Source of the DNA: Methanoregula sp.
GTDB taxonomy: Archaea; Halobacteriota; Methanomicrobia; Methanomicrobiales; Methanospirillaceae
Assembly: GCA_030651815.1 (NCBI GenBank)
Contig: JAUSBW010000191.1
Span: 1 to 60,557, forward strand
Length of the DNA stretch: 60,557 bases
Direction of reading: 5' to 3'
Shown: piece by piece, positions 1 through 60,557 of the stretch
Layout of the letters: each line of letters opens with the position of its first letter
Numbering within the stretch: the first letter of the stretch is position 1
Made by a program: the position numbers and the translations under genes
Notes under the pieces: generated by a model
What the model was told of the DNA's origin: nothing
The model's input: only the letters and a program-made list of their open reading frames with translations
Database searches by the model: none

Positions 1-441
1 CGGAGTGATGGCTGCCTTCATCTCATCGGCTGTGATCGCTTTGTCCCTGCCAAGCTTATCGACCAGCTCGGCAAGATTCTCTTCTGAATATTTTCCGCAG
101 AGCACAACGATCTCTTCGAGTGCCGAACCTTCGAGCGGCATGAACCTGGTGTGGATACCGATGATCTTTTTCCGGTCCTCCAGTGTGGGCTCACCGATAT
201 ACACGAGCCGGTCAAACCGTCCTGCACGCAGCAGGGCCGGGTCAACAATGTCCGGGCGGTTCATTGCACCCATGACAACAACGTCCTTGAGATCCTCCAG
301 GCCATCCATCTCGGTCAAGATCTGGTTGAGCACATTGTCGCTCACGTGCGAATCGCTACTAGTGCCACGGGCAGGAGCGAGCGCATCAATCTCGTCAAAG
401 AAGATGATGGATGGCGCTACCTGCCGGGATGTTGATCCTGA
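1..441 (-). pseudogene. 5'-truncated paralogue of CDC48/VAT-type AAA+ ATPase, second ATPase domain only
   Basis: The minus strand reads in one open frame as the Walker B part of a D2 AAA+ domain ([15 protein letters not shown]), then NQILTEMDGLED, the sensor-like [22 protein letters not shown] stretch and IGEPTLEDRKK, running off the left edge. It closely parallels residues about 560-680 of the intact neighbour but differs at many DNA positions, so it is a diverged paralogue and not a recent copy. Homology starts abruptly at RQVAPSI. Walker A, D1 and the N-domain are missing, and I find no ATG, GTG or TTG in frame between here and the stop of the upstream gene. It shares the unusual MPLEGS-to-VDKLG insertion of the intact copy. 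Probably the remnant of a tandem duplicate; translation as a downstream cistron is unlikely but not excluded. Confidence 0.75.
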
Positions 442-481
442 TAGGTGGGATGATGCTCGTGAGCGGGTGAGAAAAAGAGAG

Positions 482-2905
482 TTACTGGTATTCCGGAGGC
501 TGCATCTGTACCGGAAGACCACCTTTGAAGTGCTGCTGGATTCTCTTATACTGATCAATTACCCTTTCATTCATTGTCGGGTGCACTTTCTTCTGTGCTT
601 CTTCAAAATGTTTCATTGCAACCCATTGGGATTTCTCCCTGAGAGCAAGCATTCCTGCCTCACGACAGAGTGATTCTAGATCTGCTCCAACAAATCCTTC
701 GGTTATCTGGGCAATTGTAGTTATCAGGTTATCAACCGAGGGGTCAAGGATATGCACATGATTTGCATCAAGCAAACCTGCGATTTTCCGGCGCCGGTCG
801 CAGCGGTTCATCATCTCGATATCACCTTTAGGTTCAGATCTCAGTAGATCGGCCGCTATACTCCCCTCAATAACACAATCTTTTCCAAGCTTGTCTATAG
901 CAGATTTTAGCTCATCTTCTGCAAAGCCTTCAGTAAGATCGATCAGTTCCTTAATAATTGAACCCTCTATCGGCATCCTGCGAGCATGGATGTATAAAAT
1001 CTTCTTCCGGTCTTCTAACGCTGGCTCACCGATATACACGAGCCGATCAAATCGTCCAGCCCGCAGAAGCGCCGGATCAACGATCTCCGGACGGTTCGTT
1101 GCACCCATAACCACGACATCCTTCATATCCTCCAGCCCATCCATCTCGGCGAGAATCTGATTTAACACACTTTCCACGACGTGAGAACTTGATCCTGTTT
1201 CCCCACGAGCCGGTGCAATCGAATCAATTTCATCAAAGAAAATAATTGATGGTGAAACCTGTCGGGCTTTGCGGAAAATTTCACGGACTGCCCGTTCACT
1301 TTCACCAACAAACTTCGACATTAACTGAGGACCACGAATTGCGATAAAATTCGCCCCACTCTCATTTGCTACAGCCTTTGCAATGAGCGTCTTTCCTGTG
1401 CCGGGTGGCCCATATAGGAGAATTCCCCTGGGGGGGTTGATACAGAGCGTTGCATATCGTTCGCGATCAGTAAGAGGATATTCGACTGCTTCTCGGACTT
1501 CCTCTTTTGCATATTCATGTCCACCGACATCTTCCCATTTTACATTGGGCACTTCGAGCATTACCTCGCGCATGGCACTTGGTGTGACATCTCGTTTTGC
1601 ATTCCGGAAGTCAACTGCCTTAACCTTGAGGCTTTCAAGAATTTCTTCAGGAATCTCTTTATCGTTAAGATCGATATCCGGCAAATACCGGCGCAGGGCA
1701 CGGATTGCAGCCTCACGGGCGAGTGCTGCGAGGTCAGCACCGACAAAACCGTGGGTCTGTTGGGCAATTGTTTCGAGATTTACATCCTCAGATAATGGCA
1801 TCCCTCGTGTGTGAATCTTAAGAATGTCAACGCGATCCGGCTCGCCCGGCACCCCGATCTCGATCTCCCGGTCAAACCGCCCGGGCCTGCGAAGCGCAAC
1901 ATCGATTGCATCGACGCGGTTCGTTGCACCGATGACGACCACCTGTCCCCGTTCCTCAAGCCCGTCCATCATGGTTAAGAGCTGGGCCACAACCCGACGC
2001 TCAACTTCCCCGGTCACTTCCTCGCGCCGGGGAGCAATGGAATCCAATTCGTCGATGAAGATGATTGAAGGGGAATTTTCCCGAGCCTCATCAAAAACTT
2101 CACGAAGTCTTTGTTCACTTTCACCATAGTATTTTGAAATAATTTCAGGTCCAGCAATATGTATGAAATGCGCGTTACTTGCACCAGCTACCGCTTTTGC
2201 GATCAGCGTCTTTCCGGTCCCCGGCGGACCATACAGGAGAACGCCTTTGGGAGGTTCAATACCCAGTTTCTGGAAGATCTCGGGATGATTGAGCGGGAGC
2301 TCGATTGTCTCTCTGAGCCGCTGGAGCTCATCTTTTAATCCGCCGATATCTTCGTACGAGAACCTTTTTATGCCTTCAAAACCGACTGCGGGTTTGTCCG
2401 AGAACTCAATTGTGGTATTCTTGGTGATGATGACTGCTTCTTCCGGCTCGATCTCCATGACTTTGAACGCCACGATCTGGGGCTGGAGGAACGGGAGTCC
2501 CAGCATGATCGGGACAGAATCGTTCATTGACACCGGAAAATCGATCAGCCCGTTGATCACATGCGGATTATTTGCTACCGGTATTTTTTTCGGGAGGTCT
2601 TCAGGGGGTGCAAGCACCACGCGTCTGGCTTCCACTTCCTCAGAGATTTTAATGATCCTGACCGTATCTCCGATAGCGACACCGGCATTCTGCCGGGTAA
2701 AATTATCGATCCGGACCTTGCGCTGATTCCAGTCCTCAACAAGAGCCCGCCAGACCTTGGCCACGGTCCGGCGTTTTCCCTCGATTGCGACCAGATCCCC
2801 CGGAGAGATCTTTAACAGGAGCATCGTCTCGGGATCGAGCCGGGCCTTTCCGCCACCCTGATCGCCGGGATACGCGGAATCTACTCTCAATTGCACTTCA
2901 GGCAT
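482..2905 (-). CDS. cdcH: CDC48/VAT (p97-type) AAA+ ATPase
   Basis: An 807-residue tandem AAA+ ATPase of the archaeal VAT/CDC48 family, a hexameric cytosolic unfoldase that feeds proteins to the proteasome. Order: double-psi barrel N-domain (about 1-180), D1 with [21 protein letters not shown] and an Arg-finger region (about 190-430), D2 with a second GPPGTGKT and [13 protein letters not shown] (about 465-700). The D2 lid carries about 70 extra residues between MPIEGS and [10 protein letters not shown], rich in charged helix, not typical of VAT. I chose the ATG at 2905 (MPEVQLRV), which matches the usual N-terminus. The ATG at 2920 would add five residues but lies upstream of the transcription start expected from the TATA box at 2929-2939. 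A T-rich tract follows the stop. Confidence 0.95.
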
Positions 2906-2928
2906 TACCTTAAAGGTCATATACGCAG

Positions 2929-2939
2929 GGATTTATAGG
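2929..2939 (-). promoter_or_regulatory. TATA box of cdcH in a 42-bp divergent intergenic region
   Basis: The minus strand reads CCTATAAATCC, a good archaeal TATA box. It lies about 28 bp before the ATG at 2905, so the transcript would be leaderless or nearly so. The same sequence reads ATTTATAGG on the plus strand, but it is too close to the larC start at 2948 to be its ordinary TATA box. Confidence 0.6.
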
Positions 2940-2947
2940 TACTGTAA

Positions 2948-4159
2948 ATGCGTATCCTCATTTTCGATCCCTTCCACGGCGCGGCAGGCGACATGATCAC
3001 AGCAGCCCTGCTGGACTGCGGGGCTGACCTCCCGATCGTCCTGCGGGCAATGCAGGCAGTGGTGGCAGAGCCAAAAATCTCAACCGTGACCCGGGCCGGT
3101 ATCCGGTCTGTGAAAGTGGACACCCGTGCCACCCCGGCCCACCGGACATTTTCTGAGGTGCTTGCACGCCTCGATAGTGCGGCAGGAGTTGTGCCGGCAC
3201 CTGCGCTTGCGATGGCAAGAAAAATATTTGAGCGGATCAATGCTGCGGAAGAATCTGTGCACGGGGCTCATGTTCATTTCCATGAAGTCGGGGCGGATGA
3301 CGCGATTGCTGATGTGATCGGTGCCTGCACGGCCCTTCACACTCTCACAGTTGACGGAGTGGCTGTGCTGCCAGTTGCACTCGGGCGGGGAACGGCAACC
3401 GGTTCCCACGGCACGTTCCCGATCCCTGCACCTGCAACCGCTGCGATCCTCAAAGGGACTGGCCTTGCAACGATATCCGGTCCCGATGAGGGGGAACTCT
3501 GCACACCAACCGGTGCAGCACTCCTTGCCGGATTCTCTACCATGACTCCCGCAGATCTAAACACATATACCATACTGGCAACGGGATACGGGGCAGGCAG
3601 CCGGGACACTCCGGGTACACCCAACGTGCTCCGGGCAATGATCGTCGATACAGACAATATACCTGACAAACTCCCGCAGGATACCGTAGACATACTCGAA
3701 ACCAATGTGGACGATGTGAGCGGGGAAGTGATCGCCCATACCATCGCGCTGTGCATGGAAGCCGGTGCACGGGACGCAAGTTCTATGCCGATCATCATGA
3801 AAAAAGGCAGGCCCGGTTTCCTGATCCGGGTGATCTGCCACAATGACAGGAGTGCCGCTCTTGCTGAGCTGATGGCACGCGAACTTGGCACGCTGGGCAT
3901 CCGCTGTACTCCTGCTGTGCACAGGTTCATAGCCGAACGGACACTCATCGAGATTGCGGTCACCATTAACGGTCAGACACGTACAGTGCCGGTGAAGTGC
4001 GGGTGGATGCATGGCGCCATCTACACGCTCAAGGCAGAGTTCGATCCTGCACACGACTGGGCGTGCGAACTCAAAATCCCGGTTAAAGACGTAATCCGGG
4101 CGATCGAAGATGCAGGCTGGAAAAATGTTACAAACAAACACACGGGCGGTGTACCATGA
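2948..4159 (+). CDS. larC: LarC family nickel insertion protein
   Basis: A 403-residue member of the LarC/TIGR00299 family. In lactobacilli LarC is the CTP-dependent cyclometallase that inserts nickel into the pincer nucleotide cofactor of lactate racemase. The start MRILIFDPFHGAAGDM is the family signature (FDxFxGxxGDM). A His/Glu-rich stretch follows (HGAHVHFHEVGADDAIADVIG) and then the GYGAG and ETNVDD motifs near 210-245. It is one continuous ORF, whereas the Lactobacillus gene needs a frameshift between two halves. Its stop overlaps the radB start by four bases, so the two are co-translated. No LarB or LarE lies in this window. The family call is firm; the substrate in methanogens is inference. 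Confidence 0.9.
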   Translation: MRILIFDPFHGAAGDMITAALLDCGADLPIVLRAMQAVVAEPKISTVTRAGIRSVKVDTRATPAHRTFSEVLARLDSAAGVVPAPALAMARKIFERINAAEESVHGAHVHFHEVGADDAIADVIGACTALHTLTVDGVAVLPVALGRGTATGSHGTFPIPAPATAAILKGTGLATISGPDEGELCTPTGAALLAGFSTMTPADLNTYTILATGYGAGSRDTPGTPNVLRAMIVDTDNIPDKLPQDTVDILETNVDDVSGEVIAHTIALCMEAGARDASSMPIIMKKGRPGFLIRVICHNDRSAALAELMARELGTLGIRCTPAVHRFIAERTLIEIAVTINGQTRTVPVKCGWMHGAIYTLKAEFDPAHDWACELKIPVKDVIRAIEDAGWKNVTNKHTGGVP

Positions 4160-4836
4160 AAACAGATAAACGAACCAGCGGTAATGCAGCTTTTGACCAG
4201 CTGCTGGGCGGAGGGCTCGAAGTGCGGACCATCACGCAGCTCTACGGGGAACCAGCAAGCGGGAAGAGCACGCTCTGCATCCTCGCCGCAGTCTCCTGCC
4301 TCAGGGCCGGTCACGCAGTTGCCTATATCGACTCCGAGGGTTTCTCAATCGAGCGGTTCCGGCAGATCGCAGGAGACGACACCGAGAAACTTGCCGACAA
4401 ACTCTTCCTCTTTGAGCCCATCGATTTCGAGCACCAGGGGCAGGTGATCGCCGAAGTCGAGAAGGTGTTAAAGACTCAAAAACCGCAACTGCTCGTCATG
4501 GACTCTGCCACGGCACTCTACCGCACCGATCTTGACAAGGGCAGGGATGCAATTCAGGTGCTCACCCGGCAGATGATCCACCTGTTGGGGTATGCCAAAC
4601 GCTACGAGATTCCTGTCATCATCACAAACCAGGTGTACATGGATACGGGCAAGAATACCTGGTACGGCCTTGGCGGTTTTGCACTCGAACACCTCTCGAA
4701 AGTGATCGTCCGTGTCGAGAAGACGGGTACTACCGGATGTCGCCGGGCCCGGCTGGTCAAACACCGCTCCCAGCCGGAGGGTGCATCGTTCGAGTTCGAG
4801 ATCGTTAAAGAGGGTATCACGGCAAAAATCCGATGA
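4156..4836 (+). CDS. radB: DNA repair and recombination protein RadB
   Basis: A 226-residue RecA-superfamily ATPase, the euryarchaeal RadA paralogue that modulates homologous recombination. Walker A is GEPASGKST near residue 31 and Walker B is LLVMDSA near 113. The later ITNQVYMD segment matches the L1/L2 region of RecA-like cores. It lacks the N-terminal helix-hairpin-helix domain of RadA, and its length is typical for RadB. It overlaps larC through ATGA. A T-rich tract follows, so the two-gene unit probably ends here. Confidence 0.95.
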   Translation: MKTDKRTSGNAAFDQLLGGGLEVRTITQLYGEPASGKSTLCILAAVSCLRAGHAVAYIDSEGFSIERFRQIAGDDTEKLADKLFLFEPIDFEHQGQVIAEVEKVLKTQKPQLLVMDSATALYRTDLDKGRDAIQVLTRQMIHLLGYAKRYEIPVIITNQVYMDTGKNTWYGLGGFALEHLSKVIVRVEKTGTTGCRRARLVKHRSQPEGASFEFEIVKEGITAKIR

Positions 4837-4848
4837 ATGCATCAGATT

Positions 4849-4862
4849 CTTTTTTTGTTTTT
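4849..4862 (+). terminator. T-rich termination tract after larC-radB
   Basis: A run of Ts interrupted once (CTTTTTTTGTTTTT) starts 13 bases after the radB stop. Oligo-T tracts without a hairpin are the usual archaeal terminator. Confidence 0.5.
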
Positions 4863-4930
4863 CCGGATACAAAAGATCCGTGGGAAAATTGTAATCATTA
4901 TATCAACGGAGCACGAATAATAACAGACCA

Positions 4931-6610
4931 ATGGTACTGAACAGACAGATCACCGCCCGGATAACCGATCTTTTAGTGGAACACCCTCAGGGCCTCAGCA
5001 TAACAGAGATTGTAAAAAAGATCGATATCAACCGGAACACGGCCGGGCGATACCTCGAAAACCTGCTGGTCTCCGGCCAGGTTGAGATGCGCCATTTCGG
5101 GATGGCGAAGATCTATGCCCTTTCAAACCGGATACCGCAGTCTGCAATGATCTCGATCTCTTCAGATCTGGTCATGCAGCTGGACGCTAACCTTCGGATC
5201 ATCTTTGCCAATGAGCCGTTCTTAAAGATGCTGGGCGTCCCGTCAGCAAAACTGTTCGGGAAAAATATCGAATATACGGCAGCAGTAACAGTCTTTGATG
5301 ATGCACTGGAAAATTTTATCACACATCTCAGGAACGGGGTTTTAGGAAAAGAATGGCGCAGTACGCTCACGCTGAATAACGGTGAGCAGATATTTTCCTG
5401 CCATATATATCCAATCGCTTTTATCGATGGGCGCAAAGGCGTCTCGGTTCTTTTGGAAGATGTTACTGAGTTCCAGCGAAATGAGTGCGCTTTGCGGGAG
5501 AGTGAAGACCGTTACCGCAAACTTGTAGAGATCTCTCCGGATGCGGTGATCCTTCACAGTGACGGAAAAATTATCTACGTGAACCCTGCAGCCCAAAAAC
5601 TAATTGGCGCTCAAAATCCTGAAGATATGGTAGGTAAACCGGTTCTTGATTTTATCCATCCCGGTTTTTCCGATGCTGTGAAGGCAAATATCCAGAAAGA
5701 TCTTGACGGGGAGTTATCTCCACTAATAGAATTGCAGATGCTCCGGCTCGATGGCACATCAGTGACAGTCGAAGGCAGGGGCGTTAAGACACTTATTGAT
5801 GGGAAATCTGCAATACAGGTAGCGATACGGGACATCACTGACAGAAAGCTTGCTGATCAGGCCATCCGCGAGAGTGAAGAGAGGTACCGGAGCCTGGTTG
5901 AAACCACCGGGACCGGGTATGTTATCCTTGACAAAGATAGGCATGTCACTACGGCAAACCAGGAATATATCCGGCTTACCGGCCGGTCCACACTTGCTGA
6001 AATACAAGGGAGACCGGTGACCGACTGGACTGCTCCCTATGATATCGAGAGGAATGCACACCAGGTTGAACAATGCTTCAGGATCGGGCGGGTCAGGGGT
6101 CTTGAGATCGATTACCAAAAACCGGACGGTACCATCCAGCCAATAGAGATCAATGCCTCGGTTATCCCGTCTGGTTCGGGGGATATCATCCTGACCTTGT
6201 GCCGTGACATCACGGAGCGCAAACGGGCTGAGCTGGCTGTAAGAGAGAGCGAGGAGCGGTACCGTCGCCTTCTCGAGCAGTCATTTGATGCAATCGCGAT
6301 CCATAAAAACAAAAAAATTGCTTTTTTAAATGAGAAAGCCACAAAGATTCCGGGTGCTGCAACTCCGCAGGATCTCATTGGCAGATCAATTTTTGATCTG
6401 ATTCATCCGGACTCCCGCAGGGATATAGAAGAACGCATAAGGAAAATGAGTAATGAACATGGTGTGCCTGTTCCTGTCTTAAGGGAGAAATTTTTCCGGG
6501 TTGATGGGACAACGGTAACCGTGGAAGTGATGGCAATGAGCTTCAATGATAACGGTCTTCCTGCAATTCAGGTAGTATTCCGGGAAATTGCATCTCAGGA
6601 AATAATATAA
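4931..6610 (+). CDS. Winged-helix protein with four PAS domains, no kinase domain
   Basis: A 559-residue soluble protein. Residues about 1-70 form a winged helix-turn-helix (LSITEIVKKIDINRNTAGRYLENL and a wing ending AKIYALSNR). Four PAS modules follow, near 75-185, 190-305, 315-430 and 435-555, joined by RESEERYR-type linkers. There is no histidine kinase, GGDEF or transmembrane segment. This points to a one-component sensor-regulator in which PAS domains bind a ligand, redox cofactor or partner and the winged helix binds DNA; such proteins are common in Methanomicrobia. The signal and targets cannot be read from the sequence. It stands alone between radB and the convergent dapF. Confidence 0.85.
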   Translation: MVLNRQITARITDLLVEHPQGLSITEIVKKIDINRNTAGRYLENLLVSGQVEMRHFGMAKIYALSNRIPQSAMISISSDLVMQLDANLRIIFANEPFLKMLGVPSAKLFGKNIEYTAAVTVFDDALENFITHLRNGVLGKEWRSTLTLNNGEQIFSCHIYPIAFIDGRKGVSVLLEDVTEFQRNECALRESEDRYRKLVEISPDAVILHSDGKIIYVNPAAQKLIGAQNPEDMVGKPVLDFIHPGFSDAVKANIQKDLDGELSPLIELQMLRLDGTSVTVEGRGVKTLIDGKSAIQVAIRDITDRKLADQAIRESEERYRSLVETTGTGYVILDKDRHVTTANQEYIRLTGRSTLAEIQGRPVTDWTAPYDIERNAHQVEQCFRIGRVRGLEIDYQKPDGTIQPIEINASVIPSGSGDIILTLCRDITERKRAELAVRESEERYRRLLEQSFDAIAIHKNKKIAFLNEKATKIPGAATPQDLIGRSIFDLIHPDSRRDIEERIRKMSNEHGVPVPVLREKFFRVDGTTVTVEVMAMSFNDNGLPAIQVVFREIASQEII

Positions 6611-6639
6611 CCCTTTTCGCATACGGAGAGAAGGAAAAA

Positions 6640-7458
6640 TTAAAAAGAGATTTTTCCGGAAAAGACCGTCTCCGCCGACCCTTCCATCTTTGTGCCACCT
6701 TGTAAATAAATGACCAGTGGTCCACCCTCGGTCTCCACCCGGACCGTTTCTCCCATCAGGCCGAGATGGTGAGTAACTGCCGCAGCAGCCGTTGCCCCGG
6801 TGCCGCAGGAAAGCGTTTCTCCTTCAACACCGCGCTCGAACGTGCGGATCCGTATGCTGTCCTCACCGGTCATCTGGACGAAATTCACGTTCACCCCGTT
6901 GATAAATGAGTCATGGTGGCGGATGGGCGGTGCAAGCGCTTCTACGTTCACGCTCTCCACATCATCCACCATCACTACCGCGTGCGGGACGCCGGTGTTG
7001 GCTGCATAGACATCAAAGACACCGATATGTTCCTTGTATTCCCCGTCTCCCTGCGCAGGGATATCCGGCCTGCTGAATTTCGGAGTGGGCATGCTGATGG
7101 TCGCAACGAACGTTTCGTCACGGTATGCCATGTCAACGCCGACGGGTCCTGCAAGGGTATCGATGGTGCAGGAGCCTTTCGCATAGCCGGCATCAAAGGC
7201 ATATTTTGCCAGACAGCGGATGCCGTTACCGCACATCTCCGCCTCGCTCTCATCGGGCTGGAGGATCCGCATGCGCAGGGTACCGGTTGCAGATTTCATC
7301 AGGTAAAGGACCCCGTCGGCCCCGATCCCGAACCTGCGGTCACAGAAGGTGGCCGCAAACCGGGCCTTCATGTCGTCTGGAATGATCGTCTTTTCGTATT
7401 CATCGATCAGTACAAAATCATTGCCATTGCCTTGTAATTTAGTAAACGGTATCTCCAT
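6640..7458 (-). CDS. dapF: Diaminopimelate epimerase
   Basis: A 272-residue DapF, which interconverts LL- and meso-diaminopimelate in lysine biosynthesis. Both catalytic cysteines are present: MCGNGIRC near residue 75 and LSCGTGATA near 217. The N-terminus MEIPFTKLQGNGNDFVLID is the family signature. It lies 30 bp downstream of the R15P isomerase gene on the same strand and is probably co-transcribed, although the pathways are unrelated. It converges with the PAS regulator, with 29 bp between the stops. Confidence 0.97.
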   Translation of the reverse strand: MEIPFTKLQGNGNDFVLIDEYEKTIIPDDMKARFAATFCDRRFGIGADGVLYLMKSATGTLRMRILQPDESEAEMCGNGIRCLAKYAFDAGYAKGSCTIDTLAGPVGVDMAYRDETFVATISMPTPKFSRPDIPAQGDGEYKEHIGVFDVYAANTGVPHAVVMVDDVESVNVEALAPPIRHHDSFINGVNVNFVQMTGEDSIRIRTFERGVEGETLSCGTGATAAAAVTHHLGLMGETVRVETEGGPLVIYLQGGTKMEGSAETVFSGKISF

Positions 7459-7488
7459 AGTTCCTCATTTTCTTTCTTTGTGCAATTA

Positions 7489-8463
7489 TCAGCGGTCGTT
7501 CTCCTCGCTATGTACGGTATTCATCTCAAAGGGTTTATGGAATTCCCCGATATCCCAGCCGAGATACTCCCTGATGATCACGTACGCCATCTGCGGCGGA
7601 ATTGCGCCCTGCTCGGTCACGATGAGGTCGATATACTCCGCAGGAGTGACATCAAACGCCGGGTTGCGGACGGTCACATGAGGAAGGGTACGCGCGATCT
7701 CGTCCGGCAGTACCTCTCCTGCTGCCCGTTCTTCGATCTGGATCTGCTCGCCGATGATCGTGCGGGGCGCAAACTTATAGGTCTCGGCAGCCACGAGCAC
7801 GTTCACCCGCGCTTCGTGAGCCGAGTGGGCGATCTGCGAGGAACCGATCTTGTTCACCACTGCACCATTCACCGTGACTGCATCAGCCCCGACAATGACG
7901 AGGTCAATGTCGTTGATGAACGATCGCACAGCGGAATCCACTATGAAATTTGTCCTGATGCCCGCATCGTTGAGCGTCCGGATGGTGATGAGTCCCTGGT
8001 TTCTCGGGCGCACCTCTGTGGCAAAGACCTCGATCTCTTTTCCGCTGCGGTGCGCCTCGATGATGCACCCGAGCGCCACTTCGGAGTTGCAATGCGTAAG
8101 AATCGTGTCGCCATCGCGGATATGCCGGGCCCCGAACTCTGCGATCTTCTCTACCGCATGCTGCGAGGACTGGATGAAATCATCAGCCCGTTCTACAACC
8201 CCCGCCCGCGCCTCGTCCACAGTCTTTGCCCGTCCTATACCGGCCATCACCATATGAACCGCGTTCGGGAGCGAGACTGCCGTCGGACGTGTCGAGACCA
8301 GCAGTCCGGCTGCCCGTTCCATCTCGTCAACAAATGCTGCGGTGAGCGATGCCTTTGAGCCCAGAGCCTGGGCCCGCAGGGCTTCAGCTGCTGCACGCGC
8401 AATCCTGCCCGCACCCCGAATCTCCATGCTCTTTATCTTCTCTGCAGTTTCAATAGGAAACAT
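7489..8463 (-). CDS. Ribose-1,5-bisphosphate isomerase (AMP/type III RuBisCO pathway)
   Basis: A 324-residue member of the eIF2B-alpha/MtnA-like family in its archaeal R15P isomerase branch. It converts ribose 1,5-bisphosphate to ribulose 1,5-bisphosphate for type III RuBisCO in AMP salvage. The catalytic residues expected from the Thermococcus enzyme are visible: Cys in LTHCNSEVALG and Asp in VGADAVTVNGAVVNKIGS. RuBisCO and AMP phosphorylase are not in the window. It heads a unit with dapF and diverges from the HAD gene, with 60 bp between starts. The closest alternative is methylthioribose-1-phosphate isomerase or a bona fide eIF2B subunit, both less likely. Confidence 0.88.
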   Translation of the reverse strand: MFPIETAEKIKSMEIRGAGRIARAAAEALRAQALGSKASLTAAFVDEMERAAGLLVSTRPTAVSLPNAVHMVMAGIGRAKTVDEARAGVVERADDFIQSSQHAVEKIAEFGARHIRDGDTILTHCNSEVALGCIIEAHRSGKEIEVFATEVRPRNQGLITIRTLNDAGIRTNFIVDSAVRSFINDIDLVIVGADAVTVNGAVVNKIGSSQIAHSAHEARVNVLVAAETYKFAPRTIIGEQIQIEERAAGEVLPDEIARTLPHVTVRNPAFDVTPAEYIDLIVTEQGAIPPQMAYVIIREYLGWDIGEFHKPFEMNTVHSEENDR

Positions 8464-8523
8464 TAAGCTTCATTGATTCAATGGAGATGAGAAGTACATA
8501 TAGGTTTATTACCGGGTGCTTAA

Positions 8524-9363
8524 ATGTCGGTTGCCGTAGTCTTTGACAGTGCAGGAACGCTCCTGAACACCTACCGTGTAGCAAAAGATATCCGCAACAA
8601 AAAACTGCTGCCGGGTATTGAGACCACCACCCTTACGTTCAGTTCACCGGATCGGGTTCTTGTCGTGCTGCCCGTGCACTCCAAAGAGATGATCAACACG
8701 CCGGCCGATACTATCCTCTCGGAATATCTCGTTCAGCACGAGATGGGCTTTGGTGTGAGCTGCACGCGCAAGATCACAACGGCAGAGGAAATTGGGGATG
8801 TGCTTTACACGGATAAGACTGCGCGGGTGGGCGACTTACAGGAATGCATCCGCAATGTCTGGACGGTCTGCAAAGCCGAATCGATTGTAACGTTAAACAG
8901 CGGGGCAATCATCAACATGGCGTTAGGCGCAGTCGAATTTGCCATCACTGCCGGAGGCTGGCCGTTTGACGGGGCAAAAGAGACGATCTCTGCCCTGCAC
9001 AGGATGGGCGTCCCGACCTTCATTGCATCGGGAGACCGGGTCACAAAGCTGGAGAAGATGGCAGACCATCTCGGCGTTCCCCGCGACCGGGTCTACGGGG
9101 TTGCCACACCTACGGTCAAAGCGCAGATCGTCAGTGACCTGAAGCAGGAATATGACACGGTGCTGATGGTGGGCGACGGGATCAACGATCTCTGTGCCAT
9201 GCGGAATGCCGATATAGCTATCCTCACCATCCAGCAGCCGGGCGATCGCCCTGAGGAACTCTATGCAGCAGCAGACTGCGTGGTAAAAGATGTCAGCGCT
9301 GTGCTTCCGATCGTGCAGGAACTGCTCACATCGCAGAAACTGTCAGGCGATTTGCGATCGTGA
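8524..9363 (+). CDS. HAD-superfamily protein resembling a soluble P-type ATPase catalytic domain
   Basis: A 279-residue cytosolic HAD protein. Motif I is FDSAGTL near residue 8. As in the DKTGTL of P-type ATPases, the usual second Asp is absent, here Ala. Motif II-like ASGDRVTK, a Lys in PTVKAQIV and motif IV VGDGINDLCAMRNADIAI follow in order, and the last is close to the P-type TGDGxNDxPAL motif. There are no membrane helices, so it is not a pump. It lies 63 bp upstream of atwA on the same strand, so it may be the first gene of the MCR-activation operon. Its substrate is unknown to me; phosphatase activity is inferred from the fold only. Confidence 0.8.
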   Translation: MSVAVVFDSAGTLLNTYRVAKDIRNKKLLPGIETTTLTFSSPDRVLVVLPVHSKEMINTPADTILSEYLVQHEMGFGVSCTRKITTAEEIGDVLYTDKTARVGDLQECIRNVWTVCKAESIVTLNSGAIINMALGAVEFAITAGGWPFDGAKETISALHRMGVPTFIASGDRVTKLEKMADHLGVPRDRVYGVATPTVKAQIVSDLKQEYDTVLMVGDGINDLCAMRNADIAILTIQQPGDRPEELYAAADCVVKDVSAVLPIVQELLTSQKLSGDLRS

Positions 9364-9426
9364 CGGTTGTGATGCAGCATATAAAAGGTAATATGACACC
9401 AGTACCACATTAGATACAAGGGAATT

Positions 9427-11040
9427 ATGAAGGCTCCATTGATCACAGTTGATAACCTCTGCATGGATTTCAATGGCCAGAGGGTACTCAAGAATATTTC
9501 TTTTGAGATCGCTGAAGGGGAGATCCTCGGGATTATCGGCAGGAGCGGGGCCGGTAAGACCGTGCTGATGCACCTGATGCGCGGCGTGGAACAGCCGCCC
9601 ACGAGCGGCACAGTTGTCTTCCACGTAGCGGCCTGCGACAGCTGCGACTTTCTGGATATGGGGAGCAAAGCTGGCAACCCCTGTCCCCACTGCGGCGCCA
9701 CACTCTCTGCCATAAACGTGGATCTCTGGAACGAAAAAGACGAGGAACTGCGGCGCAGGCTGATGCGCAGAACTGCAATCATGTTCCAGCGCACATTCGC
9801 CCTGTACGGCGATGACCGTGTGATTGAGAATGTCCTGCATGCACTCGATGATATCAGTTACCCGCAGGAGAACGCGATCAACCGTGCAGCCGATCTGATC
9901 GATCAGGTGCGGCTTTCACACAGGATGATGCATATCGCCCGGGACCTTTCCGGTGGTGAGAAGCAGCGGGTGGTACTCGCCCGCCAGCTGGCAAAAGAGC
10001 CGTTTATGCTCTTTGCCGATGAGCCCACCGGCACCCTCGATCCCGGCACGGCCAAGGTCGTACACACCATGCTCATTGAAGCAGCAAAGACCAATAACAT
10101 GGGCATCATCGTTACCTCCCACTTCTCGCAGGTGATCGAGGATGTGGCCAACCGCGCCATCCTTCTCGTGGACGGCAGCATAGCAAAACTCGGCTCGCCC
10201 AAAGATGTCATCGCCGAGTTCATGAAAGGGTGCGACGATACCGAGCAGTTTGATGCAGCGGAGCTGGGTGAGTATGTAGTGGTGGCCCGGGATCTCGTGA
10301 AACGCTATATCTCGGTTGACCGGGGTGTGGTCAAAGCAGTCAACGGCGTCACCTTTGACGTCTCAACCAAAGAGATCTTCGGGATTATCGGAAAGAGCGG
10401 CGCAGGAAAGACCACGCTCTCAGGAATTATCGCCGGCCTTATCGAACCCACCAGCGGGGAGATGAACATCCGTATCGGCGAAGAGTGGATCGATATGACC
10501 AAGCCGGGGATCGAACAGCGGGGACGGGCAACCGCATACATCGGCCTCCTGCACCAGGAGTATGACCTGTTCCCGCACCGGAATGTGCTTGACAACCTTA
10601 CCGATGCAATCGGCCTTGAATTCCCAAAAGAACTGGCTATGCGAAAGGCGTTAGTCACGCTCAAGATGGCCGGGTTCACTGATGAAAAGAGTAAGGAGAT
10701 CCTCGACCGGATGCCAGCCCAGCTCTCAGAAGGAGAACGGCACCGTGTGGCACTCGCACAGGTGCTGATCCGGGAACCGCGTATTGTGATCCTCGACGAG
10801 CCGACCGGTACCATGGATCCAATCACCAAGATCGATGTGAAGCACTCGATCCTCCATGCCCGCGAAGAGATGGACGAGACGTTCATTGTGGTCTCCCACG
10901 ACATGGAGTTCGTGCGGGATATCTGCGACCGGCTCGCCCTGATGCGGGGTGGCAGGATCGTGCAGATCGGAAAGACTGCTGATGTGCTTGCAATCCTGAC
11001 CGAAGAAGAGCGCAAGGTCATGACCCGGCCAGCCGCGTGA
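9427..11040 (+). CDS. atwA: Methyl-coenzyme M reductase activation component A2 (ABC ATPase)
   Basis: A 537-residue soluble protein with two fused ABC ATPase domains and no membrane segment. The first has Walker A GRSGAGKT, signature LSGGEKQ and Walker B FADEPTG; the second has GKSGAGKT, LSEGERH and ILDEPTG. Between Walker A and the signature of domain 1 is an inserted metal-binding knuckle (CDSC near 75 and CPHC near 90). This is component A2, whose ATP hydrolysis drives reductive activation of the Ni of coenzyme F430 in MCR. It leads seven overlapping or abutting genes and overlaps mmp3 through GTGA. Confidence 0.95.
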   Translation: MKAPLITVDNLCMDFNGQRVLKNISFEIAEGEILGIIGRSGAGKTVLMHLMRGVEQPPTSGTVVFHVAACDSCDFLDMGSKAGNPCPHCGATLSAINVDLWNEKDEELRRRLMRRTAIMFQRTFALYGDDRVIENVLHALDDISYPQENAINRAADLIDQVRLSHRMMHIARDLSGGEKQRVVLARQLAKEPFMLFADEPTGTLDPGTAKVVHTMLIEAAKTNNMGIIVTSHFSQVIEDVANRAILLVDGSIAKLGSPKDVIAEFMKGCDDTEQFDAAELGEYVVVARDLVKRYISVDRGVVKAVNGVTFDVSTKEIFGIIGKSGAGKTTLSGIIAGLIEPTSGEMNIRIGEEWIDMTKPGIEQRGRATAYIGLLHQEYDLFPHRNVLDNLTDAIGLEFPKELAMRKALVTLKMAGFTDEKSKEILDRMPAQLSEGERHRVALAQVLIREPRIVILDEPTGTMDPITKIDVKHSILHAREEMDETFIVVSHDMEFVRDICDRLALMRGGRIVQIGKTADVLAILTEEERKVMTRPAA

Positions 11041-12578
11041 GGCGAGCTGTGATCACCATCCACCTCGATGGAGTGAGGCTGGAGAGCGGCGAGGGCAGCA
11101 CGCTCGGATCGATCCTTGCCGACCACGAACCGGGCTGCTGCGTGGCAATCATCCGCCCGGCCACCAAGGAACGGGCTAGGACCAGCAGCCTTGCGATCAC
11201 CACCACGGCAGGCGAAGTCACGATTGAAGTGCAGGGGCAGGCTGCGGCTTTTTTAGAATCCCCCGGTATCACAAAGCAGCTCCGGCTTCACTGGACTGAC
11301 CGGTACGCAACCGCGTTCGGACCTTTTCCTTCAGGCATCCGCCCCCAGAGAAAACCCCATCTCTACGATCGCGGGGATGTGATCCTCGGGTGTGGGGGGT
11401 ATGAACCGGCCCGGTCCTACCTCCTCTTCTCCCGGGTGCGGCATTCCGCAGACCACGGAGCCGATGAGAGTGGTGGGATAATAGGAACGATCGTGAGCGG
11501 CAGGGCAGTGCTCGATCGCTTTTCCACCGGTGACCGGATCACGAAAATCGAACCGGTCATCAGCTGGGCAGATACGAGCCGCTCGTTCACCACCAGTGAC
11601 ATGAGCCTCGTGCTGGAAGACGGGATGCAGGTCGTCACCCTTGTTAAGATCATGGCACAGGGATATACCCCTGATAAGATCACCACCGAAGCTGCCGGCA
11701 GCGTGGAGCATATGCTGCTCGCACTCCAGTCAGGAAAGTTCACAGTCGGACGGGCAACGAGCACTCATATCCTCGATCAGCTGCTGGCAGGAACCGAGGA
11801 TGTGGAGAAAGAGTTCCGACGACCTCGTCGTGAGGGCACCGTAACGGTGCGGGCCACCGGAAAGACCGCGGGCGGGGTCTATATCTACCGGACAGATGTC
11901 CACGCAAGCCTTGTGCACAGTGTGACCGGCCAGGTTGTGCAGGGTATAGAACTGGTAAAACTGGCCAGAGAACGCGATGTCTTTGCTGTCAGCGTGGAGC
12001 CGGCACGCATCGACCTGCTGGGCCTGCCATTTGTAAAAGCTCAGGAGATCACTGCAGCCCGTGGCGTGAATTTTACATCCGACAAGCAGGATGCCGGGCG
12101 GATCGTTGTGTCACAGGAACCGGGCACTACCCTTGACGTGCTCGCTGAACGGGCAGTGAAAGTGACGACGGCACCGTTTGAGAAAGTGATCGATATCACG
12201 CTCGATGATCTCGCAGCTCCTGCCAGCTGTGATGCGTTCCGCCGGATTACCGGTCTCATCCGGCATGATGCCGGTATGCTGCCGGTCTTTTTCAAATTCG
12301 ATGACGTGATCCTCTTCAAGCCGGCTATACCTGCGGGCATGAAGATCAACCCGGAAAACACGCCAAAGGACGAATCCCCGGCAGCTGCGCTTGCCATCAC
12401 CAACGATTCCCGCAACGGTGCCGGGCTTGTCGGTGTGCGCCTCTCGGCCAACAGGGAGTTCGGTCCTACCTCTGAACCGTTTGACGGAACCAATATCATC
12501 GGGCGCGTGATCGATACGGACAAACTCAAAAAAGTGCAGGAGAAAGAGATCGTGTATATCCGTGAAGTGAAGCTGTGA
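11037..12578 (+). CDS. Methanogenesis marker protein 3 (MCR activation complex)
   Basis: A 513-residue protein matching the Mmp3/UPF0288 family, found essentially only in organisms with MCR. Recognisable features are the N-terminal ubiquitin-like strand pattern (VITIHLDGVRLESGEG), the GCGGYEPARSY segment near 120, and a C-terminal beta-rich part ending FGPTSEPFDGTNIIGRV. No signal peptide or membrane helix is present. Published work on MCR activation places Mmp3 in the complex with McrC, A2, Mmp7 and Mmp17. The start GTGAGGCGA overlaps the atwA stop and the stop overlaps the mmp6 start, so translation is coupled at both ends. Confidence 0.9.
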   Translation: MRRAVITIHLDGVRLESGEGSTLGSILADHEPGCCVAIIRPATKERARTSSLAITTTAGEVTIEVQGQAAAFLESPGITKQLRLHWTDRYATAFGPFPSGIRPQRKPHLYDRGDVILGCGGYEPARSYLLFSRVRHSADHGADESGGIIGTIVSGRAVLDRFSTGDRITKIEPVISWADTSRSFTTSDMSLVLEDGMQVVTLVKIMAQGYTPDKITTEAAGSVEHMLLALQSGKFTVGRATSTHILDQLLAGTEDVEKEFRRPRREGTVTVRATGKTAGGVYIYRTDVHASLVHSVTGQVVQGIELVKLARERDVFAVSVEPARIDLLGLPFVKAQEITAARGVNFTSDKQDAGRIVVSQEPGTTLDVLAERAVKVTTAPFEKVIDITLDDLAAPASCDAFRRITGLIRHDAGMLPVFFKFDDVILFKPAIPAGMKINPENTPKDESPAAALAITNDSRNGAGLVGVRLSANREFGPTSEPFDGTNIIGRVIDTDKLKKVQEKEIVYIREVKL

Positions 12579-13033
12579 CTGCATATACGCCCACCCACGT
12601 TGGCAGCGTAACAAAATACATAGTGGTGGAGTCGTTTGATATTACGCCGGCAGACCTTGCAATCCGTGCCTACGAGATCTCGAAAGGGGCGATGATAAAA
12701 GAGACCTGTTTTGGTCTGGTCATCAATGGAAAAGAAGAAGAAGTCGACCGTATCGTTGCCGAACTGCGGAAGATCGATCCCGACCACATCTTTGTAAAAG
12801 ACCGTGGCTTTCCTCCCGGCGATGCCCGCCGCTGCCGGGCAAACCTTGGCGGGGCACGGCCCGGGTACAACGGCCTGGAGTACGAGATGACGATCATCCC
12901 TTATATCTCACACGGGCTTGAAGTACTCAACAACAAGGATGAAAAGACCGTTCCTCCCCCGGATAATCCGCTGGAACGCCCGGTACTCGATATCTCTAAA
13001 CTCAAAAAACTGATCTATGCACAGGAGTCCTGA
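12575..13033 (+). CDS. Methanogenesis marker protein 6
   Basis: A 152-residue cytosolic protein of the Mmp6 family. The N-terminal half looks like an alternating strand-helix domain, and the conserved CRANLGGARPGYNGLEYE segment lies near residue 87. The GTG start overlaps the mmp3 stop (GTGA). The biochemical role is not established; presence in methanogens and the operon tie it to MCR maturation or activation. The tail is rich in Pro and Lys. Confidence 0.85.
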   Translation: MTAYTPTHVGSVTKYIVVESFDITPADLAIRAYEISKGAMIKETCFGLVINGKEEEVDRIVAELRKIDPDHIFVKDRGFPPGDARRCRANLGGARPGYNGLEYEMTIIPYISHGLEVLNNKDEKTVPPPDNPLERPVLDISKLKKLIYAQES

Positions 13034-13034
13034 A

Positions 13035-13481
13035 ATGGCAAAAGTATTCATCTACCCTGCAACGAGCCTGATCCTCTCTGACATGGTGGCACGCTTCGGG
13101 CATACACCCTTATCGTCTGCTACCGCCATCCGCGAACGCATCCAGACCGCAGGACTCGAATCCCCACCGCTCCAGATCACTCCTGAAGAGGCCAAGAAAG
13201 GGTTAAAGTGGGCGGCAGTCGAAGTGCCCGCGGGTGTTCGGGGCCGCATGTCACTCTACGGGCCGATGATCGAGGCGTGCGAGGCAGCGATCATCATCAA
13301 CGATGCCGATCTGGCGTTCGGGTGCATGGGATGTGCCCGCACCAACGAACTGATCAAGTTCCTCGTTCACCAGAAAACGATCCCACGACTCGAGCTGAAC
13401 TACCCGAAGAATGAGGAAGAGGGCGTGAAGTTCGTGGCAGCGATCAAGCGGTTCTTGACGGAACTGGGAGCAACGAAATGA
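13035..13481 (+). CDS. Methanogenesis marker protein 5
   Basis: A 148-residue protein of the Mmp5 family. I chose the ATG at 13035 ([18 protein letters not shown]) because AGGAG lies eight bases upstream and it sits two bases after the mmp6 stop; a start at 13017 would be inside mmp6. A conserved CMGCART motif near residue 97 could bind metal or a cluster with partner residues. Its function is unknown. It overlaps mmp15 by four bases. Confidence 0.87.
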
Positions 13482-14716
13482 CCAGGCCTGTACGGATTGC
13501 GCAACTCTCGTGCGGGCCGGAGTATTCCGGTATCCAGCATGAGATCGATGAGGCAGCCAGACAAGTTGGCGGCGAGATCTTCTATCCGGATGTTGCCCTT
13601 AAGGACATTCACCGGGACTTCGCCAAATTCGGGTTGGATGTAAAAAGCCCGGACTTAAAACTCACCATTGCCCGGGCCATGGCACTCGTAGAGGGCCGGG
13701 TGGAAGCAGACGCAGTTTTCATCGCCACCTGTTTCCGGTGCGCCGAGGCAGCCATCGTACGAAACGAACTCCGTCGCTACATCAATGAGCATTCACGCCT
13801 GCCGGTGGTCAGTTACTCGTTTACCGAACGCACTACCTCCGGGACGCTCCTCACCCGCATGGAGGCGCTCACCACCATTGCCCGGCGCCGTGCCCTGCTC
13901 GCCCGGGAGACCCAGAACGGTCTCACCCTGGGTGTTGACTCGGGTTCTGCCACTACAAAAGCGATCGTGATGAGGGACGACCAGATCATCGGCACGGGCT
14001 GGCAGCCCACTACTGAAGTCTTAAAAAGTGCGCATGAGGTGATCGCCCACGCCCTCGCCGAAGCAGGGGTCACCCGTGACGAGATACAGGCCGTGGGGAC
14101 TACGGGATACGGCCGTTTCCTCGTAGGAAAAGAGATCAAGGCTGATCTCATCCAGGAAGAACTGACGGTCAACTCAAAAGGGGCGGTCTATCTTGCCAAT
14201 CGCCAGCATGGCCCGGCAACTGTGATTGATATCGGCGGTATGGACAACAAGGCCATCTCGGTGATGGATGGTATCCCCGGGGTGTTCACTATGGGCGGGA
14301 TATGTGCAGGGGCAAGCGGGAGGTTTTTAGAAATGACGGCAAAGCGGCTTGGCGTGGAGATCACCGAGCTCGGCCCGCTCTCCATGAAGGGCTTTGGCGG
14401 GCGCGTGTCAATGAACAGTTATTGTATCGTCTTTGGTACACAGAGCCTTGTCAATGCTCTTGCTGCCGGCAGCACACGGGAAGATGTCGCTGCTGCCGCC
14501 TGCCACAGTGTCGCCGAGCAGGTGTATGAGCAGCAGCTCCAGGAAGTGGATATCAAGGAGCCGGTGATCATGGTCGGGGGTACGTCGCTCATCGAAGGGC
14601 TCGTATTTGCCATGGGCGAACTCCTCCAGACGAAAATTGTTGTGCCGCCATACTCGCAGTATATCGGTGCCGTGGGATCTGCACTCCTTGCCTCAGGATT
14701 CATAAAGGACGATTAG
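13478..14716 (+). CDS. Methanogenesis marker protein 15, BadF/BadG/HgdC-type ATPase
   Basis: A 412-residue protein: an Mmp15-specific N-terminal domain (about 1-145, with CFRCAEA) followed by an ASKHA ATPase of the 2-hydroxyacyl-CoA dehydratase activator family. Phosphate-binding motifs are [11 protein letters not shown] near 151 and [10 protein letters not shown] near 248. The two cysteines that hold the [4Fe-4S] cluster between subunits in HgdC-type activators have counterparts in [13 protein letters not shown] near 275 and [10 protein letters not shown] near 315. It therefore looks like an ATP-driven low-potential electron donor, a sensible part for reducing Ni(II) to Ni(I), but that role is inference. 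It overlaps mmp5 by four bases and abuts mmp17. Confidence 0.88.
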
Positions 14717-15298
14717 ATGCTCGCAGTTGAGTACTTTGAAGTGGAATGCCCCGAGCCGGTGGGCGCTGAGTACTACAAGCAGATCACAAACGATGTCCTG
14801 CTAGACCACAACCTCCTCAAAGTCATCGAGAAACTCCACATCTATATCGACCCGGAGGTAACGGTCTTTGTTGCCGTCGGCATACTCAGACCGATCACTA
14901 CCGTTGTCCGCGTGGGAGATATTGCAAACATCAACCCGCAGGAGGGCAAGATGACGCTCGTCATCAGTGATGAAACCTACTTAGCACGGATGCTGAAGGT
15001 ATTCTGGGAGCATTTCGGCAAGGACCGGGTCGAGCAGCCGGACCGATTCACGGTGATTCTCTACAATGTTAAAGAAGAGGCAAAAGGTCTTGAGAATATC
15101 GTGATCGCTCATCCCAGTGAATCCCTGAACAAAGATCTGATCTACGCGTTCCGATGCATTTCTCCGGAAGGGTTCCGGCTCCGCAGCGAGCGTTTTGAGA
15201 GGGGAAAGTTCTCGTTTGTTGCCAGCGAGGACACGCTTGTTGAGAACATCGATGAACTGGTCAGGGCAAAATTTGCCCTGATGGGAGAGGTACCATGA
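14717..15298 (+). CDS. Methanogenesis marker protein 17 (MCR activation complex)
   Basis: A 193-residue cytosolic protein of the Mmp17 family, starting directly after the mmp15 stop. It begins MLAVEYFEVECPEPVGAEYY and has an alternating alpha/beta pattern without signal or membrane segments. Work on the activation complex lists Mmp17 with McrC, A2, Mmp3 and Mmp7. No catalytic motif is evident. The stop overlaps the mmp7 start (ATGA). Confidence 0.87.
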   Translation: MLAVEYFEVECPEPVGAEYYKQITNDVLLDHNLLKVIEKLHIYIDPEVTVFVAVGILRPITTVVRVGDIANINPQEGKMTLVISDETYLARMLKVFWEHFGKDRVEQPDRFTVILYNVKEEAKGLENIVIAHPSESLNKDLIYAFRCISPEGFRLRSERFERGKFSFVASEDTLVENIDELVRAKFALMGEVP

Positions 15299-16233
15299 TG
15301 CTGGTACCAGTCACCTATAAGGGCGGCATCTACCAGCACGATATCGTGATCGATCTCATCGAGGATCTCGGCGGCTACGTGGTCCAGAAGCACGTGCTTG
15401 CCCAGGAAGTGGTGCTCCAGTGCTTTGTACCCAAAGACGATATCGAGCTGATCCGGGAGATCTCCCGGCCGATCTTCGGTGAAGTGACCGATTCCCCACT
15501 GGTCGGAACCGAGATTGCGATTGTCAGTATGAGCCTTGAGATCCATCACCTCCCCCACCCATCCTGCGATATCGCCGAGTATGTCCGCCGCATCGGGGCA
15601 AAGAGCAACATGGTGAGCCTTGCGAGGGGACCCGGAAAACGGATCACCGGGCTCAATGATGAGGAGCGGGACGTGATCAACGAGCACGATATCGCCGTCT
15701 ACCTCATGGGCAACTTCGAGACCTGCATTGAGCACAAGATGCCCATTCTCCTGCGGGGAATCGAGGTGCCGGTCGTAGTCTGCGGAGCCCCTGACAAGGA
15801 GACGCTGATAAGAATCGTTGATCCCCCGGTTGAGGGTTACGTTGGTGGTGTCGGGCGGTTCATGCGCAGGACCAAGGAGGCCGACCAGCTGGATAAGCTC
15901 GATGAGATCGTAGCGGAGATCACCCGGGTACTGGAGAAGAAACGCGAAAATCTCGCAAAGGACCCGCTCTCGGTGGCCCCTGCCCGGCTCATGAACCTGA
16001 TCAGGGAGCGTATTCCGGCGATCCTTGATGTGACCTCCCCCACGCCGCTCACCGTGCAGATGGCCGGGCTCCGGGTGAAGCTGCCCTACGATACCTTCGC
16101 TCCGGAACTTAAGAGGATGGAGATCGAAGACGGGATCACGCTGGGCGATATCGCTGAGGTGGCACCCTCACGGATGCGGGACTATATCCTTGTAAAGGTC
16201 CTGCCCTTTTCAGAGACAAATACGGTGATATGA
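15295..16233 (+). CDS. Methanogenesis marker protein 7 (MCR activation complex)
   Basis: A 312-residue protein of the Mmp7 family. Two in-frame ATGs are adjacent (15295 and 15298); the first overlaps the mmp17 stop. It contains YVVQKHVLAQEVVLQ near 22-36, a Cys-poor alpha/beta core with KMPILLRGIEVPVVVCGAP near 145 and VEGYVGGVGRFMRR near 180. It is reported in the MCR-activating complex. No known enzymatic motif is visible to me. It overlaps the next gene by four bases. Confidence 0.87.
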   Translation: MMLVPVTYKGGIYQHDIVIDLIEDLGGYVVQKHVLAQEVVLQCFVPKDDIELIREISRPIFGEVTDSPLVGTEIAIVSMSLEIHHLPHPSCDIAEYVRRIGAKSNMVSLARGPGKRITGLNDEERDVINEHDIAVYLMGNFETCIEHKMPILLRGIEVPVVVCGAPDKETLIRIVDPPVEGYVGGVGRFMRRTKEADQLDKLDEIVAEITRVLEKKRENLAKDPLSVAPARLMNLIRERIPAILDVTSPTPLTVQMAGLRVKLPYDTFAPELKRMEIEDGITLGDIAEVAPSRMRDYILVKVLPFSETNTVI

Positions 16234-16739
16234 TGGCAAAAACAGTATCAGCACAATCAACAAAGGACCAGTTCGAGGATAAACTCGCCCTCATCGTAAA
16301 GCAGGGCGCCGATGTCACTGCGGATGAGTGGTTAAAGGCTATCGAAGTGGAATACGGAAAAGTGCCCCTCGTCTTCAAGCGGATGGGCGAGCGCCCCGAA
16401 GTGCTCATCTCCCACCTCCTCTACAAGGGGACGGTGGCCCAGACCAGCCCGCTCGATCCCAAGTACGTAGAACTGATCAGCATGGCAGTAGGAGCGGCCC
16501 TCAAGTGCCCGCACTGTACCGGGTACCACATGCAGGCAGCCATTAAGATGGGAGCCACCCGCGAGGAGGTGCTTGAGGTTATCCTTTTGTCGGGTATGAT
16601 CTCGAACTCGTCGGTGCTTGCCAATGCCTACAGGATCATTGACGACAAGCTGGAGAAGTGCATCCCGTGCGAGACGAAAGGGGTGGAGAGAGGGAAACCC
16701 GCACAGAAAGGTAAGAAAGTAGTAAAAAAGAGAGCCTGA
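16230..16739 (+). CDS. AhpD/carboxymuconolactone-decarboxylase-like protein
   Basis: A 169-residue helical protein with the AhpD-type redox motif CPHCTGYH near residue 91, preceded by LISMAVGAALK and followed by AAIKMGATREEVLEVI. CxxC proteins of this fold reduce peroxides or disulfides through the two cysteines and a nearby His. It overlaps mmp7 and ends the operon, so protection or thiol-redox support of MCR activation is plausible. Starts at 16230 and 16233 are both possible (ATGATG). The Lys-rich tail is unusual for the family. Its physiological substrate is unknown. Confidence 0.85.
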   Translation: MMAKTVSAQSTKDQFEDKLALIVKQGADVTADEWLKAIEVEYGKVPLVFKRMGERPEVLISHLLYKGTVAQTSPLDPKYVELISMAVGAALKCPHCTGYHMQAAIKMGATREEVLEVILLSGMISNSSVLANAYRIIDDKLEKCIPCETKGVERGKPAQKGKKVVKKRA

Positions 16740-16795
16740 TTCTTTTCAAGGATTCCATTCATCTTTTTAATCCCACACCACCCACCTTTACCATA

Positions 16796-18631
16796 ATGTG
16801 CGGTATCGCAGGGCAGTACTGTCTTGACGGCAAAGAGCCGGACACAAAGCTCCTCTCAGTCATGTCCGAACGGCTCATCCACCGGGGACCCGATGGGGAG
16901 GGCACCCATATCAGCGGTCCGGTAGCCCTTGCCCACCGCAGGCTTGCGATCATCGATCTTTCGGAGGAGGGTCTCCAGCCGATGACCAGCGAAGATGGCA
17001 CACTCTGGCTGGTCTTCAATGGCGAGATCTACAACTTTGTCGAGCTCCGCGAGGAACTGATCGAAAAAGGTCACCGCTTCCATTCAAAGTCCGACACGGA
17101 AGTGATCCTCCATGCCTACGAAGAATGGGGGCATGAGTGCCTCAACCGGTTCAACGGCATGTGGGCATTTGCACTCTGGGATGAACAACGGCAGGAGATG
17201 TTCTGCGCCCGGGACCGGTTCGGGATCAAACCGTTCTATTACACTCAGACCGGGGATTCATTCCTGTTCGCTTCTGAGATCAAGGCGCTGCTCGCTCACC
17301 CGGCAGCAGGCACGAAGCCAGACGATGTCACGCTGGGCACATATCTTGCATGGGGAGTACTCGACCATTCCGAAAGGACGATGTTTGACGGTATACTCCA
17401 GCTGAAGCCTGCCCATGCGATGATCGTAACAAAGGACGGGGCACAGCCGCCGTTCCGGTACTGGGATGTGAAGGTAAATGCAGAGATCTGCTCCGCAGTG
17501 CCAGACGCAGAAGTGGCATCGAAGCTCCGTTCCCTGCTGCACGATGCAACCAGCATCCATCTCAGGAGCGATGTCGCTGTCGGCACCTGCCTGTCCGGGG
17601 GCATTGATTCATCTGCACTTACCGCAATCATCAACGGACTCATACACGAAGAGGCACCGGCAGGTGTCGGGATACGGCAGAAGACGTTCTCTGTGGTATT
17701 CTCAGACAAAAGATTCGATGAAAGCCGGTATATCGATGAGATTGTTGCCGCAACCGGAGTGGATGCCCATCGTACGGAACCCTCTCCCGAAAAACTCTGG
17801 GATGATATCGACCGGCTGGTCTACATGCAGGACGAACCGTTCGGTTCGCTCTCGATCTATGCCCAGTACTGCGTCATGCAGCTTGCCCGTGAGCAGGTCA
17901 GGGTCGTACTCGATGGGCAGGGGGCAGATGAGCTGATGGCAGGATACCTTGCGTACCAGGGCAGTTTTATTAAGGGACTGCTCCACTCGTTCCATGTCTT
18001 GACCGGATTCAAAGAAATCATCGGAAGCCTCAGGCGCCATCGCGGATTTTTCCGTTCAGCGGTAGAGCAACTGTTCGTTCGTAAAGGACGCAGGAGGCTC
18101 CTGAAGTGTGCAGCACCACCCGTCGACAGGTACGGGGGCAGGCTTGACGAGGTGCTGCACCGCGAACTGACCGGCACCAACCTGCCGGCACTCCTCCACT
18201 ACGAGGACCGGAACTCCATGGCGTTCTCGATCGAATCAAGGGTGCCTTATCTCGATGTGCGATTCATGGAGTATGTAGCTTCTCTCCCGCTTAACCAGAA
18301 AATCCGGAACGGAATAACCAAGATCGCTCTCCGGAATGCGATTAAAGGAATAATTCCGGAGTCAATCCGCTGCCGGATGGACAAGATGGGATTTGTCACT
18401 CCGGAAGAGGTCTGGATGAAAGAAGCGCTCCGCCCGTTTGTTCTCGAATTGATAAGCTCTGATGAGTTCCATGCACGCCCGTACTGGAATGCCGATGCGG
18501 TTGTCCGGAACTATCTTGCGTTTCTTGAGGGTAAATCTGCTTATTCACCAGAAATCTGGAGGATTATCTGTACCGAACTCTGGTTCAGGAAATTTTTTGA
18601 CATGCCTGCCATCGCATCCTCCGGTTCCTGA
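16796..18631 (+). CDS. asnB: Asparagine synthase (glutamine-hydrolysing)
   Basis: A 611-residue AsnB with an N-terminal class II glutaminase domain (nucleophile Cys2 in MCGIAGQY; GRxxxHRRLAIIDLS region near 45) and a C-terminal synthetase domain with the PP-loop SGGIDSSALTA near 265. It makes asparagine from aspartate, glutamine and ATP; close relatives amidate sugar or glycan precursors. The next gene, separated by a TATA box, is a mannose-1-phosphate guanylyltransferase, so a role in glycan modification is an alternative. The ATG at 16796 fixes Cys at position 2, as required. Confidence 0.92.
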   Translation: MCGIAGQYCLDGKEPDTKLLSVMSERLIHRGPDGEGTHISGPVALAHRRLAIIDLSEEGLQPMTSEDGTLWLVFNGEIYNFVELREELIEKGHRFHSKSDTEVILHAYEEWGHECLNRFNGMWAFALWDEQRQEMFCARDRFGIKPFYYTQTGDSFLFASEIKALLAHPAAGTKPDDVTLGTYLAWGVLDHSERTMFDGILQLKPAHAMIVTKDGAQPPFRYWDVKVNAEICSAVPDAEVASKLRSLLHDATSIHLRSDVAVGTCLSGGIDSSALTAIINGLIHEEAPAGVGIRQKTFSVVFSDKRFDESRYIDEIVAATGVDAHRTEPSPEKLWDDIDRLVYMQDEPFGSLSIYAQYCVMQLAREQVRVVLDGQGADELMAGYLAYQGSFIKGLLHSFHVLTGFKEIIGSLRRHRGFFRSAVEQLFVRKGRRRLLKCAAPPVDRYGGRLDEVLHRELTGTNLPALLHYEDRNSMAFSIESRVPYLDVRFMEYVASLPLNQKIRNGITKIALRNAIKGIIPESIRCRMDKMGFVTPEEVWMKEALRPFVLELISSDEFHARPYWNADAVVRNYLAFLEGKSAYSPEIWRIICTELWFRKFFDMPAIASSGS

Positions 18632-18655
18632 TATTCACACCAGACGGGATCGAAT

Positions 18656-18666
18656 CCTATAAATGG
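18656..18666 (+). promoter_or_regulatory. TATA box upstream of the mannose-1-phosphate guanylyltransferase gene
   Basis: CCTATAAATGG lies about 80 bp before the ATG at 18744, which predicts a leader of roughly 55 nt. It is just after the asnB stop, so the two genes can be transcribed independently. Confidence 0.5.
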
Positions 18667-18743
18667 TGACTCCGGACAGATCTATGTGATACAACCCCGT
18701 CTGAAGGTTTGATTGCCACTTTCTTGCGGGATCACGGTGACCC

Positions 18744-20096
18744 ATGAAATCCATCATTCTTGCCGGCGGTGTCGGGACACGACTCTGGCCACTCTCCCGC
18801 GAGTACTATCCCAAGCAGTTCATCCAGCTGGATGGTCATTCGCTCTTCCAGAGAACATGTGAGCGGGCAGCCCTGATTTCAGGGTATGAAGGGATCTACG
18901 TTGTGACAAACGAGATTCACCATTATCTGGTTCAGAACCAGTTCGAAGAACTCGGCTATTCCCTGCCTGAGGATCATCTTCTCGCAGAACCCACTGGGAA
19001 AAATACCCTGCCTGCCATTGCGTGGGCAATGCAGCGCATCCGGGCAGACGACCCTTCGGCATCAGCCATCGTCTTCCCCAGCGATCACCAATTGGGCGAT
19101 GCAGCACTCGACCAGATCCGGGCGGCAGAACCACTTGCCATGCAGTATCTGGTTACATTCGGTGTCAGGCCCACATCACCGCACACCGGCTACGGTTACA
19201 TCAAACCGGGTAAACCCCTGTCGGTGGGCAGCGTCGTTGATGAGTTCCGGGAGAAACCCGATGAGAAGACCGCAGGAGAATATGTTAAGAGCGGGTATCT
19301 CTGGAACAGCGGGATATTCCTCCTGTCTGCAAGCTGTTTTTTTGATGAACTGAAACGATATAACCCGGCACTTTTCAACGCGTTCTCTGACGGGAGCATT
19401 CCCGATTATTCAAGCCTTGAGTCCATATCGATCGATTACGGGCTGCTCGAGCATTCACAGCGCGTGGCGGTAGTCCCGTTGGACGCTCCATGGAGCGATC
19501 TCGGGACGTTCAAGGCGCTCTACGATGTCGAACGCCACGATGCGCAGGGGAATGTTGGTAAAGCAGAATACCTCTCGGCAAAAAACAATTACGTGTACGC
19601 TTCGGGAAAGCATGTCGGGCTCATTGGCGTGCACGATCTGGTGGTGGTGGATACCACGGATGCACTCCTCATCTGCGACAACAAACATACCGAGCAGGTA
19701 AAAAAACTCGTCAACCTCTACAATAAAGCAAAAGATCCGATAACCCGTTTCCACAGGCAGGTACACCGCCCATGGGGCTCGTATACCGTGCTCGAGGAGT
19801 CCGGAGTCTATAAAATAAAACGGGTAACCGTAAGACCTAACCAGAAGCTCTCACTCCAGCTCCATCATCACCGGAGTGAGCACTGGGTGGTAGTGAGTGG
19901 CACAGCAGAAGTCGAACTTGATGGCGAGACCCGGCTGCTCCGGAAAGGCGAGAGCACATTTGTCCGCAGCGGGATGAAACACCGCTTGAGAAATCCCGGT
20001 GTGATCCCGCTTGAGGTAATAGAGGTACAGCTCGGGGAGTACCTCGAAGAGGATGATATCGTCCGGTTCGAGGATGATTACGGCAGGGTGGAGTGA
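18744..20096 (+). CDS. manC: Mannose-1-phosphate guanylyltransferase / mannose-6-phosphate isomerase
   Basis: A 450-residue bifunctional-type protein. The N-terminal nucleotidyltransferase has the LAGGVGTRLWPLSR signature and PKQF at residues about 5-30 and makes GDP-mannose from mannose 1-phosphate and GTP. The C-terminal cupin (RPWGSYTVLE near 342, HHHRSEHWVVVSG near 375) matches the phosphomannose isomerase part. GDP-mannose would feed the mannosyl transferases of the 28-36 kb glycan island. Confidence 0.95.
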   Translation: MKSIILAGGVGTRLWPLSREYYPKQFIQLDGHSLFQRTCERAALISGYEGIYVVTNEIHHYLVQNQFEELGYSLPEDHLLAEPTGKNTLPAIAWAMQRIRADDPSASAIVFPSDHQLGDAALDQIRAAEPLAMQYLVTFGVRPTSPHTGYGYIKPGKPLSVGSVVDEFREKPDEKTAGEYVKSGYLWNSGIFLLSASCFFDELKRYNPALFNAFSDGSIPDYSSLESISIDYGLLEHSQRVAVVPLDAPWSDLGTFKALYDVERHDAQGNVGKAEYLSAKNNYVYASGKHVGLIGVHDLVVVDTTDALLICDNKHTEQVKKLVNLYNKAKDPITRFHRQVHRPWGSYTVLEESGVYKIKRVTVRPNQKLSLQLHHHRSEHWVVVSGTAEVELDGETRLLRKGESTFVRSGMKHRLRNPGVIPLEVIEVQLGEYLEEDDIVRFEDDYGRVE

Positions 20097-20572
20097 GGGG
20101 GGGTTTTGATTTCTGTTTATCGCGCGGTATCTTTACGGTTGAATGGGGGACGTGCCAGATCCCGCCTCACAATATGACAGCTGTAACAAGAAACCAAGTG
20201 ACAGAATACACAAATGCCCTCTTATCCGTCTGAAATGTCCCTCCCACCGCAAGCGTATCTGGTAACAGTTTCATCTGAAAGGATATAGAGCGAGGCAGAG
20301 AGATCAGGAAGTCTGAACCGGTCAATCCGCACGGAAAAAGACACCATGGAATAGCAAATGTTGATCCAGAGTAGGTGTCGTTATCTGTCTGAAGAAAACG
20401 GGCTGACACACCAGAACCAGAAGATAAGGAACCGGACTGTTTCTGCTTTTTTCACTGGACTGCAGACGGACGCAGCAGTTCCCGGTTCATTCCGGTTTTC
20501 TGGTAATCCGGCTGGAAACAATCCCGCATCAAACAGTGATATTAATACCTCGGAAGAACGTGATATTTATCG
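20097..20572. other. 476-bp intergenic region, no gene recognised
   Basis: A minus-strand reading of 80 codons (20167-20409) has no recognisable similarity and uncoding-like composition, so I do not call it. The only clear signal is a TATA-like GATATTAATACC near 20538-20549, about 30 bp before the next ATG, which predicts a leaderless transcript. Confidence 0.5.
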
Positions 20573-22273
20573 ATGTCGTCTTATTTTAATGACACAGACC
20601 ATATCGCCCTTTTCGCTGCCGGGTTTGATCTCATCCGTGATGAACTGCCCAAACATCATATCCTGGAGATCATCACCGAAATTAATGATGAACTGACAAC
20701 GAATCCATACGATTACAATGCCATTCTCGCTCTCGATGGGCTCTATGACGCGATTGATGAACGGGACGATGCGATTGTTGCGCTCTCCCGGTATAAAGAC
20801 CGCCCTAATCAGGATTTCATTGATCCGGAACGGGTGAACCGCACAATTTTGTTACTCCGCACCGCCCGGCAGCGGATGAAAAAAGGCGAGCGCAAAGAGT
20901 CTGAACGGTTGTTTGACGAGGTGATCGCGCGGGCACCGGATGCAACCACCTGGATCGCGGAAAATCCAGCGGATTTCCCTGTTGATTCCCCTGCCCTGCC
21001 ATTGTGTGCCCTGCTTGCGTACGGGTACAAGAATGACAAGAGAGGATTCACTGCTGCATGGCACGCAATACTCGAACGATTTGAGTTAACTGAACCTGTT
21101 CCTGAAGAAGACTTTCTCGATAATTTTAGAGAATACACACTGTTTGATGTTCTCCCCTACCGGGAACACATAGACGGAATCAGTTTTCTTTTTAAATTTG
21201 GCATCATGGAGTGCAGAGAACAGGAGATATTTTCTCTTGTTGCTTTTTTGGAAAATTATCTCGAAGGACTGGCGGATCATGTATTCAATGTGGGGACGGA
21301 ATTCGGATTCACCGAATGTCTCCCGGCAATGGGCGTGATAACGGCAATCTCCCATGGCGCCGCAAGGACGATTGAAGAGATCATAAAAAAAGAGCATGCG
21401 GTGACAACAAAAGCACTCCTGGATGCCATACAGGCTGATCTTGTTGAAATCCGAAAAACGGGAACACAGATGCTCGTTCTCGAAACCCTGACGCACTGGT
21501 CGTTTCATCCGGTACGCCCGGTGCCTGATATGGTCAGCCTGTTGCGGGGACAATCGCATGGAAACGATGACCTGATCGCAGAGCTGCTCGATATGATGGG
21601 CGATGAGTTGCCATACGAGATCCTTGCAGAGACAGTATCGAATCTTTCAGTTTCGGGGGAAATTGAATCGCGCCTCAAAAAGAAACGGTATACCCTGTTG
21701 AAAAACATGGGCAGGTACAATGAAGCGCTTGCACTCGCAGCGCAGGATGACACAATCATGCCAAAAGGAGAGGATTATGATCTCCTGAAAATTAAGGCAT
21801 TCGAAGAATCCGGGCAGTACATCGAAGCGTTCAATTATCTTCTCGACTGCATCAAAGACGGGCGCTTATTAAACGAGGTGCCCCGGTTATTCGAGCTTGG
21901 GCTTTGTTTAGAAAAGCCTGAAGATTTGCGCTTTGCATTGCCCATCCTGCAATCTCAGGGGATCTCTGGAGGGGCGTACATGCTGAAAGCCTATGACCAC
22001 CTTCTGCAGAAAGACCTGAACCGGGGTCTTGCATTGATCGAACAGGCACAAGATGCAGGATTTCCCCGGGATACTGCATTGATCTATTCCGCACGGTTCC
22101 TTGCCGCAGCCGGGTATCCAAAACGGGTGATCGGGCTCTGTGAGAAGATGGAAAAAAAGAACATGTACCCACAGTATGTCTTCCCGCTGCTCATCGGGGC
22201 TTACCGGTCACTCGGTAAGGAGAAGGATGCACGAGCAGCGGAAGAGAAGTTCAGGAAGATTCGTCAGAGCTGA
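20573..22273 (+). CDS. Large helical-repeat (TPR-like) protein of unknown function
   Basis: A 566-residue soluble protein, almost entirely predicted helix, without signal peptide or membrane segment. Regular helix pairs typical of TPR/HEAT-like solenoids are visible in the first 130 residues (AILALDGLYDAIDERDDAIVAL) and from about 365 to the end (YNEALALAAQD, GQYIEAFNYLLDCI, AAGYPKRVIGLCEKME, AYRSLGKEKDARAAEEKF). The middle (about 180-340) is less repetitive and acidic. Such proteins are usually assembly or scaffold factors; nothing in the neighbourhood points to a partner. It converges with the YgiQ gene, with 25 bp between the stops. Confidence 0.8.
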   Translation: MSSYFNDTDHIALFAAGFDLIRDELPKHHILEIITEINDELTTNPYDYNAILALDGLYDAIDERDDAIVALSRYKDRPNQDFIDPERVNRTILLLRTARQRMKKGERKESERLFDEVIARAPDATTWIAENPADFPVDSPALPLCALLAYGYKNDKRGFTAAWHAILERFELTEPVPEEDFLDNFREYTLFDVLPYREHIDGISFLFKFGIMECREQEIFSLVAFLENYLEGLADHVFNVGTEFGFTECLPAMGVITAISHGAARTIEEIIKKEHAVTTKALLDAIQADLVEIRKTGTQMLVLETLTHWSFHPVRPVPDMVSLLRGQSHGNDDLIAELLDMMGDELPYEILAETVSNLSVSGEIESRLKKKRYTLLKNMGRYNEALALAAQDDTIMPKGEDYDLLKIKAFEESGQYIEAFNYLLDCIKDGRLLNEVPRLFELGLCLEKPEDLRFALPILQSQGISGGAYMLKAYDHLLQKDLNRGLALIEQAQDAGFPRDTALIYSARFLAAAGYPKRVIGLCEKMEKKNMYPQYVFPLLIGAYRSLGKEKDARAAEEKFRKIRQS

Positions 22274-22298
22274 CAGGGCAAGGTCATACAACTGGATC

Positions 22299-24071
22299 TC
22301 AGAGGTTCCAGGCACCTATCAGATCCGCTCTGCCTGCCAACTTAAGACCCTCAATGACGAGCGCACGGTTGCGGGGATCCTTGTAGTGCAGGAGCGCCCG
22401 CTGGATCTTCTTCTCCTGACCTTTGGGCACATGCACCGGCTCGAGCGTGAACGGATTGAGCCCCGTGTAATACATGCAGGTGGAGACACTCATCGGTGTG
22501 GGTGTAAAGTCCTGCACCTGTTCCGTGTAGAGCCGGTTATCGCGGATGTAGAGGGCGAGCTCGATCATGTCAGCCATTGTGCAGCCGGGATGTCCTGACA
22601 TGAAGTAGGGCAGGAGGTACTGCCTGCTCTTTTTTCCTTTCTGGAGCGCCTCGAACTGCTCACGGAAGCGGTCAAAGACCGCCCGGTCCGGCTTGTTCAT
22701 GATGCCGGTCACTTTCTTTGCAATATGTTCCGGTGCAACCTTGAGATGCCCGGATACGTGATGATCGCAGATCGTGCGGAGATAATCTGCATCATCGGCA
22801 AGAGCGAGATCGTAGCGGATACCCGAACCGATGAAGACCCATTTCACTCCCGGAACTTCCCTTAGTTTTTCCAGAAGAACGCACTGGTCCCTGTGACTTG
22901 TCTTGAGGGATTTACAGGACGGGGTGCAGTGCTTATTCCGACAGGCACCATACGTTTCCCACTGCTCGCACGAGAGGCCGTACATGTTTGCAGTCGGACC
23001 ACCTACATCCTGAACAATGCCTTTGAACTCCGGCATCTTCGTCATCCGGGTCACTTCACTTATGATCGATGCGCTGCTCCGGCTCTGGATGATCCTGCCC
23101 TGGTGATGAGTGAGGGCACAGAATGAGCAGGCGCCAAAACAGCCCCGGTGACTCATTACCGAGAACTGCACGGGTTCGAGAGCGGGGACTGGTTGTTTGT
23201 AGGACGGGTGTGCCCGCCGGTTGAACGGGAGATCGTAAATATGGTCGAGCTCTTTTGTTGTGAGTGGGAGTGCAGGGGGATTCTGGATGACGACCGTTTT
23301 TGGGTGCGGCTGGGCCACGGGTTTTCCCCTCACCGGATCCTGCTCGTAATAGTGCTGGGCGAATGCACGGGCGTACGCGGTTTTGTCCTGTGAGACTTCA
23401 GTAAACCCGGGCAGTTCGACAATCCCTTCAGGACGCCTGTTGCGCCATTCTGCAACTTCCATTGCATACGCAGTTCCCCGCACATTCCGCAGGGATGCGA
23501 TGGGTTCTCCGGCTGCAAGCCTCCGGGCGATCTCTGTTACCTGATGCTCGCCCATGCCAAAGACAAGAAGATCGGCCGGGGCGTCAGCAAGGAGCGCCTG
23601 ACGCACGCGATCCTGCCAGTAATCATAGTGAGCAAATCTCCGGAGACTGGCTTCAATGCCCCCGATGATAATGGGTGTGTCCGGGAAGAGACCGTGCACC
23701 TTGTTGGTGTAGACGATCGTTGCACGGTCCGGGCGCCGTAGGATCCCTCCCAGTGAATAAACATCATCACTCCGCCGTTTCAGGTTGGGGGTGAAGTGGT
23801 TCACCATCGAATCCACGTTGCCCGACGAGATGCCAAAGAACAGGCGGGGTTTTCCCAGAGCAGTAAAACCGGTATCGGTCTTCCAGTCTGGCTGGGCAAT
23901 GATCCCCACGGTATATCCTGCGTCCCAGAGAACCCTGCCAATCATGGCTGTGCCAAACGAGGGGTGATCCACATAGGCATCACCGGTGACAAGGATGATG
24001 TCGAACTGCCGGATTCCCGGTTTTTCCCCTTCTTTGAGGGACATGGGGAGGAACGCAGGCTGACGGGTCAT
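22299..24071 (-). CDS. YgiQ family radical SAM protein
   Basis: A 590-residue member of the YgiQ/UPF0313 family. An N-terminal B12-binding-like region (FDIILVTGDAYVDHPSFG) precedes a radical SAM core whose cluster motif is CFGACSFC (CxxxCxxC) near residue 310. A family-typical Cys set (CRNKHCTPSCKS) near 380 could hold a second cluster. The reaction catalysed by YgiQ proteins is unknown. Length and conserved blocks (HPSYKQPVPALE, VAPEHIAKKVTGIMNKP) are normal. It lies 49 bp downstream of the PPC-domain gene on the same strand. Confidence 0.93.
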   Translation of the reverse strand: MTRQPAFLPMSLKEGEKPGIRQFDIILVTGDAYVDHPSFGTAMIGRVLWDAGYTVGIIAQPDWKTDTGFTALGKPRLFFGISSGNVDSMVNHFTPNLKRRSDDVYSLGGILRRPDRATIVYTNKVHGLFPDTPIIIGGIEASLRRFAHYDYWQDRVRQALLADAPADLLVFGMGEHQVTEIARRLAAGEPIASLRNVRGTAYAMEVAEWRNRRPEGIVELPGFTEVSQDKTAYARAFAQHYYEQDPVRGKPVAQPHPKTVVIQNPPALPLTTKELDHIYDLPFNRRAHPSYKQPVPALEPVQFSVMSHRGCFGACSFCALTHHQGRIIQSRSSASIISEVTRMTKMPEFKGIVQDVGGPTANMYGLSCEQWETYGACRNKHCTPSCKSLKTSHRDQCVLLEKLREVPGVKWVFIGSGIRYDLALADDADYLRTICDHHVSGHLKVAPEHIAKKVTGIMNKPDRAVFDRFREQFEALQKGKKSRQYLLPYFMSGHPGCTMADMIELALYIRDNRLYTEQVQDFTPTPMSVSTCMYYTGLNPFTLEPVHVPKGQEKKIQRALLHYKDPRNRALVIEGLKLAGRADLIGAWNL

Positions 24072-24120
24072 GGCAAAAACAGACCTGGGTGGGTGTTCAT
24101 GATGGGAGATATTGTGAAGA

Positions 24121-24708
24121 TCATTGGGAGGGGCGACGGGTCAGGTCCCGGATAATCTCGGCAAGTCCGCCCGGAAGATCATCCTTATCTTTCTTTTTCT
24201 CTACGGGAGGAGCTGCTTCTTTTTGTTCTGAGGGTTTCTCAAAATCAGTGAGCTTTACGGCATCCCCCCGCTCTCCCAGGACCGGAAGATGGAGCTGAGT
24301 CTTCTGATCGAATTCCCTGCGGGCTTTGAGACCGGTGAACTCCATGATGACCGCTTCAATGATGAGATAGGTTGTGGCTTTTTCTCTGAGACAGCCGGTG
24401 AGAGCGTGCCCTGAACGACCGACGGAGGCATGGTAATGGATATGGGGGCCGCCTTCGCCCGGGTAGATGGTGCCGACTCCAAATACTTCCCAGCCGCCTT
24501 CAAACATTACAAAATGCGGAACGGGGGGTATGACCGGTTCTTCCGGACCGGTCACCATTCTCCCGTTCATCAGGGCGCCAAGGAAGGTGATCGAACCGGC
24601 CTGGATACCTTTGTCGAGAATGAACTGACGCAGCGAGACGAGCATATCTTCGCCGTCATCAATCCTCACGACAAAGACCCTGCCGAGCTGACCTTCCGTA
24701 TATTGCAT
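24121..24708 (-). CDS. PPC/DUF296 domain protein
   Basis: A 195-residue protein whose first 135 residues form a PPC (plant and prokaryote conserved, DUF296) domain: RVFVVRIDDGEDMLVSL, GSITFLGALMNG and the GGPHIHYHASVGR His cluster near 87, which in family structures binds a metal. The C-terminal 50 residues are a charged linker (KEAAPPVEKKKDKDD) and a short helix, an unusual extension. PPC domains assemble as trimers and in some proteins aid DNA binding; no AT-hook is present here. Probably co-transcribed with the downstream YgiQ gene. Confidence 0.85.
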   Translation of the reverse strand: MQYTEGQLGRVFVVRIDDGEDMLVSLRQFILDKGIQAGSITFLGALMNGRMVTGPEEPVIPPVPHFVMFEGGWEVFGVGTIYPGEGGPHIHYHASVGRSGHALTGCLREKATTYLIIEAVIMEFTGLKARREFDQKTQLHLPVLGERGDAVKLTDFEKPSEQKEAAPPVEKKKDKDDLPGGLAEIIRDLTRRPSQ

Positions 24709-24832
24709 ATGATCAGATTCCTATTTTGATATTCATATGGTTTGTGCGGGTTTATATCTTGTATGACCGTCCCTTGACCCTCGTTTGGTTTGTCCGGTAA
24801 CGTCCGACCTGTTCATTAAAAAAGAGGGTAGA

Positions 24833-26659
24833 TTATCGTCCCCCGGCTCCACCGCCACCAAAACCCCCGCCTCCGCCAAACCCTCCACCGCCAAAGCCGC
24901 CCCCTCCGGAACTGCCGTGACTCGGGGGGCTGAAGTGCATGAGTGGAATAAACGCTGCGTTCATACCTATAACCCCTATAGGGACCCCGGTTTCGGGGAT
25001 GCTGATCATGAGTGTCTTCATGGCACGCTCTACTTTAGCACCGACACCGAGCGCTGTACCATATACCAGCCATTCTCCCCACATGGATAGATCTGCGGGT
25101 GCATACTTCTGGATCATGGCCATGTCCGAGAGGAAGCGGGTGAATGCATCCCATTCCAGTTTTTCCTTGTACCGGTCATCCTTCCAGTGCCCGAACAATG
25201 TTGAGGGGGCGATAATTGCTATCACAAGCTGTACAAGCACAATTGCCCAGAGTATGACTGCCAGAAACAGGATGTACGACTGCATAGGTGCGACAAATGC
25301 GAAGATCATTGTGATGGCAAACAGGACAATTGTCACGAGCAGCAGGGGTACGATATGCTCTCTCCCGTCCACAATATACTGGTTTGAGATCGATGTATCC
25401 ACCCTGCTGGTAACATCGGTAAGCGATCGCTGGTACTGCAAGGCTTTCTCTTCTGCACTGCTGACCGTCCTGGCACGTTTCGCAAGCTCTGCAATCGAAT
25501 CGGTGTCCAGCACGCCATTTTCAGAAACGAGCCCGACAAACCCGAGCACCCTCAGCTCGTACGGATCGGTGGTTGCCGTTGAGAGCACCCGGATCTCGAT
25601 GCCTTTGCCTTCACCCTTCTCGGTAATCGAGATGATCTTTCTCTTGTGAAGATCGAGCAGAGTCGCGTAATAACCGTCTTCATCGAAATCAAGCGCATCG
25701 CCTTTGAAGAGCAGGTTCACCTGCCAGGGTTTGAGCGCAGTTGACGGGAGGGTGCTCAGGTACGCAGGAACGGTGAATTCCCTCTCCCTGCCATAGCGGT
25801 TGTAGATCACAATGAAGAGAAGCGGCACCAGAATCACGGTCACCTTCGCAACCCAACTCAGCAGGATTGACAGGAAGTAAGGAACGTTATACCAGAAACT
25901 CGCGGAGGCGGTCTTACTCTGGATGTCCTGACCTTCAGTTCGGAACCCATTGATTCGGGAAAAACCCTGTGCATTTCCTACCATCTCAACGGCAATGATC
26001 TCGTTTGCTGCTGCACTACCGGTGATGATATAATGGTCTCCGGATTTTTGTGTTGTCAGCGATGGGGGGTATGCATATAACTGTTCGATATTTTTTGCAG
26101 GTACGGTGATCCTGATTGCCCGGTACGGGATATGGTTTTCCCCGGCCAGTTTAAGGTTCAGGTGCGTCGCAACTGTATCATATTCAACGGGCGGGTACAG
26201 GGTATATGTGTAATCAACAGAATATTTCCCGGCAGAATAATAATTGGGATTGAATACACCTACTTCATCTGATAGTGCAAGATTTTCAATGCGGGACTTC
26301 GATTCACTGGCCCCGGCACCACCAGTGACCCGGACCGTCCCTGAGTCATCCTTTGCATACCCGATTGTACCCTCTGGGGGGACCATCGAGACGAACCGGA
26401 CGGAGGGCTGGGTTGGGCTGCCGTCGAATACGAGCGGGGCTTCCCACGTGCGATAGAGCATGCGGTACTGGCCTGAAGACAGGACATCATAGGTAAAGTG
26501 TTCATGAAGGCTCCCGTCTTCTGCAAGGGTCGCCTCATACGAATCAACCGCAAGATTCCCATCGAAAAGAGGGGGGATAAAGGTGACTGCGAGCAGCCCG
26601 ATTATCCCGAGGACAAGTCCGCCGATGACAAGTGCGGTCAGCTGTCTTTTTTCGCTCAC
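24833..26659 (-). CDS. DUF2207 domain-containing membrane protein with Gly-rich tail
   Basis: A 608-residue membrane protein. A transmembrane helix near 8-28 is followed by an extracytoplasmic beta-rich DUF2207 domain (LHEHFTYDVLSSGQYRMLYRTWE). Further membrane segments lie near 270-290 and at 430-485 as a closely spaced pair (ITMIFAFVAPMQSYILFL and WAIVLVQLVIAIIAP). The C-terminus is nearly all Gly, Phe and Ser (GGGFGGGGFGGGGGFGGGG). DUF2207 proteins usually pair with LemA; here lemA starts the same unit 13 bp upstream. The function of the pair is unknown, with a cell-envelope role suspected. Confidence 0.9.
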   Translation of the reverse strand: MSEKRQLTALVIGGLVLGIIGLLAVTFIPPLFDGNLAVDSYEATLAEDGSLHEHFTYDVLSSGQYRMLYRTWEAPLVFDGSPTQPSVRFVSMVPPEGTIGYAKDDSGTVRVTGGAGASESKSRIENLALSDEVGVFNPNYYSAGKYSVDYTYTLYPPVEYDTVATHLNLKLAGENHIPYRAIRITVPAKNIEQLYAYPPSLTTQKSGDHYIITGSAAANEIIAVEMVGNAQGFSRINGFRTEGQDIQSKTASASFWYNVPYFLSILLSWVAKVTVILVPLLFIVIYNRYGREREFTVPAYLSTLPSTALKPWQVNLLFKGDALDFDEDGYYATLLDLHKRKIISITEKGEGKGIEIRVLSTATTDPYELRVLGFVGLVSENGVLDTDSIAELAKRARTVSSAEEKALQYQRSLTDVTSRVDTSISNQYIVDGREHIVPLLLVTIVLFAITMIFAFVAPMQSYILFLAVILWAIVLVQLVIAIIAPSTLFGHWKDDRYKEKLEWDAFTRFLSDMAMIQKYAPADLSMWGEWLVYGTALGVGAKVERAMKTLMISIPETGVPIGVIGMNAAFIPLMHFSPPSHGSSGGGGFGGGGFGGGGGFGGGGAGGR

Positions 26660-26672
26660 GACGACTGCCTCA

Positions 26673-27242
26673 TCAGAATTCTATCTTCGGGGGAGTGGCG
26701 ATCGCTTCTTCGAATTGCAGGTACTCGAGTTTGATCAGCCCCATCTGCCTGCCTATGAAATTCGAGGGGATGGTGTCAATCATAGTATTGAATTCCTGCG
26801 AGATGTTGTTGAAGGTGTAACGCTGCCGCCCGATCTCGTCTTCAAGGTTCTTGACGGAATCCATCATGCTCATGACCGTGCCTGCGGTCTTGAGGTCGGG
26901 ATAATTTTCTGCTACTGCAAGGAGCCTGCCGAAGATCGAGCGGGATTCAGCCTCAACTTTGTTCAGGTCGCCGGGTCCTGCGGTCGCAACGCTTGCCCGC
27001 ATGGCGGTGACCTTTTCGAAGGTCTCTTTTTCAAACTTGGCATAGCTCTTCACAGAACCAAGGAGTTGCTCGATCATGTCCAGCCGCTTCTTCATGGCGA
27101 CCCGGATCTGGCCGAGGGTTGCCTCAGATGAATTTTTCAGCGCTACGAACCGGTTGTAAATGCCGATTATCCAGAAGATCAATCCTATGATCACAAGGAC
27201 AATAATTCCGGGGACAATCCATCCAATAAGACTCTCAAACAT
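26673..27242 (-). CDS. LemA family protein
   Basis: A 189-residue LemA protein: one N-terminal membrane helix (IVPGIIVLVIIGLIFWIIGIY) followed by a four-helix bundle with YNRFVALKNSSEATLGQIRVAMKKR and the C-terminal NTMIDTIPSNFIGRQMGL segment, both hallmarks of the family. Only the extreme N-terminus is likely outside. It is the first gene of a two-gene unit with the DUF2207 protein. The biochemical function of LemA is unknown. Confidence 0.95.
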   Translation of the reverse strand: MFESLIGWIVPGIIVLVIIGLIFWIIGIYNRFVALKNSSEATLGQIRVAMKKRLDMIEQLLGSVKSYAKFEKETFEKVTAMRASVATAGPGDLNKVEAESRSIFGRLLAVAENYPDLKTAGTVMSMMDSVKNLEDEIGRQRYTFNNISQEFNTMIDTIPSNFIGRQMGLIKLEYLQFEEAIATPPKIEF

Positions 27243-27339
27243 TGTTATTCAGAATAGTGATGATCGTTCTTAAAGATAAGATCATGGGGGAGTGTGATGA
27301 GAATCGCTAAAAAACGCAGGAGAAATGGGATGATATCCA

Positions 27340-28311
27340 TTATTGGAGAGTGAGCGACCCAACCACGCGGAGTTTGCCCCCTTCAAGATAGTGCAGCACC
27401 ACCCGTGCACCGGGCGGATATACCAGCGCTTTTTCCATGGTTAAGGTAATAGTCGGCATCCTCCAGTCTCCCTCAACAGTAATTTTTTCCAGCCGGGTAG
27501 GAAGGAACTGCATCCAGTGGCCGGCATACAGCACCATGCCTTCCTTGAGTGGGGCGGGCCAGTATTTCACGATCTGGGCTTTACCGGATATGGTGGTGGC
27601 GTGTTTTATTGCGGGATCGTTGGTCAGGACAAAACCACGGTCGAGATCTTCGGATTCGATATTTTTCAGGGCAAGACCAACCCGATCACCGGTGATCGCA
27701 TTGTCAGCATCATCATCATGTTTCTGGATGGAACGGATCTGGGTGGTTTTTTCCGTGGGAAGGACTTTTAACGTGTCGTGCTTTTTTATCGTTCCCTGGG
27801 CCACAAATCCAAGTACAACTACACCGACTCCTTTCACATTGAAATGGGAATCTACCGGCACCGATCCTTTTCCTGCTGTGTCGTGTGGTTTCTGGTGGGC
27901 GGTCTGTTTTACGGATATCCCGAGCATCTTCTCGCGTAGCCCGACGATATCTTCTTCAATCACTTCATAGTGCTCAAGAACCGTGCCTTTGATGAGCGGG
28001 GAGATCTGATCGGGCGTGATATAATTTTTCAGAATGAGATATCCGCTGGACTTGCCGGCACACTGGAGCATCAGCACACATTCCCCAAAGGTGGCGTTGA
28101 TCTCATCAACGACAAGGACCACCCGGTCTGATATGGAGACTGTGTAAAACAGTGAGGATAGTTTCTCCGGGTACCGGGTCGGTTCTATGAAGGTGACAGT
28201 GGCGTTACCTTTTTTCAGGTTATAAAAGGTGATATCGCTTACTGTGCCCTTCTTTCCCAGATCTTTGGCGTAATCGGGAGGGGCGAGGATTGCGACGGTG
28301 AGATTGGACAT
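27340..28311 (-). CDS. EF-Tu/SelB-like protein with a degenerate, non-GTP-binding G domain
   Basis: A 323-residue protein laid out like the first three domains of EF-Tu/SelB. Residues 1-120 follow the G-domain pattern (LTVAIL, SDITFYN, ATVTFIEP, DRVVLVVDEI), but the P-loop GxxxxGKT is replaced by LAPPDYAKDLGKKGT, DxPGH by EPTRYPEK and NKxD by LKNYITPDQ. Residues about 150-240 match the domain II beta barrel (VKGVGVVVLGFVAQGTIKKHD) and the rest a domain III-like barrel. It is therefore a pseudo-GTPase that may still bind RNA or the ribosome. I chose the ATG at 28311 because a TATA box lies about 37 bp upstream; the GTG at 28356 lies upstream of that box. Confidence 0.8.
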   Translation of the reverse strand: MSNLTVAILAPPDYAKDLGKKGTVSDITFYNLKKGNATVTFIEPTRYPEKLSSLFYTVSISDRVVLVVDEINATFGECVLMLQCAGKSSGYLILKNYITPDQISPLIKGTVLEHYEVIEEDIVGLREKMLGISVKQTAHQKPHDTAGKGSVPVDSHFNVKGVGVVVLGFVAQGTIKKHDTLKVLPTEKTTQIRSIQKHDDDADNAITGDRVGLALKNIESEDLDRGFVLTNDPAIKHATTISGKAQIVKYWPAPLKEGMVLYAGHWMQFLPTRLEKITVEGDWRMPTITLTMEKALVYPPGARVVLHYLEGGKLRVVGSLTLQ

Positions 28312-28344
28312 GTATGACAACAACTTGGTTGTGGGAGGATATGA

Positions 28345-28354
28345 GGATTTATAC
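28345..28354 (-). promoter_or_regulatory. TATA box of the pseudo-GTPase gene
   Basis: GTATAAATCC on the minus strand lies about 37 bp upstream of the chosen ATG at 28311. It excludes the GTG at 28356 as a start for a transcript made from here. Confidence 0.5.
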
Positions 28355-28447
28355 ACTTTATGTAACGGGATCGAATCACCGATTGAGATATAATAAATTG
28401 AATGCCAATGATAATGAGATATTTTTCATTTGTGCCCGTGGTGAACT

Positions 28448-29395
28448 ATGGAGTCAATAAAAAAAAATAAAAAATCCCTGCAGCTCATCCTGTTCCTAAT
28501 CGGATTATTGATTCTTGGGTACGTAATAGTAAGATCTGGGATAATTGAAAATTACCAGATCCTTTTTACCGTCAGTATTCCCCTTTTAATTCTCGCATTT
28601 TTTTTATCACTGTGTACCATCGCATGCAGGATTTACCGCTGGAAATTCTTAAGCGAAAAGTACGATGTCGCCATCAGCTGGCATGACTCCTCAATCGTCA
28701 GCATCGCAAGCCTGTTCTATGCAAATATCACTCCGGGGAAAATTGGGGATCTCTACAAGGCATATTACATGCAGAAACGGTATGCCATGAGCTTTTTTGA
28801 CGGCATTTCCATGATCTTTTACGAGCGGTTCTTTGAATTGATGATCCTCTTTCTTGCAGCGTGTGCAATTGTGTTCATCGAACTCAAAGGGATCACCGTC
28901 ATTATCCTGGAAGTGACAGCAATCATTCTCGTCCTCCTTTTCTTTTTTTATTTCAAGGCGGATTACTTCCTCTCGCTCCTAGAGAAGTACTCATCCCGGA
29001 TTCCCTTACTCAAGAAGATCCCTACTGATTTCAGGATCAGGAAGCTCCCCTTCCGGGATATTGTTGGCGTGTGCATTATTACGGTCTTCTCTCTTGGCTC
29101 TGAATTCGTGCGCCTCTGGGTGGTCACCCTTGCCTTCGGATACACCCTGAACCCCATTCTGCTCACTATCTTTTTCTGCCTCTCGATCATCGCAGGGCTG
29201 GCATCCCAGATTCCCCTCGGGGTCGGCGTGATGGAAGCGTCCCTTGGTTATTTCCTGATCTTACTCGGGGTCGCCTCAACTGATGCCATGGCAATCGTAC
29301 TCACTGACCGGCTGATATCAATGTATTTTGTCCTGATCCTCGGGTTTGTCTTCTCGAAATTTGCTGCAGACCAGTACAACGGAGTACCTGAATGA
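28448..29395 (+). CDS. Lysylphosphatidylglycerol synthase/flippase-like membrane protein (UPF0104)
   Basis: A 315-residue integral membrane protein with about eight hydrophobic segments, of the AglD-tail/LPG-synthetase transmembrane family. The characteristic motif is ITPGKIGDLYKAYYM near 94-108, and a second block is LASQIPLGVGVMEASLGYFL near 255-275. Relatives are suggested to move lipid-linked sugars or to be fused to glycosyltransferases. Here the next gene, overlapping by four bases, encodes a GT2 enzyme, the two-gene equivalent of AglD. It opens the plus-strand part of the glycan island. Confidence 0.85.
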   Translation: MESIKKNKKSLQLILFLIGLLILGYVIVRSGIIENYQILFTVSIPLLILAFFLSLCTIACRIYRWKFLSEKYDVAISWHDSSIVSIASLFYANITPGKIGDLYKAYYMQKRYAMSFFDGISMIFYERFFELMILFLAACAIVFIELKGITVIILEVTAIILVLLFFFYFKADYFLSLLEKYSSRIPLLKKIPTDFRIRKLPFRDIVGVCIITVFSLGSEFVRLWVVTLAFGYTLNPILLTIFFCLSIIAGLASQIPLGVGVMEASLGYFLILLGVASTDAMAIVLTDRLISMYFVLILGFVFSKFAADQYNGVPE

Positions 29396-30126
29396 TATCC
29401 ATCATCATACCTCTCTTCAACGAGGCGGAGAACGCACGCCTATACCCCGAACGGCTCTTTCCCGTTGCCGGGCCGATCATGGAACGGTATGGGGAGACCT
29501 ACGAATATGTCCTTGTGGATGACGGGAGCAGAGATACGACTCTCGATGAACTCAACAAGTTCAAAGAGATACAGAAGAATGTGGTTGTCGTTCCCCATGG
29601 CGTGAACAAGGGGATGGGGGTGGCAGTGAGAACCGGGCTCGCACATAGCAAGGGAGATCTAGTCATCATGATGGACTCCGATCTCACATACCGTCCGGAA
29701 GATATCGAAAAACTGCTGGCAGATTACAAGGAGACCGGTGCCGACTGCATATCTGCGTCTCCCTACCGTGGAAAAGATCTCGCAAAGGAGATCTCCTCAC
29801 CGTTCCGGCTCTTCATCAGCAAATCCGTTAATTTTCTTTACCGGGTACTCTTGCAGGACGACCTCACGTGCGTCAGTGCCATCTTTCGGCTCTATAAGAA
29901 AGTGGCGCTTGATGAGCTGACCCTTGAGAGCAACAATTTTGAGATCTGTGCGGAGATCATCTCAAAACTTATCCTGAATGGGAAGTCCGTGCACGAGATC
30001 GGGGTGAAGGTCCACACGCGTGAGTTTGGCGAGTCTAAGCTGAATGTGAAAAAAGAGGTTGTCAACAACCTGCGGATCCTCTCCAAAATTTTCAAGGCGA
30101 AGTATCTCAGGCAAAAATGGCAGTGA
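29392..30126 (+). CDS. GT2 family glycosyltransferase (dolichyl-phosphate sugar synthase type)
   Basis: A 244-residue soluble GT-A fold enzyme. It has the start motif SIIIPLFNEAENA, the VLVDDGSRDTT nucleotide-binding segment near 40 and MMDSDLTYRP (DxD-like) near 92. It has no C-terminal membrane helices. Close relatives transfer mannose or glucose from a nucleotide sugar to dolichyl phosphate. It overlaps the UPF0104 gene, so the pair probably makes and moves one lipid-linked sugar. Confidence 0.9.
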   Translation: MISIIIPLFNEAENARLYPERLFPVAGPIMERYGETYEYVLVDDGSRDTTLDELNKFKEIQKNVVVVPHGVNKGMGVAVRTGLAHSKGDLVIMMDSDLTYRPEDIEKLLADYKETGADCISASPYRGKDLAKEISSPFRLFISKSVNFLYRVLLQDDLTCVSAIFRLYKKVALDELTLESNNFEICAEIISKLILNGKSVHEIGVKVHTREFGESKLNVKKEVVNNLRILSKIFKAKYLRQKWQ

Positions 30127-30237
30127 ACACCGGCACCCCCGATAATCCCGGGGTTTGAACCTGTTGAGAAAATACCGGGCGATTTAAACGACGATATTAT
30201 CGAAAAGCACGGATTTTGTGGAATTTTTTGTTTTTCA

Positions 30238-30252
30238 CAATATTTATATTTC
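30238..30252 (+). promoter_or_regulatory. TATA box region of the nucleotide-sugar epimerase gene
   Basis: CAATATTTATATTTC sits in a 193-bp intergenic region about 70 bp before the chosen ATG and predicts a leader near 50 nt. Confidence 0.45.
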
Positions 30253-30319
30253 GGTCTTCCCCTAATTATGAATGGATTGTTAATTTTCTTCCGTGAATAA
30301 ACAGGAAAAAGGTCACATC

Positions 30320-31324
30320 ATGCACAAAGAAACGGTATTAATCACGGGGGGGGCAGGTTTTATTGGCAGCAATTTAACCGAATTCCTCCTCAAAAGCGGA
30401 CACAGAGTCATAGTTCTCGATGATCTCTCCCGAAGCACTACAGACAATATCCGTGCCTGCTACAACTATTCACCCAATTTTTATTTTGTAAATGGCTCTG
30501 TAATGGACTTTGAACTGGTGGACAGGCTGGTAAATAATGTAGATATGGTCTTCCATCTGGCTGCTCAGGTTCACTGGGAAGAATCAATCGACAATCCCGT
30601 ACCCAGTTTTGAAGTGCACACACGCGGGACCCAGAATGTACTTGAAGCAGTCCGGCGAGCTATGACCCGCCGGGATCCCCTGAAACTGATGTTATACGCA
30701 TCCTCATCTGAAGTCTACGGAACCGGGCAGTATATGCCAATGGATGAAAACCATCCATTCAACCCGCAATCACCCTATGCAGCGGGAAAGGCAGCCGCGG
30801 ACCGCCTCTGTTCCTCATACCACCACGTGTACAATCTGCCTATCATAATTCTCAGGCAGTTTAACACCTATGGACCAAACCAGAGAATGAAGGGCTATTC
30901 AGCAGTGATACCGAAGTTTGTTTCACAGGTAATGAACAATTGTCCGCCTACAGTCTACGGAAGCGGTGTCCAGACAAAGGATTTCCACTATATCGACGAT
31001 CTTATCGCAGCATATTCGCTCATTATTAACAAATGGGAAGATCTGGATATGTTCGGTACGGCAATCAACTTCGGGACTGGTAAAGAGACAAGCGTCAATG
31101 ATCTTGCAAGGATTATCATTGATACCATTGCCAAGGAAACGGGCAGGGATCTGAAAGATATGAGCTCGATTCACCTTCCAAAACGCCCGGGTGAAGTGAT
31201 GCGGTTTGCAGCGGACATCTCCCTTGCAAAAAAGAGCCTCGGATTCACGCCAAAAATTGATATTAAGAAAGGTATTGAAAAATATGTACGCTGGTACATT
31301 AAAGAGGGTTCATGGTCCGGATAA
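30320..31324 (+). CDS. NAD-dependent nucleotide-sugar epimerase/dehydratase
   Basis: A 334-residue extended short-chain dehydrogenase. It has the Rossmann motif GGAGFIGSNL at residue about 10, a Ser in YASSSEVYG and the catalytic YxxxK as SPYAAGKAAADR near 155. A RPGEV motif near the C-terminus binds the nucleotide sugar. Candidates are UDP-glucose/GlcNAc 4-epimerase, or GDP-mannose or dTDP-glucose 4,6-dehydratase; the sequence read by eye does not decide. I prefer the ATG at 30320, which has AAGGT seven bases upstream, over a GTG nine codons earlier with none. A T-run follows the stop (31325-31331). Confidence 0.88.
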   Translation: MHKETVLITGGAGFIGSNLTEFLLKSGHRVIVLDDLSRSTTDNIRACYNYSPNFYFVNGSVMDFELVDRLVNNVDMVFHLAAQVHWEESIDNPVPSFEVHTRGTQNVLEAVRRAMTRRDPLKLMLYASSSEVYGTGQYMPMDENHPFNPQSPYAAGKAAADRLCSSYHHVYNLPIIILRQFNTYGPNQRMKGYSAVIPKFVSQVMNNCPPTVYGSGVQTKDFHYIDDLIAAYSLIINKWEDLDMFGTAINFGTGKETSVNDLARIIIDTIAKETGRDLKDMSSIHLPKRPGEVMRFAADISLAKKSLGFTPKIDIKKGIEKYVRWYIKEGSWSG

Positions 31325-31377
31325 TTTTTTTGTATTTTATCAGGGTGGATGGGATAGCAGTAAGTCCCCCAACAACC

Positions 31378-32442
31378 CTAAAATTTTGAAACGACCGTAT
31401 CAATTATTTTACGTGAACTTTCCCCATTCCCAAAAAGCGATAGATCGGGAGAGCCTTGCGGATTAAAGCTTGAAACCGCCTCAATTATTTTTTCCGGGTT
31501 GTCATCAACAAGGATATTCCATCCACTCTCTGTTGTTTCCACCCATTCGGTATTCGGTCGTAACGTGATGCAGGGTTTTGAGAGGAAAAACGCCTGTTTT
31601 TGTGCTCCACCGGAATCGGTTAAAAGTTTTTCAGAATGGAAGATCATCCGAAGGAATTCAAAATACCCTGCAGGTGAGATCGCGTGAATATTGTCCGGCA
31701 TACTAATATTAAAACTCTGGATTCTTTGTTTTGTCCGTGGGTGAATCGGAAAGATTACCGGATAGGGAACAGAAGACACCGCATCAAGAATATTTTTTAA
31801 CCGATCCTTATTATCGGTATTTGCTTCCCGGTGAAGGGTGAGCAGGAGATAGGGTTTTTGTGTAAGGGATAAATCTTCGAGAGTCCTTGCTTTATTTTCA
31901 ATCAACTTCCGGTAGTAGGTGATCGAATCGAGCATCACATCCCCAACCAGAAAAACATTATCGTGAATCCCATTGTCATGCAGGTTCCTGATTCCTCTCT
32001 CTGTTGGGGAAAAAAGAGCATCTGAAAAATTATCGATAATTACCCGGTTAATTTCCTCTGGCATGGATCGATCGTAACTTCGCATACCGGCTTCAAAGTG
32101 ACCTACTTTGATCTTTGATTTGTTTGCTGCAAGAGCAACGCCAAGGGCAGTGTTTGTATCTCCAGTAACAAGGAGAATATCGGGGTTTTCTTTACGGAAA
32201 ATTGATTCGGATTTTGTGATCATCTCACCGATCTGCTCACCGGGAAGCTTAGAACCGATTCCAAGGTAATGGGTGGGATCAGGCACATCCATCTCTTCAA
32301 AAAAGATTTTATCCATTTCATAATCGTAGTGCTGACCTGAATGGATGAATATATATTCAATATTCCGTCCAACCAGTTCACGAATGATTGGTTCAACCTG
32401 GATAAATTCCGGTCTTGTTCCTGCTGCTATTGCAACTTTCAT
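31378..32442 (-). CDS. wecB: UDP-N-acetylglucosamine 2-epimerase (non-hydrolysing)
   Basis: A 354-residue WecB-type enzyme that interconverts UDP-GlcNAc and UDP-ManNAc for surface glycan synthesis. Recognised by AAGTRPEFIQVEPI at the start, SGQHYDYEMD near 36, VTGDTNTALGVALAA near 96, LTLHREANTDN near 205 and LLTDSGGAQKQAFFL near 282. It is the most distal gene of the minus-strand half of the glycan island and converges with the epimerase gene across 53 bp. Confidence 0.93.
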   Translation of the reverse strand: MKVAIAAGTRPEFIQVEPIIRELVGRNIEYIFIHSGQHYDYEMDKIFFEEMDVPDPTHYLGIGSKLPGEQIGEMITKSESIFRKENPDILLVTGDTNTALGVALAANKSKIKVGHFEAGMRSYDRSMPEEINRVIIDNFSDALFSPTERGIRNLHDNGIHDNVFLVGDVMLDSITYYRKLIENKARTLEDLSLTQKPYLLLTLHREANTDNKDRLKNILDAVSSVPYPVIFPIHPRTKQRIQSFNISMPDNIHAISPAGYFEFLRMIFHSEKLLTDSGGAQKQAFFLSKPCITLRPNTEWVETTESGWNILVDDNPEKIIEAVSSFNPQGSPDLSLFGNGESSRKIIDTVVSKF

Positions 32443-32535
32443 AATTTCCCCTGAATCGTTGATTAATGATCTGTGATTGCCTTTCTTTCTGTGTTCAATG
32501 TTGTTTGTTATGAATCGTTATGGCATTTGTGATAA

Positions 32536-33882
32536 TTATTCTTTTTTTAAGGTTAATGTCTGGAAAAAAAATTTCATCCAATTAATCATTCCTTCCTTTG
32601 GTCTGATGATGAAGTAAAGCAGGATGAAAAACGCGATATATTCCAAGGTAAAAAAACCGAGCGTCAGATACCAATCTGAAGTGCCAACCGGGTTGATATA
32701 GTTAAGATTTACATAATATTTTCCAAACATCAAGGGAAACTCTACGTATGCAAAGATCTGGGTGACATAGAATAATACGATCTTTACTATATCGTCAGCA
32801 ACGAGCAGAGCGAGGAATGGTGTAAACCAGACAAGATACTGGGGACTATGGAATTTTGTGAAAAAGACCAGGCAGAAAATTGCACATAGCACTAACTTTA
32901 TCAGATTTTTGGGATTTTTTTCACTTTCTGCATACGCAAAGTACAAGAGGAGGAGGAGGGTGATGCCCATCAGTGCATACATCACCATTGATACAGTGGT
33001 TGGAGAGATCCCCAGATGGAGAACATCATGGAGGAAAGAATAAATGGTGAAAGTAGCTGTATTCACATACACCCCGAGGCTTCCACCTGTTGCAAAAAGA
33101 TATGTGCGGATGACATCGGGGTTGATGAGAGCAAACGGTAATAGCAATAAAATGCAGAACAGGAGGAATATTTTCCCTGCAGATATCAGCTCTGTTTTGA
33201 GTGAGGTGGATTTCGCATTGTATAAAACCATGAACGGGAGTGCGACCACCGGGAAAATTTTTGTAAAAAAGCCCAGCGTTGCGAAGACGTATCCCTTTGT
33301 GTTCATGCCATATATGGTAAAAAGAAGGGCTACCATAAGAATGCATGTCGGAAATGCATCAGACTTTGTCAATACAAAATAGGCTGTGGAAAATGCTGTT
33401 GCGTAGAGAAGACCTCCCAAAAATGCGATCTTCTCACTCCAGATTCTCAATCCAATGAGATAAACGCAGAGCGCGATCAGGATATCACACAATACCATGA
33501 GAATCTGGAATGAGAGTGCAAAAACCATGGCGTTTTGAGTCAACACCGCAGGGATAAAGGCAAGTAGTATCGGGATGAACAGCAGGATTGGGTACTCAAA
33601 CTGATAATTTATATAGGGTACCTGTCCCTGTAAGAGGGGGGCCGCACTGTTCAGGTACACACCAATATCGAAGTAATCGATAAACGAGCCAAAAACTTCC
33701 GTAGTAAAAAAAACCACCACGAACTTCATGATAATGGTGGCAATAATCAGCATTGTCACGTGGTGTTTCACAGTCTTTTTATCAACAGCTTCAAACTGGG
33801 TACCTAGGAGTGCAAAGGGATGATTTCCCCGCTTTCCCTTCCTTGATAACTGCTCTGCATCAATATTGTTTTTTTTCCCCAT
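32536..33882 (-). CDS. Polytopic membrane glycosyltransferase, GT87/DUF2029-like
   Basis: A 448-residue integral membrane protein with about ten to twelve hydrophobic segments after a basic cytosolic N-terminus. An Asp-containing first loop (FIDYFDIGVYLNSAAPLLQGQVPYINY) and the late KFHSPQYLVWFTPFLAL motif match GT87-type polyprenyl-phosphate-mannose-dependent mannosyltransferases, which add sugars on the outer face of the membrane. Donor and acceptor are not determinable here. It is separated from its neighbours by short, AT-rich gaps. Confidence 0.75.
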   Translation of the reverse strand: MGKKNNIDAEQLSRKGKRGNHPFALLGTQFEAVDKKTVKHHVTMLIIATIIMKFVVVFFTTEVFGSFIDYFDIGVYLNSAAPLLQGQVPYINYQFEYPILLFIPILLAFIPAVLTQNAMVFALSFQILMVLCDILIALCVYLIGLRIWSEKIAFLGGLLYATAFSTAYFVLTKSDAFPTCILMVALLFTIYGMNTKGYVFATLGFFTKIFPVVALPFMVLYNAKSTSLKTELISAGKIFLLFCILLLLPFALINPDVIRTYLFATGGSLGVYVNTATFTIYSFLHDVLHLGISPTTVSMVMYALMGITLLLLLYFAYAESEKNPKNLIKLVLCAIFCLVFFTKFHSPQYLVWFTPFLALLVADDIVKIVLFYVTQIFAYVEFPLMFGKYYVNLNYINPVGTSDWYLTLGFFTLEYIAFFILLYFIIRPKEGMINWMKFFFQTLTLKKE

Positions 33883-33970
33883 ATTCCATCTCCGATTCAG
33901 CTGATTATTACCTTTAATGACGTATAATTATTCCAGAGACCACCGGAATTACGTATCCTGCACAGGATGA

Positions 33971-35077
33971 TCATTTCCTTGTCCACGTAACTCTTCTATT
34001 CACCATGAAATTCCACCCGAACCCCACCAGGATTCCGATGATATTAGAGATGAGATAATAAACCCCCCCAACGCTTGTCAGCAAGTACAGGATTCCCATG
34101 TTGATAACAAGCCCTCCGGCTGATACCACATGAAAGGAAATGAGACGGTGCAACCGGCTGGAAAGTTTATGCGATGCCCCTGCCTTAAACGTCCAGAGAT
34201 CATTCCAGATGAAATTATTGAGTATGGACAATTCAATAGCGAAGAGGCTTGAGACAAGATAATAGAGGCCAACGAACTCCGTCAGGTACCAGAGTAAACC
34301 CATATTCACAACAATCCCAGAAATCCCCACCAGACCGAACTTAAACACCCGCTTCCATTCCCTCCACACCGCACTCTCGTGATGCAAAAACGAAAAGAGT
34401 GTGATATCGATAACTTGCTGGGCATACTCGACAATCGTTTTCAGTTTTAGTTTGCTCGAACCGATCTCCCGGTCCACGAATTCGAAAGGAATCTCCTTGT
34501 CCTTCTCCCAGGTTCCCTTGCCAAGCACCTCAAGCAGGATTTTATAACCCCGGGGTTTTAACGCAGCTTTTGCCACAACACTCTTCCTGACAGCAAAAAA
34601 ACCGCTTACCGGATCCGAGACATCAGGAAAGAGCAGGCGTCCTAAAAACGTAGCTCCGAGCGAGATTACCCGGCGTTTGAGTGGCCATTTTTTAATTCCG
34701 CCCCCTTCCATATACCTGCTTCCGATGACAATATCATTACCATCCATAATCTCGGTATACATGACAGGAATAAGAGCCGGGGGATGTGAGAGATCGGCAT
34801 CAATTACCACAAGAATGTCTGATGAAGCCTGAACAAATCCTTCAGCCACGGATTGTGAAAGTCCGTGATCCACCAGACGGACAATAATATTTACATTAGG
34901 TCTTGTTTTTTTAATTTCATTGACAATCGAAATAGTCCCATCTGGAGAGTTATCATCAACGACAAGGATCTCCCCATTGAGATTATTCCGCTTGAAAACC
35001 GCATCCACTTCGGTGACAATATTCCGGATATTTGCCTCTTCTTTATAGGTTGGGATGATCACCGTAAGGTCGTACAT
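33971..35077 (-). CDS. GT2 glycosyltransferase with C-terminal GtrA-like membrane domain
   Basis: A 368-residue fusion. The N-terminal 220 residues are a DPM1-type GT-A domain (TVIIPTYKEEANI, VVDDNSPDGT near 40, VIDADLSHPP near 92, GSRYMEGGG near 120). The C-terminal 140 residues hold four helices of the GtrA/PF04138 type (FGLVGISGIVVNMGLLWYL, LISFHVVSAGGLVINMGILYLL). Such fusions make a polyprenyl-phosphate sugar and flip it. The next gene downstream is a lipid-linked-sugar-dependent GT87-like enzyme, the logical user of the product. Confidence 0.92.
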   Translation of the reverse strand: MYDLTVIIPTYKEEANIRNIVTEVDAVFKRNNLNGEILVVDDNSPDGTISIVNEIKKTRPNVNIIVRLVDHGLSQSVAEGFVQASSDILVVIDADLSHPPALIPVMYTEIMDGNDIVIGSRYMEGGGIKKWPLKRRVISLGATFLGRLLFPDVSDPVSGFFAVRKSVVAKAALKPRGYKILLEVLGKGTWEKDKEIPFEFVDREIGSSKLKLKTIVEYAQQVIDITLFSFLHHESAVWREWKRVFKFGLVGISGIVVNMGLLWYLTEFVGLYYLVSSLFAIELSILNNFIWNDLWTFKAGASHKLSSRLHRLISFHVVSAGGLVINMGILYLLTSVGGVYYLISNIIGILVGFGWNFMVNRRVTWTRK

Positions 35078-35099
35078 GGCGGTTCACAAGTGGGGGGGA

Positions 35100-36635
35100 C
35101 TAAGCTGAAACAAAGAGATAGATCCCGGTGTTCTGCCCGAGTGGTTTTGTGTACGCATTTAACCATGCTACCGCATCACCGTTCGGATTTGCCGAACTGA
35201 TATCTCCGGTGACGATGAAAAATGCGGTATTATTTCCTTTGCCTGCATTGATCACTTCAAGTTGTTTTCCGGTGTTTGCACCAAACTCGAACGTCTGATC
35301 AGATGCATTTGAATAGTAATAATTGAGCGGTTGGGAGATATATCCCGGTACCACAACCACAAGATCCCCGGGCTGGGTCATCTGCTGAATCTGACCGGAA
35401 AAACCTCTCCAGTCCTCTTTTGAGTACCCTTTATAAAAGTCCACAAGGGTGGGGGCGCTGACGATAACGAGGAGTGCGATAAAGCCATAGACAACCCCCC
35501 GGTTGTTGATGAGACTGTAGAACATCTTATACGATATTGCAACACCGATGAAAAAAACGGTGTTGAAAAAGATCAGGTAGCGGGGAACCATCGGCATTTT
35601 GTAGGAGAGAATGAAGCTGATGATAAACGTAAGAACGGTGAGTGTCACTAAAAAGATTCCTTTGTTTTTATCTATGAGAAATGCCTGGATGACGCCGATA
35701 ATAAAGAGGATGAGAAACAGGAACATCGAGATGTCAGAAAAGCCGGAGAGCTGCCTGAATGTTTCGCTGATGATTCCCAGTCCCTGGATACCGAAGGCTG
35801 GTGCAGAGGATGTCCTGGTTGCGAAGAGCTGGATCGCCAGCAGAATGAGGGGGAAACAGAGGACGACAAACAAAACAATTGATACTGCAATCATTTTGAG
35901 ATTTTGCATGTTTTTCTGGAGATCTCCGATCTGAAGGAAAAATGCATAGAGGATAAGGGAGGCAATAATGACAAACGAATAAAAGTGCGACCAGAACGCA
36001 AGAGCGGAGAGTATGCCAAACAAGGCCCAGTTTTTCAGCTCATTTGTTTTTAAGGCTTTGAAGTAGAAGACCATTGCAAATGCCACAAAAAAGAGCATCA
36101 TCGAGTATGCCCGGGCTTCCTGCGAATAAAAGATCAGGAATGGTGAAAATGCAAATGCTGCTGCGGCAATAATCCCGACATTGCGATCCATGAATTCCTT
36201 TCCTGCAAAATAGATCAGTGGAATGGTCAGTACCCCGAGGAGTGCAGGAACAAACCTGAGTACTACTTCATTGTTCCCAAACACCAGCATGATATGCTCG
36301 ATCCAGTAGAACAGAGGGGGGTTGAACTCCCCCCCCGCAGTAGCTTTCCAGATGTCGGGAATTGACATTACAGCAAACGTATTCGTAGAGGCTTCATCGA
36401 GCCAGAGCGAGTTGAACCCGAGATTGTAAAACCTGAGGAAAAAACCAAGAATGGTCAAAATGATAAGAGATTGTGCATAACGGCTGTGGGCTACCACAGA
36501 TTTGATATTTTCAACACTGATATCCCGAAACGACTGGATCGGGGAGATGTAATCCCCGTCAAGATTACATTCGGTATCTCCTCCCGATTTTTTTCCTTTT
36601 CCCCGATCCTCGCGTTTTTTCGCCATTGCTATCAT
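35100..36635 (-). CDS. Membrane glycosyltransferase of the ArnT/PMT (GT39-like) type
   Basis: A 511-residue polytopic membrane protein. After a Lys/Gly-rich N-terminus and a first helix comes the acidic luminal motif FNSLWLDEASTNTFAV near 72, equivalent to the DE motif of PMT/ArnT enzymes. About eleven hydrophobic segments follow, and the C-terminal 110 residues form a soluble outer domain. These enzymes transfer a sugar from a polyprenyl phosphate to lipid or protein. The start may be 36635 (MIAMAKK) or 36626 (MAKK). It heads the minus-strand glycan unit, 22 bp before the GT2-GtrA gene. Confidence 0.85.
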   Translation of the reverse strand: MIAMAKKREDRGKGKKSGGDTECNLDGDYISPIQSFRDISVENIKSVVAHSRYAQSLIILTILGFFLRFYNLGFNSLWLDEASTNTFAVMSIPDIWKATAGGEFNPPLFYWIEHIMLVFGNNEVVLRFVPALLGVLTIPLIYFAGKEFMDRNVGIIAAAAFAFSPFLIFYSQEARAYSMMLFFVAFAMVFYFKALKTNELKNWALFGILSALAFWSHFYSFVIIASLILYAFFLQIGDLQKNMQNLKMIAVSIVLFVVLCFPLILLAIQLFATRTSSAPAFGIQGLGIISETFRQLSGFSDISMFLFLILFIIGVIQAFLIDKNKGIFLVTLTVLTFIISFILSYKMPMVPRYLIFFNTVFFIGVAISYKMFYSLINNRGVVYGFIALLVIVSAPTLVDFYKGYSKEDWRGFSGQIQQMTQPGDLVVVVPGYISQPLNYYYSNASDQTFEFGANTGKQLEVINAGKGNNTAFFIVTGDISSANPNGDAVAWLNAYTKPLGQNTGIYLFVSA

Positions 36636-36751
36636 CTACTATTTCGTGAATATTCGGATATAGATTGTTGCATTCCTGTTCTATTCAGAGAGCTTTCCGC
36701 CCATGACAGGCTTGTGATATCTGGAACAATGTGGCCCGGTGTCCGGAAAAT

Positions 36752-37630
36752 TCAGACATCCCTTTTACCGATAAGCGGGGAATTGACTGATTCCAGTAAC
36801 TCTATAGTACTGGAAACCACCTTTGACGATTCTTCAAGCATCAGGTTTACCTGCTCGTGCATGCCAGCCCTGCGGAAATCCGTGCGAACCGCAATCACCG
36901 GTTTGTTGTGTGCATACGCATACCCCATCTCCCATGCGGTGCCGGAATCTGCATCCGCGCCATCGATAACTGCAACAACAAAATCCGCATGATCGAGATC
37001 GCTTTTGTTTTTAGAGAAGATCCGTACCTGCTCTCTTTTCATCCTCGTATCTGTATCATCACCCGCTTCCTGGGGAAGAAAGACTTCAAACAGGTGTTGT
37101 TTCAGCAGATCCGCTAACATTGCATTATAGGTACGCTCGGCTGTGGAAAAAAGAGGTGCGGCAAGATATATCCGGTACCTTGCAAATGTTGCGACATCCA
37201 TAGCGCAGATATCAGGAAACCGTGCAAGAAACACCCCCCGCCCCGTCCGTTTTGGCGGTTGTTGATCCTCACCCCCATAATAGGTGCTGGTCACTCCGCA
37301 GGCAGGAGAGGAGTTGACACCAAGGATGCAAAGTGGTGGACCCCGTTTAACGATGATATCCTGCACTTGTAGTTCAAGCGTGTCCATCAGGCTGGCAAAT
37401 GCCATGGTGTTCAGCCGTTCGAGAAATGTTCCGGGTTTCCTGTCAGGACCAAGGTACAACGTCTCGGGGCAGGGGAGTGGCACCATTTCAATACCGAAGC
37501 TTTTGCAGCGTGCGATCGCTCGTTCGAACAGTGCGAGGTCCGAGGATTTTGTAATACCCATAGTCCGGAGTTCCGGGTGGAGAATGCAGGGGCTGCAGAG
37601 CACGTACATTGATACAGTGTGTGCACGCAT
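36752..37630 (-). CDS. Fusion of a TudS/DUF523-like [4Fe-4S] desulfurase domain and a nucleoside 2-deoxyribosyltransferase domain
   Basis: A 292-residue two-domain protein. Residues 1-145 carry the three cysteine positions of the DUF523/TudS family: C12/C15 in VLCSPC, C54 in CPE and C111 in SSPACG, followed by GVTSTYYGG. TudS uses a three-Cys [4Fe-4S] cluster to remove sulfur from 2-thiouracil. Residues 150-280 are a nucleoside 2-deoxyribosyltransferase-like fold (IYLAAPLFSTAER, VAVIDGADADSGTAWEMGYA with the family Glu, KPVIAVRTDFR). A thiobase or modified-nucleotide salvage enzyme is the natural inference. A start at 37609 (MYVLC) is also possible. Divergent to tsr3, only nine bases apart. 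Confidence 0.78.
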   Translation of the reverse strand: MRAHTVSMYVLCSPCILHPELRTMGITKSSDLALFERAIARCKSFGIEMVPLPCPETLYLGPDRKPGTFLERLNTMAFASLMDTLELQVQDIIVKRGPPLCILGVNSSPACGVTSTYYGGEDQQPPKRTGRGVFLARFPDICAMDVATFARYRIYLAAPLFSTAERTYNAMLADLLKQHLFEVFLPQEAGDDTDTRMKREQVRIFSKNKSDLDHADFVVAVIDGADADSGTAWEMGYAYAHNKPVIAVRTDFRRAGMHEQVNLMLEESSKVVSSTIELLESVNSPLIGKRDV

Positions 37631-37639
37631 GGATGATCA

Positions 37640-38134
37640 ATGATACCCCTGTACGCCTACCGGGATAACAGCTGTGACCCCCGGAAGTGTACGGTTAAAA
37701 AACTTGAAAGAGCGGGTTTTTTAAAAATATTTACTAAAATCCCCCAGATCCCACGAAACACTCTTCTGCTCGATCCCACTGCTGAACAGGCACTCTCTCC
37801 TGCAGACAGGTTCGTGAGATCGATAACCGCGCTCGACTGCTCCTGGATGGTACTGGATACAGGTGCAGTCCGTTCATGGCGCATCCGCAGGGCACTCCCA
37901 TTCCTGATGGCAGCAAATCCCGTCAACTTCGGCAAACCCTGCAAGCTCTCCTCGATTGAGGCCCTCGCTGCTGCGTTGTACATTCTGGGTGAAAAAGATC
38001 GGGCTGCTTCAGTTCTCTCAAAGGTAAACTGGGGGATCCGTTTTTTGGAAGTGAACCAGGAGCCGCTTGATCTCTATGCAAATGCCAGGGACAGCACAGA
38101 AGTGGTGAAAATTCAGGCACTCTACATAGACTGA
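37640..38134 (+). CDS. tsr3: 18S/16S rRNA aminocarboxypropyltransferase Tsr3
   Basis: A 164-residue DUF367/Tsr3 protein, a SPOUT-like enzyme that transfers the aminocarboxypropyl group of SAM to a small-subunit rRNA nucleotide at the decoding site. Family motifs: CDPRKCTVKKLER near residue 12, ALDCSWMVLD near 70 and the SAM-site AANPVNFGKPCKLSSIEALAAAL near 94-116. It starts nine bases from the start of the divergent fusion gene, so its promoter must lie inside that coding sequence. Confidence 0.93.
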   Translation: MIPLYAYRDNSCDPRKCTVKKLERAGFLKIFTKIPQIPRNTLLLDPTAEQALSPADRFVRSITALDCSWMVLDTGAVRSWRIRRALPFLMAANPVNFGKPCKLSSIEALAAALYILGEKDRAASVLSKVNWGIRFLEVNQEPLDLYANARDSTEVVKIQALYID

Positions 38135-38393
38135 AAAAAACAGGAGAGTGAAATTCCAAAAAAGGGATTTTAAAGGGATTTTTTGGTTTTGCTGAAACCC
38201 TCATTTTAAACCCCCATTCATTGTCCCTCACCTCAACACGGGTAACATGAGCAAATATTGTGAAGGGTTTCAAAAAATCCTGTTTTTGTATTATCGGGTA
38301 AAGCCAGTGGGGGTTTCATTTTTTAGGAAATTTTCAGGTTGACCGCAAAATGTTCCGCATAGTTTTTTCTGTACCAGCGTCAAGTAGGATTGT

Positions 38394-39425
38394 ATGATCA
38401 AGGTTGCCATCAACGGGTATGGTACAATCGGCAAGCGCGTTGCCGATGCGGTCGCTGCCCAGAAGGATATGAAAGTTATCGGTGTCTCAAAGACCCGCCC
38501 AAACGCAGAGGCCTTTGTTGCAAAACAGAGGGGGTATCCACTCTATATTGCTGATCTTTCCAAGAAAACGGCTTTTGAAAAAGTCGGTCTTTCGGTTGCC
38601 GGTTCAGTAGAGGATATGTGTAAAGCTGCTGACATTATTGTCGATGCAACACCAGGAGATGTCGGGGCAACGAACAAGCCCCTCTATGCAAAACTCGGAA
38701 AAAAGGCGCTCTGGCAAGGGGGAGAGGATCATGAAATTGCCGGGTTCTCGTTCAATTCATCCTGCAACTACAAGGATGCGATCGGCAGACAGTTTGTCAG
38801 GGTAGTCTCCTGTAACACAACGGGGCTCTGCCGGATTATCCATGCGATCGATAACGAATACGGTGTCGCTCATGTGCATGCAATCATGGTGCGCCGCGGT
38901 TCCGATCCCGGGGAGATCAAAAAAGGACCTATCGATGCGATTGTTCTGGATCCCGTGAGTGTACCCAGCCATCATGGCCCGGACGTCCTGTCGGTGCTCC
39001 CCCATATTTCTATCGTTACCATGGCGATGATCGTGCCAACCACGATGATGCACATGCATGCGATCCGGATCACCACAAAAAAAGATGTAACAAAAGATCG
39101 GGTCATAGAACTGGTGAAAAATCACCCCAGACTGGGACTGATAAAAAAGACTGCGGGGATCAGGAGCACCGCAGAGCTCAAGGAGTTTGCCATGGATCTT
39201 GGGAGACAACGAGCGGATCTGTACGAGAACTGTATCTTTGAAGATTCGATCTATGCCAACAAAACCGATCTCTGCTTCTTTCAGGCAATCCACCAGGAAG
39301 CAGATGTAGTGGTTGAGAATATCGATGCAATCCGCGCGATGATGGGAGGACAGAAGGATGCTGCAGCGTCCATAAAATCAACCAACGATGCACTCGGGTT
39401 TACACCGATCCAGAACAACCATTAA
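38394..39425 (+). CDS. gap: Type II (archaeal) glyceraldehyde-3-phosphate dehydrogenase
   Basis: A 343-residue archaeal phosphorylating GAPDH, which acts in gluconeogenesis and glycolysis with NADP or NAD. The Rossmann motif [15 protein letters not shown] is at the N-terminus and the catalytic Cys is C140 in [29 protein letters not shown] near 163 is diagnostic of the archaeal class. About 260 bp of AT-rich non-coding DNA precedes it. TyrS follows after 25 bp. Confidence 0.97.
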
Positions 39426-39450
39426 CACCCATCATCACCCATTCTTTTCA

Positions 39451-40392
39451 ATGGATGCGTACGAACGGGTTACCCGCAACACAGTCGAGATCGTAACAGA
39501 AGACGATCTCCGTTCGCTACTAAAAAAACCCTCAAAAAAGGTTTATGCAGGATACGAACCCAGTGGCGAGATCCATCTTGGCCACCTTGTCACGGTCAAC
39601 AAATTAGTTGATCTCCAGGCTGCCGGATTCGAAGTCGTTGTACTGCTGGCCGATGTGCATGCTTTCTTAAACCGCAAAGGGACCATGGAAAAGGTGCGGG
39701 AACTTGCCGATTATAACCGCCGCTGTTTCGAAGGGCTTGGATTAAAAAACGTCCATTACGTGCTGGGATCCGATCTCCAGCTCAACCGGGACTACGAGCT
39801 GCTCGTGCTCCAGCTCTCGCAGCAGATCACCCTCAACCGTGCAACGCGCAGTATGGATGAAGTAGGAAGGCAGATGGATCATCCCACCGTCTCCCAGATG
39901 ATCTACCCTATAATGCAGATGGCCGATATCGCAATGCTTGGCGCGGATGCGGCAGTAGGAGGCATAGATCAGCGCAAGATCCACATGCTTGCGAGGGAGC
40001 ATCTGGTCAACTTCGGCTATGCTGCACCCGTCTGCATACACACGCCAATCCTGAACGGGATTGACGGAAAGAAGATGTCCTCTTCGCAGGGAAACTACAT
40101 CTCGGTTGCAGACACGGAGGAGGAGATAAAAAAGAAATGCCAGAAGGCGTTCTGCCCGCCGGAAATTCCCGAGAACCCGATACTCCAGATCTTCCAGCAC
40201 CACCTCTTCCCACGCCTCCCGGAGATCACCATCAAACGGCCGGAGAAATATGGCGGTGACCGAACGTTTTCAAGTTACATAGATTTGGAAACTGCCTATG
40301 GCAAAAGCGAAGTGCACCCTATGGATCTCAAGAAATCATGTGGTGAATCACTCATAGAGATCCTTGCGCCGGTGCGAGACTACATCCAGTGA
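39451..40392 (+). CDS. tyrS: Tyrosyl-tRNA synthetase
   Basis: A 313-residue archaeal TyrRS, class I, short form without the bacterial S4 domain. It has YAGYEPSGEIHLGHLV (HIGH-type motif) near residue 34, YPIMQMADIAML near 155 and KMSSSQGNYIS near 210. I chose the ATG at 39451 (MDAYERVTRN), the usual N-terminus; the upstream in-frame ATG lies inside gap. It probably shares a transcript with gap. Confidence 0.96.
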   Translation: MDAYERVTRNTVEIVTEDDLRSLLKKPSKKVYAGYEPSGEIHLGHLVTVNKLVDLQAAGFEVVVLLADVHAFLNRKGTMEKVRELADYNRRCFEGLGLKNVHYVLGSDLQLNRDYELLVLQLSQQITLNRATRSMDEVGRQMDHPTVSQMIYPIMQMADIAMLGADAAVGGIDQRKIHMLAREHLVNFGYAAPVCIHTPILNGIDGKKMSSSQGNYISVADTEEEIKKKCQKAFCPPEIPENPILQIFQHHLFPRLPEITIKRPEKYGGDRTFSSYIDLETAYGKSEVHPMDLKKSCGESLIEILAPVRDYIQ

Positions 40393-40423
40393 TCATCCCG
40401 TAAATCCAGGAATGTGACCCCCC

Positions 40424-41200
40424 TTGAGTCTTGAAAAAAAAGAGGATCGATTCGATCAACTGATAGAGGAAATGGGCATCCGTATCAAGGATGCTGACCA
40501 GTTCAAGGTGCGGGAGGATGTCTTTGACGAAGTCACACTTCTTGCACTCTACAAACTGGTGCATAAAAAATGGTTATCGGTAATCGGTGGTTCGATCAGC
40601 ACCGGCAAAGAGGCAAATGTATTCTATGGTGAGCGGGACGGAGCGGCAATCGCCATCAAGATCTACCGGATCCGCACAGCAAATTTTACCACAATGAGTT
40701 CCTATGTCACGGGTGACCGCAGGTTTTCACACGTAAAAAAGGCCAAAAAGGATCTCATCTTTGCATGGACCCGAAAGGAATTCTCGAACCTGGTACGGGC
40801 GCGGGATGCGGGTATTGCCGTACCTGAACCAATTGTCTGGGACAGGAATATCCTGATTATGTCCTTCATAGGTGAAGGGGAGATCGCTTACCCGCAACTG
40901 CGAAATGTCACAATGGAAGATCCTGCTGAAGTCTATGAGACGATCACCCGCACCATCGATATCCTGTACAACAAAGCGGAGCTGGTGCATGCTGACCTGA
41001 GCGAGTTCAATATTTTATACGGTGACCAACCCTATTTCATAGATATGGGACAGTCTGTCACCCGCGATCATCCCCGGGCACTCCAGTTCCTGATGCGGGA
41101 TATTCGTAATATCAACCGGTATTTTAAAAACCGATGCGAAATCCGTAAGGATTTTGATCTGTTCAATGCAGTTACCGGACTGAATGTTGCCGAACCATGA
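40424..41200 (+). CDS. rio1: RIO1-type serine/threonine protein kinase
   Basis: A 258-residue atypical kinase of the Rio1 family, needed for late small-subunit maturation. It has the flexible ATP loop GGSISTGKEANVFYG near 49, the Lys in AIAIKIYRI, the catalytic loop HADLSEFNIL near 188 and the metal-binding FIDMGQSV near 205. The N-terminal winged helix of Rio2 is absent. The only start in frame that gives the full domain is TTG at 40424. A KH-domain protein follows 81 bp downstream, the usual archaeal pairing, here without the eIF1A gene often found between them. Confidence 0.93.
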   Translation: MSLEKKEDRFDQLIEEMGIRIKDADQFKVREDVFDEVTLLALYKLVHKKWLSVIGGSISTGKEANVFYGERDGAAIAIKIYRIRTANFTTMSSYVTGDRRFSHVKKAKKDLIFAWTRKEFSNLVRARDAGIAVPEPIVWDRNILIMSFIGEGEIAYPQLRNVTMEDPAEVYETITRTIDILYNKAELVHADLSEFNILYGDQPYFIDMGQSVTRDHPRALQFLMRDIRNINRYFKNRCEIRKDFDLFNAVTGLNVAEP

Positions 41201-41281
41201 TAACTATTGACTGCCAATGGATGAGTGTCAAAATAATCTGCAATTGAAGTATAATCGTATCAAAAACAAGGTGAAACAAAC

Positions 41282-41827
41282 ATGATGCAGGAAGTTAAGA
41301 TTGCCGGAAGCAGGGTGGGTGTCCTTATTGGAAAAGGCGGCGCTACCAAGAGAGAGCTCGAGGCCAAAACCCACGCCACCATCACCATAGACAGCAAAGA
41401 AGGGATTGTAAAAGTTGAGGGTACTGAAGAGCACACGATCTCCCTTCTCCGCGCTGTCGAGATCATCAACGCCATCAACTGCGGTTTTTCCCCCGAACGT
41501 GCATTTGAGATGATCGAGGATGAGGATCTGCTGCTTGAAGTCATCGATCTCTCGGGAATGGCGGATGGTCCGCGCCAGTTGGACAGGCTCAGGGGCCGGA
41601 TCATTGGCAAAGACGGCAGGGCACGGGAACAGATCGAAGATATGACCGATGTGGAGATCTCGGTGTTTGGGAAGACTGTCGCAGTGATTGGGTATCCCGA
41701 GCAGCTTAAAACCGCCCGGGCTGCCATCGATATGCTGATCGAAGGCGTTCCACACGAGAATGTCTTTGCCTTTTTAGACCGGAAGAAGAAAGAGGCAAAA
41801 CAGGATATGATCAGTTATTATTATTGA
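41282..41827 (+). CDS. Two-KH-domain RNA-binding protein, Dim2/Pno1-like
   Basis: A 181-residue protein with two KH domains: the first with GVLIGKGGATKRELE near 13-27, the second with GRIIGKDGRAREQIE near 102-116. It is the archaeal homologue of Dim2/Pno1, which binds the 3' end of small-subunit rRNA during maturation; archaeal forms have also been linked to eIF2-alpha and rRNA binding. Its position after rio1 fits small-subunit biogenesis. ATG at 41282 or 41285. Confidence 0.9.
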   Translation: MMQEVKIAGSRVGVLIGKGGATKRELEAKTHATITIDSKEGIVKVEGTEEHTISLLRAVEIINAINCGFSPERAFEMIEDEDLLLEVIDLSGMADGPRQLDRLRGRIIGKDGRAREQIEDMTDVEISVFGKTVAVIGYPEQLKTARAAIDMLIEGVPHENVFAFLDRKKKEAKQDMISYYY

Positions 41828-41879
41828 ACGCTGAGACTGCTGAACATCCCGCAATTATATTTATGTTTTTGCTGCGTTT

Positions 41880-41970
41880 CCACTGGAAAATAAATTGGAA
41901 TAAAACGGCTTATTTGATAAACAGCCAAGATAACAGGGAAATTTCAGTGGAATCCATGGGGTATTAAATA
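41880..41970 (+). promoter_or_regulatory. hel308 promoter with two sequences resembling origin recognition boxes
   Basis: CCACTGGAAAATAAATTGG at 41880-41898 matches the dyad half of the ORB motif found 3.6 kb away but lacks the G-tract. TCAGTGGAATCCATGGGG at 41944-41961 keeps a GTGGAA core and the GGGG and runs straight into TATTAAATAC, a TATA box 14-23 bp before the ATG. The box-then-TATA order is the same as in front of orc1. Box likeness is partial (12 of 18 positions for the second). Confidence 0.4.
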
Positions 41971-41982
41971 CAAAGGTTTGAC

Positions 41983-44145
41983 ATGCTGATCTGTGAGCTC
42001 CCGATTCCTGCTGAACTGAGACAGCGGTACTCTCAAGGGGGGATTTCTGAACTCTACCCTCCCCAGGCAGACTGTGTTGAACGGGGCATGTTCAAGGGGA
42101 AAAACCTGCTCGTTGCCATACCCACAGCAAGTGGAAAGACGCTGGTTGCCGAGATGGCAATGCACAGCCACATTGCAGCGGGGGGAAAATGCCTCTATAT
42201 CGTTCCCTTAAAAGCACTCGCCAGTGAAAAATACGATGAGTTTGGCAACAAAGGTGTCCGTGTCGGTATTGCAACCGGGGATCTTGACCGGCGCGATGAT
42301 CAGCTGGGAAGGAACGATATTATCGTTGCTACGAGCGAGAAGGTGGATTCCCTCCTCCGCAACAGCGCACGCTGGATCGGCGACATCACCCTGCTTGTTA
42401 TCGATGAGATTCACCTGATTGACTCTGTTGATCGCGGACCAACGCTGGAAGTGGTGATCGCAAAGATGCGGTACCGTAATCCTGCTATGCAGGTGATTGG
42501 GCTTTCCGCTACGATTGGCAATCCAAAAATTTTTGCCGGGTGGCTGGATGCCGAACTGGTCACCAGCAACTGGCGCCCGGTCGATCTGCGGCAAGGGGTG
42601 TTCTACAACAACCGCATCCACTTCCGTGACGGGGAACGTCCCGTAAAGCAGGTATCAAAGAGTTTTGATGACCTCAATCTATGTCTCGACACTATCGCAG
42701 AGGGGGGCCAGTGTCTTGTCTTTGTCTCATCCCGCCGCAATGCTGAGGCATTCGCAAAACGGGCGGCCTCTGCCATCAAATGCGAAGATCCCGCTCTTAC
42801 TGCCTATTCAGAGCAGCTCGGTGGCATTGCAGAGACTGATATGGTCAAAACACTGGCCGCATGCGTGGCCAAAGGTGCTGCCTTCCACCACGCTGGGCTG
42901 AGCCGCCCCGAACGTGCGATAGTGGAAGAGGGTTTCCGGAAAGGCCTGATCAAATGTATATCATCCACACCTACGCTGGCTGCAGGGCTCAACCTGCCTG
43001 CCCGAAGAGTTATCGTAAGGGATTACCTGCGGTTTTCTGCAGGTGAGGGGATGCTGCCGATTCCCGCGAGTGAGTACCACCAGATGGCAGGGCGGGCGGG
43101 ACGCCCCCGGCTCGATCCGTACGGCGAGGCGGTGTTGATAGCAAAGGATGAGAGGCAGATAGAAGATCTCTTCGAATGGTATATCGAAGCACCTGCAGAA
43201 AAGATCCATTCAAAAATTGCCGAGCCAACTGCGCTCTACACCCACGTGCTCTCGCTTATCGCATCCGGTTTTGCTAAAACCAGAAAGGAACTCACGGAAT
43301 TTATGGACCGGACGTTTTATGTCCATGAACACCGGAAGGGTCACCTGATGAAAAAAGCGGTGGATGACGCGCTTTTATTCCTTGTTTCATCAGAGATGGT
43401 TATTGAGGTGGGAGAGCACCTGGGATCCACAGAGTTTGGCAGTATGGTATCCCGGTTGTATATCGATCCCCGCAGTGCGGAAATTATCGTCCGGGCTCTT
43501 CGCGGACAGAGGGGGTATTCGGATCTTGGCATCCTGCAGGTGATCTGCTGCACTCCGGATATGCCCAATCTCTATGCGCGGAATGCCGATATACCCGCAC
43601 TTGACCGCATGCGGGAGGCACATGTTGGTGAACTCTGGTTTACACCCCCGCTGGATGAGGACGAGGCAGAGACCTACTATCGTGCATTGAAGACTACGAT
43701 GCTCCTGTCCGACTGGGCAGACGAACTCCCTGATGCAAAGATCTGCGAGAGGTACTCGGTCGGTCCCGGAGATGTACACGGGATGGTAGAGAGTGTCAAC
43801 TGGCTGCTGCATGCAACCGTTGAGCTCTCCCGTATGTTTGCAGCATCCATCCACTTAAAGGTGCGGGAATATGAGATCTGCATGAAGAACGGGATCCGTC
43901 GTGAACTGCTCCCGCTGGTGAAACTGCGGGGCATCGGGCGGGTGAGGGCACGACGCCTCTTTAACAATAACATTACGTCCCCGGATGCACTGCGTGCGGC
44001 AGGGATTGAAACCGTGACACAGATCCTTGGTCAGGGAATTGCAGAACAGATCTTTTCCCAGCTGCACAGGAATGCCAGCCCGGCTCCGTCGACTGATGAT
44101 AGCAATGCGGTAACCGGACAGTCACAGCTGTCCAGATTCGGGTGA
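41983..44145 (+). CDS. hel308: ATP-dependent DNA helicase Hel308
   Basis: A 720-residue superfamily 2 helicase that acts 3' to 5' at stalled replication forks. Motifs in order: Q-like YPPQADCVE, Walker [12 protein letters not shown] near 46, motif [11 protein letters not shown] near 143, motif [12 protein letters not shown] near 172, motif [15 protein letters not shown] near 330 and motif [16 protein letters not shown] near 366. A C-terminal helix-hairpin-helix region ([13 protein letters not shown]) near 650 completes domain V. It lies 1.3 kb from moaB and 1.9 kb from the predicted origin. Cgi121 follows after four bases. Confidence 0.96.
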
Positions 44146-44149
44146 TTGT

Positions 44150-44746
44150 GTGGCAGACAACAAAAAACCGGTGGATTCTTTGGGACCAGATAAAGGACGG
44201 CCGGGCTCACATCTTCAGGATGCTGTGCCAGCAGGTGGCCATGCGTGTGATGTGCGGACAGCCACCTGTTTCATTGATGATCGGGTTGCATTTCTCCAGA
44301 AGATCCGTACTATCGCAGAATCGTTTGATACACACATCATCTGTTTTAATGCCGGTATGCTTGCCGGTAAACGGCATGCCCAAGTGGCTTTACATCATGC
44401 TGTACGATCTTTTCACAATGGGTCAATGGTGTCAGATACCGTTGAGATGGAGGCGCTCTTATTTGCAGCCGGTTCACGCCAGTGCTCGGTTGCAGCCTTG
44501 TTTGGCATTCATGAGGGAGATAACTCCATGTTTGTCTGTTGTTATCCCACCCGTGATGGTGTCTGGGACGCCCTTGCACCATTACTGAGTATCACTGACT
44601 ACGAAGGAGATACTATTGATCCTCATAAACGGGCGTACCTCATGGAACTCTTTGGAATAACTAAGGAAGAGATGGCCACCTGTTCCGGAAACCGTATCAT
44701 CGAACTGGTACTCGAACGCATCGCACTCCTGGAAGTATACCGGTAG
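44150..44746 (+). CDS. cgi121: KEOPS complex subunit Cgi121
   Basis: A 198-residue protein matching Cgi121, the KEOPS subunit that binds Bud32 and recruits the tRNA 3' end for t6A37 synthesis. The core runs from about 55 to 195 with HIICFNAGMLAGKRHAQVALHHAVRSF, MEALLFAAGSRQCSVAALFGI and a C-terminal ERIALLEVY. The N-terminal 45 residues are a low-conservation extension. The GTG at 44150 follows the hel308 stop by four bases and gives the longest plausible protein; a later start is possible. Confidence 0.82.
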   Translation: MADNKKPVDSLGPDKGRPGSHLQDAVPAGGHACDVRTATCFIDDRVAFLQKIRTIAESFDTHIICFNAGMLAGKRHAQVALHHAVRSFHNGSMVSDTVEMEALLFAAGSRQCSVAALFGIHEGDNSMFVCCYPTRDGVWDALAPLLSITDYEGDTIDPHKRAYLMELFGITKEEMATCSGNRIIELVLERIALLEVYR

Positions 44747-44924
44747 GAAACCCGGCCTGATAATGACGGGGGTCAACCCTGCTAAAAAAAGAGCAATGGG
44801 GGTGCGACATCACTGGAGAGAAATGCATACTCTCCAACACCAATCATTCCAATGAGTTAGTATTTTTCAAATTATGCGGCAGCCTCATGAATGAATATTA
44901 TTAAGGGTTTCAGCTGAGCGGGAT

Positions 44925-45413
44925 TCATCGTTTGGCATGGGAGAGTATGTGGGCAATTTCGGGAAGAATGAGTTCCTTTGTTGCAAGCGTGACCGCTGGT
45001 GTTGATCCCGGAATGCAGAATATCGCCTTTTCCCAAATAACACCGGCAACTGCCCGTGACAGCATGGAGGCTGTACCTATTTCCTGAAGACTTTTCATAC
45101 GGAAAAGTTCCCCAAATCCATCAATCTTTTTATCCAGCAGAGGGGAAATGGCCTCAATAGTACAATCGTCATGCGTGAGGCCCGTGCCACCATTGAAAAT
45201 AATGCAGTTTGCAATTTTCATCGCAGTATAGAGCTCGTTGCGGATTGCATCTATCTGATCAGGTACAATGGAATAATGTTTGACAAAGATTCCATGATCC
45301 TTAAAAAGAGCAGAGATTGTTGCTCCACTGGAATCGTTTTCCTTGTTTCTTGTGCTGGATACTGTGATGATAGCTGCAGAAATTTCAAGGGTTTTTAAGT
45401 GATTCTTATTCAT
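44925..45413 (-). CDS. moaB: Molybdenum cofactor biosynthesis protein MoaB
   Basis: A 162-residue MogA/MoaB-fold protein. The molybdopterin-binding motif is NGGTGLTHDDCTIEAI near 94-109, preceded by ITVSSTRNKENDSSG. In archaea MoaB adenylates molybdopterin or its tungsten counterpart, used by formylmethanofuran and formate dehydrogenases. Its start borders the AT-rich origin region, and TTTTATTAAT near 45413-45422 on the minus strand is a possible TATA-like element, though very close to the ATG. Confidence 0.92.
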   Translation of the reverse strand: MNKNHLKTLEISAAIITVSSTRNKENDSSGATISALFKDHGIFVKHYSIVPDQIDAIRNELYTAMKIANCIIFNGGTGLTHDDCTIEAISPLLDKKIDGFGELFRMKSLQEIGTASMLSRAVAGVIWEKAIFCIPGSTPAVTLATKELILPEIAHILSHAKR

Positions 45414-45494
45414 ATTAATAAAAGTACTGTGAATTAAACATTAATAAAACTCTCAACAGCATGTTGTTTTGTTAGATCTGCAATGGAACTCCCT

Positions 45495-45514
45495 CCCCCC
45501 TTTATTTCCAGTGG
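45495..45514 (-). repeat. Origin recognition box 1 (ORB1)
   Basis: Minus strand CCACTGGAAATAAAGGGGGG. It matches the archaeal ORB consensus (dyad TCCANNGGAAA, then AAAGGGG) and aligns with the other two boxes as CCANNNGAANNAAAGGGG. The orientation is opposite to ORB2 and ORB3. Confidence 0.8.
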
Positions 45515-45800
45515 AGATTTTTGAGCATATGTCCTTCTTATCAATTTATATTCTGATTCAATCTTATAAGAATTACGCAAGCGCATCAGCCTATAAAGAT
45601 TTAGTAACGTCAAATTGTAATATTTTTGTAAAGTATACCTAAATCAGTTATCGAAATGGTTGATCTGCGTAACACTTATCTTATTTTCTTCTAAAAATCC
45701 AAAATGCATTTCGATCATTATATATATAATTAATTATAAATAGTAAAATGGCTGTTTTTATTTGATTAAAGATAATATCGAAGGGTGTTTCTTATTCTTT

Positions 45801-45820
45801 CCACACGAAACAAAGGGGTG
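45801..45820 (+). repeat. Origin recognition box 2 (ORB2)
   Basis: CCACACGAAACAAAGGGGTG, preceded by TTT. The second dyad half is imperfect but the AAACAAAGGGG part equals the halophile and crenarchaeal consensus. It lies just right of the AT-rich core. Confidence 0.8.
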
Positions 45821-45984
45821 TCTCCCTGTTCTCATTTTTACCTGCTTTTTTGATTTTGAATAAGAAATCTCTTGAAAATTTGCGTAAAATGAAAAACTAA
45901 CCACATCATAACTGATAAAAATATTAAAAATGAAATTAGACATTTTTGTCACATTTTTGTTTTGAAGCATTATCTTGATGATTT

Positions 45985-46004
45985 CCAATGGAAGTAAAGG
46001 GGTT
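45985..46004 (+). repeat. Origin recognition box 3 (ORB3)
   Basis: CCAATGGAAGTAAAGGGGTT, preceded by TTT. It runs directly into the TATA box of orc1, so Orc1 bound here would be expected to compete with TBP/TFB. Confidence 0.8.
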
Positions 46005-46012
46005 TATAAATC
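46002..46012 (+). promoter_or_regulatory. orc1/cdc6 TATA box fused to ORB3
   Basis: GTTTATAAATC follows the AAAGGGG of ORB3 without a gap. The start codon is at 46071, giving a leader of about 35-40 nt. The G-tract and preceding As occupy the place of the TFB recognition element. Confidence 0.65.
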
Positions 46013-46070
46013 AAACATACCGATCGTTTTTTAGGGTATTCGCACCAATTCTCTGCACTACAGTGTAACT

Positions 46071-47363
46071 ATGCCCGAAACCGAAGACCCGTCAACGGGA
46101 TTATTTAAAAAATATCTTACTAACAACCGGATATTCAAGGATCGTGAAGTGCTCAGGCACTCTTATCGTCCTCAGATCCTCCCTCACAGAAAACCACAGA
46201 TTGAGGAAGTTGCATCAATATTAGCACCCTCGCTTAGAAATGAAACCCCTTCAAACATCCTGATTTATGGAAAAACTGGTACAGGTAAGACCGCCTGCGT
46301 CCGGTACGTAGGAACAGAACTCGAAAAAGCGAGCAGCAAGATGGGCCCGGTCTGCCGTCTCGTTCACCTCAATTGCGAAGTGATCGATACCCAGTACCGG
46401 GTGCTTGCCCAGATAGCCAAGAGTCTTGATGTATCTGAAGAACTGGGAAGTGACAAAACACGTACACACATACCCATGACCGGGTGGCCCACGGATCAGG
46501 TTTACGCGGAGCTCAAAAACCAGCTAGAGTCCAGTGGTGGTGTACTGGTCATAGTACTCGATGAGATCGATAAACTGGTAAAAAAAAGTGGTGATGACAC
46601 TCTCTATAATCTCACCCGTATCAACTCCGATCTGAAAAATTCCAAAGTCAGTATCATCGGGATTTCAAACGACCTGAGCTTCAAGGATTTCCTTGATCCC
46701 CGCGTCCTCTCCTCGCTCTCAGAAGAAGAGATCGTGTTTCCCCCTTATAATGCACCGCAACTGGTAGACATTCTTGCACAGCGCGCTGACGGGGCGTTTA
46801 TTGCCGGGGCACTTGCAGAAGGTGTTATTCCCCTGTGTTCTGCACTGGCAGCACAGGAGCATGGTGATGCCAGGCGGGCACTTGACCTGTTCAGGATCTC
46901 CGGAGAACTCGCCGATCGCGATGAATCCTCGCAGGTTACTGAGGCACACGTCAAGCAGGCCCAGGCCAAAATTGAGACTGACAGCATGATTGAATGCATC
47001 GCGACCCTGCCCACTCAGAGCAAGCTGATCCTCTTCTCGATGCTGATCTTAGAAAAACTGGGCCAGAATATCTTTACGAGCGGAGAGGTCTCACGTATAT
47101 ATCAGGATATTGCCCCGACTATCCAGCTCGATGTGCTCACCCACCGCAGGATCACCGATCTGATCTCTGAATTGAACATGCTCGGAGTGATCAACACCCG
47201 TGTCGTGAGCCGCGGACGGTATGGCAGGACAAAAGAGATGTGGTTTGATTCCAACACGGACAAGATCCGCGAGGTCGTCTTAAAGGATATACGGCTCAAC
47301 GGGCTTAAGGATCTTGACGTGTCCCGGATGGAAGCGAAGTGGTTGAAGACTTGGTTCAGGTGA
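46071..47363 (+). CDS. orc1: Orc1/Cdc6 replication initiator
   Basis: A 430-residue ORC1-type AAA+ protein. Walker A is IYGKTGTGKTA near 66, Walker B IVLDEIDKLV near 162 and sensor 1 GISNDLSF near 200. The initiator-specific motif and sensor 2 (HGDARRALDLFRISGELAD) lie near 265, and the C-terminal winged helix spans about 300-430 (LDVLTHRRITDLISELNMLGVI). It binds ORB elements and loads MCM. Its ORB-bearing upstream region supports both origin binding and autoregulation. An Lrp gene follows after six bases. Confidence 0.97.
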   Translation: MPETEDPSTGLFKKYLTNNRIFKDREVLRHSYRPQILPHRKPQIEEVASILAPSLRNETPSNILIYGKTGTGKTACVRYVGTELEKASSKMGPVCRLVHLNCEVIDTQYRVLAQIAKSLDVSEELGSDKTRTHIPMTGWPTDQVYAELKNQLESSGGVLVIVLDEIDKLVKKSGDDTLYNLTRINSDLKNSKVSIIGISNDLSFKDFLDPRVLSSLSEEEIVFPPYNAPQLVDILAQRADGAFIAGALAEGVIPLCSALAAQEHGDARRALDLFRISGELADRDESSQVTEAHVKQAQAKIETDSMIECIATLPTQSKLILFSMLILEKLGQNIFTSGEVSRIYQDIAPTIQLDVLTHRRITDLISELNMLGVINTRVVSRGRYGRTKEMWFDSNTDKIREVVLKDIRLNGLKDLDVSRMEAKWLKTWFR

Positions 47364-47369
47364 TACAGA

Positions 47370-47861
47370 ATGGATGAAAAGGATCTCGAACTCCTCCGTA
47401 TTCTCGAGGAGAACAGCCGGCTATCAGCGGATGAAATTTCGATTATGACGAACCTCTCAACAGCAGATGTTGAGAGTCGGGTTCACGCACTCGAAGCTGC
47501 ACAGGTGATCAAGCGGTATTCCACCGTGATCAACTGGGAACGGGCAGGAAATGGCGAGGTCTCAGCCGTCATCGAACTCAAAGTCAGTCCTGAACGCGAC
47601 TATGGTTATGACAGGATCGCAGAACGCCTCTCCCGGTTCAGGCAGGTAAAGACCCTTCGGCTCATGACAGGTACTTATGATCTGCAGCTCGTTGTAACGG
47701 GTAAGAACATGCAGGAGGTTTCGCGGTTTGTATCGGAGCACGTTGCTCCCATGGATCGGATCCGGGAGACTGCAACGCACATCATCATGAAGTCGTATAA
47801 GGAAAATGGCCACACGCTCTTTGAGCAGCAGGAGACAGAGCGCCTCCCGTATTCCTTCTGA
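47370..47861 (+). CDS. Lrp/AsnC family transcriptional regulator
   Basis: A 163-residue Lrp-type protein. An N-terminal helix-turn-helix (LSADEISIMTNLSTADVESRVHALEAAQVI) is followed by a RAM ligand-binding domain (AVIELKVSPERDYGYDRIAERLSRFRQVKTLRLMTGTYDLQLVV). It lies nine bases before an aminotransferase gene, which suggests it senses an amino acid and regulates that enzyme. The effector is unknown. Confidence 0.93.
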   Translation: MDEKDLELLRILEENSRLSADEISIMTNLSTADVESRVHALEAAQVIKRYSTVINWERAGNGEVSAVIELKVSPERDYGYDRIAERLSRFRQVKTLRLMTGTYDLQLVVTGKNMQEVSRFVSEHVAPMDRIRETATHIIMKSYKENGHTLFEQQETERLPYSF

Positions 47862-47870
47862 GGTAGAGAT

Positions 47871-49028
47871 ATGCGCAATTTTGTTTCAGAGCGTGCAAAA
47901 ACGATCCCTCCATCCGGCATCAGGAAATTTTTTGACCTGGCCCTTACGATGGACAACGTGATCTCGCTGGGTGTGGGTGAACCGGATTTCAGTACCCCGT
48001 GGAACATCTGTGAATCGAGCATCTACTCCATCGAGCAGGGGACCACCTCATACACATCCAACAAGGGCCTCCCGTCACTCAGGGATGCATTGTCCCGGTA
48101 TCTTGGGCAGCACTACAACCTCCCGTACACCAGCAGTGATGAGATCCTTATAACCAGCGGTGTGTCTGAGGGGCTTGATATTGCCATACGGTCGATCGTT
48201 GATCCGGGTGACGAGGTGGCCATTGCCCAACCCGGTTATGTCTCTTATGCCCCCTGCGTAACTCTTTCTGGAGGAAAGCCTGTCCCTGTCAGGTGCACGG
48301 AAAAGGATCATTTCAAGCTCAACCCAGAAACCCTGCAGGAACAGATCACACCAAAGACCAAGGCACTGATCATCAACTTCCCCAACAATCCAACCGGCGC
48401 GGTGATGAACGGGAGCGATCTGAAAGCGATCGCAGACATTGTGATCGATAAGGACATCCTGCTGATCAGCGATGAGATCTATGCAGAGCTGACCTATGAG
48501 GGCACCCATGTTGCTTCGGCAACTGTCAGCGATCTGTGGGAGAGAACGATCACGCTGAACGGCTTTTCCAAGGCATATGCAATGACCGGATGGCGTGTCG
48601 GGTACCTGTGCGCCCCTAAAGAGCTCTGTGATGCAGCCCTCAAGATCCACCAGTATGTCATGCTCTGTGCCCCGGTGATGGGTCAGGTCGGGGCACTCGA
48701 AGCACTCCGGTCCGCTGAAGAGGATAAAAACAGCATGGTCAACGAGTACCGCCTCAGGCGCAACATGATTGTTGCTGGTTTAAATCGCATAGGTCTCATC
48801 TGCCATGTGCCAGAAGGAGCGTTTTATGCCTTCCCCTCCGTTAAAGGAACCGGTCTTTCCGATGTGGAATTTGCCGAACGGCTGTTAAAAGAGCAGAAGG
48901 TAGCTGTGGTTCCGGGCAGTGTTTTTGGTGATGGCGGAGAGGATCACCTCAGGTGTGCCTATGCGGTCTCAAGAAAAGATCTCTCTGAAGCGCTTGGCCG
49001 TATGGAGACTTTTATCAGCGGACTCTGA
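47871..49028 (+). CDS. Class I/II pyridoxal-phosphate aminotransferase
   Basis: A 385-residue fold-type I aminotransferase of the aspartate/aromatic group. Seen: LGVGEPDFSTPW near 36, NFPNNPTGAVM near 168, the PLP Lys in NGFSKAYAMTGWRVGYL near 232-248 and the substrate Arg region HLRCAYAVS near 360. The archaeal enzymes of this subgroup use aspartate, aromatic amino acids or alanine; the exact substrate is not decided. It is preceded within ten bases by the Lrp gene. Confidence 0.93.
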   Translation: MRNFVSERAKTIPPSGIRKFFDLALTMDNVISLGVGEPDFSTPWNICESSIYSIEQGTTSYTSNKGLPSLRDALSRYLGQHYNLPYTSSDEILITSGVSEGLDIAIRSIVDPGDEVAIAQPGYVSYAPCVTLSGGKPVPVRCTEKDHFKLNPETLQEQITPKTKALIINFPNNPTGAVMNGSDLKAIADIVIDKDILLISDEIYAELTYEGTHVASATVSDLWERTITLNGFSKAYAMTGWRVGYLCAPKELCDAALKIHQYVMLCAPVMGQVGALEALRSAEEDKNSMVNEYRLRRNMIVAGLNRIGLICHVPEGAFYAFPSVKGTGLSDVEFAERLLKEQKVAVVPGSVFGDGGEDHLRCAYAVSRKDLSEALGRMETFISGL

Positions 49029-49139
49029 TCCGCCAATTCTATCCCCCCGTTTCTATCCCATTCTCTCTGCGCTTAACAGGGTACAAGGAGATAAGGGATA
49101 GTTTATTTTGCACTTCAACCTATACTACATGAAACAAAT

Positions 49140-50150
49140 ATGAGCTGCACAATCATCGTTGGTGGATTTTTTGGGGATGAGGGCAAGGGCAAGATCGTTG
49201 CCCACATCGCTTTTAAGGATAAACCTGCAATCATCTCCCGCGGCGGTGTGGGTCCGAATGCCGGACACACTGTCCAAGTCGGAGATCGCGAATATGGTGT
49301 CCGCATGGTCCCATCCGGTTTTGTCTATAAGGATGCGAAACTCTGCATTGGGAGCGGCGTGCTCGTTGACCCCAGAGTCCTGAAATTCGAAGTTGACACC
49401 CTTGGCGTAAAAGGACGGATCTTTGTGGATAAGCGCTGCGGGATCATAACAGAAGATCATATCGCACGCGACAAGGGAAGCGACCACCTTGCAAAGAAGA
49501 TCGGGAGCACAGGATCAGGATGTGGACCCGCGAACTCCGATCGTGTTATGCGGATCTCCCCGCAGGCAAAGGATGTGCCTGAGCTTGCTGAATATCTACT
49601 GGATGTCCCCTTGGCGATAGACGCAGAACTGAAAAAAGGCAGTAATGTCCTGCTGGAAGGCACGCAGGGTTTTGGCATATCCCTGTATTACGGCACTTAT
49701 CCGTTTGTGACCAGCAAGGACACCTCCGCCTCCCAGATTGCGGCAGATAACGGTGTAGGGCCGACAAAGATTGACGATGTGGTTGTGGTCTTCAAGGCGT
49801 ACCCCACCCGTGTCGGGGAAGGTCCGTTCAGCACCGAGATGACGTTTGAGAAATCCGATGCAATGGGAATCAAGGAGTTTGGGACGGTCACCCACCGGAA
49901 ACGCCGTGTCGGGGGCTGGGATGCGGACATGGCCCGGTACTCTGCGATGATCAACGGGTGTACGCAGGCCGCGATCACCGGCATTGACCGTGTGGACAAA
50001 GACTGCTTTGGTGTCAGGGACTTTGCAAAGTTATCCAAAAAAGCAAAAGACTTCATAAAGCAGGCAGAAGATGATATTGGATGCTCTGTTGCCCTGATAT
50101 CCACCGGTCCCGAAGTTACCCAGATTATCGATCTGAGGGATGAGTTGTAA
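49140..50150 (+). CDS. purA: Adenylosuccinate synthetase (short archaeal form)
   Basis: A 336-residue PurA, about 90 residues shorter than the bacterial enzyme, as usual in archaea. It joins IMP and aspartate with GTP to form adenylosuccinate. Motifs: GGFFGDEGKGKIVAH at 8 (P-loop), GPNAGHTV near 38 with the catalytic His, VLLEGTQGFGISLYYGTYPFVTSKDT near 170 and HRKRRVGGWD near 250. A TATA-like GTTTATTTT lies about 40 bp upstream. The stop overlaps the start of the Trm112-like gene. Confidence 0.96.
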   Translation: MSCTIIVGGFFGDEGKGKIVAHIAFKDKPAIISRGGVGPNAGHTVQVGDREYGVRMVPSGFVYKDAKLCIGSGVLVDPRVLKFEVDTLGVKGRIFVDKRCGIITEDHIARDKGSDHLAKKIGSTGSGCGPANSDRVMRISPQAKDVPELAEYLLDVPLAIDAELKKGSNVLLEGTQGFGISLYYGTYPFVTSKDTSASQIAADNGVGPTKIDDVVVVFKAYPTRVGEGPFSTEMTFEKSDAMGIKEFGTVTHRKRRVGGWDADMARYSAMINGCTQAAITGIDRVDKDCFGVRDFAKLSKKAKDFIKQAEDDIGCSVALISTGPEVTQIIDLRDEL

Positions 50151-50332
50151 TGAGACGCTCCTTAATGGATATTCTCTGTTGTCCTGTCTGCAAGGGAGAC
50201 CTTGTCCTTTCGGTCATCAAAGAGGATGACAAAGAGATCCTGGAAGGCGGACTTCATTGTGCTGCATGCCGGGTGGACTATCCCATCAACAAAGGCATCC
50301 CCAATCTTCTGCCCCAGATTCACCAGAAATAA
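50150..50332 (+). CDS. Trm112-like zinc-binding protein
   Basis: A 60-residue protein with CCPVCKGDL near 10, CAACRVDYPI near 41 and GIPNLLP near 51, the signature of Trm112/UPF0434 proteins. They bind zinc and activate SAM methyltransferases that act on tRNA, rRNA or release factor. Its ATG overlaps the last base of purA, so translation is coupled. Confidence 0.9.
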   Translation: MRRSLMDILCCPVCKGDLVLSVIKEDDKEILEGGLHCAACRVDYPINKGIPNLLPQIHQK

Positions 50333-50343
50333 CAGGTGAAGGC

Positions 50344-50913
50344 ATGAACTTCCCGTTCCCCTTTTTTGTACTGATCTCTGCGGGCACCGGGAGTAATGAT
50401 TCAGGTTTTGAGATACACCTCAATCGCAGCGGCATCAATTCGATTGACCTGCCAAGGGGAAAGATACAAGCAGTAACCGGCAACAACCTGAAGGTGAAAT
50501 TCGTAAACCGCGGGGCCCCGATTCACATCACCATCACCGCTGCAAATGCCGGCATGTTCACCGATTTTTTTCACGAGAACATGTATGTCGTTGACGAATC
50601 GGTGCTGACGATCCCGGTGTATACCGATATCCAGGAAGGGTTCTTTGATCTGGAAATTATCGCAGGATACGGCGTAATGAAAACCACAGCCCGTGTGGAT
50701 GTTATACATCCCCCACAAAAGAAACCGATCATCTTAGAAGAATCTCCTGTCCAACCGGTTGCCCGCGGCCGCCCCCATCTTCTGATGGTTATGATGGGAA
50801 TTGCACTTATCCTCTACACTGCCTGGCTCTATACCACAATTGAACTGTTAAACATCGCCTCGTTCATCATGCTCATCGTTGGTGCACTCTACATATGGTA
50901 CCGTCAGCGATAG
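50344..50913 (+). CDS. Membrane-anchored protein of unknown function
   Basis: A 189-residue protein. A soluble beta-sandwich-like domain (about 10-130: IHLNRSGINSIDL, NLKVKFVNRGAPIHITITA) is followed by two C-terminal hydrophobic segments (LLMVMMGIALILYTAWLY and [19 protein letters not shown]). The hydrophobic N-terminus FPFPFFVLISAG may be part of the domain. I know no function; similar proteins occur in methanogens and haloarchaea. I start it at the ATG at 50344, which is preceded by GGTGAAGG; the longer reading has no such site. It overlaps cbiB by 19 bases. Confidence 0.8.
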   Translation: MNFPFPFFVLISAGTGSNDSGFEIHLNRSGINSIDLPRGKIQAVTGNNLKVKFVNRGAPIHITITAANAGMFTDFFHENMYVVDESVLTIPVYTDIQEGFFDLEIIAGYGVMKTTARVDVIHPPQKKPIILEESPVQPVARGRPHLLMVMMGIALILYTAWLYTTIELLNIASFIMLIVGALYIWYRQR

Positions 50914-51836
50914 CCCTTGTCGCGTTCGTCCTTTTTGCCGCACTTCTGGTTGACCGGCTGACAGGTGATCCGCATTCAGCCTGTCACCCGGTTGCTCTTA
51001 TCGGCCGGTTCATCGGCTGGTGGGGGAAGCCTGAACTCTACTCTCCTGAAATCCAGCGATTTACCGGAGCCCTTCTCTGGCTGGTGACCATTGTCCTCTT
51101 TGCGGCCCCGTTTTACTGCTTTGCTGCCCTTGCTCCGTGGTACCTGTACCTGATTATCGCCCCATTCCTGCTGAAATGCTGTTTTGCGTGGCGATCCTTA
51201 GAGGAGCACACGCTCGCTGTCGTGGACGCTCTCAGGGATGGCATAGGGACCGGGCGGGAAAAAGTGAAAATGCTGGTCTCCCGCAGTACGGCAACTCTTG
51301 ATAGTGAACATATCCTCTCTGCCGGTTACGAATCCATGACAGAAAATCTCACAGACAGTATCATCTCGCCGCTCTTCTTCTTCTGTCTGTTCGGGATAAC
51401 CGGGGCGGCAGTCTTTCGTGCGGCCAATACCATGGACGCGATGCTGGGATACCGGGACGAACGCGAGCGTATCGGGTGGTGCGCAGCCCGGATGGATGAT
51501 ATCCTCAATTATATCCCGGCCCGGATCACCGCTCTTCTCATTCTGCTGCACTTCGCACAAAAAGGGCGTCTCTCCCATGCACTACGGGTAATGCGGCGGG
51601 ATGGCAGGAATCGGCCCGGGTTCAATGGTGGGATTGTGATGGCAGCGATGGCTGGCGGTGCCGGTGTGCGGTTTGAGAAGCCCGGTATGTATACTATCGG
51701 TGACAGCGAACGAACGCTTGACGAGGGAGGTGCAGACATTCTTGAGGCAACAAGGATGGTCACCCTGATGTTTGCACTGATTGCCGTTGGTACTCTGTTT
51801 TTATTGGGATCGTTGATCAATAGTACCGTCATATGA
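50895..51836 (+). CDS. cbiB: Adenosylcobinamide-phosphate synthase CbiB
   Basis: A 313-residue membrane enzyme of the CobD/CbiB family, which attaches aminopropanol phosphate to adenosylcobyric acid in corrinoid synthesis, needed for methyltransferases of methanogenesis. It has [22 protein letters not shown] near 18-39, [17 protein letters not shown] near 112 and [17 protein letters not shown] near 175. Several hydrophobic segments lie at 5-22, 60-95, 155-175 and the C-terminus. It overlaps the preceding gene and pdxS. Confidence 0.93.
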
Positions 51837-52729
51837 AACTCGAGGAACTGAGATTCGGTACCGAGCTCCTCAAGCGCGGCTTTGCATCCATGCAGAAAGG
51901 GGGCGTTATCATGGATGTGGTGAATGCTGAGCAGGCGAAAATTGCAGAGGAGGCCGGGGCCGTTGCAGTCATGTCGCTGGAGCGGGTGCCTTCAGATATC
52001 CGGAAGATGGGAGGAGTTGCCCGTATGGCAGATCCCCAGAAAGTTATTGAGATCATCGAAGCGGTATCCATTCCGGTGATGGGCAAAGTGCGGATCGGCC
52101 ACTTTGTCGAGGCGCAGGTACTCGAAACGCTCGGTGTAGACATGATCGACGAGAGTGAAGTCCTGACACCGGCAGATGAGCAATATCATATCGATAAGAA
52201 ACGGTTCAAGGTCCCCTTCGTCTGCGGTGCCCGCGATCTTGGCGAGGCGCTGCGCCGAATCAATGAAGGAGCCGCTATGATCCGGACCAAGGGTGAGGCA
52301 GGGACCGGAAACGTAGTAGAGGCAGTTCGCCACATGCGAAACATCATGGGAGAGATTCGCATGCTCAAGGGAATGGACAAACAGGAGATGATCGACTATG
52401 CCCGGGACATTGAAGCCCCGGCAGAACTGGTCATCGAATGTTCCGAGCGCGGCAGGTTGCCTGTTGTAAACTTCTCCGCGGGAGGTATTGCTACACCATC
52501 CGATGCCGCAATGATGATGCAGCTGGGCGCAGACGGCGTGTTTGTCGGGTCCGGGATCTTCAAATCCACCAGTCCTGAACTTATGGCAAAAGCGATCGTT
52601 GACGCCGTCAACCACTTCAACGAACCTGAAGTTATCGCACGGGTGAGCCGTGGGCTTGGCGATGCGATGCCCGGTCTCGATATCCACACTCTCAGGGATG
52701 ATGAGGTGCTGCAGACCCGTGGACGTTAA
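51833..52729 (+). CDS. pdxS: Pyridoxal 5'-phosphate synthase lyase subunit PdxS
   Basis: A 298-residue TIM-barrel PdxS, which builds PLP from ribose 5-phosphate, glyceraldehyde 3-phosphate and ammonia. It has [21 protein letters not shown] near 22, the first Schiff-base Lys in [14 protein letters not shown] near 82, the second in [12 protein letters not shown] near 150 and [27 protein letters not shown] near 215. The start overlaps the cbiB stop (ATGA) and the end overlaps pdxT. Confidence 0.97.
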
Positions 52730-53309
52730 GATCGGCATTCTCGCGTTGCAGGGCAACGTGAGCGAGCACATCGATGCATTTGTGCTCGCACTCGATCGTC
52801 TTGATTGCGGGAGTTCTTCAGCAGTAGTCACCGTACGCCACCCTGCTGATCTGGAAGGCTGTCACGCGTTAGCCCTCCCGGGCGGGGAATCGACTACCAT
52901 CTCCCGGCTCATAGACAAGAATCACCTCTATGAGCCGATCCGGAATTTCTCCGGAGGGATTTTTGCCACCTGTGCCGGCATGGTACTAATTGCGACTCAT
53001 GTGGATGATGCCCGCATCAATACACTGAATCTTATCGACATGACCGTGGACAGGAACGCATTTGGCCGTCAGCGGGAATCATTTGAAACGGATATTCCCA
53101 TTGCAGGTGTAGATGGGGGTCTGTTCCATGCAATCTTCATCCGGGCACCGGTTGCAACCCACGCTGGTGCCGGTGTTACGGTGCTCTCCCGGCTGGATCA
53201 AGGGATCGTCGCTGTAGAGCAGGGGAAGCACATGGCGCTCTCGTTCCACCCGGAACTCGGCGGGGATACCCGGCTGCACGAGCGGTTTTTGAAAAAGATT
53301 GGCGTTTAA
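52719..53309 (+). CDS. pdxT: Pyridoxal 5'-phosphate synthase glutaminase subunit PdxT
   Basis: A 196-residue class I glutamine amidotransferase that supplies ammonia to PdxS. Nucleophile Cys near 85 in FATCAGM, His/Glu near 178-180 in SFHPELG, and LPGGESTTI near 47. The GTG at 52719 gives the canonical start [11 protein letters not shown] and overlaps the pdxS end by 11 bases. The 53310-53808 region after it holds no intact gene. Confidence 0.96.
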
Positions 53310-53519
53310 CCGCATATCACCGGTTACCTCCCCCTTTTCTGGCATAATCCCTTCTTGGGATGCATAACCGTCTTCATTCTATTTTGGCGAAGTCAGGATC
53401 TCAGGGACGGGACCCTGCAGTCCAGCCAGCTTACCGGCAAAAGGCAAAAATCCCATCATTAGAAATGAGATGGCTACAAGGATATCTTTGTCATTGATTC
53501 GAAATTGTGCGGCTCAAAA

Positions 53520-53588
53520 AAAAAGAATCTTCCACCTCTCGCTAACCGTCAAGGGGCAAGTGGTTTTCGGGCAGGGGCAGTCCTCCCT
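53520..53588 (-). pseudogene. Remnant of a Cys-rich small protein related to the one at 59598-59771
   Basis: The minus strand encodes DCPCPKTTC at 53556-53582, identical to residues 8-16 of the 57-residue protein 6 kb away. A stop codon lies four codons upstream and there is no start. After the motif the reading drifts away, and only a shifted frame gives a vaguely similar RLARGGRF. This looks like a decayed second copy. Confidence 0.5.
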
Positions 53589-53774
53589 TCAAATCGGTGT
53601 CATGGTATGAGAAGTTTGTTGATGGTTGGTAAGGTTAATGGATGTAATTTTAGGGAATTGTTGGGATCATGTGGTGTGGTTTTTCCGATATAGGTGCCAT
53701 CCTGCCGACAGCGCACCATAGGTATACGGGAGGTCAAATCTCCCTTTTCGCATGCCAGGCATCGATTTGGGATG

Positions 53775-53785
53775 AATATTTATTA
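53775..53785 (+). promoter_or_regulatory. TATA box of the 84-residue protein gene
   Basis: AATATTTATTA lies about 29 bp before the ATG at 53809, so the transcript should be leaderless or have a leader of a few bases. Confidence 0.5.
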
Positions 53786-53808
53786 CCCGGCGCGTAGCAC
53801 GTACCATA

Positions 53809-54063
53809 ATGACTATCAGAAAAATGCGCCGGAAAAATGCAGAAAAACCGTTTCATGAAGCAGTGACCGATCTGCTCTTCTCCGCTATGGCAAACCACGA
53901 GGATTTCATCCTGACCTATGAGGTCAACCCCTCCACCAGTAAAAAGGAAATTCATGTGATGTCAGGGAAATTAATTTCCTCTGATCTGCTTGGGACGTTT
54001 AAGGCACATGTCGCACAGCAGCTTGACGAGGGGAGCGGACACCATATCCGGCAGATGGAATAA
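53809..54063 (+). CDS. Small protein of unknown function (84 residues)
   Basis: A basic N-terminus (MTIRKMRRKNAEKPF) is followed by an amphipathic helix (HEAVTDLLFSAMANHED), strands (ILTYEVNPS, KEIHVMSGKLI) and a final helix (LGTFKAHVAQQLDEG). It has no Cys cluster, signal or membrane segment. A well-placed TATA box and normal codon use support a real gene. I recognise no family. It stands alone with about 300 bp before the sensor kinase, a stretch in which only promoter-like elements are visible. Confidence 0.6.
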   Translation: MTIRKMRRKNAEKPFHEAVTDLLFSAMANHEDFILTYEVNPSTSKKEIHVMSGKLISSDLLGTFKAHVAQQLDEGSGHHIRQME

Positions 54064-54358
54064 GGCAAACATCCTCTCTCATCGCAGTTTAATCATGTCA
54101 CAGTATCAGTATACTCCCGTCCCGTCTTCTAAATGAGAAACATTTAGGAGTTTCTCTCCAACTGCTTTTCTGGTTGGTGCGATTACTAAAAAGTATAAAA
54201 ACAGGGAATTTCAATGAGGAAACCCTAAAAACCGGCGGGTTCCCACAAACTTTATCAGATAGAAGGATCATCCTCAACGTATACACTGAGGATATCGGAA
54301 ACATGCAGGCTAAAATACTGTATAGGATCTATAAATTCATCATTGATTATTTCTCTGG

Positions 54359-56308
54359 ATGTCCTGCCCAGAAAGGTTCTTGCTTAAAAATCCCAACAAG
54401 GGCGTATCAGGACAAAAAATGGAGAGCATCCAGCAGGACAATCGTAGATCAGAGGCTCGATTACGATCCATTATTCAGGGGTCCCCAATCCCACAATTTG
54501 TGATTGACTGCAACCACCGGATTACATACTGGAATGAAGCACTCGAAAAATACAGCGAAATAAGGGCAGAGGACGTGATCGGCACAAACCAGCAGTGGCG
54601 GGCGTTCTATCCCCAGGAACGCCCATGCCTTGCGGATCTGCTGGTAGACGGTGCACTCGACACCATCCCGAAGTGGTACAAGGAGAATTTTAGCAAATCA
54701 CGTTTTATTGAGGGGGCCTATGAGGCCACCGGTTTTTTCCCGGGAATGGGGAAAGGGGGGACATGGCTCTATTTCACGGCTGCACCTGTAAAGGATGAAA
54801 AAGGCACGATCATTGGGGCTGTAGAAACACTGGAGGACATCACCGGGCTGAAGCGGGCTGAAGAGGTGATACGGGAGAGTGAGCAGCGCTACCGGCACCT
54901 CATAGAGGCGGTTACTGATTATATTTTTACCGTTCGCATTGAGTCCGGCCGGGTGGCGGAGACCGTTCACGGGCCTGGATGTGAAGGTATTACCGGCTAC
55001 ACCAACGGGGATTTTGCTGCAGATCCCGGGTTATGGCTCCGGATGATTGTGATGGAAGACCGCGGTGCAGTCTTTGATCAGTCAAGGGATATCCTTGCCG
55101 GAAAAGATGTTCCTGCAATTGAACACCGGATAATCCGGAAAGATGGGGTGCTACGATGGATCAGGAATACCCCAGTGCTGCACCACGATCCGCAGGGGCT
55201 GCTGATATCCTATGACGGTCTGATTCAGGACATCACCGAGCTGAAGCAGGCAGATGAGGCAATGCAGGAGAGTGAGCAGCGCTACCGGCACCTCATAGAG
55301 GCGGTTACCGATTATATTTTTACCGTTCGCATTGAGTCCGGCCGGGTGGCGGAGACCGTTCACGGGCCGGGATGTGAAGGTATTACCGGCTACACCAGCG
55401 AGGATTTTGCCTCGGATCCCACATTATGGTTCCGGATGGTAGTGGAAGTGGATCGGGGGGCAGTCTTTGACCAGTCAAGGGATATCCTTGGAGGAAAAGA
55501 GGCTCCTGCAATTGAACACCGGATCATCCGGAAGGATGGTGTGGTGCGATGGGTCAGGAATACACCGGTACTACGCCATGATCCCCAGGGGCGGCTTGTT
55601 GCCTTTGATGGTCTGATCCAGGACATCACCGAGCGCAGGCAGGCCGATGAGGCATTGAAACAGGTGATCAAAAAGCTCAATCTCCTCTCAAACATTACCC
55701 GTCACGACATTCTCAACCAGCTGACAGCGCTCCTTGGATACCTTGAGCTCTCCAAAGAACATGCGATGGATCCTGTGCTGCGGGATTATATAAGTAAAGA
55801 AGAGGTGTCCGCAGAGACCATATGTCGGCAGATCACATTCACACGGGATTACCAGACGGTTGGGATCAACCTGCCGGTCTGGCAGAATGTCCGGGCAACG
55901 ATCGTGCACGCAACGGGATCCCTTGATCTGCGGGCTGTAGCACTGGAGATTGCTCCCGGGGATTTTGAGATCTATGCAGATCCCCTCCTTGAGAAAGTCT
56001 TCTACAATCTCGTGGAGAATGCACTCTGGCATGGTGAGAATCTTACAAGGATTGCCATCCACTCCCTCATATCACCCGAGGGCTTGATCCTGGTCTGCGA
56101 AGATGATGGTTCGGGGATTCCAGCAGCGGAAAAGGAGAACATATTCCACAGAAAATTTTTCAAACACACAGGTTTTGGATTGTTCCTCTCCCGGGAGATT
56201 CTTGCTATCACCGGGCTTTCGATCAGAGAAAATGGTGAACCGGGCAAAGGTGCACGGTTCGAGATAACGATTCCAAATGGTGCGTACCGATCCACTAGTA
56301 ATGGGTAA
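54359..56308 (+). CDS. Soluble PAS-domain sensor histidine kinase with a duplicated PAS module
   Basis: A 649-residue cytosolic kinase: PAS 1 about 30-165, then two PAS modules of 131 residues (about 172-302 and 303-433) that are near copies. The kinase core has the methanogen-type H-box ITRHDILNQL near 440, N-box NLVENALWH near 555, G-box EDDGSGIP near 583 and FGLFLSREI. No membrane segment or receiver domain is present. A TATA box (TCTATAAAT, 54329-54337) 26 bp before the ATG at 54359 suggests a leaderless start; the ATG at 54419 has an AGGA six bases upstream and is the alternative. No response regulator is adjacent. Confidence 0.88.
   Translation: MSCPERFLLKNPNKGVSGQKMESIQQDNRRSEARLRSIIQGSPIPQFVIDCNHRITYWNEALEKYSEIRAEDVIGTNQQWRAFYPQERPCLADLLVDGALDTIPKWYKENFSKSRFIEGAYEATGFFPGMGKGGTWLYFTAAPVKDEKGTIIGAVETLEDITGLKRAEEVIRESEQRYRHLIEAVTDYIFTVRIESGRVAETVHGPGCEGITGYTNGDFAADPGLWLRMIVMEDRGAVFDQSRDILAGKDVPAIEHRIIRKDGVLRWIRNTPVLHHDPQGLLISYDGLIQDITELKQADEAMQESEQRYRHLIEAVTDYIFTVRIESGRVAETVHGPGCEGITGYTSEDFASDPTLWFRMVVEVDRGAVFDQSRDILGGKEAPAIEHRIIRKDGVVRWVRNTPVLRHDPQGRLVAFDGLIQDITERRQADEALKQVIKKLNLLSNITRHDILNQLTALLGYLELSKEHAMDPVLRDYISKEEVSAETICRQITFTRDYQTVGINLPVWQNVRATIVHATGSLDLRAVALEIAPGDFEIYADPLLEKVFYNLVENALWHGENLTRIAIHSLISPEGLILVCEDDGSGIPAAEKENIFHRKFFKHTGFGLFLSREILAITGLSIRENGEPGKGARFEITIPNGAYRSTSNG
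54875..55004 (+). repeat. PAS-module repeat, copy 1
   Basis: A 130-bp block matches 55268-55397 with only two differences that I can find. The spacing is 393 bp, exactly 131 codons. The DNA after the block, still inside the duplicated module, is much less alike (roughly four in five bases). Confidence 0.85.
55268..55397 (+). repeat. PAS-module repeat, copy 2
   Basis: Second copy of the 130-bp near-identical block inside the sensor kinase gene; see copy 1 for the comparison. Confidence 0.85.
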
Positions 56309-56341
56309 AAGAATACAGAGGCTGGTAGGAGCTGCCCTGCC

Positions 56342-57044
56342 CTATTCCCGCTTCATCGCTTCAGTTCTCATCTCTCCGGGCATCAGCTCGATCGCGTACC
56401 GCAACACCGTCCGTGACATCACATTCTTATTTTTCATCACGTAATCGAACACTTCTTTCTGGTGCTTTCGGCTCGCCTCTTTCAGCAGCCAGCCGTATCC
56501 TTTCTGGACCATGTCATCCGTATCGGTCAGCAATTTCAATCGCTTCATTGAGGAACTTCCCGCGCTTTGCCGGGATGATAAGCGAGACTGCCGCCGCACG
56601 GCGCATCCAGCGGTTCTGCGACTGCGTCCAGTGTCTAAGTTCATCGATATATTCCGGGTATTGTTCGATGAAATCCCCCATAGTATGGTTACAGAACCCG
56701 TCGCAGGAAGCCCAGTTGGTGATGTAGGTAGCTATCCACCAACGAAACACAGGGAGGTCCTCTCTTTCATATCTTCCTGATAGTGCATAAGCCCAGTTCG
56801 AGACGATGAAGGACTCCTCCATGTTACCGGATTGGTACAGCTCCTCGCAGAGGGAGAAGATCTCCGGTTTTGGCCGGCCTTTCACTTTTTTCCAGTACTT
56901 TTTTGCAATCGCAATCACAGTCGCAGTTTTCATGCCGTAGCACCGGATCTCTTCCTTGAAGAATCGCTGCGAGTTTTTCCGTATCTCCGGGTCGGCTTGA
57001 TTTTTTAGTTCCTGCCGGATCTGGGAAATTACCGGTCCATGCAG
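56342..57044 (-). pseudogene. Frameshifted DNA alkylation repair (AlkD-like) gene
   Basis: Two minus-strand frames together give one AlkD/HEAT-like protein of about 233 residues. The first reads ISQIRQELKNQADPEIRK ... FIVSNWAYALSGRYE ... NWASCDGFCNHTMGDF ... WMRRAAAVSLIIPA ... NEAIEIADRYG and stops. The second takes over in the overlap with LLTDTDDMVQKGYGWLLKEAS ... VFDYVMKNKNVMSRTVLRYAIE. The junction is near 56515-56535, and a small deletion explains it. No ordinary start codon lies at the expected N-terminus (a CTG at 57044 is in place), a second sign of decay. The intact family removes alkylated bases by recognising distorted DNA. A sequencing error is the alternative to real inactivation. 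Confidence 0.8.
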
Positions 57045-57099
57045 AGTGGTGAGTGGGAATTGGAGATAAGGGATACGGGATGCGGGGAGTGAATGTGAC

Positions 57100-57416
57100 A
57101 GATCCTGATTTCTACGCATATACTGATACCGACACCGGCATTCCGATCTCCCCAAAAGAAGGATTATTACCGGGATGCCAGCCCGAAACGGCCCGAATCC
57201 AGGAAGGTCTCGTTCATCTTCACGCAGAACCAGCCGGATGCCCGGCTCTTCGAGACACCCATCGCCACATTCATGCACATGGTGGGGCTGACAGGATTAT
57301 CGGTAAAGGATCATATGATTGCCTGTGATCTTGATGCCGGAGTAAAACCCCCGGTAACACAGAAGAAGGAGCTCATGGGAAAGGCGTTACGGATCGGAAA
57401 GGAACTGCTGGAATAA
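57100..57416 (+). pseudogene. C-terminal remnant of a flavodoxin/NADPH-FMN-reductase-like protein
   Basis: A frame open from about 57100 to the TAA at 57414-57416 reads KKDYYRDASPKRPESRK, then VSFIFTQNQPDARLFE and TFMHMVGLTGLSVKDHMIAC and PPVTQKKELMGKALRIGKEL. This resembles the C-terminal part of flavodoxin-family FMN reductases. The N-terminal flavin-binding half is absent; upstream sequence in this frame looks random. The identification is by general resemblance only. It lies back to back with the AlkD pseudogene, so this patch looks like an eroding region. Confidence 0.5.
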
Positions 57417-57573
57417 ATCATTTTTTATCCCTGACCTGTATCAGATAATCTCCTGAAATCTATTTCTGCCCTTTTTTCCCAATGGAAAAAAAGCATCATT
57501 GGATCTTTCGTTAACCGGGACACATACCGGTTCAAACCCCAAGATTCATGTTGTATCGTGATCCTGTCTCTGT

Positions 57574-57906
57574 ATGGATCTGCCAACGGTTTTTTCCATC
57601 ATCAATATCTGTGCAGATCTTCTCGGCATTGCAGGAGCGGTCCTGATCATCTATGGGGGATTCAGGGCAATTGTCAGGGTCCTTCTCCGGGAGTTCTCAA
57701 AGACGGTATATACTTACAATCAGATTCGGAGGGATTTTACTGACAAGATCGTCTTCGGGCTTGAATTTCTCATTGCAGCTGACATCCTTGCCACCCTGCT
57801 CTCTCCGACTCAGCAGGATCTCATCAACCTCGCAGTTGTCGTGGTCATCCGGACGATCCTTGGCTATTTCCTCTCAAAAGAAGCAGCGGAATTCAATCTC
57901 CAATGA
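57574..57906 (+). CDS. DUF1622 small membrane protein
   Basis: A 110-residue membrane protein of the DUF1622 family with three hydrophobic segments (IINICADLLGIAGAVLIIYGG, IVFGLEFLIAADILATLL and INLAVVVVIRTILGYFLS). The conserved GLEFLIAADI motif lies near 62. Between helices 1 and 2 is a basic loop (REFSKTVYTYNQIRRDF). The function is unknown; the family occurs in archaea and bacteria as a single gene, as here. Confidence 0.88.
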   Translation: MDLPTVFSIINICADLLGIAGAVLIIYGGFRAIVRVLLREFSKTVYTYNQIRRDFTDKIVFGLEFLIAADILATLLSPTQQDLINLAVVVVIRTILGYFLSKEAAEFNLQ

Positions 57907-58577
57907 GACCGCGTTTCTTTTTAAAAAAACCGGGCACACGGAAAAAAAATAAAAAAATTTCCGGGCCGGTCCGGCAGCCCATCCTTTTAATCTCCGCCCC
58001 TCTCCTCTCGGTTTCCTGCCGTTCCACCCCCGGATTATCCCCAAAACCTCCCTTCCACCGTGCTTGTGTGTGGGTCAAGAAAAAGGGAGGGCTGAACCCC
58101 CGAAAACCCCGTAAAACGTCCGTTTTGTCAAACGGGGCATTTCCGAAAAACCCTGTAAAACGCCCGGATTCCCTCGGGACTGGTATATGGGAGTAAATCG
58201 CAAAAGGAGTTCATTTTAACTTTTTCAGGATCTGGGTGAGTTTTCGCTTTAAATCTTCCCAGGGTCGTTAGGTAGCGGGTCGGAAAAATAGTGCAGCCAA
58301 AGCCGCAAAAAGGCGCATCAGAACGCATTATATGCACCTCAATTTAGGGGTATTTTGGCGATTGGGGCGTTATGCGATGAGATAAATGGTGATTAATTGG
58401 GGGTTGACCGAGATATATATAGAGAAGGGTATGTGAATGGGGTGGGATGGCCGGTGAAGAATGGTTTTACTATTCTGTACAGAAAATTTTCCAGAATATT
58501 TTTTTGTGCGTATGGGTTAAAAAAAATCCCGTATTCTCACCGCAACCACATGCTATAAACAGTCCGCGTGCAGGATT
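57907..58577. other. 671-bp intergenic region with short direct repeats
   Basis: No gene is recognised. Visible are a pair of direct repeats (CGAAAACCCCGTAAAACGTC at 58101-58120 and a near copy at 58144-58164) with a small palindrome between them (CCGTTTTGTCAAACGG), and an AT-rich second half that ends in the promoter of the CPBP gene. Confidence 0.5.
58552..58560 (+). promoter_or_regulatory. TATA box of the CPBP protease gene
   Basis: GCTATAAAC lies about 22-26 bp before the ATG at 58578, so the message is probably leaderless. This supports a start at 58578 or at the ATG six bases later. Confidence 0.55.
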
Positions 58578-59459
58578 ATGTATATGGCTCTTCCCGCATC
58601 TTCCGGTTCCCTTGAACAATCCGGGCGACCAACCGATCCGAAGATCATGGTAGTCACCTTCGTCATCCTCACATTCCTCATCTCATCGGTATTCTGGTAC
58701 CTGACCTCGCAGACACCGTTCGTTGCCGGTAACCAGAACCAGCTGATGCTGTATGCAGTCGGGGCGATGTGGGGGCCGGCACTTGCCGCGGTTGCCACCC
58801 GCCTCGTCCTTCAGCGTAATCTCAAAGGGTTTGGCTTTGGCCTCGGGAAACCGGTCTGGCTTGCGGTGGGGCTTCTCCTCCCGATCGCTGCCGGCCTCTT
58901 CATGTTCGGTACCGCGTGGCTCTCCGGCATTGCACCGTTCAACCCCGACAAGACTGCCACCATCTTCTCGGTCACGTTCATTCCAGCGTTCCTGTATGCC
59001 ATCGTCTTCAACTGCTTCGCCGCGGCAGGGGAGGAGTTCGGCTGGCGGGGTTTTCTCGTGCCGGAACTTGCCCGGTGTATGGGGTTCACGGAACTTGCCC
59101 TGATATCAGGTGCCATCTGGACAGTCTGGCACTTCCCGATGATGTTCTTTGGGGGCTATCACGGTGCAGGCCCGATCTGGTACTCGCTTGCCGTGTTCAT
59201 CCCATCAGTGATGGGTGCAGGGCTAATCCTCGCGTGGCTCCGGCTGGCGTCTGGGAGCGTCTGGGTCGCAGTACTCTTCCACGGGTTCTGGAACTACTTC
59301 ATCCAGCAGTTCTACCCCGCCCTCACCGCGACAACCGATGCGGGACAGACGATGTTGGGAGAGTTCGGGTGGTTTGTTGCAGTGTTTTACGTGGCGCTTG
59401 CGCTGGTATTCTGGTACTTCCGCGACCGGCTGCCAAAGCTGCCTTCGGAAGGGGTATAG
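58578..59459 (+). CDS. CPBP family intramembrane metalloprotease
   Basis: A 293-residue polytopic membrane protein of the CPBP (Abi/CaaX protease Rce1) family with about eight hydrophobic segments. Catalytic motifs: EEFGWRG near 152 (EExxxR), WHFPMMF near 190 (HxxxF) and FHGFWNYF near 238 (HxxxN type). Members cleave prenylated or other membrane peptides or protect against bacteriocins; the archaeal substrate is unknown. It converges with the Cys-rich protein gene across a 138-bp gap that contains a perfect inverted repeat. Confidence 0.92.
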   Translation: MYMALPASSGSLEQSGRPTDPKIMVVTFVILTFLISSVFWYLTSQTPFVAGNQNQLMLYAVGAMWGPALAAVATRLVLQRNLKGFGFGLGKPVWLAVGLLLPIAAGLFMFGTAWLSGIAPFNPDKTATIFSVTFIPAFLYAIVFNCFAAAGEEFGWRGFLVPELARCMGFTELALISGAIWTVWHFPMMFFGGYHGAGPIWYSLAVFIPSVMGAGLILAWLRLASGSVWVAVLFHGFWNYFIQQFYPALTATTDAGQTMLGEFGWFVAVFYVALALVFWYFRDRLPKLPSEGV

Positions 59460-59476
59460 CAGGCTGTCTGAAATAA

Positions 59477-59499
59477 GGAATGCCGGAAGACGGCATTCC
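59477..59499. repeat. Perfect inverted repeat between convergent genes
   Basis: GGAATGCCG and CGGCATTCC, nine bases each, around the loop GAAGA. It starts 17 bases after the CPBP stop. It could be a bidirectional terminator or an RNA stem; no T-tract follows directly. Confidence 0.6.
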
Positions 59500-59597
59500 C
59501 TGTTCCCCGCGCCATCTGTGGAAAATCCTTGTTAAATATCACCGTTACGGAAATGGTAGTTATCGTAATCTCCTCCTCGCTGCAATTATTACACATT

Positions 59598-59771
59598 CTA
59601 CTTCCCCGGTTCGAGCATTTTACGGATCCTTCTCCAGAGTGAGACCTTCGCCCTCTTACAGAATGGCAGCATACCTTTTGCCACGCGGACCGCCTCGCAC
59701 TCGTCGCAGAGCGTATGGCGTTTGCACGTGGTCTTCGGGCAGGGGCAGTCTGTGCGTATGGTCGGGGACAT
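59598..59771 (-). CDS. Cys-rich small protein (57 residues), likely zinc-binding
   Basis: A short gene with ATG at 59771 and TAG at 59598. It encodes MSPTIRTDCPCPKTTCKRHT, then LCDECEAVRVAKGMLPFCKR and a basic tail (VSLWRRIRKMLEPGK). Six cysteines (9, 11, 16, 22, 25, 38) and a His at 19 suggest one or two structural zinc sites. The tail with many Arg and Lys could bind nucleic acid. AGGTTGATC lies five bases upstream of the ATG, and the flavodoxin gene ends 28 bp before, so they form a unit. A decayed relative lies at 53520-53588. I recognise no named family. Confidence 0.7.
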   Translation of the reverse strand: MSPTIRTDCPCPKTTCKRHTLCDECEAVRVAKGMLPFCKRAKVSLWRRIRKMLEPGK

Positions 59772-59799
59772 CTGTGATCAACCTGAAACGGGCAGCGGC

Positions 59800-60321
59800 T
59801 TAATCCTTTGGAGGGAGAGAGAACCCCATCTTCACCGGCAACTCCCGCGCCCATGCGGCGATTGCGCCCCAGTCCCGGAAGTCACCGGCAGGGATCTTTG
59901 CCATCTCCAAAAACTTCCGCATCACAAAGTTTACCTTAGCCGGATCCAGTTTACCGGCAAACAGGATCGATGATACGGGTGTGACCGGTCCAAGGGATTT
60001 TCTCAGGGCCGCCATTGCCGCTTCCACTGCACCGGGATCCGGGTTCTTCGGCGCAAGCCCGACCCCAAATGCGGCGACCGGCAGTTTCAGGAGTTGCTCA
60101 CGATAATTCCCCACAAATTTCCCGACAGTGCCATCGATACTTCCCATATAGAGCGGTCCGCCGATTACGATCGCAGTGTAACCCGTAAGCGTTGAAACCG
60201 TTTTGATCTCGGTGACATCAACGGCATGTCCAGTGTTTGTCAGTTCTCTGCCAATTGACTGTGCGATTTCCGCTGTTGACCCGTTCCGCGTTGCATAGGC
60301 AACAAGAATTCGTGCACTCAT
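59800..60321 (-). CDS. Flavodoxin-domain protein (HemG/protoporphyrinogen oxidase-like)
   Basis: A 173-residue long-chain-like flavodoxin. The FMN phosphate loop is VAYATRNGSTAEIA at 6-19, and further flavin contacts are VIGGPLYMGSIDG near 54 and AAFGVGLAPKNP near 88. It resembles the menaquinone-dependent HemG group, but methanogens of this type make heme by another route or not at all, so a general redox role is safer. I use the ATG at 60321 (MSARILVAYATRNG); the longer reading adds residues before the flavodoxin strand without support. Confidence 0.88.
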   Translation of the reverse strand: MSARILVAYATRNGSTAEIAQSIGRELTNTGHAVDVTEIKTVSTLTGYTAIVIGGPLYMGSIDGTVGKFVGNYREQLLKLPVAAFGVGLAPKNPDPGAVEAAMAALRKSLGPVTPVSSILFAGKLDPAKVNFVMRKFLEMAKIPAGDFRDWGAIAAWARELPVKMGFSLPPKD

Positions 60322-60433
60322 GGGGATTCCCTGTAAAAAATATTCACCCGGTGCTCTATAAATTCTGGGTGGACCCATTGACTCAGGGTTGTCGCAACCC
60401 ATGCCGTCATTAAAAGACCTGACTAGCGAGACT

Positions 60434-60557
60434 CTACGTACTACATAATGTCATATCGTCGAAAATGTCAAACCCCATCCTCTCAATTTGCTCGGAGGTC
60501 TTTTTCAAGAGATTAAGATATCCAACTTCATTTGAGGTCAGCATTCCCAAATCACAT
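60434..60557 (-). CDS. C-terminal end of an unidentified protein running off the window
   Basis: The minus strand is open from the right edge to TAG at 60434-60436 and reads LGMLTSNEVGYLNLLKKTSEQ, then IERMGFDIFDDMTLCST. The regular helix-like pattern and lack of stops favour coding. No family is recognised from 41 residues. Confidence 0.4.
   Translation of the reverse strand, partial: CDLGMLTSNEVGYLNLLKKTSEQIERMGFDIFDDMTLCST

Follow-up and report, generated by a model that had tools for sequence, protein, structure and literature searches.

A conserved fusion of a TudS-like domain with a nucleoside 2'-deoxyribosyltransferase domain in the Methanomicrobiales: a possible salvage enzyme for thiolated nucleosides

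TudS (DUF523, PF04463; structure 6Z92) is a [4Fe-4S] desulfidase acting on thiouracil and 4-thio-UMP. In TudS_A, the cluster is held by Cys10, Cys43, and Cys104, and the catalytic residues are Glu45, Ser101, and Ser103 (PMC10611767). TudS acts on 4-thio-UMP with a kcat/Km more than 2000-fold above its value for 4-thiouracil (PMC10611767). At the level of domain architecture, 58.9% of TudS proteins are single-domain and 40.1% are fused to DUF1722 (PMC11417400), the latter arrangement being that of the tRNA s4U eraser RudS. A related family, CD3072 (NF045597), groups TudS-related putative desulfidases. The nucleoside 2'-deoxyribosyltransferases (NDTs; PF05014), among them the Desulfotalea enzyme 7O62, CtNDT, and LlNDT, usually act on deoxynucleosides, a preference linked to a Tyr at the site of Tyr155 in the protein described below. 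Here, we analyze an archaeal protein that, like RudS, has two domains with the TudS domain at the N-terminus, but whose partner domain is an NDT instead of DUF1722. The first-pass annotation of this DNA knew of no characterized enzyme of this design, and we likewise found no TudS-NDT fusion among 5.39 million open-access papers, which do include work on TudS and RudS.

The fusion is encoded on the minus strand of a 60,557-nucleotide stretch of Methanoregula DNA, referred to as the window. Its full open reading frame (36752-37630) spans 292 codons (292 aa), and we number residues in this 292-aa frame; numbers in the short, 285-aa form are lower by 7. Translation probably starts at the ATG at 37609, because homologues open at MYVL and several of them have a stop codon just upstream.

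36752 to 37609, minus strand: TudS-like/NDT fusion gene in its probable form, 285 aa (MYVLCSPC...), stop codon at 36752-36754, delimited by the ORF call and the homologue starts
37610 to 37630, minus strand: upstream residues MRAHTVS that use of the first ATG would add in frame; most homologues lack them or have other sequence there, and they are probably untranslated

A sequencing or frameshift artefact as the source of the fusion can be ruled out, since both halves are encoded in a single uninterrupted frame in dozens of independent genomes. The copy of Methanogenium cariaci (L026) is interrupted by apparent small insertions within runs, which are probably sequencing errors.

Matches to the fusion were found in 144 of 150 Methanomicrobiales genomes, including 108 of the 109 high-quality ones, and nearly always as a single full-length copy. 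Comparison of the window sequence with its relatives yielded pairwise dN/dS values of 0.15-0.27 in both halves, indicating that both are under purifying selection. Together, this prevalence and these values argue that the fusion did not arise by chance. Among 393 genomes of the phylum, the N-terminal domain is fused in Methanomicrobiales only; elsewhere it stands alone, in ORFs of 139-215 aa. Scanning 84,980 species by sequence pattern, an approach that reaches close relatives only, matched residues before position 100 in Methanomicrobiales loci only. One Methanoregulaceae genome (L089, G214) carries, in addition to the fusion, a true CD3072-family gene, scoring 182 bits and thus above the NCBIfam cut-off.

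When both domains were predicted together with AlphaFold2, the model reached a mean pLDDT of 86.6 and a pTM of 0.84, and the linker comprised a few residues; this model confidence and the short linker suggest two domains with a defined relative placement. Fold searches with the whole model returned only NDT-type folds, covering residues 142-285 of the short form. Since a single domain fills the match list of the whole model, we predicted and searched the N-terminal domain alone. Structure prediction, a check that the first-pass annotation had proposed for both halves, linked the N-terminal domain to TudS 6Z92 and the C-terminal domain, within the whole model, to the NDT 7O62, with the register of the Cys residues provided by hhalign.

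37190 to 37609, minus strand: TudS-superfamily domain (residues 8-147)
37586 to 37588, minus strand: Cys15, equivalent of the TudS_A ligand Cys10
37469 to 37471, minus strand: Cys54 of a CPE motif, equivalent of the TudS_A ligand Cys43, with Glu56 at the position of the catalytic Glu45
37298 to 37300, minus strand: Cys111 of an SSPACG motif, equivalent of the TudS_A ligand Cys104, with Ser108 at the position of Ser101 and Ala110 at the Ser103 site

The isolated model (pLDDT 94.2) retrieved TudS 6Z92 and its sister entries as the sole outlier in Foldseek (probability 1.00, E 1.4e-3), and its structural comparison with 6Z92 gave a Z score of 10.5 over 132 residues (rmsd 3.6), the next-best row reaching 4.8. 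Single-family profiles detect the domain below their cut-offs: PF04463 scores 18.3 bits with the whole protein (E 0.0025) and 20.4 bits with the N-terminal domain alone, under the gathering cut-off of 34.7, and the closest sequence family, NF045597 (TudS_rel_CD3072), scores 49.2 bits (E 4.4e-13) against an equivalog cut-off of 130 bits, which the other listed fusions likewise miss at about 51-72 bits. A sequence-profile search of the PDB with this domain produced no match. In hhalign, the profile of the N-terminal domain aligned with stand-alone archaeal CD3072-like members at a probability of 99.7% and with five canonical TudS proteins at just 47%, the three Cys nonetheless being in register in both cases. 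On the basis of fold, profile alignment, and conservation, we assign the N-terminal domain to the TudS superfamily.

Across 73 distinct fusions, Cys15, Cys54, Cys111, Glu56, Ser108, and Arg22 are invariant, the last being the equivalent of the phosphate-contacting Arg17 of TudS. The ligand set initially read from the sequence, C12/C15, C54, and C111, thus holds for the last three residues, whereas position 12 is a Cys in just 17 of the 73 proteins. Two further TudS positions have changed. The site of the catalytic Ser103 (position 110) is occupied by Thr in 46 fusions, Ala in 15 (including the window protein), Cys in five, Val in four, and Ser in three, and Ala takes the place of the base-stacking Tyr18 in 71 of the 73; because of these replacements, the substrate of the desulfidase may differ from that of TudS. 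The same replacements, and the scores under both the Pfam and NCBIfam cut-offs, would also suit a domain that binds a cluster yet is no longer a desulfidase and that senses or stabilizes instead, for example by gating the NDT according to redox state or iron supply. As the presumed catalytic residues Glu56 and Ser108 vary no more than the ligands do, we regard such a sensor as quite improbable.

The C-terminal half is clearly an NDT-family domain by both profile and predicted structure, in agreement with the first-pass reading of an NDT-like fold with its Glu.

36755 to 37186, minus strand: NDT domain (residues 149-292)
36929 to 36931, minus strand: Glu234, the NDT nucleophile (LlNDT Glu98, CtNDT Glu88), in a WEMGYAY motif that is invariant in stand-alone relatives too
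36845 to 36847, minus strand: Asn262 of an NLM motif, a 5'-OH ligand that NDTs give to the neighboring subunit (PMC7308715, PMC10913048)
37007 to 37009, minus strand: Asn208, at the LlNDT Asp72/CtNDT Asp62 site, a proposed ribose gatekeeper

PF05014 matches this half with 96.1 bits (E 2e-27), well past the gathering cut-off of 28.8, no DUF1722 match was obtained, and the best structural match, 7O62, has a Z score of 17.3 over 134 residues. The features shared with NDTs are the fold, the nucleophilic Glu, the Asp and Asn that bind the 5'-OH, and Tyr7; the archaeal AvNRT has Phe7 where the fusion has Tyr. Glu234, the 5'-OH ligands Asp228 and Asn262, and Tyr155, with roles taken from work on NDT active sites (PMC7308715, PMC10913048), are all invariant in the 73 fusions. 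In DNPH1/CMP N-glycosidase, a 5'-phosphate-binding Ser replaces the NDT 5'-OH ligands.

Where the fusion departs from other NDTs, apart from its additional N-terminal domain, is position 208, which is Asn in 42 fusions, His in 22, Leu in six, Cys in three, and Asp in none, while aligned stand-alone NDT relatives keep Asp at the equivalent site. TbNDT also has Asn there. In LlNDT, Asp72 contacts the pyrimidine O2 and, when changed to Asn, the 2'-OH (PMC11647913), and Asn at this site has been proposed as a ribonucleoside gatekeeper, although this role is debated (PMC12645435). As the matching Asn mutation in CtNDT and LlNDT brought no better ribonucleoside turnover (PMC12645435, PMC11647913), we rejected Asn208 as proof of ribonucleoside use; judged from the alignment, the changed residue would mark a shifted substrate without saying which.

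Genes for the NDT without the N-terminal domain occur in a few genomes of one family, f3 (L148, L149, L150, and L151), near tsr3 and in three cases directly beside it. In the tree, this lineage is nested among the fused f3 members with a support of 99/91, so that the simplest explanation is a loss of the N-terminal domain with retention of the NDT, which would therefore be valuable without a desulfidase-like partner. Outside the order, a stand-alone NDT accompanies the CD3072-like gene in every sampled member of the Methanosarcinaceae that has this gene, yet an NDT is also present in many that lack it; we dropped this co-occurrence of separate N- and C-terminal genes as a weak argument, since NDTs occur there with and without the N-terminal counterpart.

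Both observations nevertheless accord with two housekeeping activities that share a chain and no common substrate, in which the N-terminal domain would desulfurize thio-uridine nucleotides or nucleosides, the NDT would swap bases on ordinary (deoxy)nucleosides, and fusion would serve co-expression or supply an oligomeric scaffold for the desulfidase. That the NDT-only lineage kept its gene at the tsr3 locus and that TudS prefers nucleotides both point in this direction, but almost every genome of the order retains the fusion, and the site contacting the base and the 2'-OH is altered in the fused NDT relative to stand-alone NDTs. We thus consider two unconnected activities somewhat unlikely.

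We then considered the genomic surroundings. The divergent neighbor of the fusion gene encodes Tsr3.

37640 to 38134, plus strand: tsr3/DUF367 (rRNA aminocarboxypropyltransferase), 30 bp off, NF002621 208 bits

This adjacency is conserved across the order: BLAST placed tsr3 at 23 of the loci L001-L024, and the gap measures 29-37 bp in most of 46 measured cases. Counting by text pattern gave tsr3 at 46 of 71 loci, an undercount, because variant starts escape the pattern. The short gap, kept across much of the order, would be compatible with a possible shared bidirectional promoter. In the window (37607-37642), the two divergent starts, about 30 bp apart, lie within an inverted repeat, CATTGAT...ATCAATG. 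Beyond tsr3 (38394-44145) follow genes for GAPDH, TyrRS, a Rio1-like kinase, a KH-domain protein, and a Hel308-like helicase, a run that is conserved in several relatives. Downstream of the fusion (29392-36635) lies a cluster of glycosyltransferase and nucleotide-sugar genes that is partly conserved within the genus, the glycosyltransferase being common mainly to members of the genus.

Since Tsr3 modifies rRNA and RudS provides a precedent (PMC11417400), one might suppose that the NDT is a binding module that steers the desulfidase to larger RNA, as DUF1722 does in RudS, so that the protein would erase thiolation from RNA. Yet the catalytic residues of the NDT are all invariant, the NDT persists alone after loss of the desulfidase domain, and RudS-sized PF04463 genes are present as separate genes in other genomes of the Methanomicrobiales, and we consider an RNA eraser of this kind very improbable.

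A different association was found for the stand-alone relatives. In Methanosarcinaceae, a gene for an NcsA/TtuA-family tRNA thiolase (TIGR00269) is found no more than a few kilobases from the CD3072-like gene at 14 of 15 loci; at 13 loci from other families, no such thiolase was found nearby. The proximity may be simple synteny inside one family. At the Methanosarcinaceae loci L153, L155, L160, and L163-L173, the two genes usually share a strand and are separated by other sequence. ThiI, the s4U8 synthase, was detected in all 60 Methanomicrobiales genomes tested, so that thionucleosides should arise in these organisms.

Taken together, we tentatively favor, at slightly less than even confidence, the view that the fusion combines two activities to salvage sulfur-modified nucleosides from tRNA turnover. 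In such an enzyme, the N-terminal domain would bind a [4Fe-4S] cluster through Cys15, Cys54, and Cys111, leaving one iron free; this iron would take the sulfur off a thiocarbonyl base, as in TudS, with the help of Glu56 and Ser108, and sulfide would be released. In the C-terminal domain, Glu234 would attack C1' of a nucleoside, as opposed to a nucleotide, and cleave its N-glycosidic bond, and either water or another base would then receive the sugar. The computations show the identity of the domains and their conserved sites, and from these we infer cluster binding, both activities and their coupling, the substrate, the order of steps, and channeling.

In favor of the salvage enzyme are TudS as the one structural outlier among the matches of the N-terminal domain, the six invariant residues of this domain, and its Cys aligned with both TudS and CD3072-like proteins, together with a clear NDT whose catalytic residues are all invariant, purifying selection on both halves, and the near-universal fusion in the order. 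The presence of ThiI in the order and the CD3072-like genes near an NcsA-family thiolase in Methanosarcinaceae point the same way, as does the window genome, in which no other TudS-family gene was found at E 1e-3. Several observations stand against it: the replaced Ser103 and Tyr18, the nested NDT-only lineage, the normal use of deoxynucleosides by NDTs combined with an invariant, preference-linked Tyr155, and the conservation of tsr3 as the neighbor in place of a gene for tRNA thiolation or salvage. Moreover, TudS favors thio-UMP, and an NDT that has 5'-OH ligands is not expected to bind this nucleotide. The order suggested in the first-pass annotation, release of the thiobase followed by its desulfurization, is possible, but for canonical TudS it is disfavored by the kinetic preference for 4-thio-UMP over 4-thiouracil (PMC10611767); desulfidation of the nucleoside as the first step is at least as open.

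In a more specific and rather unlikely version of thionucleoside disposal in archaea, the NDT site, retuned where it contacts the base and the 2'-OH, would cleave thiolated pyrimidine ribonucleosides, the adjoining [4Fe-4S] site would desulfurize, and the intermediate would be handed between the sites. The substrates would perhaps be 2-thio pyrimidine ribonucleosides, since the stand-alone relatives are linked to NcsA.

Because the window protein scores under the Pfam cut-off, it would escape domain counts such as those above (PMC11417400). If the proposed function is true, the chemistry of Fe-S desulfidases would extend to a family overlooked by present annotation, and this would be, as far as is known, the first such desulfidase coupled to glycosidic-bond chemistry. 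We know of no archaeal route for disposing of thiolated nucleosides from tRNA turnover; a fusion carried almost throughout one methanogen order makes thionucleoside disposal in archaea testable with one protein.
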